DNA of 20,390 nt from a virus, in the IMG/VR virus record IMGVR_UViG_3300031951_013678, positions 1-20,390 of that record; one strand, written 5' to 3'. This document shows positions 1 through 20,390 of the stretch, piece after piece (the stretch's first letter is position 1; each line of letters opens with the position of its first letter). The translations under genes were made by a program, and so were the position numbers. The notes beneath the pieces were generated by a model. The model saw only the letters and a program-made list of their open reading frames with translations. It was not told the DNA's origin and searched no databases.

Positions 1-2
1 GC

Positions 3-428
3 CTCGCCGAGCTCGAGGCCGTCGAGCCCTTAGCGCAGCGGTGGCGTGCGCACGAGGAAAGCGAGGCGAAGCGCCTGGACGCCGAGGCCGCCGCGCTGCC
101 CGAGGCCGTGCGTGCGCTGTACGCCGACGCGCAAGGGATCGACGCGAAATCGAAGGTCCTTGCCGCTTTTCGCGCTGCGGGTGGCGCACCCGCGGCGACA
201 AAGACTGTGGGCACTGCTCCTGCGATCGGTGCGCCGCCATCCGTGACCGCCGTTGACGTCGAGGCGGCCCTTGCCGATCCGACGGGCAAGAAGCTCGCCG
301 AGATCAAGGCCCGCGACCCCGGCGCCGTCGCTCAATTCTTTTCTTCGCTGCTCGGCAAGCGTGCTGGCAGCAATTCCCTTGGCGTCGGGCGGTTCTCTGC
401 CCGCCCGACCAAGGCGCCCAACGCATAA
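3..428 (+). CDS. probable scaffolding protein, C-terminal part (partial)
   Basis: An open frame enters from the left edge and ends at TAA 426-428, giving 142 residues with no start in the window. The first 60 or so residues are charged, Ala/Glu/Arg-rich and look helical. A low-complexity Ala/Pro/Thr stretch follows, then a compact end that contains the string AQFFSSLLGKRAG. It lies 29 bases before the major capsid gene, the usual place for a phage scaffolding or protease-scaffold protein that guides capsid assembly, and the helical, low-complexity make-up agrees. There is no diagnostic motif, so the role rests on position and composition. It could be another head protein. Confidence 0.55.
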   Translation, partial: LAELEAVEPLAQRWRAHEESEAKRLDAEAAALPEAVRALYADAQGIDAKSKVLAAFRAAGGAPAATKTVGTAPAIGAPPSVTAVDVEAALADPTGKKLAEIKARDPGAVAQFFSSLLGKRAGSNSLGVGRFSARPTKAPNA

Positions 429-457
429 GCGCCACGAGCGCCTGAGAGGACCACACC

Positions 458-1471
458 ATGGCACAGACCACTTCCACCACCGTCGCCAATTGGCTGCTTA
501 CCGAGGTCATGTCGCAGATTGCGCTTGACCCCCTCCGCGGCAAGTACGCGCTGCTGCCCTTCTTGAACATGGCCGACATCTCGGGCCGCGCGACGAAGAA
601 CCGCAAGATCCGTAAGAAGAATGCGATCGCCGCCGCTGTCGACGACAGCGAGGGCGTCGACTTCACCGCGTCCGCTGTCGCGCTCGGTGTCGCCAGCAAC
701 GTCACGATCACGCCCACCACCAAGGTGCAGGGCGTCGAGTTGACCACCGATGCGATCGAGCTCGCCCTGCCGGGCGTTGCGCGTTCGCAGGTCGTCGCCG
801 CCATCCAGTCCGGCAGCCCCGCGGCCCTGCCGCTCGTGCGCGACGCGATGACGGAAATCCTCGAGGCGCACTACCTCCGCGCCGAGACGGACGCCCTGGC
901 GCTGTTCTCGGGCCTGTCGGAGTCGGCGTCGTCCAGCGGTGCCAACCCCACCGCCGCGCCGCTGAGTTTCGCCACGCTGCTTGAAGCGATGCTCAAGCTG
1001 CTCGACAACAACCCGGCGAGCGAGGACCTGGTCTTCGTCCTCGACGAGGTTGGCGTCGCCGACCTGCGCACGCTGGCGGCCTCTGGTGCTGGCGCGGCCC
1101 TGTCGTCGATCTTCACTGGCGGCGGCGCGGGTGACCTCGCGTTCTTCAACCACCGCCCCGACGTGTCGCGCAACGGGTTCCGCGGTTCGTTCGCCGGGAT
1201 TCCGATCTACGCGGCGAACAAGGCGATCATGGCCACGGCGAACACCGGCGCCGCCGACCGCGTCGGTGCCCTGATTGTCGCTGGCCGCGGCGAGACTGGC
1301 GCTCCGGGCAGCGTGCGCGGCTTCGCCGAGCTGACCGAGCGGTACGAGCCCTCGCTCGGCTTCGAATACGATCTGGGCAAGGATTCGCTCCTCGCCGTGG
1401 GTCGTTGGTGCTGGGCTGTTGCCGAGCACACCGACGAGCACGGGGTCAAGATCATCTACGATAAGACCTGA
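458..1471 (+). CDS. major capsid protein, HK97-fold type
   Basis: The product has 337 residues. It is the likely shell-forming protein of the head. The length is normal for HK97-fold capsid proteins. The order of parts fits: a basic N-terminal stretch around residues 45-58 (RATKNRKIRKKN), an extended beta region, a long helix around residues 125-150 (RDAMTEILEAHYLRAETDALAL), a segment resembling the P-domain (SFATLLEAMLKLLDNNPASEDLVF cut here for length), and a C-terminal beta region ending in a block with FEYDLGKDSLLAVGRW. ATG 458 follows GAGAGGA at good spacing. A strong terminator follows the gene. The preceding gene looks like a scaffold. Identification is from overall pattern, as HK97 capsids have no short signature. 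Confidence 0.8.
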   Translation: MAQTTSTTVANWLLTEVMSQIALDPLRGKYALLPFLNMADISGRATKNRKIRKKNAIAAAVDDSEGVDFTASAVALGVASNVTITPTTKVQGVELTTDAIELALPGVARSQVVAAIQSGSPAALPLVRDAMTEILEAHYLRAETDALALFSGLSESASSSGANPTAAPLSFATLLEAMLKLLDNNPASEDLVFVLDEVGVADLRTLAASGAGAALSSIFTGGGAGDLAFFNHRPDVSRNGFRGSFAGIPIYAANKAIMATANTGAADRVGALIVAGRGETGAPGSVRGFAELTERYEPSLGFEYDLGKDSLLAVGRWCWAVAEHTDEHGVKIIYDKT

Positions 1472-1481
1472 GATTGACGAC

Positions 1482-1514
1482 GAGGAAGGGGGCCACCCGG
1501 CCCCCTTCCTCTTT
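1482..1514 (+). terminator. strong hairpin terminator behind the capsid gene
   Basis: A perfect 13-bp stem, GAGGAAGGGGGCC (1482-1494) pairing with GGCCCCCTTCCTC (1499-1511), closes a 4-base ACCC loop and is followed by TTT CCCT. It starts 10 bases after the capsid stop codon. The very GC-rich stem and short T-run suit an intrinsic terminator or transcript-end stabiliser on the plus strand. The T-run is short, so read-through to later genes is likely. Confidence 0.8.
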
Positions 1515-1537
1515 CCCTCCTACGAGGCGCACGACCG

Positions 1538-2011
1538 ATGAAGCGAACGATCCGACTGAAAAGCATCAAGGACACCCACCTCGTCGACTTCGTCGACGGC
1601 GGCATCGACCGCGAGGGCGAGCCCACATCGCAGCGTCAGGCATTGACGCGCGTACTGGGAAAGCGCGTGACCGCAACGGTCGACGGGAAGGAGCACGTCC
1701 TTCCGGTGTTCCTCGTCGTCGACGTGGGCGAGTGGCGCCTGGCGCATAACGAGCGTCTGCCGATGGGCGACGAATTCATCGCCTACGACCAAGATGTCGT
1801 CCGGCGCGAGCATCCCGAGCGGCTGCTTTCCGTTTGGGAGAAGGCCCGCGCACAATTCCTCTCTGCCTCGTCCGAGCGGCGGCGGTATGCTGAACAGCAG
1901 GCCGAGCAGGCGCAGTCGCAGGACGTGGCGAAGGTCATTTCCCAGATGGTCCGCACCATCTCGACGCAGACTGCGGCGCCGGCCATGCGGAAGGGAGGCC
2001 CGAATGTCTGA
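1538..2011 (+). CDS. hypothetical head-region protein
   Basis: The product has 157 residues and I do not recognise its family. The N-terminal half (residues 1-75) alternates charged and hydrophobic residues as in a small beta fold. The second half, from about residue 90, is helical and rich in Arg, Gln and Glu, with a possible coiled coil around SSERRRYAEQQAEQAQSQ. ATG 1538 lies 10 bases after GAGG. It is the first gene after the capsid terminator and overlaps the next gene by 8 bases. By place it could be a neck, head-completion or minor head protein. No function is claimed. Confidence 0.7.
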   Translation: MKRTIRLKSIKDTHLVDFVDGGIDREGEPTSQRQALTRVLGKRVTATVDGKEHVLPVFLVVDVGEWRLAHNERLPMGDEFIAYDQDVVRREHPERLLSVWEKARAQFLSASSERRRYAEQQAEQAQSQDVAKVISQMVRTISTQTAAPAMRKGGPNV

Positions 2012-2150
2012 CGTCAAGCGATCCACCGTCGAGAAGGCGGCCGAGCAGTTGAAGAAGTCCAATCCTTCGATGTCGTCGGAGAAGGCGCACAAGATTGCCC
2101 GCGAGGGCGCCGAAAAGATCAACCGCGAGCGGCGCTCGCAGGAGAAGTGA
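2004..2150 (+). CDS. small basic helical protein
   Basis: The product has 48 residues: MSDVKRSTVEKAAEQLKKSN, then a Ser-rich turn and a Lys/Arg/Glu-rich helix ending RRSQEK. ATG 2004 follows AGGGAGG, the best ribosome-binding site nearby, and overlaps the previous stop in ATGTCTGA. That overlap and site choose this start over longer in-frame extensions that would run through the previous gene. The charge pattern suggests a short helical hairpin. No family is recognised. It could assist head assembly or bind nucleic acid, but nothing in the sequence proves either. Confidence 0.65.
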   Translation: MSDVKRSTVEKAAEQLKKSNPSMSSEKAHKIAREGAEKINRERRSQEK

Positions 2151-2153
2151 CCC

Positions 2154-2558
2154 GTGGCTATTCGCATCGCTGACAGCGTCCGCACCAACCGCGTTGACCA
2201 GATCCGCGCCGCCATCGACGCCGGTGCCGGCGCTGGCCTGGTCCGCATCTACAGCGGCAGCAAGCCGGCCAAGGGTGGCGTGCCCTCGGGCTCGCTGCTC
2301 GCCGAAATCACCCTCGCCGACCCGTGCGGCACGTCGACGACCGGCGTTTTGACGTTCTCGTCGATGCCGCGCACCGACGCGAGCGCGAACAACACCGGAA
2401 CCGCGGCGTTCTTCTATCTCGTCGACAGCACTGGCGCGTTCGTCTGCGATGGCGACATCGCCACGTCGGGCAGCGACCTCAACCTGACGACGACGTCGAT
2501 CACGGCGGGCCAGCCTGTTGAGATTACCTCGTTCACGATCACCGACGGCAACAATTGA
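2154..2558 (+). CDS. probable small virion protein
   Basis: The product has 134 residues and starts at GTG 2154, with AGGAG nine bases upstream. After a short helix (residues 8-24) the chain is beta-rich and full of Thr, Ser and Gly, for example LTFSSMPRTDASANNTGTAA and the C-terminal TSITAGQPVEITSFTITDGN. Such short beta-sandwich-like proteins next to capsid genes are often decoration or neck proteins. That role is inferred from position and composition only. The stop TGA shares one base with the ATG of the next gene (TGATG), so translation is probably coupled. Confidence 0.65.
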   Translation: MAIRIADSVRTNRVDQIRAAIDAGAGAGLVRIYSGSKPAKGGVPSGSLLAEITLADPCGTSTTGVLTFSSMPRTDASANNTGTAAFFYLVDSTGAFVCDGDIATSGSDLNLTTTSITAGQPVEITSFTITDGNN

Positions 2559-2782
2559 TGTCGCAGGCTGTCGATCCGTCGCAAAACCTCGGGCACGCAG
2601 CGTGGTCGCCTGTGGCGGCCCCTGCGGGCGAGGATGGGGCCACGCACGTCTTTTGGGCGTGCGACGCCTGCGGGGCCATCGTGGGCTTCTGGCGCCCCGG
2701 TCACGGGAGCGAGCCCACATCCACCGAGGACGAACCGCCAACCGATGTCGGGGCGTATGCTGGCCGAGTCTGCGGAACCTGA
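2558..2782 (+). CDS. small CxxC-containing protein
   Basis: The product has 74 residues from ATG 2558. This start overlaps the previous stop (TGATG) and is preferred to a TTG one codon earlier. A single CxxC pair occurs in the segment HVFWACDACGAIVGFWRPG, with a third Cys near the C-terminus (RVCGT). The rest is Pro/Glu/Asp-rich and probably flexible. The Cys pair could bind zinc or be redox-active, but only two closely spaced ligands plus one distant Cys are visible, so neither is certain. No family is recognised. It lies between two likely virion genes. Confidence 0.6.
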   Translation: MSQAVDPSQNLGHAAWSPVAAPAGEDGATHVFWACDACGAIVGFWRPGHGSEPTSTEDEPPTDVGAYAGRVCGT

Positions 2783-2789
2783 GGAACCA

Positions 2790-3914
2790 ATGGCGAACAT
2801 CGTCAAGACCCGCAGCACGAACGCAAGCAAGCTGGAACGCTGGCTGGGCAAAGAGCAAGTCGAGGGCATTTCGTCGTCGATGCGCGGATGGTACGGGAAG
2901 CGTCCGATCCTTATCGGCGGCGTGCCCGGCGCGGGCGGCGTGTGGTGCGGCCGCGGCGGCGACTTCGTGGGCAAGATCGATGGCGGCGACTTCGTCGGCC
3001 TCGCTGAACGCTGCGTCGAGCGCGTCGATCACGCCGTCGCCAAGATCGCCGGGCGTCATCGGATGCACGGGTTCTCGTCGCTGTCGGACCTCATCAACGA
3101 GGTGTCGAACTTCGGCAAGCGCAGGGACTTCACGTTCAACAAAGCAGGCACGACTGCCGTCGTTGGCGGAACCAATTCGCTGTGGCGCGTCGGCGCCTAT
3201 CCGGCAGCGGCGAACGCGGCGAGCAACGCGCCCGGCGGCAACGTGCCCACCGACGCGACGCAGGGCGCGTTCTTCTTCGTCAATCCGACCTCGCCGGACA
3301 CGCAGCATTTCGTCCGCGCCGACGTGATGTCATCGGTCGCGCCGCGAAATCTGCTGCTGTACGATCGCATTTTCGAGGTGAACAAGACGATGTCGTCGAC
3401 GACGACGGAGGCCGTTAGCGGCACGCCGACGCGCTACCAGAACACCGCCGACGACCAGCCCGATTCCGCCGATGGCAACTTCCTTGGCATCGAGATTCAA
3501 GCGGCGCTCGGAGCTACGGCGCACAACTGGACCGTCTGCACCTACACCGATCACAACGGCAACGCGGCAACGCTGCCGTCGGTGACGGGCAACGCGAGCG
3601 GCATCGTCAACCGCCTCGATCACCCGCTCAATCAATGGTTCTGCCCGCTGGCGACGGGTGACAACGGGATTCGCACGTTGACGCAGATGCAGTGTTCGGC
3701 ATCGGTGACGGGAACGGTCGCGTTCTTCATCGGGCACCCGATCGCGTGGCTGCCGTGCGTCGTGGCGAACATGATCACGATCGTCGACGGCATCAACACG
3801 GCTTTCAATCTGACGCGCATCTTCGACGACGCTGCGCTTTCGTTCCTCGACGTCAACTGCGCGGCGACGACCGCGCCCACGTTCAACGGGATGTTCGCCA
3901 CGGCGTCGGGCTGA
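2790..3914 (+). CDS. putative virion structural protein
   Basis: The product has 374 residues. ATG 2790 lies five bases after GAGG and eight bases after the previous stop. An upstream in-frame ATG would overlap the previous gene by about 150 bases and lacks a good site. The N-terminal 40 residues are basic. A Gly-rich stretch follows (GGVWCGRGGDFVGKIDGGDF), then a long beta-rich, Asn/Thr/Ala-rich body and a hydrophobic C-terminal part (FFIGHPIAWLPCVVANMITI). The composition resembles the other virion proteins here. I do not recognise a family. It could be a minor head or tail-spike-like component. Confidence 0.65.
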   Translation: MANIVKTRSTNASKLERWLGKEQVEGISSSMRGWYGKRPILIGGVPGAGGVWCGRGGDFVGKIDGGDFVGLAERCVERVDHAVAKIAGRHRMHGFSSLSDLINEVSNFGKRRDFTFNKAGTTAVVGGTNSLWRVGAYPAAANAASNAPGGNVPTDATQGAFFFVNPTSPDTQHFVRADVMSSVAPRNLLLYDRIFEVNKTMSSTTTEAVSGTPTRYQNTADDQPDSADGNFLGIEIQAALGATAHNWTVCTYTDHNGNAATLPSVTGNASGIVNRLDHPLNQWFCPLATGDNGIRTLTQMQCSASVTGTVAFFIGHPIAWLPCVVANMITIVDGINTAFNLTRIFDDAALSFLDVNCAATTAPTFNGMFATASG

Positions 3915-3937
3915 ATAGACGATAGGGGGTCGCTGCC

Positions 3938-5143
3938 GTGCATAAAATTTCCGGCAACGGCCTCGTCGTCCAATCGTGGGCGCAGACGCAGTGGGCGCCC
4001 ACGCTCACTGCGCACGATCCCGACCCGCCGATCACGCTGGAAGATCCGCTCGGTGCCACAGGCACCGCGGCGATCACCCTCGCCACGGTCGTCTCGGCGG
4101 CTTCTGGCTCGCCGGTCGTCACGTCCTCGGGTGCGCCCACGCTGGCCACCGTCGTATCGGCTGGCGCAGGTTCGCCAAAGGTCACATCCTCGGGCTCGCC
4201 CACCCTCGACAGCGTCACCGTAGCGGGCGCAGGCGGGCCGCTGGCGGCCATCACGGGCACCGCGGCGGTCACCCTCGCCACGGTCGTCTCGGCGGCTTCT
4301 GGCTCGCCACGGGTCAATGGCAGCGGCGTCCCCACGCTGGCCACCGTGGTCAGCGCCGCCGCAGGGTCGCCGCGCATCGTCGGCACTGCCGCGCCCACGC
4401 TGGCCACGGTCACGAGCGCGGCCGCCGGCAGCCCGAGGATCGTCAGCACCGCGGCGATCACGCTGGCCACGGTCACGTCATCGGCGACGGGTAGCCCGCG
4501 CGTCACGTCCTCGGGTGCCGTCACCCTGGCATCCGTGGTGGTGGCGGCCGACGGCAACGTGGGCGCCGCAGCCCCCACGGGCACCGCCGCGATCGTCCTC
4601 GCCGACGTCGTCGCCGCAGCCGTCGGCACGCCGATCGTGGTCGGCAGCGTGGCCGCGACGCTGGGTGATGCCACGTCCTCGGCAGCGGGCACACCTGTCG
4701 TCAGCGGCACGCTGGTCCGCACCCTCGACACGGTCGCCATCGCCGCGGCGGGCGGGCAGAAGATCACGGGCGCCGCCGCGCCCACGCTGGCGTCGGTCAC
4801 GGTCGCCGCCTCGGGTATCGTCGCCACCTACGCCAGCGGGGCGCCCACGTTGGCGGACGTCATCCCGCAGGGCATCGGCAGCGCGGTTGAGGCAGCGTCG
4901 GGCGCCGTCGTCCTCGACGACACGGTGGCGCTCGGCGCGGGTCAGACGATCTACCCGGTGGGCGCCGCCACCATCGCCCTCGCCGATGCACTGGCCGCAG
5001 CGACGGGCACCGTGCGCACGCTCGGCACGGCGTCGATTGTCCTTGGTGGCGTCGTCAGCGATGGCGCCGTCGAGGTAGTGCGCGAGCAGAAATACCGGCG
5101 CACCAAGTCTCTCTTGGTGACGGTCGCCAACCGCTACCGATAG
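3938..5143 (+). CDS. repeat-built beta-rich structural protein
   Basis: The product has 401 residues from GTG 3938, eight bases after AGGGGG. After a 38-residue head (with WAQTQWAPTLTAHDPDPPI) come about 16 imperfect repeats of 19-26 residues. Each reads roughly G-T-A-A-x-T-L-A-T-V-x-S-A-A-x-G-S-P-x-V. A basic tail follows (KYRRTKSLLVTVANRYR). The alternation of Thr/Val/Leu with a Gly-Ser-Pro turn suggests two short strands per repeat, as in a beta-solenoid, fibre stalk or decoration protein. Conserved residues are structural, with no catalytic pattern. It sits between head genes and lysis genes. A fibre or head-decorating role is inference. Repeats 1-3 and 4-6 look recently duplicated. Confidence 0.75.
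   Translation: MHKISGNGLVVQSWAQTQWAPTLTAHDPDPPITLEDPLGATGTAAITLATVVSAASGSPVVTSSGAPTLATVVSAGAGSPKVTSSGSPTLDSVTVAGAGGPLAAITGTAAVTLATVVSAASGSPRVNGSGVPTLATVVSAAAGSPRIVGTAAPTLATVTSAAAGSPRIVSTAAITLATVTSSATGSPRVTSSGAVTLASVVVAADGNVGAAAPTGTAAIVLADVVAAAVGTPIVVGSVAATLGDATSSAAGTPVVSGTLVRTLDTVAIAAAGGQKITGAAAPTLASVTVAASGIVATYASGAPTLADVIPQGIGSAVEAASGAVVLDDTVALGAGQTIYPVGAATIALADALAAATGTVRTLGTASIVLGGVVSDGAVEVVREQKYRRTKSLLVTVANRYR
4052..5080 (+). repeat. coding repeat array, about 16 units of about 21 codons
   Basis: The array makes up most of the preceding gene. Unit starts are marked by Gly at the head of each GTAA/GAPT/GAVT-like motif. At DNA level two segments of 53 bases, 4061-4113 and 4256-4308, differ at a single base and are 195 bases (65 codons, three units) apart. 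Other units have diverged at DNA level but keep the protein pattern. Confidence 0.85.
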
Positions 5144-5250
5144 GGCTGCACAGCGCATCCGGGCGTGCTATGCTGTGCGCATCCCGCTTCGGCGGCGTCT
5201 CCCTTGGCATCCACCAAGGCGCTTACGCAGACCGTTTCGGGGGCTCGCAA
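5144..5250 (+). promoter_or_regulatory. gap before lysis genes with possible promoter and inverted repeats
   Basis: This is the largest non-coding gap in the plus-strand operon. It contains GCACAGC (5148-5154) and its inverse GCTGTGC (5172-5178), a direct repeat of GCGCATCC at 5153-5160 and 5177-5184, and a 6-bp hairpin CCTTGG/CCAAGG with a 6-base loop (5202-5219). TGCACA (5147-5152) and TATGCT (5169-5174), 16 bases apart, each match four of six positions of sigma-70 boxes. A promoter or operator for the lysis block is possible but unproven. Confidence 0.35.
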
Positions 5251-5487
5251 ATGGAGCAGATCGCCGCCGCTGTGCTGTCCGCTGTCGCTGGCGCTGCCGC
5301 CGCGTGGGCGACGACGCAAAGCAGGATCAAGCGGCTGGAAGAAGTCTCTGCCGAATTGAAGGCCGACAAGGCAAGTAAGGAATCCCTCGACGCTGTGCGC
5401 ACCGCTGTCGACCGCTTGCGGGAGGACCTCGACAAGCGGTTCGACCGTCTCGAGGACGCCATCCGGAACATCAAGGGGAAGCCATGA
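5251..5487 (+). CDS. small membrane protein with coiled coil, lysis-associated
   Basis: The product has 78 residues from ATG 5251, with a GGGGG run 5239-5243 upstream. A longer in-frame start at 5170 is possible but would use the regulatory-looking gap. Residues 3-21 (QIAAAVLSAVAGAAAAWAT) form one hydrophobic segment. From residue 24 to the end the chain is highly charged with Leu/Val heptads (RIKRLEEVSAELK, then VDRLREDLDKRFDRLEDAI), a clear coiled coil. The stop overlaps the next start in ATGA. Next to a holin-like gene and a lysin, it may be a holin, an antiholin or an anchoring subunit. It has no lipobox. Confidence 0.65.
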   Translation: MEQIAAAVLSAVAGAAAAWATTQSRIKRLEEVSAELKADKASKESLDAVRTAVDRLREDLDKRFDRLEDAIRNIKGKP

Positions 5488-5705
5488 TCGAGAAGATGAT
5501 TGAGGACGTCGCCACGCCCAACGCGCTCGTTAACATCGTTGCCGTGCTGCTGGCACTGTTCGCGCGTGACATCGTCGTCGGCGCACTGCGAGCCATCGCA
5601 AAGCGCGTGAAAGAGGACCGCGACTCGTCCAACGATTGGATTGCGGACGCTGCCCTGGTGATCGTCGGCGCCGTCGAGAAGGTGCGCGTCCCGGGCCGCA
5701 AGTGA
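5484..5705 (+). CDS. holin-like small membrane protein
   Basis: The product has 73 residues from ATG 5484, overlapping the previous stop (ATGA) and preceded by AAGGGGAAG. There are two hydrophobic stretches, about residues 14-37 (ALVNIVAVLLALFARDIVVG) and 51-65 (WIADAALVIVGAVE). A charged segment lies between them (KRVKEDRDSS) and a basic end follows (KVRVPGRK). Size, two possible membrane spans, basic tail and position directly before the lysin fit a holin, which would form holes in the inner membrane at the end of infection. Holins are too varied for a certain call. The stop overlaps the lysin start in GTGA. Confidence 0.6.
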   Translation: MIEKMIEDVATPNALVNIVAVLLALFARDIVVGALRAIAKRVKEDRDSSNDWIADAALVIVGAVEKVRVPGRK

Positions 5706-6241
5706 GCACCCCGCGCTACAAGCAAGCCGACCAGCGGTGGTCGCAGGCGACGTTGGGCTTTGGCCCGTCGACGATCGGCCGATCGGGCTGCCTGCTGGTC
5801 TGTCTCTGCGAGGCGGCCCGCGTGCTGCGCGGCGTGGAGATGCCGCCGCCGCTGCTCAACTCGGCAGGCATCGACCGCAAAGCGTTTTTGCACAGCATGG
5901 CGATCACCGCGCAACTCGGCGGCCTCGCTGGCCTCGTCGTCAGCGAGAAGATCACGGGCGATGCCTCGCAACTTCGCGGCGCGATCGGCGAGGCGTTCCG
6001 CGGGGGCGGCTTGACCATCGCGCACGTTGACCACACTGGCGACGTGTTCGGCGACCATTTCGTGCTGCTGCTGGGCGAGGGCCATGACGCCAGCGGCAAC
6101 AAGCGAATCACCTACGCAGACCCGGCGACGGGGCGCGAGGCCGAGCTAGACGCGGTCAACCTGTGCGGCATCACCGTCTGGGGCACGCGCCCAAAGCAGT
6201 ACCGCGTCATCAGCGTGCGCACGGTGACAGCCGCTACCTGA
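5702..6241 (+). CDS. C39-like cysteine peptidase, probable endolysin
   Basis: The product has 179 residues from GTG 5702 (GTGA overlap with the previous stop). A longer upstream start would run through the holin-like gene. The papain-fold C39-like pattern is visible. YKQADQRWSQATLG holds the usual Gln/Trp near the N-terminus, and TIGRSGC provides the likely nucleophile Cys30. FGDHFVLLLG provides His119 and ITYADPATG provides Asp140. The Cys-His-Asp order and spacing match peptidases of the C39_2 type. Such domains occur in phage lysins that cut peptide bonds in the cell wall. No signal peptide or separate wall-binding domain is seen. The neighbouring holin-like genes support a lysis role. A structural peptidase is the alternative. 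Confidence 0.75.
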   Translation: MSTPRYKQADQRWSQATLGFGPSTIGRSGCLLVCLCEAARVLRGVEMPPPLLNSAGIDRKAFLHSMAITAQLGGLAGLVVSEKITGDASQLRGAIGEAFRGGGLTIAHVDHTGDVFGDHFVLLLGEGHDASGNKRITYADPATGREAELDAVNLCGITVWGTRPKQYRVISVRTVTAAT

Positions 6242-6254
6242 CGACGGGGGCGAC

Positions 6255-7034
6255 GTGACCAAGCCAAAGAAGAAGCACAAGACGCGCGAGGACGTCGAGC
6301 ACATCCTAGTGTGCTCGGACGTCCACGTCCCCTACCATGACCCGTTCGCCTGGCGTGCGTTCCTCGCACGCCTCGACGACGTGCGGCCCGATCGGCTGGT
6401 CATCAATGGCGATTTCGCTGACTTCCTTTCCGTCTCGCTGCACGAGGACGGACAGCCAGCGCCCGAATTCGCTGCCGAGGTCGAGGCCGTGAAAAACGAA
6501 CTCGCGCGGCTGCGGGCGTCGATGGGACAGCGCCCCATCCACTACGTCGAGGGCAACCACGAGCACCGATACGTCAGGTACGTCGCCAAAAGGGCGCCAG
6601 TGCTGCGCGGGCGCGAGACGTGGCAATCGGCCCTCGGCCTCGTCGACCTCGGCATCACGTCGACGTCATACGGCAAGGTCCACAAAATCGGACATCTTGG
6701 ATTCACCCACGGGGTGTACGCGGGCGACGCCTACGCGAAGCAGCACCTCCTGCGGTACGGGATGTCCCTCGTTATCGGGCACTGCCACCGCGCACAGATC
6801 CACACGATGCCCGTCGCTGGCGCCGATGGCTCGCAGCACGTCCGCGGAGGCTTCGGGATTCCTTGCCTCGCCCCCGTCGACGAGGCGCCCTATCTGAAAG
6901 GCCCGACCGGATGGACGCAGGGGCATGGAGAATTCTGGGTCGAGCGCGAGTCTGGGCGTTTTACCGCCGACGTCGTCATCTACACCGGGCAACGCTTCTG
7001 GCGGGACGGCAAGTGCTACGACGGGAGGGCGTGA
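6255..7034 (+). CDS. calcineurin-like metallophosphoesterase
   Basis: The product has 259 residues from GTG 6255, just after a GGGGG run. All metal-binding motifs of the family appear in order: SDVHVPY (Asp22, His24), NGDFAD (Asp53), GNHEHR (Asn101, His102), FTHG (His152) and GHCHR (His176, His178). The protein should hold two metal ions and split phosphoesters. The target (nucleic acid end, cyclic nucleotide or small molecule) cannot be read from the sequence. The N-terminus is very basic (KPKKKHKTR). It lies between the lysin and a small membrane protein, inside a structural operon, an unusual place for such an enzyme. The family assignment is firm and the biological role is open. Confidence 0.88.
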   Translation: MTKPKKKHKTREDVEHILVCSDVHVPYHDPFAWRAFLARLDDVRPDRLVINGDFADFLSVSLHEDGQPAPEFAAEVEAVKNELARLRASMGQRPIHYVEGNHEHRYVRYVAKRAPVLRGRETWQSALGLVDLGITSTSYGKVHKIGHLGFTHGVYAGDAYAKQHLLRYGMSLVIGHCHRAQIHTMPVAGADGSQHVRGGFGIPCLAPVDEAPYLKGPTGWTQGHGEFWVERESGRFTADVVIYTGQRFWRDGKCYDGRA

Positions 7035-7285
7035 TGGACCTGCTGGACCTGATCGTGATCATTGTCGAATGCGTCGCCATCGGATTCGGGATGGAGGTCG
7101 GCGCGTTCGTCGCAAAATCGCTTGCCGTTCGCCTGCTGAATTCGTCCGCGGTGGCGCATGATGCCGAGGACGAGGCCGAGGAAGAAGCCGAGGAAGAAGA
7201 AGAAAAGACCAAGCGACGACGACGAGGCAAGGCCAGCCGCGGGCAGGGGGGTCCGTCGACATCGGCCGCCGTGCGTGTTATTTAA
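7034..7285 (+). CDS. small membrane protein with acidic-then-basic tail
   Basis: The product has 83 residues from ATG 7034, sharing one base with the previous stop (TGATG) and preceded by GGGAGGG. Residues 3-20 (LLDLIVIIVECVAIGFGM) form a membrane span, and a second weaker hydrophobic stretch follows (VGAFVAKSLAVRLL). The last 40 residues switch from a Glu run (DEAEEEAEEEEE) to a Lys/Arg run (KTKRRRRGK). A hydrophobic start with a charged end is typical of holins, so this is a second or alternative holin candidate. The poly-Glu tract is coded by an A/G-rich tract at about 7165-7210. No family is recognised. Confidence 0.6.
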   Translation: MDLLDLIVIIVECVAIGFGMEVGAFVAKSLAVRLLNSSAVAHDAEDEAEEEAEEEEEKTKRRRRGKASRGQGGPSTSAAVRVI

Positions 7286-8197
7286 GTGGCTATGCTGCGC
7301 GTCCTCCTTGGGTCGACCGAGACGATCACGACCTATCCGCGCCTCGCGGCCGATGGCGTGCTGACGTCGCACGTCGCTACGTCGGCGACGGCGCGACGTA
7401 TCGGCACGGGGTCCAGCGACGCGGCAGACGCCTACGTCGCGGCGACCATCGACCCGCTGTCGGCGACGACGCAGGGCGCCCATCAAGAGGGCGACGATTC
7501 GATCACCATGCAGGCCGCGCAGACGTGGGTAGCAGGCCGGCGGTACCTGATCACGGACGCCACCGCCGGACGGGAGATCGTCGTCGTCGCGTCGAAGTCT
7601 GGCCTATCCACTGAGCTGTGGCTGGCCGAGCCTCTGGTCAGCGACGTCGGGAACAACAGCACCGTGCGCGGGATTGCCGTGTCAGTGGCGCTCACGGCGC
7701 AGCAGACGTCGCTGGCGGGTGCTGGCTATGTCCTTTTCCGCTCCACGATCGACGGCGTCACGCGAGAGTGGGAGGAGCCCTTCCGCGTCGTCCGGCGCAT
7801 CACCTCGGTCGCGCTCACGCCCACGCATTTGACGCAGGCCTATCCCGTCGTGCGCAAGCTGGCGTCGGCGACCGATACGACGCTCGAAGAAGCGATCAAC
7901 GCAGCTTGGCACCATCTCGTCACGCCTGCGCTCGCCGCGCGTGGCGTGCTCGACGAGGACATCATGACCGACGACGTGGTGGAGCCGATGCACGCCGCGG
8001 CGTGCGTGCTGCACCTCGCGCGGCAGTGGCCGCAGGCATCGTCCGAGTACGTTGCGCGTCTTGAACAGACCTACGAGCAGATCAAGGCGACGACGTGGGA
8101 CCGGATCGATTTCCTGACGGCGTCGCAAAACGACGTCACGCCTGACGCGCCCATGCCTGGATCGCAGGGCCCGCGCTACGTCGGGATCACGCGATGA
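7286..8197 (+). CDS. putative head-tail connector protein
   Basis: The product has 303 residues from GTG 7286, which directly follows the previous stop. ATG 7292 is an equal alternative, and neither has a strong binding site. The N-terminal 170 residues are beta-rich (TETITTYPRLAADG, AGRRYLITDATAGREIVVV). The C-terminal 120 are mainly helical (DTTLEEAINAAWHHLVTPAL, then EPMHAAACVLHLARQWPQAS and a helix ending in WDRIDF). Helical bundles of this kind occur in neck adaptors. It stands just before a tail terminator-like gene and the tail tube gene, where connectors are normally found. The assignment is by position and secondary-structure pattern. Confidence 0.55.
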   Translation: MAMLRVLLGSTETITTYPRLAADGVLTSHVATSATARRIGTGSSDAADAYVAATIDPLSATTQGAHQEGDDSITMQAAQTWVAGRRYLITDATAGREIVVVASKSGLSTELWLAEPLVSDVGNNSTVRGIAVSVALTAQQTSLAGAGYVLFRSTIDGVTREWEEPFRVVRRITSVALTPTHLTQAYPVVRKLASATDTTLEEAINAAWHHLVTPALAARGVLDEDIMTDDVVEPMHAAACVLHLARQWPQASSEYVARLEQTYEQIKATTWDRIDFLTASQNDVTPDAPMPGSQGPRYVGITR

Positions 8198-8643
8198 GCT
8201 GGGCCGCCGTGCGCCCTATCCTCGTCGGCATCGTCGCCGGTGTCGCGCCCATCGTGCGCAAGCAAGGGCTGCCGTCGAAATTCAAGCACGACGACAACGG
8301 CAGCGAGGGCGAGCCCATCGGCGACAGCCGGCGCTTCTGGCTGTCGGCGAAGTCGGGCAACGCGATCGGCCACGTCCAGCCGACGGCGACGCGCTACCGC
8401 ACCTCCGTCGACGTCGTCGTCGAGTATGTGATGGACGCCGACAGCGCGACGATGGACACCGCAATCGTCGAGGACGCGGTGGAGATCATCCGGGCGCTCG
8501 CCACGTCGACGAATTGGGGTCGACCCGCATCAACGATCGTCGCTGTCTCGCCGGCCGGGGACAGCCTTGGGCCCTTCGTCGTCGAGGACGTCGACGGGGG
8601 CAAGCGGCTGCGCATCACCCTTGACGTGGAGTTCACGCGATGA
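8194..8643 (+). CDS. putative tail terminator / tail completion protein
   Basis: The product has 149 residues from ATG 8194, overlapping the previous stop in ATGA. It begins with a hydrophobic helix (WAAVRPILVGIVAGVAPIV). A beta-helix-beta body follows, containing VDVVVEYVMDADSATM, an amphipathic helix (TAIVEDAVEIIRALATST) and a final strand (KRLRITLDVEFTR). This order (helix, strands, helix, strand) and the length match tail terminator proteins that cap the tail tube and join it to the head. The gene lies between a connector-like gene and the tail tube gene, the normal place. There is no signature motif. Confidence 0.6.
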   Translation: MSWAAVRPILVGIVAGVAPIVRKQGLPSKFKHDDNGSEGEPIGDSRRFWLSAKSGNAIGHVQPTATRYRTSVDVVVEYVMDADSATMDTAIVEDAVEIIRALATSTNWGRPASTIVAVSPAGDSLGPFVVEDVDGGKRLRITLDVEFTR

Positions 8644-9890
8644 CCGACATCCTCCGACTGCAGACCCTGCGCTATGCGCTGCACGCTGACGCGATCACCT
8701 TTGCCGGCACGCCTGGCACGCTGGTCCCGCTTCAGCTTACCGACGACGGCGCGTCGTTCCTCCCGCGCAATCGGACGCCCATTGATCGCAACCTGCGGTC
8801 GCTGTCGGGCCGCCGATTCCCGCACGTCCGCGGTGCGCAGGACGTCGCTGACATCACGGTGGCGACCGAATTCAAGGGCGTGAATTCAAACACGGGCGCG
8901 GCTGTCACCGATTGGGAAGCGAAGATGGAGCAGGGCTACCTGCTCGCCTCGCTGTTCGGCGCGGTGGCGCCCGCGACGACGGGCGCGGCCCCGACCATCG
9001 CCGCTGCTGGTCACACGCCCGCGTCGGGGCTCCTGGCGTTCACCTCCGCCGCGAACGTGCAGAACGGCGCCGTAATTGGATTCGCCACCTCCTCGGGCTT
9101 TCAGGTTGGGCGCGTGGCTTCGGGCGGCGGCGCGTCGACGACGACTGTCACGCTGGACCACCCCTACAGCGGCACGCCGACGAATGCCGCGACGGTGTTC
9201 CGGTTCGCTGTCTATTCGGTCAGCGACAGCGTGACGCAGCACGTCCACGGGTTCTTCTCGGCCGAGGGCGACAACTGGCGCCGCGATTACTTCGGCTGTG
9301 CCCCCATGTCGATGGACCTTGCGATCCCCAACACGGGGATCCTCGGCATGTCGTCGGTGTTCTCGCCGACGTCCTTTGCCGACGTGGCCGAGGCGAACCC
9401 GGCCTACGCCGACCCGACGGCGGGCAGCCCGATCGTGTCCGACGGTGGGATCTTCCGCCTCGACGGAGCCGAATTCCTGCTGCGCAATTGCTCGATCACC
9501 TACAACTGCGCGACGGCTGTGCGCGAGACGGCGAGCCGCGCGAACGGCCGCCTGGGCGGTGTCTGCGGCACCGGCGACGGAAAATCGTTCATGGTCGAAG
9601 GCGAGCTCTACCTTGGCGCCTCGGCGGGCGCGACGGCGCTGGCCGAACTCGTCGACAGCAGCGGCACGCCGTCGATCAATCAGCTCCTCGGCGACAGCGA
9701 CAGCGCGGGTGACGTGTCGACGGTGCGCGAAGTGGCGTTGCAGGTCGGCACCGAGGCCGGGGCTTGCGTGTATGCGCTGCTGCCCACCGCGGATTTTCGC
9801 GCGTCGGTACAGGCCGGCGGCGCGTTCCCCGTCGTGCGTTTTCAGGCGATGGGCACGGGGGCGTTGCCTGCGGTGCTGGCCGTCGGGTAG
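8640..9890 (+). CDS. probable major tail (tube) protein
   Basis: The product has 416 residues from ATG 8640, overlapping the previous stop (ATGA) and preceded by GGAG. The chain is beta-rich with much Gly, Ala, Thr and Ser. It has an N-terminal strand region with KFxR-like spacing (FLPRNRTPIDRNLRSLSGR) and VADITVATEFKGVNS, typical of long tail tube proteins whose first part forms the tube. Residues 115-190 look like a separate beta domain (TVTLDHPYSGTPTNAATVFR). The gene is followed directly by the tail assembly chaperone and tape measure genes, the standard order, and by a strong hairpin. Confidence comes mainly from gene order. Confidence 0.68.
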   Translation: MTDILRLQTLRYALHADAITFAGTPGTLVPLQLTDDGASFLPRNRTPIDRNLRSLSGRRFPHVRGAQDVADITVATEFKGVNSNTGAAVTDWEAKMEQGYLLASLFGAVAPATTGAAPTIAAAGHTPASGLLAFTSAANVQNGAVIGFATSSGFQVGRVASGGGASTTTVTLDHPYSGTPTNAATVFRFAVYSVSDSVTQHVHGFFSAEGDNWRRDYFGCAPMSMDLAIPNTGILGMSSVFSPTSFADVAEANPAYADPTAGSPIVSDGGIFRLDGAEFLLRNCSITYNCATAVRETASRANGRLGGVCGTGDGKSFMVEGELYLGASAGATALAELVDSSGTPSINQLLGDSDSAGDVSTVREVALQVGTEAGACVYALLPTADFRASVQAGGAFPVVRFQAMGTGALPAVLAVG

Positions 9891-9899
9891 CGTCGGCGG

Positions 9900-10550
9900 A
9901 TGCCAGCCATCCTCATCTATCCCGGACAGCAGGGCGACCCAGTCGCCCTGCTGTCCGTTTTGCGCGAGGCCCATGAGGCCGCGCGTGCCGCACGCCAGAC
10001 CGAGATCGACGCACGCCGCAAGGCCCGCGTCCCCCTCGACGACGCGACCAACTGGCAGGAGGTCGCCGAGGCGGTGGCCCGTGCCAGCCTCGCCCACGGC
10101 GAACGTGACAGCGGCAAGGTCGCTGCGGCTGCGCGTGACCTGCTGGCGCACACCGACGGCAACGCGCTGGAGCCGCTGGGCGAGTACCAGCCCGACCCCG
10201 ACCTCGACGGGATCGTGGTGACGATGCGGATCGTCGACGACGCCACCCGTCGCCTGTGGTCCGCGCAGACGCAAGCGGCGTGGATTGCGATCCGCAACAG
10301 CATCAAGTCGGACGACGTCGTGGCCCGCCGCGACGCCTACTCCCGTCTCGAGGCCGTGTATGAAACGGTCATCGTAGGCGTCGTGGCGAAGCTAGACGGG
10401 CTGGAGGGCATGAAGGCTACCGTGGCCGAGTCCATGCCCGCCCTGCGCCTCGCTGGGCTTCTGGTGCCGCTACACGTCGCCGCGCGACACTTCCTTGAGC
10501 TTCCCCCGGGAAAAGCACTGCGCTGTGGGCAGCAACCGCCGTCGACCTGA
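9900..10550 (+). CDS. tail assembly chaperone, unshifted (lambda G-like) form
   Basis: The product has 216 residues from ATG 9900, nine bases after the tail tube stop. The body is helical with many Ala, Arg, Glu and Asp residues (REAHEAARAARQTEIDARR, then NWQEVAEAVARASLAHGE). Its place between tail tube and tape measure genes, and the -1 slip site near its end, identify it as the short partner of a G/GT-type chaperone pair that coats the tape measure protein during tail assembly. It is longer than lambda G (140 residues). The first 20 codons carry a terminator-like hairpin. The last 12 residues, after the slip site, are unique to the unshifted form. Confidence 0.72.
   Translation: MPAILIYPGQQGDPVALLSVLREAHEAARAARQTEIDARRKARVPLDDATNWQEVAEAVARASLAHGERDSGKVAAAARDLLAHTDGNALEPLGEYQPDPDLDGIVVTMRIVDDATRRLWSAQTQAAWIAIRNSIKSDDVVARRDAYSRLEAVYETVIVGVVAKLDGLEGMKATVAESMPALRLAGLLVPLHVAARHFLELPPGKALRCGQQPPST
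9924..9961 (+). terminator. terminator-like hairpin inside the chaperone coding region
   Basis: A perfect 15-bp inverted repeat, GGACAGCAGGGCGAC (9924-9938) and GTCGCCCTGCTGTCC (9942-9956), has a 3-base CCA loop and is followed by GTTTT (9957-9961). It has the form of an intrinsic terminator on the plus strand. It lies 34 bases after the tail tube stop but within codons 9-21 of the next gene. It probably lowers transcription beyond the tail tube gene. When that gene is translated, ribosomes could prevent the hairpin from forming. Confidence 0.75.
10508..10514 (+). other. -1 ribosomal frameshift site GGGAAAA
   Basis: In the chaperone frame the bases read G GGA AAA, the X XXY YYZ form of a -1 slippery site. 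Lambda uses G GGA AAG for its G/GT shift. The -1 frame is open only from 10499 (after TGA 10496-10498), and the chaperone frame closes at TGA 10548-10550. The site therefore lies within the only 50-base window where a shift can join the two frames. A weak 4-bp stem, GCTG/CAGC (10522-10533), follows seven bases later. Confidence 0.85.
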
Positions 10551-10885
10551 GCGAATTTGACTGCTCGCGCTGCCCTGGGGCGCGGCGGCAGGCGTTCGGG
10601 TGCCACGGTGGGGCGTCCATGTCCTTCTTCGCCGCCACCGAGCACGAGACGCGGACCTGTCCACGGCGCCATCTGCTCAATCACCCCGACGTGACGGGGC
10701 CGCTGTCCCTGTGGCGGGCCTGCGAAGGCAGGCCGGGGATCGAGGCCCTGCGCGTGCTGTCGACGCACGCTGTCGATGCTTTTGCCGTCATCGACCGCGG
10801 GCGAAGTGCTAAGATGGCCGACGACGCACGGCAGGCCGAGGCGGCGCGAAGCAGCGCCACGGCGGCCCCACCGCGGAGGCGATGA
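10514..10885 (+). CDS. -1 frame extension of the tail chaperone (T-like domain)
   Basis: Reading AGC 10514 onward in the -1 frame gives 123 residues to TGA 10883-10885. Joined to residues 1-205 of the chaperone, this yields a fusion of about 328 residues. The extension begins STALWAATAVDLSEFDCSRC and contains a Cys-x2-Cys pair plus later Cys/His residues (FGCHGG, then RTCPRRH), a possible zinc site. It ends in an Ala/Arg-rich tail. In lambda-like phages the shifted GT form recruits tail tube protein to the chaperone-coated tape measure. The end overlaps the tape measure start, as expected. Separate initiation at ATG 10619, behind GGTGGGG, would give 88 residues and is a less likely alternative. 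Confidence 0.75.
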   Translation, partial: STALWAATAVDLSEFDCSRCPGARRQAFGCHGGASMSFFAATEHETRTCPRRHLLNHPDVTGPLSLWRACEGRPGIEALRVLSTHAVDAFAVIDRGRSAKMADDARQAEAARSSATAAPPRRR

Positions 10886-12762
10886 TGGCGGGCCAGACGA
10901 TCGAGACAGTCATCACCGTCGACGCGAACCAAGCAATCGCCGAGCTTGCCAAATTCGATCATGAGACAAAGGCGGCCGAAAAGGCCCTGCGCGACGCTGA
11001 CGCTGCGACAAAGGCGTTTGAGAAGACGCAGCGCGAAGCCGTCGCCGCAGTCACTGCGATCGACACGCGGGTCGAGAAATATCAGCGCGACATCGTGGCG
11101 CTGGCGACTGCCATGGCTTCCGGCACGGGCAACACCAAGGCCTACGAAGCCGAAATGCGGCAACTAAACGCCGAGCTTGATCGGCTGAACGGCAAGACAC
11201 GCACGCTGAAACCTTCCATCGCTTCGGTTGCGACCGAAATGCGGAAGGTAGAAAGCTCGGGCAATCAAGCTGCGCTGAAATTAATGACCCTGTCGCAAGC
11301 GGCAGACGATGCGCAGTATGGGCTTCGCGGCATGTTGAACAACATCCCGCAAGTCGTGCAGGCGTTCGGCGGCGGCATGGGCCTCGCTGGCGGCATCAGC
11401 ATCGCCGCCACCGCGCTTTTTCAGGTCTATGACCGCTTCATCGACGTCGGCGATGCCGCCAAGACAGGGACGGAAACTGCCGGGTCATACGTCGACGATC
11501 TGCGCAAAGAGATTTCCGACCTGTCGAAAGAACTGACGGACTTACAAGGCACCGCGACGCGCGTTGCGATGGAGGAGCAGGGCAAGCGCATCGAGATCGC
11601 GGCCAAGGAAGCGCAGGCGATGATCGACGCCGTCGGCGGGCGGGCGCGCCTTGGCGTGCTGGAAGCAGCGACGAAGGGCGGGGCGCAGATGGAGAATCTG
11701 CAATCACGCGCTGAATACATGGCCCGGGACATCGTGTACCGGACGCGAAATCCATTCGTCTCGCCTGAGATGCTGAAGCAAGCGATCGACGCCCGCGAAA
11801 AGCTCGATCTTGAAATGGCCAAGATGGCTGCGATGGCCCGCATCGAGCAGGAGAAGGAAGATCAAAAGAGGATCGATCAAGCTGTCGACGCTGCGAACGC
11901 CATCACCGAGGCCGAGGCCAAGGGAAGCAAGCAGCGGATCGACAACGCCAAGAAGGAGGCGGACGCCAAGTTTGCCATCTTCGTCTCCAGCATGGAGGAG
12001 GAGGAGCGGCAGCTAAAGGAAGTAGCCAAGATGCGCCGCGAGGCGGCCGCGGAGCGAGAGAAGCTGGAATTGGAGCGCATGTCCCTGTCCCTGTCCGGCG
12101 GTTTCGTCAACAACGAAATCCGCGGCGCTGGCGCAGGCACGCAGGGTGCGGCCGCGACTACCGAGATGCAAGCGATGGCCGTCGAGGCGGCCAAGAATGC
12201 CGCTATGGCCGAGGATTGGTCGTTGGCGTGGATCAAGGCTGGCCGCGATGTCGCCGATTCGTTCGGCGACCTGCAATCGGTGGCGACCGGCACGCTGTCC
12301 ACGCTGACGGCAGGGACGCAGCAATACCTCGACGACGTGATCACCGGACAGGAAAACGCTGAGGCGGCGCTTGCGACGATGCTTATGCGCACCGCTGGGC
12401 AAGCCTTGATCGGCAGCGGCATCGACCTCGGCGGCCGCGCTGTGGTGTCTGCTTTCACTGGTCTGCAACCACTGGCAGCGGCGCAGGGCGCAGCAGCGGC
12501 GGGCCTGATTGCGTCTGGTGTCGCGCTGGGCGGCACGGCGACGGGCATCGAGCACATGGCGGCCGGCGGCCAGATCGGCAGGCCGCTGCCAGACAAGTCC
12601 GCCACCGACCGAGGCGCGTCCCCACGCTCGTCCCGCGGCGGCGGAGACGGTGGGCCCCTCGTGATTAATATCAGCTATGGTGTCGGCGGGCCGCTGCCCG
12701 AGGACACCGCACGCGAAATCGCCCGCGTCCAGCGCACGGGTAATCGGAGGTCCGGAGCATGA
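10885..12762 (+). CDS. tape measure protein
   Basis: The product has 625 residues from ATG 10885. GGAGG (10875-10879) lies five bases before this ATG but only two before an adjacent ATG at 10882, so the second is preferred. Residues 20-110 are coiled coil (ETKAAEKALRDADAATKAFE). A Gly-rich hydrophobic stretch at about 155-180 follows (GGGMGLAGGISIAATALFQV). More coiled coil spans about 200-400, then come Ala/Gly-rich hydrophobic helices near 490-560. The Gly/Ser-rich C-terminal region may be processed. Mixed coiled coil and membrane-like helices are typical of proteins that set tail length and leave with the DNA. At about 0.15 nm per residue the tail would be near 95 nm. Confidence 0.85.
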   Translation: MAGQTIETVITVDANQAIAELAKFDHETKAAEKALRDADAATKAFEKTQREAVAAVTAIDTRVEKYQRDIVALATAMASGTGNTKAYEAEMRQLNAELDRLNGKTRTLKPSIASVATEMRKVESSGNQAALKLMTLSQAADDAQYGLRGMLNNIPQVVQAFGGGMGLAGGISIAATALFQVYDRFIDVGDAAKTGTETAGSYVDDLRKEISDLSKELTDLQGTATRVAMEEQGKRIEIAAKEAQAMIDAVGGRARLGVLEAATKGGAQMENLQSRAEYMARDIVYRTRNPFVSPEMLKQAIDAREKLDLEMAKMAAMARIEQEKEDQKRIDQAVDAANAITEAEAKGSKQRIDNAKKEADAKFAIFVSSMEEEERQLKEVAKMRREAAAEREKLELERMSLSLSGGFVNNEIRGAGAGTQGAAATTEMQAMAVEAAKNAAMAEDWSLAWIKAGRDVADSFGDLQSVATGTLSTLTAGTQQYLDDVITGQENAEAALATMLMRTAGQALIGSGIDLGGRAVVSAFTGLQPLAAAQGAAAAGLIASGVALGGTATGIEHMAAGGQIGRPLPDKSATDRGASPRSSRGGGDGGPLVINISYGVGGPLPEDTAREIARVQRTGNRRSGA

Positions 12763-14117
12763 CCTATCCTGTCCTCCTGCCCGCGATCGTCCTGACGAGC
12801 GCGAACAATTCGATCCGATTCAGCGAAGGTGTCACGACGGCGACAGCGGTCATCCCGGCCGGGACCTACTACTTGCGCGGCAACTACACGAGCAACCTTA
12901 TTTGGCCATCGGAGGATTTTTCCGTATGGACGACGGCTGCCACGGTGGGCGCGGTGCCTGGATACGGCGTCGCGCCAAATGGCGCGTCGTCGTTCATGAT
13001 CTACAAGATCACTGCCGCGACGTCGCAATTCATCACGCGGGCAATTACGTCGATTTCCGCCACGTCCACAGTGTCGGCGTTCGTCCGCAAGGCGACAGCG
13101 AACCTCACCGACCTCAATTTGTACGACGTGACGGCCAACGTCGATCGGCATCTCGTGCGAATCGCGTGGTCGTCCACCGGTGTCCCGACGCTGTCGACGG
13201 TGTCGGGGAGCGGGACGCTGTTCCCGCCGCAGATTTGCGGGAACGGCTGGTGGCGGATCGCGTTTAGCGTGACGGGCATTGTGACGGGCAACAGCAATTC
13301 GCTGTTCCTTTACCCCGCCAGCACCGGACCAGCCGAGGGCAGCGTCGAGGCGTGGGGCGTGCAGGTCGAAACCGGCGCAGCCGCGCGCGACTACGTCAGG
13401 ACGACGACGGCGTCCGCCGTCGGCCCATCCGATGACTTTTGCCTTGCGCTAAAACAGGCCATGGAGTCGGCCACGGCGTCGACGAACATCTATGACATCG
13501 ACGTCACGCGCAGCATTTCCCCCTCTGCGCCGCACACGATACTGACCATCACCCGAAACGCAGGATTCGGATCGGATGCTTTCGGGATTCAGTGGCCCAA
13601 CGCACTGACGACGTTTGACGAACGTCTTATCGGATTCAGCGCAAACAGCAGCAGCGACTTCCCGCCCGGCGGCGCGCTCAAGACGTCGACGCAGGCGTGT
13701 GCGGCATCGTGGGTTAGCAACGACATCCCGCGCGAAATCGAGCCCGTCAGCGAGCGCGTCGTTTCCGTCCCCCGCGCAGCCTCGGGGCGCGTGCAAGGCG
13801 TGTCGCGCTCGGCGCGGATGCAGTCGTGGCGCATGGGCCTCGCCTTCGTCGACGAGCGGCGGATGCTGGTTGAGCGTGGCCTCACTGGCCCATGGGACAC
13901 GTTAGAGGGGTTCCTTGAGCGATTCGGTGCTGGCGCCGCGTTTGATTTGCACCTTGCCGACATCGCCAGCGGCACCACGCTGGCGCCCCTGTCGCTCGCC
14001 ACGCGCGTCGACGCCATGCACTTCGCCGAGGACACCCTGTCGGGCTTCGCGCCAACGCGCCTCGGCCCTGGTGTGCCGCTCTACTCGCTGGATATGCGCT
14101 TGCACGCTAAGGTGTGA
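12759..14117 (+). CDS. distal tail-like protein with inserted carbohydrate-binding-type domain
   Basis: The product has 452 residues from ATG 12759 (ATGA overlap, GGAGG eight bases upstream). Residues 1-41 (ending AVIPAGTYYLRG) and about 221-300 (SDDFCLALKQAMESATAS to DERLIGFSA) look like two halves of one small virion domain. Between them, residues 43-218 match the pattern of lectin/LamG-like fibre domains: NLIWPSEDFSVW at the start, TVSAFVRKAT in the middle, GWWRIAFSV and WGVQVETGAAARDYVRTT at the end. The C-terminal 150 residues end in a beta region. It follows the tape measure gene, where distal tail proteins occur. Binding to sugars on the host surface is inferred. Confidence 0.68.
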   Translation: MTYPVLLPAIVLTSANNSIRFSEGVTTATAVIPAGTYYLRGNYTSNLIWPSEDFSVWTTAATVGAVPGYGVAPNGASSFMIYKITAATSQFITRAITSISATSTVSAFVRKATANLTDLNLYDVTANVDRHLVRIAWSSTGVPTLSTVSGSGTLFPPQICGNGWWRIAFSVTGIVTGNSNSLFLYPASTGPAEGSVEAWGVQVETGAAARDYVRTTTASAVGPSDDFCLALKQAMESATASTNIYDIDVTRSISPSAPHTILTITRNAGFGSDAFGIQWPNALTTFDERLIGFSANSSSDFPPGGALKTSTQACAASWVSNDIPREIEPVSERVVSVPRAASGRVQGVSRSARMQSWRMGLAFVDERRMLVERGLTGPWDTLEGFLERFGAGAAFDLHLADIASGTTLAPLSLATRVDAMHFAEDTLSGFAPTRLGPGVPLYSLDMRLHAKV

Positions 14118-14120
14118 TTC

Positions 14121-16391
14121 GTGACGTTCTACTCGACGATCGCCAGCCCTGACCGCCACGTCGATCTTGTCCTCGCCCTGCGTGTCGAGGGCATCCCCGT
14201 GGCGTTCGTGGAGCGCACCGTCCCGTCCGCCGTGGCGACGGCCCTGACGGGCTACACGCAATTCGCGGGGCTCACCCGCGTCGACGAGGGGGAAGCGGTC
14301 CTCGACATGCAGGAGCGACGGGAAATGGCCGCCACGCTGGCGGTCGAGCTGCTCGACGACAGCACCCGCACGCTGGCCGCGCTTTTCGCGGTCAACCGAC
14401 GTGCAGTCGCGTATGCCCGCACCGACAGGACCACGGCAGACACCACGATCACCTTCGATCCGACCGGGGTCGCCGCGTTGTCAACGGGGCAGGTCATCTA
14501 CTCTGACCGAGAAACGATCACGCTCGGCACCGTGACGTCATCGCCAGCACAGGCGACGGGATGCACGCGCGGAGCATTCGGGTCAACAGCCGTCGCCATA
14601 TATGGCGACACGGCGGGGTCCGCCGCCGACGGTGAGCCGTTTTACGTCGTGCCGCCCAATTGGACGGGACGCAGGGCGTACCTGTACGGGTACACGCTAG
14701 ACGCTGCCGGTGGCGGGTTTGAGCAACTTCTAGGAACATGGATTATCGACGAGCCGCCGCGGCACAAGGGCGACGACACCTGGTCGCTGACGATGGCCAG
14801 CGTCGCGCAAGAATACTACGAGCGCACGGTGGGCTTCGGCTTGCGCACGGAGACGGTCAAGCCGACGTCGGGCTATCCGCTTTTCGGCACGTCGGGCGGG
14901 CGCGGCACGATTGAATTCCAACTGCACAGCGGCGGCGCGTCTGCTTTCCGGATGGGATCTAGTTATCCCACCTACGTCGTCGCGTCGTCGGAAGACGGCG
15001 AAAGGGCGTGCATCTTCGAATTGTCGTCGGTCAACACCGCCACCGATCGGATTGTCGTCTTTGGGTCCATTTCGGAATCGTTCTTCGGGACCCGTCTTTT
15101 CCCGTTCATCGCAAACTTTCGCCCCCTCGCCATTTTGCCAAGCCGGCGGGCGCCGCTTTACGCGCTGCGGTCAAGCGAGGGGCAGGCTGGCGGGTATGAC
15201 GCGCTGCCCGGCCGGGCGGCGGTATCGCTGTCTAACCCTGGTTGGCGCCTCGGTGCCGGGTTCTCGGCGGCGGACGTGGACGTCACATCATGGGAGGCCA
15301 TCGAGACGCCGGACCTGACGCTGATCATTGACGACCAGATGTCCGTCGCGGACCTGCTGCGGGAGTGGTGCCTGTTGTCCGACACGGCGACCCGTGTCGA
15401 CTCGCAGGGCCGGTTGTCAGTGTTTTCGGTGTCGACCCCGCGCTTCACGTCGACGGTCACGCTGGACGCATCCAGCATCGTGCCAGACAGCCGCGTCGAG
15501 GTCTTTGCCGACGAGGGAAGCCTTTTCCCGCTGGCCGACGTGCGGGCCGGGTACTCGCCACTGACGCGCGAATTCGCAGTGCAGGCATCGCTGGTCGACA
15601 CGGTTGCTATTCGCCGATACGCGAGATCCCCGCAAACGCTCGACCTTGAGCTCCGTTCCATCGGCGTATCGGACGCACCTGCGACGAACTTGGATGCCCC
15701 GCCATTCGCTCACCCGTCGACGGTCCCGCTTGCCATGCTGCCGACCTTGCTGGCCAACGTGCAGCGTGGCGACGGTGGGCTTGCCCGGCGCCTGATTCGC
15801 CTGTCGCTGACGCTGCGTCACCTCGATTTGCGAATCGGAGACGCCGTCACTCTGACCGGTATGCCCGAGGCGTTTTCCACCATGCCCGACATGCAAGGCG
15901 GCACGCTGGAAGGCGCACGGGCTCGCGTCGTCGCGCGGCGTCCCCGCTACGACGATGGCCGGGTCGACGTGCAACTGGTCATCCTTGACCCGCTGGTGGT
16001 CGTCTGCCCCGCGTGCGTCATCGACAGCATCGCGGGAACGACGCTGACGCTGTCGACGACAGACCCAGCGAGCACGTCGACGCCTGCAAACGACTTCATC
16101 GTCGGCGTTGGCGTGCGCATCTTCGATCGCAGCGCCAACACGTCGCACACAACCAGTGTGTCAAGCATCCCTGCGACGAACCAACTTGTGATCGGATCGG
16201 CGCCCGGCTTCACGATCGAGAACGGGGTCGACTATGTCGTGCTGTCGCCGTACCACGGCAGCACGTCGACCGGCGCCGCGTCGTCGACGGGCTACACGCT
16301 GTCGGAGATGGCGATCACAGTGCCGAACATCACAGGCAGCCTTGTCGCGCCAGCCAGCGGCGTGATCAACAACCAACCACGGTGGCGATAA
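14121..16391 (+). CDS. tail hub / tail tip structural protein
   Basis: The product has 756 residues from GTG 14121, with AAGGTG six bases upstream. The N-terminal 240 residues contain RVEGIPVAFVERTVP, a segment on ISD-like turns with YSDRETITLGTV and CTRGAFGSTA, and AYLYGYTLDAAGGGFEQLLG. These resemble baseplate hub-type proteins that describe themselves as stacked beta domains. The middle (residues 385-480) has a helix-containing part (DDQMSVADLLREWCLLSDTA). The last 120 residues form further beta modules (SIAGTTLTLSTTDP, SIPATNQLVIG). Its size and place after the distal tail-like gene fit a central tail hub that contacts the cell. No lytic domain is visible. Confidence 0.65.
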   Translation: MTFYSTIASPDRHVDLVLALRVEGIPVAFVERTVPSAVATALTGYTQFAGLTRVDEGEAVLDMQERREMAATLAVELLDDSTRTLAALFAVNRRAVAYARTDRTTADTTITFDPTGVAALSTGQVIYSDRETITLGTVTSSPAQATGCTRGAFGSTAVAIYGDTAGSAADGEPFYVVPPNWTGRRAYLYGYTLDAAGGGFEQLLGTWIIDEPPRHKGDDTWSLTMASVAQEYYERTVGFGLRTETVKPTSGYPLFGTSGGRGTIEFQLHSGGASAFRMGSSYPTYVVASSEDGERACIFELSSVNTATDRIVVFGSISESFFGTRLFPFIANFRPLAILPSRRAPLYALRSSEGQAGGYDALPGRAAVSLSNPGWRLGAGFSAADVDVTSWEAIETPDLTLIIDDQMSVADLLREWCLLSDTATRVDSQGRLSVFSVSTPRFTSTVTLDASSIVPDSRVEVFADEGSLFPLADVRAGYSPLTREFAVQASLVDTVAIRRYARSPQTLDLELRSIGVSDAPATNLDAPPFAHPSTVPLAMLPTLLANVQRGDGGLARRLIRLSLTLRHLDLRIGDAVTLTGMPEAFSTMPDMQGGTLEGARARVVARRPRYDDGRVDVQLVILDPLVVVCPACVIDSIAGTTLTLSTTDPASTSTPANDFIVGVGVRIFDRSANTSHTTSVSSIPATNQLVIGSAPGFTIENGVDYVVLSPYHGSTSTGAASSTGYTLSEMAITVPNITGSLVAPASGVINNQPRWR

Positions 16392-16392
16392 C

Positions 16393-17733
16393 ATGCCCCT
16401 CGGATCACGGACACGCGAAGTCGCCAAGGACGCGATCATCACCGAGCGATGGCAAGACAACTTGCGGCAGGACGTCATCGAGGTGCAGGACCGACTGACC
16501 AACGTAAACGGCCTATACACGTCGACGACGATCAACCACACCGGCGGCGGGCGTGGATGCCCGCTCCACCTGCCGCTGACGTCGCAGCGCATCGGCCGAT
16601 CTATTGAGCTAACGTCGACGGACACCGCGGACACGTTTTACATCCTCGCCTTGCCGATCTTTATCCCGGCCGGCAGCCAGCAACAGCACATCCTCGAGGT
16701 CGACTGCCTGCGACGTGGCGACGCTGTCAGCGATGCGGTGTTTGTCGAGGTCCGCAACACATCGTGGACGCTGACCGCGGGCCCTACGCCGATGGTCACC
16801 GCGACGGACACGGGCACTGTCTCTGGCGTGCAGCGGCTTTCGCTGACGCTCGGGACGGGCTGGCAATATCTCCTCGTCTATCGCCGGCTGCTGCCAGGTG
16901 CGCAGACCCTCGACACGCTGGTGGGCTGGCGCCTGTATCCCGATTACGCCTTCGCAGGCGAGTCCAATGGGCTGCTTCCCGTGACAACGACGGCCGGCGG
17001 ATCGCCATATCCTGCACTGACGACACTGACGCCGACGACAGTGGCGCAAAACCAGATCGGCAGCGGCGAGACACAAGAAGGCGTGGGGTCGTTCGCCCGG
17101 CCGCTGAATGCGTTTGTTTTGACGCGGATCAACCGCATGATCGGCACGCTGTGGGAATTTATGACCGGCGCCCCGGTGCCGGGAAACAGTGCGCTAACGA
17201 CGACGACGACGCGCGATCTGAATCAAGCAAATTTCACCACCGAGCCGTCGATCGACTTCCCGATCGCGTGCGTCGCCCTCGGGTCCTACCCGACGACGGG
17301 GACGGCAAAAGGCGGCTGGCTTGGCACTTATGGTGCGTCCCCGACGCAGGGGCCGACGCAGTGGGTGCGCTACCCGCTGACGCAGAACACAGCCACAACG
17401 ATCAACCTGACGTATCTGCGTCAGTGGATGCCGCCCTTCGCCACAGGCGCGTCAAGCAAACTGCGATGCGAGATCCTGTGCGCCAAGTATCAGGCGGCGG
17501 ACACGCTCACCAATTGGCGCTTTACCGTGAACGAAGCGACGGCGGGCAATTCGTCGACGGTGGCGCTGACGCAGATCGGGGCCACGGACTACTTCGTCGC
17601 CAGCATCACCGACGTACGCTTCACTGCGGGCGCAGAAAACTACTTCACGCTCCTGTTGACGTCGACGACGACAGCGGCCCCACTGACGCAAGAGCTGATC
17701 GTCCTTGGCTTCACGCTCGCCTTTGATCCTTGA
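16393..17733 (+). CDS. tail-associated structural protein
   Basis: The product has 446 residues from ATG 16393, one base after the previous stop, with GGTGG upstream. The first 35 residues are a charged helix (REVAKDAIITERWQDNLRQD and following). The remainder is beta-rich with many Thr, Ala and Gly residues. Two regions resemble jelly-roll domains: about 60-180 (ending WQYLLVYRRLLPGAQTLDTL) and 270-446 (QWVRYPLTQNTATTINLTYL and the final FTLAFDP). It may be an upper-baseplate or fibre protein with receptor contact, but no motif proves this. Composition matches the neighbouring virion proteins. Confidence 0.65.
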   Translation: MPLGSRTREVAKDAIITERWQDNLRQDVIEVQDRLTNVNGLYTSTTINHTGGGRGCPLHLPLTSQRIGRSIELTSTDTADTFYILALPIFIPAGSQQQHILEVDCLRRGDAVSDAVFVEVRNTSWTLTAGPTPMVTATDTGTVSGVQRLSLTLGTGWQYLLVYRRLLPGAQTLDTLVGWRLYPDYAFAGESNGLLPVTTTAGGSPYPALTTLTPTTVAQNQIGSGETQEGVGSFARPLNAFVLTRINRMIGTLWEFMTGAPVPGNSALTTTTTRDLNQANFTTEPSIDFPIACVALGSYPTTGTAKGGWLGTYGASPTQGPTQWVRYPLTQNTATTINLTYLRQWMPPFATGASSKLRCEILCAKYQAADTLTNWRFTVNEATAGNSSTVALTQIGATDYFVASITDVRFTAGAENYFTLLLTSTTTAAPLTQELIVLGFTLAFDP

Positions 17734-17740
17734 GGTCACG

Positions 17741-18442
17741 ATGCCGCCACTGCAAAAGATCGTGTCGTCCGAATGGCTGACGCAGGCGCAGGTCAAAGGG
17801 ACAGCGCCGGCCAAGGCGCAGATCGCGGCGTCGCTGGCTGGGCGCGTGCGCTACCTGTACGAGCTCGCCACGGGCGAGCCCTTCTTCGTCGACGGTCCTG
17901 CCACGCCGCTAAACCCGCAAGGACTCATGGGCATCGACCACAGCGGGCCACCGTGGGGCAACGCCTTCCCGCATCCTATCTGGACCGCCGACGGCCACCT
18001 CGGCGGCAGCGCGGACATCTATGGCGAGTCGGTGGTGGTCTCTGTCCCGTCCTCGTCGACAGTGACCATCATCGCCCGCTTCGTTGTGCGTCCGTTCCAA
18101 CTGTCCCCACTGGTCCCCTACTCCCGCGCCCGCTTGGCGGCCGTCGGTCGCACGGCGGGGGGCGCCGCTGTCACCACGTCGGCGACCTTCCGCGTGTACG
18201 ACGGCGTCGGTACGGATTCACCATCGCGCACCACAACGATGACGTCGACGGCGGGGGCAATCGCTGGGCTGGCGGGCAACGTGTACGCCAACATCGAATG
18301 GATCAAGCGGCGCGACCCCGAGCCCACGGAGGCGCGGTGGGTGACGCTGGAGCGCCGCATTGAGATCACCGAGACGAGCGGCGCGGGCAGCATCGACATC
18401 ATAGCGATATCGCTCAACCAGACGGTCCGTCGCGGTCACTGA
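17741..18442 (+). CDS. last tail-operon structural protein
   Basis: The product has 233 residues from ATG 17741, with TTGAGGTC six bases upstream and seven bases after the previous stop. An earlier in-frame start would overlap the preceding gene. The N-terminus is helical (SSEWLTQAQVKGTAPAKAQI). The rest is beta-rich, with VVVSVPSSSTVTIIARFVVR and, near the end, ARWVTLERRIEITET. It ends with strand-like SIDIIAISLNQTV. It resembles the preceding protein in composition and may form part of the same tail-tip assembly. No family is recognised. The 3' end overlaps the converging minus-strand gene by 29 bases. Confidence 0.65.
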   Translation: MPPLQKIVSSEWLTQAQVKGTAPAKAQIAASLAGRVRYLYELATGEPFFVDGPATPLNPQGLMGIDHSGPPWGNAFPHPIWTADGHLGGSADIYGESVVVSVPSSSTVTIIARFVVRPFQLSPLVPYSRARLAAVGRTAGGAAVTTSATFRVYDGVGTDSPSRTTTMTSTAGAIAGLAGNVYANIEWIKRRDPEPTEARWVTLERRIEITETSGAGSIDIIAISLNQTVRRGH

Positions 18443-18641
18443 CGGCGTCCGACACAATGCGCAGCAACCTGCGCAGGCGTGCGACCTCACGTCGCAGCGC
18501 CGCGGCTTGCGCCTTCTCGTCGTCCAGCATCCCGACGAGGGTGGCGACCCGTTGGCGTGCTTGGGTCAGATGGTACCGCGCCTGGGCGGCGGTCATCGTG
18601 CGCACGTCAGCGGTCGCCGTCCGTTCCGTGGTGCTACTCAC
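18414..18641 (-). CDS. small coiled-coil protein
   Basis: The product has 75 residues from GTG at 18641. The start is chosen because it overlaps the stop of the preceding small gene (GTGAGTAG) and GGTGGG lies nine bases upstream. A later ATG (residue 16) is possible. Residues 16-65 form a long helix with hydrophobic heptads (TAAQARYHLTQARQRVATLV, then LRREVARLRRLLRIVSDAV). It has no membrane span or lipobox. It is the last gene of the minus operon. The role is unknown. It may pair with the 47-residue membrane protein upstream. Confidence 0.6.
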   Translation of the reverse strand: MSSTTERTATADVRTMTAAQARYHLTQARQRVATLVGMLDDEKAQAAALRREVARLRRLLRIVSDAVSDRDGPSG

Positions 18642-18777
18642 CGCGATTGTCCCACCACTCGTCCATTTGCCGCTGCCTCCGTCGTTCGCTGGCCGTGTCC
18701 TGCGCGTACACACCGAGCACACCGAGGGCGAACGCCACGACGATGATCGACAGGATAATCAGGATCTCGCTAACCAT
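18634..18777 (-). CDS. 47-residue single-pass membrane protein
   Basis: ATG at 18777 lies six bases after GTGGAGG, the strongest ribosome site in the minus-strand cluster. It overlaps the previous stop in ATGGTTAG, and the stop at 18634-18636 overlaps the next start. Residues 4-24 (EILIILSIIVVAFALGVLGV) form one membrane span. The remainder is short and charged (ASERRRQRQMDEWWDNRGE). The double 8-base overlaps and the good binding site argue that this very short gene is real. The role is not known. A toxin-like, superinfection or lysis-accessory protein would all fit the shape. Confidence 0.65.
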   Translation of the reverse strand: MVSEILIILSIIVVAFALGVLGVYAQDTASERRRQRQMDEWWDNRGE

Positions 18778-19186
18778 AAGACGCCTCCACAACAATCACG
18801 CGGTCGTCGCCGACGCCGTGCCGCGCACGGTCACGCGCGGTTGCGATCCTTGCGTACCCCTCGCGGATCAACTCGTCGACGGTGACGGCGTTTTGCTTAG
18901 TTTTCGCCAACCATCCGACGGTGCGCAGGTGCTCCAGCGCCTTCGCTACAGCGTGGCGGCGCTTGGATGCCTTTCCTTTTGCGGCACACATCATATCACG
19001 ACGACACGCGGCGCAGTGCGCGATGCAGTCGCTTGCTGGGGATAGCTTGCATCGTTCACAGAGTCGATGCGTGACGACGACCTTGGGCAACAGCTCGTCC
19101 TCGTAGCACTTCACCTGCGCGGGCCTGTGTTGCTTCGGGCGTTCGTCGTCGACGATCACGCCACAGGAAAAAAGGAAATCAGCCAT
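18770..19186 (-). CDS. cysteine-rich putative zinc-binding protein
   Basis: The product has 138 residues from ATG at 19186, with GTGGAG eight bases upstream and an 8-base overlap with the previous stop (ATGGCTGA). A longer start at 19231 is less likely. Residues 42-67 hold a Cys cluster: LCERC (Cys43, Cys46), Cys54, Cys58, Cys61 and Cys67, with His57. This could bind one or two zinc ions. A basic stretch follows (KGKASKRRH). The C-terminal half is helical (AVAKALEHLRTVGWLAKTKQ), somewhat like a winged-helix. A nucleic-acid-binding role is plausible, next to a helix-turn-helix gene. No exact family is recognised. Confidence 0.65.
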   Translation of the reverse strand: MADFLFSCGVIVDDERPKQHRPAQVKCYEDELLPKVVVTHRLCERCKLSPASDCIAHCAACRRDMMCAAKGKASKRRHAVAKALEHLRTVGWLAKTKQNAVTVDELIREGYARIATARDRARHGVGDDRVIVVEASYG

Positions 19187-19541
19187 TGCGCACGCTCCAC
19201 AGGTCGAGGTCGTCGGTGCCATCCCATCCATCGATCGGCCACGCAGGAGGCGGCACGCCAGAGGCGCGGAACACCTCGACGGCAGCGAGGACGCGCCATC
19301 GTTGCATGGGGACGATATTGCGCTCCCACCGCATCAGCGTCGTCGGCCGCACCGACAGCGCAAGGGACAGGTCACGCTGCGACCACTGCGCCACTTTGCG
19401 AGCGAAGACAAGGGCCTCGCCACCGCCGCGCATCACCGGATCGCGGCGCTTGACGAAGTTTCGTTGTCGTAGCTTTTCCCTGTTCTCGAGGTCGCGGAGG
19501 CGCCTCCGCATGTCGTCGATCTGCTGCTGTAGCGTGTCCAC
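19179..19541 (-). CDS. helix-turn-helix protein of Cro/Xre type
   Basis: The product has 120 residues from GTG at 19541, with GGAG seven bases upstream and four bases after the methyltransferase stop. A TTG at 19556 would add five residues but has no binding site. Residues 1-33 are a charged coiled coil (LQQQIDDMRRRLRDLENREK). Residues 46-77 show the classic pattern WSQRDLSLALSVRPTTLMRW (a Ser-Gln-Arg-Asp-Leu helix, turn, and Arg-Trp-Glu recognition helix). The C-terminus is Trp/Asp-rich. It should bind DNA as a regulator. The coiled coil before the helix-turn-helix suggests it forms dimers or higher oligomers. Its operator is not identified. Confidence 0.75.
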   Translation of the reverse strand: MDTLQQQIDDMRRRLRDLENREKLRQRNFVKRRDPVMRGGGEALVFARKVAQWSQRDLSLALSVRPTTLMRWERNIVPMQRWRVLAAVEVFRASGVPPPAWPIDGWDGTDDLDLWSVRNG

Positions 19542-19545
19542 GTCG

Positions 19546-20238
19546 TCACTCCGCAAACATGGTGGGGGTGTAGCCGTTCGCCAACCGCTTGGTTGCGATG
19601 TCGTAGTGCTCGCGCTTCTGCTCGCTGCCCACGCATCGTCGGCCTTCGATCATCGCCGCAAGCGCCGTCGTGCCTGACCCGATGAAGGGGTCGCAGACGA
19701 GGTCACCGGGGCGACTGTAATCGCGCACGATGGAGCGCATCAGGTCGAGGGGCTTGGCGCCTGCGATGCCGACGCCCTTTTCTGTCGGTGCTTCGTACGC
19801 GCCTGGGAGGCACCCCCACGTCGAGAATTCGCGCGTCCGCGGCCTGCTGACCATCGCATACACCGCCCACGACGACGGGCCATCCCCGACAAGGCGCGGG
19901 CGCTTCTGGATGATTGGCACAGGCGCGAACGTGGCGCGTCCTGCGTTTCGGAATGCTTGTTCGTACGCGCCAATCAGATCGTGCGACGTCATGGCAAGCA
20001 TCCACCCGCGACACCGTGGCGCCCACGATTCGACAAATGCGATGACCTCGCTGGGCGTCATCGCGTCGTAGGCGATGGCGGTCCGCTCGGCGCCGTCGGG
20101 CAATTCGCTGCCTGCGATGTGGGCGTTGGTCGCCTCGTGCGTCCGGGCCCCGTAGGGTGGGTCGGTGATCACCGCATCGACACGATCGATCTGCGCCAGC
20201 GCGTCCTGCCAGCGTCCGAGATACAATTGTGCTGTCAT
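19546..20238 (-). CDS. beta-class DNA methyltransferase (N4-cytosine or N6-adenine)
   Basis: The product has 230 residues from ATG at 20238, after GAGGGAG. Catalytic motif IV, DPPY (residues 26-29), comes early. The S-adenosylmethionine motif DPFIGSGTT (residues 183-191) comes near the end, followed by CVGSEQKREHYDIATKRL. This IV-before-I order defines the beta class. The DPPY motif transfers methyl to an exocyclic amino group, either adenine N6 or cytosine N4. The variable target-recognition part lies between about residues 45 and 165. No restriction enzyme gene is beside it, so it is probably an orphan phage enzyme for protection from host restriction or for gene control. Confidence 0.88.
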   Translation of the reverse strand: MTAQLYLGRWQDALAQIDRVDAVITDPPYGARTHEATNAHIAGSELPDGAERTAIAYDAMTPSEVIAFVESWAPRCRGWMLAMTSHDLIGAYEQAFRNAGRATFAPVPIIQKRPRLVGDGPSSWAVYAMVSRPRTREFSTWGCLPGAYEAPTEKGVGIAGAKPLDLMRSIVRDYSRPGDLVCDPFIGSGTTALAAMIEGRRCVGSEQKREHYDIATKRLANGYTPTMFAE

Positions 20239-20261
20239 ACTCTCCCTCGTCGACGTGGGCG

Positions 20262-20390
20262 TCAGGTGCCGCCCATCTCCTTATAGATTTTCTGCACCAA
20301 GCCCCAATCGCGGTCGGTGAACGCGCTTTCGGGCTTGCCCTTGCTGTCGCTCACGGCCCGCTTTGCGCGGGCCCACTTCGCCTCGTCACG
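20262..20390 (-). CDS. unknown phage protein, C-terminal end (partial)
   Basis: An open frame enters from the right edge on the minus strand and ends at TGA 20264-20262. The 42 visible residues are basic and helical: RDEAKWARAKRAVSDSKGKP, then DRDWGLVQKIYKEMGGT. Short helices of the form W-x-x-A-K followed by V-x-x-I-Y-K-x-M often end phage early proteins, but the main domain lies outside the window. It is probably in one operon with the methyltransferase, 23 bases downstream. No function can be given. Confidence 0.6.
   Translation of the reverse strand, partial: RDEAKWARAKRAVSDSKGKPESAFTDRDWGLVQKIYKEMGGT

Follow-up and report, generated by a model that had tools for sequence, protein, structure and literature searches.

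A probable lambda-type −1 ribosomal frameshift in the candidate tail assembly chaperone gene of a virus lineage without cultured relatives

The stretch of viral DNA analysed here (20,390 nt, hereafter the window) carries, between its probable tube and tape measure genes, a pair of −1-overlapping frames that is best explained by programmed −1 ribosomal frameshifting of the lambda gpG/gpGT type, in the tail assembly chaperone gene of a long-tailed virus; we put the probability of this reading at roughly 0.92. A sequence-only reading of the same DNA had proposed a lambda-like join of two tail chaperone frames, and comparison with related contigs strengthened that proposal: the slip site is conserved, separate genes do not occur in its place, and the −1 frame has no conserved start. 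Judged by this conservation, the frameshift appears to be real and functional. The features concerned are:

8640–9890, + strand: upstream neighbour, probable major tail (tube) protein, by position and phrog_290 matches in relatives
9900–10550, + strand: 0-frame ORF of 216 aa (stop TGA at 10548), candidate gpG-like tail assembly chaperone, supplying the N-terminal 205 aa of the predicted fusion
10508–10514, + strand: slip heptamer G_GGA_AAA (GGGAAAA), in phase and conserved among relatives
10514–10885, + strand: 123-aa extension in the −1 frame beyond the shift, gpT-like domain, with protein conservation and no conserved start codon
10518–10585, + strand: probable hairpin, 10518–10524 pairing with 10579–10585 and 10527–10530 with 10572–10575
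10562, 10571, 10601 and 10658, + strand: four Cys codons of the −1 domain, conserved among relatives
10882–12762, + strand: downstream neighbour, probable tape measure protein, by PHROG matches in some relatives

At the slip site the 0-frame codons are CCG (10506), GGA (10509) and AAA (10512). The −1 frame is open from 10499, immediately after a −1 stop (TGA, 10496–10498), to a TGA at 10883–10885, which overlaps the ATG at 10882 of the probable tape measure gene. The layout described from the letters alone, with GGGAAAA in frame at 10508–10514, a −1 frame from 10499, a first frame ending at 10550 and a fused product reaching the tape measure start, was thus correct throughout. A −1 shift here predicts a fusion of 328 aa (205 + 123), with the junction ...LPPGK-STALW. 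The accompanying argument from the narrowness of the overlap held in part: the overlap in the window is indeed 49 nt, but this narrowness is particular to the window and a few relatives, the open stretch of the −1 frame measuring 184 nt in L009 (whose protein is identical to that of the window), 295 nt in L018 and 304 nt in L019. Four in-phase strong heptamers were counted across all genes of the window, so that the chance of finding one in the overlap is roughly 1%; because such heptamers do arise by chance in these genes, it is conservation, and not the single heptamer, that constitutes the evidence. Elsewhere in the window, GGGAAAG lies in phase at 1657–1663 (gene 1538–2011) and GGGAAAC at 17181–17187 (gene 16393–17733).

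Relatives were collected by scanning viral contigs with each of the two frames, with the DNA of the junction and with the upstream neighbouring gene, yielding about 35 contigs that span the junction; these are related by descent, and their counts are therefore not counts of independent events. All of them preserve the −1 relation of the two frames and a heptamer positioned exactly 40 nt before the 0-frame stop. In the first scans, every distinct junction (29/29) carried an in-phase GGGAAAA 40 nt before the TGA, with identity of the 0-frame protein reaching down to 39%, and the 21-nt signature GGGAAAAGCNNTGCGCTGTGG was present in 33 viral contigs. The upstream neighbour (8640–9890) gave access to two deeper relatives, 36% identical in that protein. 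These retain both frames and read CCA AAA AAA, that is, A_AAA_AAA, at the 40-nt position, with C_CCA_AAA also present one codon earlier. GGGAAAA thus occupies the site in 33 of the junction-covering contigs and A_AAA_AAA in the two deepest, at an unchanged position, showing that the letters of the slip site changed while the shift and its geometry were kept. The expectation that GGGAAAA would be conserved in related phages was accordingly borne out, with this one exchange.

The codons at the slip are constrained well beyond their surroundings. In a codon alignment of 28 sequences, 27 degenerate residues ahead of the slip are invariant, none of them with an invariant codon, and mean synonymous identity there is 0.53; at the slip, neither GGA nor AAA varies, and the codon before them, encoding Pro, Val or Ala, always ends in G. 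Both invariant codons are minority choices in the window, GGA accounting for 9% of Gly and AAA for 20% of Lys codons. Downstream of the slip, an invariant CGC TGT GGG is explained by dual-frame coding and is by itself no evidence of an RNA element. As a possible Shine-Dalgarno-like stimulator, we considered a GAG kept 8 nt upstream and discarded it: it encodes a conserved Glu, and the fuller GGAG occurs in only about half of the sequences.

Could the two frames instead be separate genes, with translation of the −1 frame beginning at an internal start, either through re-initiation or with the help of a ribosome site of its own? The first −1 candidate, ATG 10619 (position 38), does exist, and in the group of L035 a GGAGG stands 7 nt before the equivalent ATG. 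Among relatives, however, this Met is replaced by Ile, Val or Thr, and the codon lies downstream of both the conserved CxxC and the GKSxALWAAxAVDL stretch. From the slip to the first Cys the relatives share no conserved ATG, GTG or TTG, and a search of the relatives for a conserved start or ribosome site of the −1 frame returned none. Protein conservation of the −1 frame, 39–100% in more than 30 contigs, extends back to the slip and stops there. Separate genes would, moreover, leave the invariant GGA-AAA codons and the constant 40-nt spacing unexplained. The sequence-only reading had named as its refutation related genomes without the slip site in which each frame is a gene by itself and has its own ribosome site; sought also from the neighbouring gene, two independent genes were found in none of the roughly 35 junction-covering contigs. 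Five contigs that match the upstream gene and show no chaperone match (L090, L091, L092, L095 and L097) were rejected as counterexamples, since they end before the place where the chaperone lies in the gene order of their clade. We regard separate genes as very improbable.

Equally improbable, in our judgement, is a joined product arising from slippage of the polymerase rather than the ribosome. The seven-A run of the two deepest relatives could promote such slippage, but all other contigs, the window among them, show three G followed by just four A, and the heptamer keeps to the X_XXY_YYZ phase, which slippage by the polymerase does not require. The least credible alternative is a chance heptamer combined with a sequencing or assembly error, the region being truly a single frame or the −1 frame spurious. 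Although the window is a metagenomic virus contig with other in-phase strong heptamers, the same arrangement recurs in more than 30 contigs with both frames conserved as protein and with turnover of the slip heptamer, and these comparative data already refute an error of this kind.

A hairpin downstream of the slip is probable in the group; in the window it is interrupted and, taken alone, not significant. In most relatives TGCGCTGTGGG, starting 4–5 nt past the heptamer, can pair over 11–14 continuous bases with a 3’ arm located between about +60 and +76. The helix of the window consists of 7 bp plus 4 bp and is not better than in synonymous shuffles, so that the suggestion to fold the region past the slip gave an unremarkable result for the window alone (z −1.0), the hairpin being seen in its relatives. 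For seven representatives combined, which are not fully independent, comparison with synonymous shuffles gave moderate support (Fisher P 0.0016; 2e-6 in the codon-order control). The 3’ arm occurs in different codon registers, although the protein alignment is gapless there: CCCACGGCGCG is read as CCC ACG GCG CG(A), P-T-A-R, in L031 and as (GC)C CCA CGG CGC G, A-P-R-R, in L036, and CCCGCAGCGCG as CCC GCA GCG CG(G), P-A-A-R, in L011 and as (GG)C CCG CAG CGC G, G-P-Q-R, in L074. Because of this shift in register, RNAalifold applied to the full junction did not recover the long hairpin; the two-helix alternative that it returned was supported by one-sided C/T changes only, with no compensatory change, and was not counted. 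An Rfam search gave no match. In the deepest relatives (L120, 6817–6900; L122, 6814–6900) the A7 slip site is followed by a local hairpin (TGCGCTC pairing with GAGCGCG) that is shorter than the long one and stands in its place.

Assignment of the two products to the tail chaperones was approached through gene position and predicted folds. Neither half, in the window or in relatives, had a Pfam or PHROGs match at useful E-values; since tail chaperones share low sequence similarity (PMC5009743), such a match is not what defines this frameshift class. For the confident AF2 model of the 0-frame protein (pLDDT 85.6), the first PDB match was the HK97 tail assembly chaperone (2ob9), weak and only suggestive (E 0.31, TM-scores 0.24/0.39), and the first two BFVD matches, which are its best viral ones, were two forms of the Arthrobacter phage Molivia tail assembly chaperone, the long one of 358 aa and the short one of 204 aa, also weak (E 0.006–0.007). 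Both lie below usual significance, and the expected family is the top match in both libraries; together with gene position, this makes the 0-frame product a candidate tail chaperone. The neighbouring genes were identified through moderate profile matches in relatives. Some relatives of the downstream gene, whose products span 478–626 aa, match PHROG tape measure families (best E 2.1e-5), and 2 of 12 family members of the upstream gene match the phrog_290 minor tail protein (best E 2.6e-8), the tube identity being the more weakly supported of the two. Gene order is not fixed, as about 3.7 kb separate the upstream neighbour from the chaperone gene in one clade. In L093, for instance, the upstream-gene match is at 2508–3737 and the chaperone at 7459, and in the clade that it forms with the five contigs named above, the homologue of 8640–9890 is followed not by the chaperone but by homologues of window 2154–2558, a head structural protein.

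The Cys-x2-Cys noted earlier in the −1 part is present and belongs to a set of four cysteines (C19, C22, C32 and C51 in A9 numbering) that are conserved down to about 40% identity and likely form a putative zinc site. The four-cysteine domain is unlike any profile searched. Structure prediction of the −1 domain alone was poor (pLDDT 70, with disagreeing models) and yielded no fold match.

In lambda, low-level −1 slippage produces gpG and gpGT; the G part sits on the tape measure protein, whereas the T part makes contact with the tube protein. Long-tailed phages have widely kept this arrangement, although their sequences show little similarity (PMC5009743). The GGGAAAA slip site itself has been reported for the actinobacteriophages TM4 (PMC4626039) and Bush (PMC11749239), and the kind of frameshift described here is therefore already known. 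The window differs from lambda G/GT in its slip site (G_GGA_AAA instead of G_GGA_AAG), in having no sequence-profile similarity to it, in the four conserved Cys of the −1 domain and in the hairpin indicated in relatives. With TM4 and Bush it has the heptamer in common; actinobacteriophage chaperones showed no sequence match to the window proteins in tblastn searches of 50,697 phage records. The same records, searched with both halves, the tape measure protein, the tube candidate, the capsid candidate and a late tail gene, gave no match beyond a single negligible one, and a search of genome contigs found no relatives. The lineage is without cultured relatives.

By analogy with lambda, most ribosomes would read 9900–10550 and release the 216-aa protein, and a minority, with the GGA (Gly) and AAA (Lys) tRNAs on G_GGA_AAA, would slip back one base, probably helped by the hairpin that begins 4–5 nt beyond, and read on in the −1 frame, giving the 328-aa fusion with its four-cysteine C-terminal domain. 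The short form may then coat the tape measure protein, with a few copies of the long form recruiting tail tube subunits. More tentatively, and with somewhat less than even confidence, we suggest a gpGT variant whose −1 domain binds zinc (Cys4) and acts as the module that recruits the tube. In this variant a hairpin would tune the shift, its 5’ arm coding in both frames at once and its 3’ arm changing codon register in a way that preserves the pairing.

Several other genes of the window are of note. The gene at 3938–5143, in the head gene region, encodes a 401-aa protein that is built from degenerate units, each about 21 aa long (ATLATVVSAASGSP type; about 4331–4498, 63-nt period), and has no Pfam match. 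A calcineurin-like metallophosphoesterase (6255–7034; PHROG 221, E 1.9e-37) lies within the structural gene region, and a DNA methyltransferase (19546–20238, minus strand; N6_N4_Mtase, E 2e-20) belongs to a block of genes that runs in the opposite direction.

These results allow the lineage’s chaperone genes to be annotated. The conserved junction extends a classic recoding event to a virus group without cultured relatives, indicating that lambda’s way of building tails reaches that far. The nucleotide signature, the exchange of heptamers without change of position and the hairpin that shifts register together offer a clean comparative case of how such a signal evolves.
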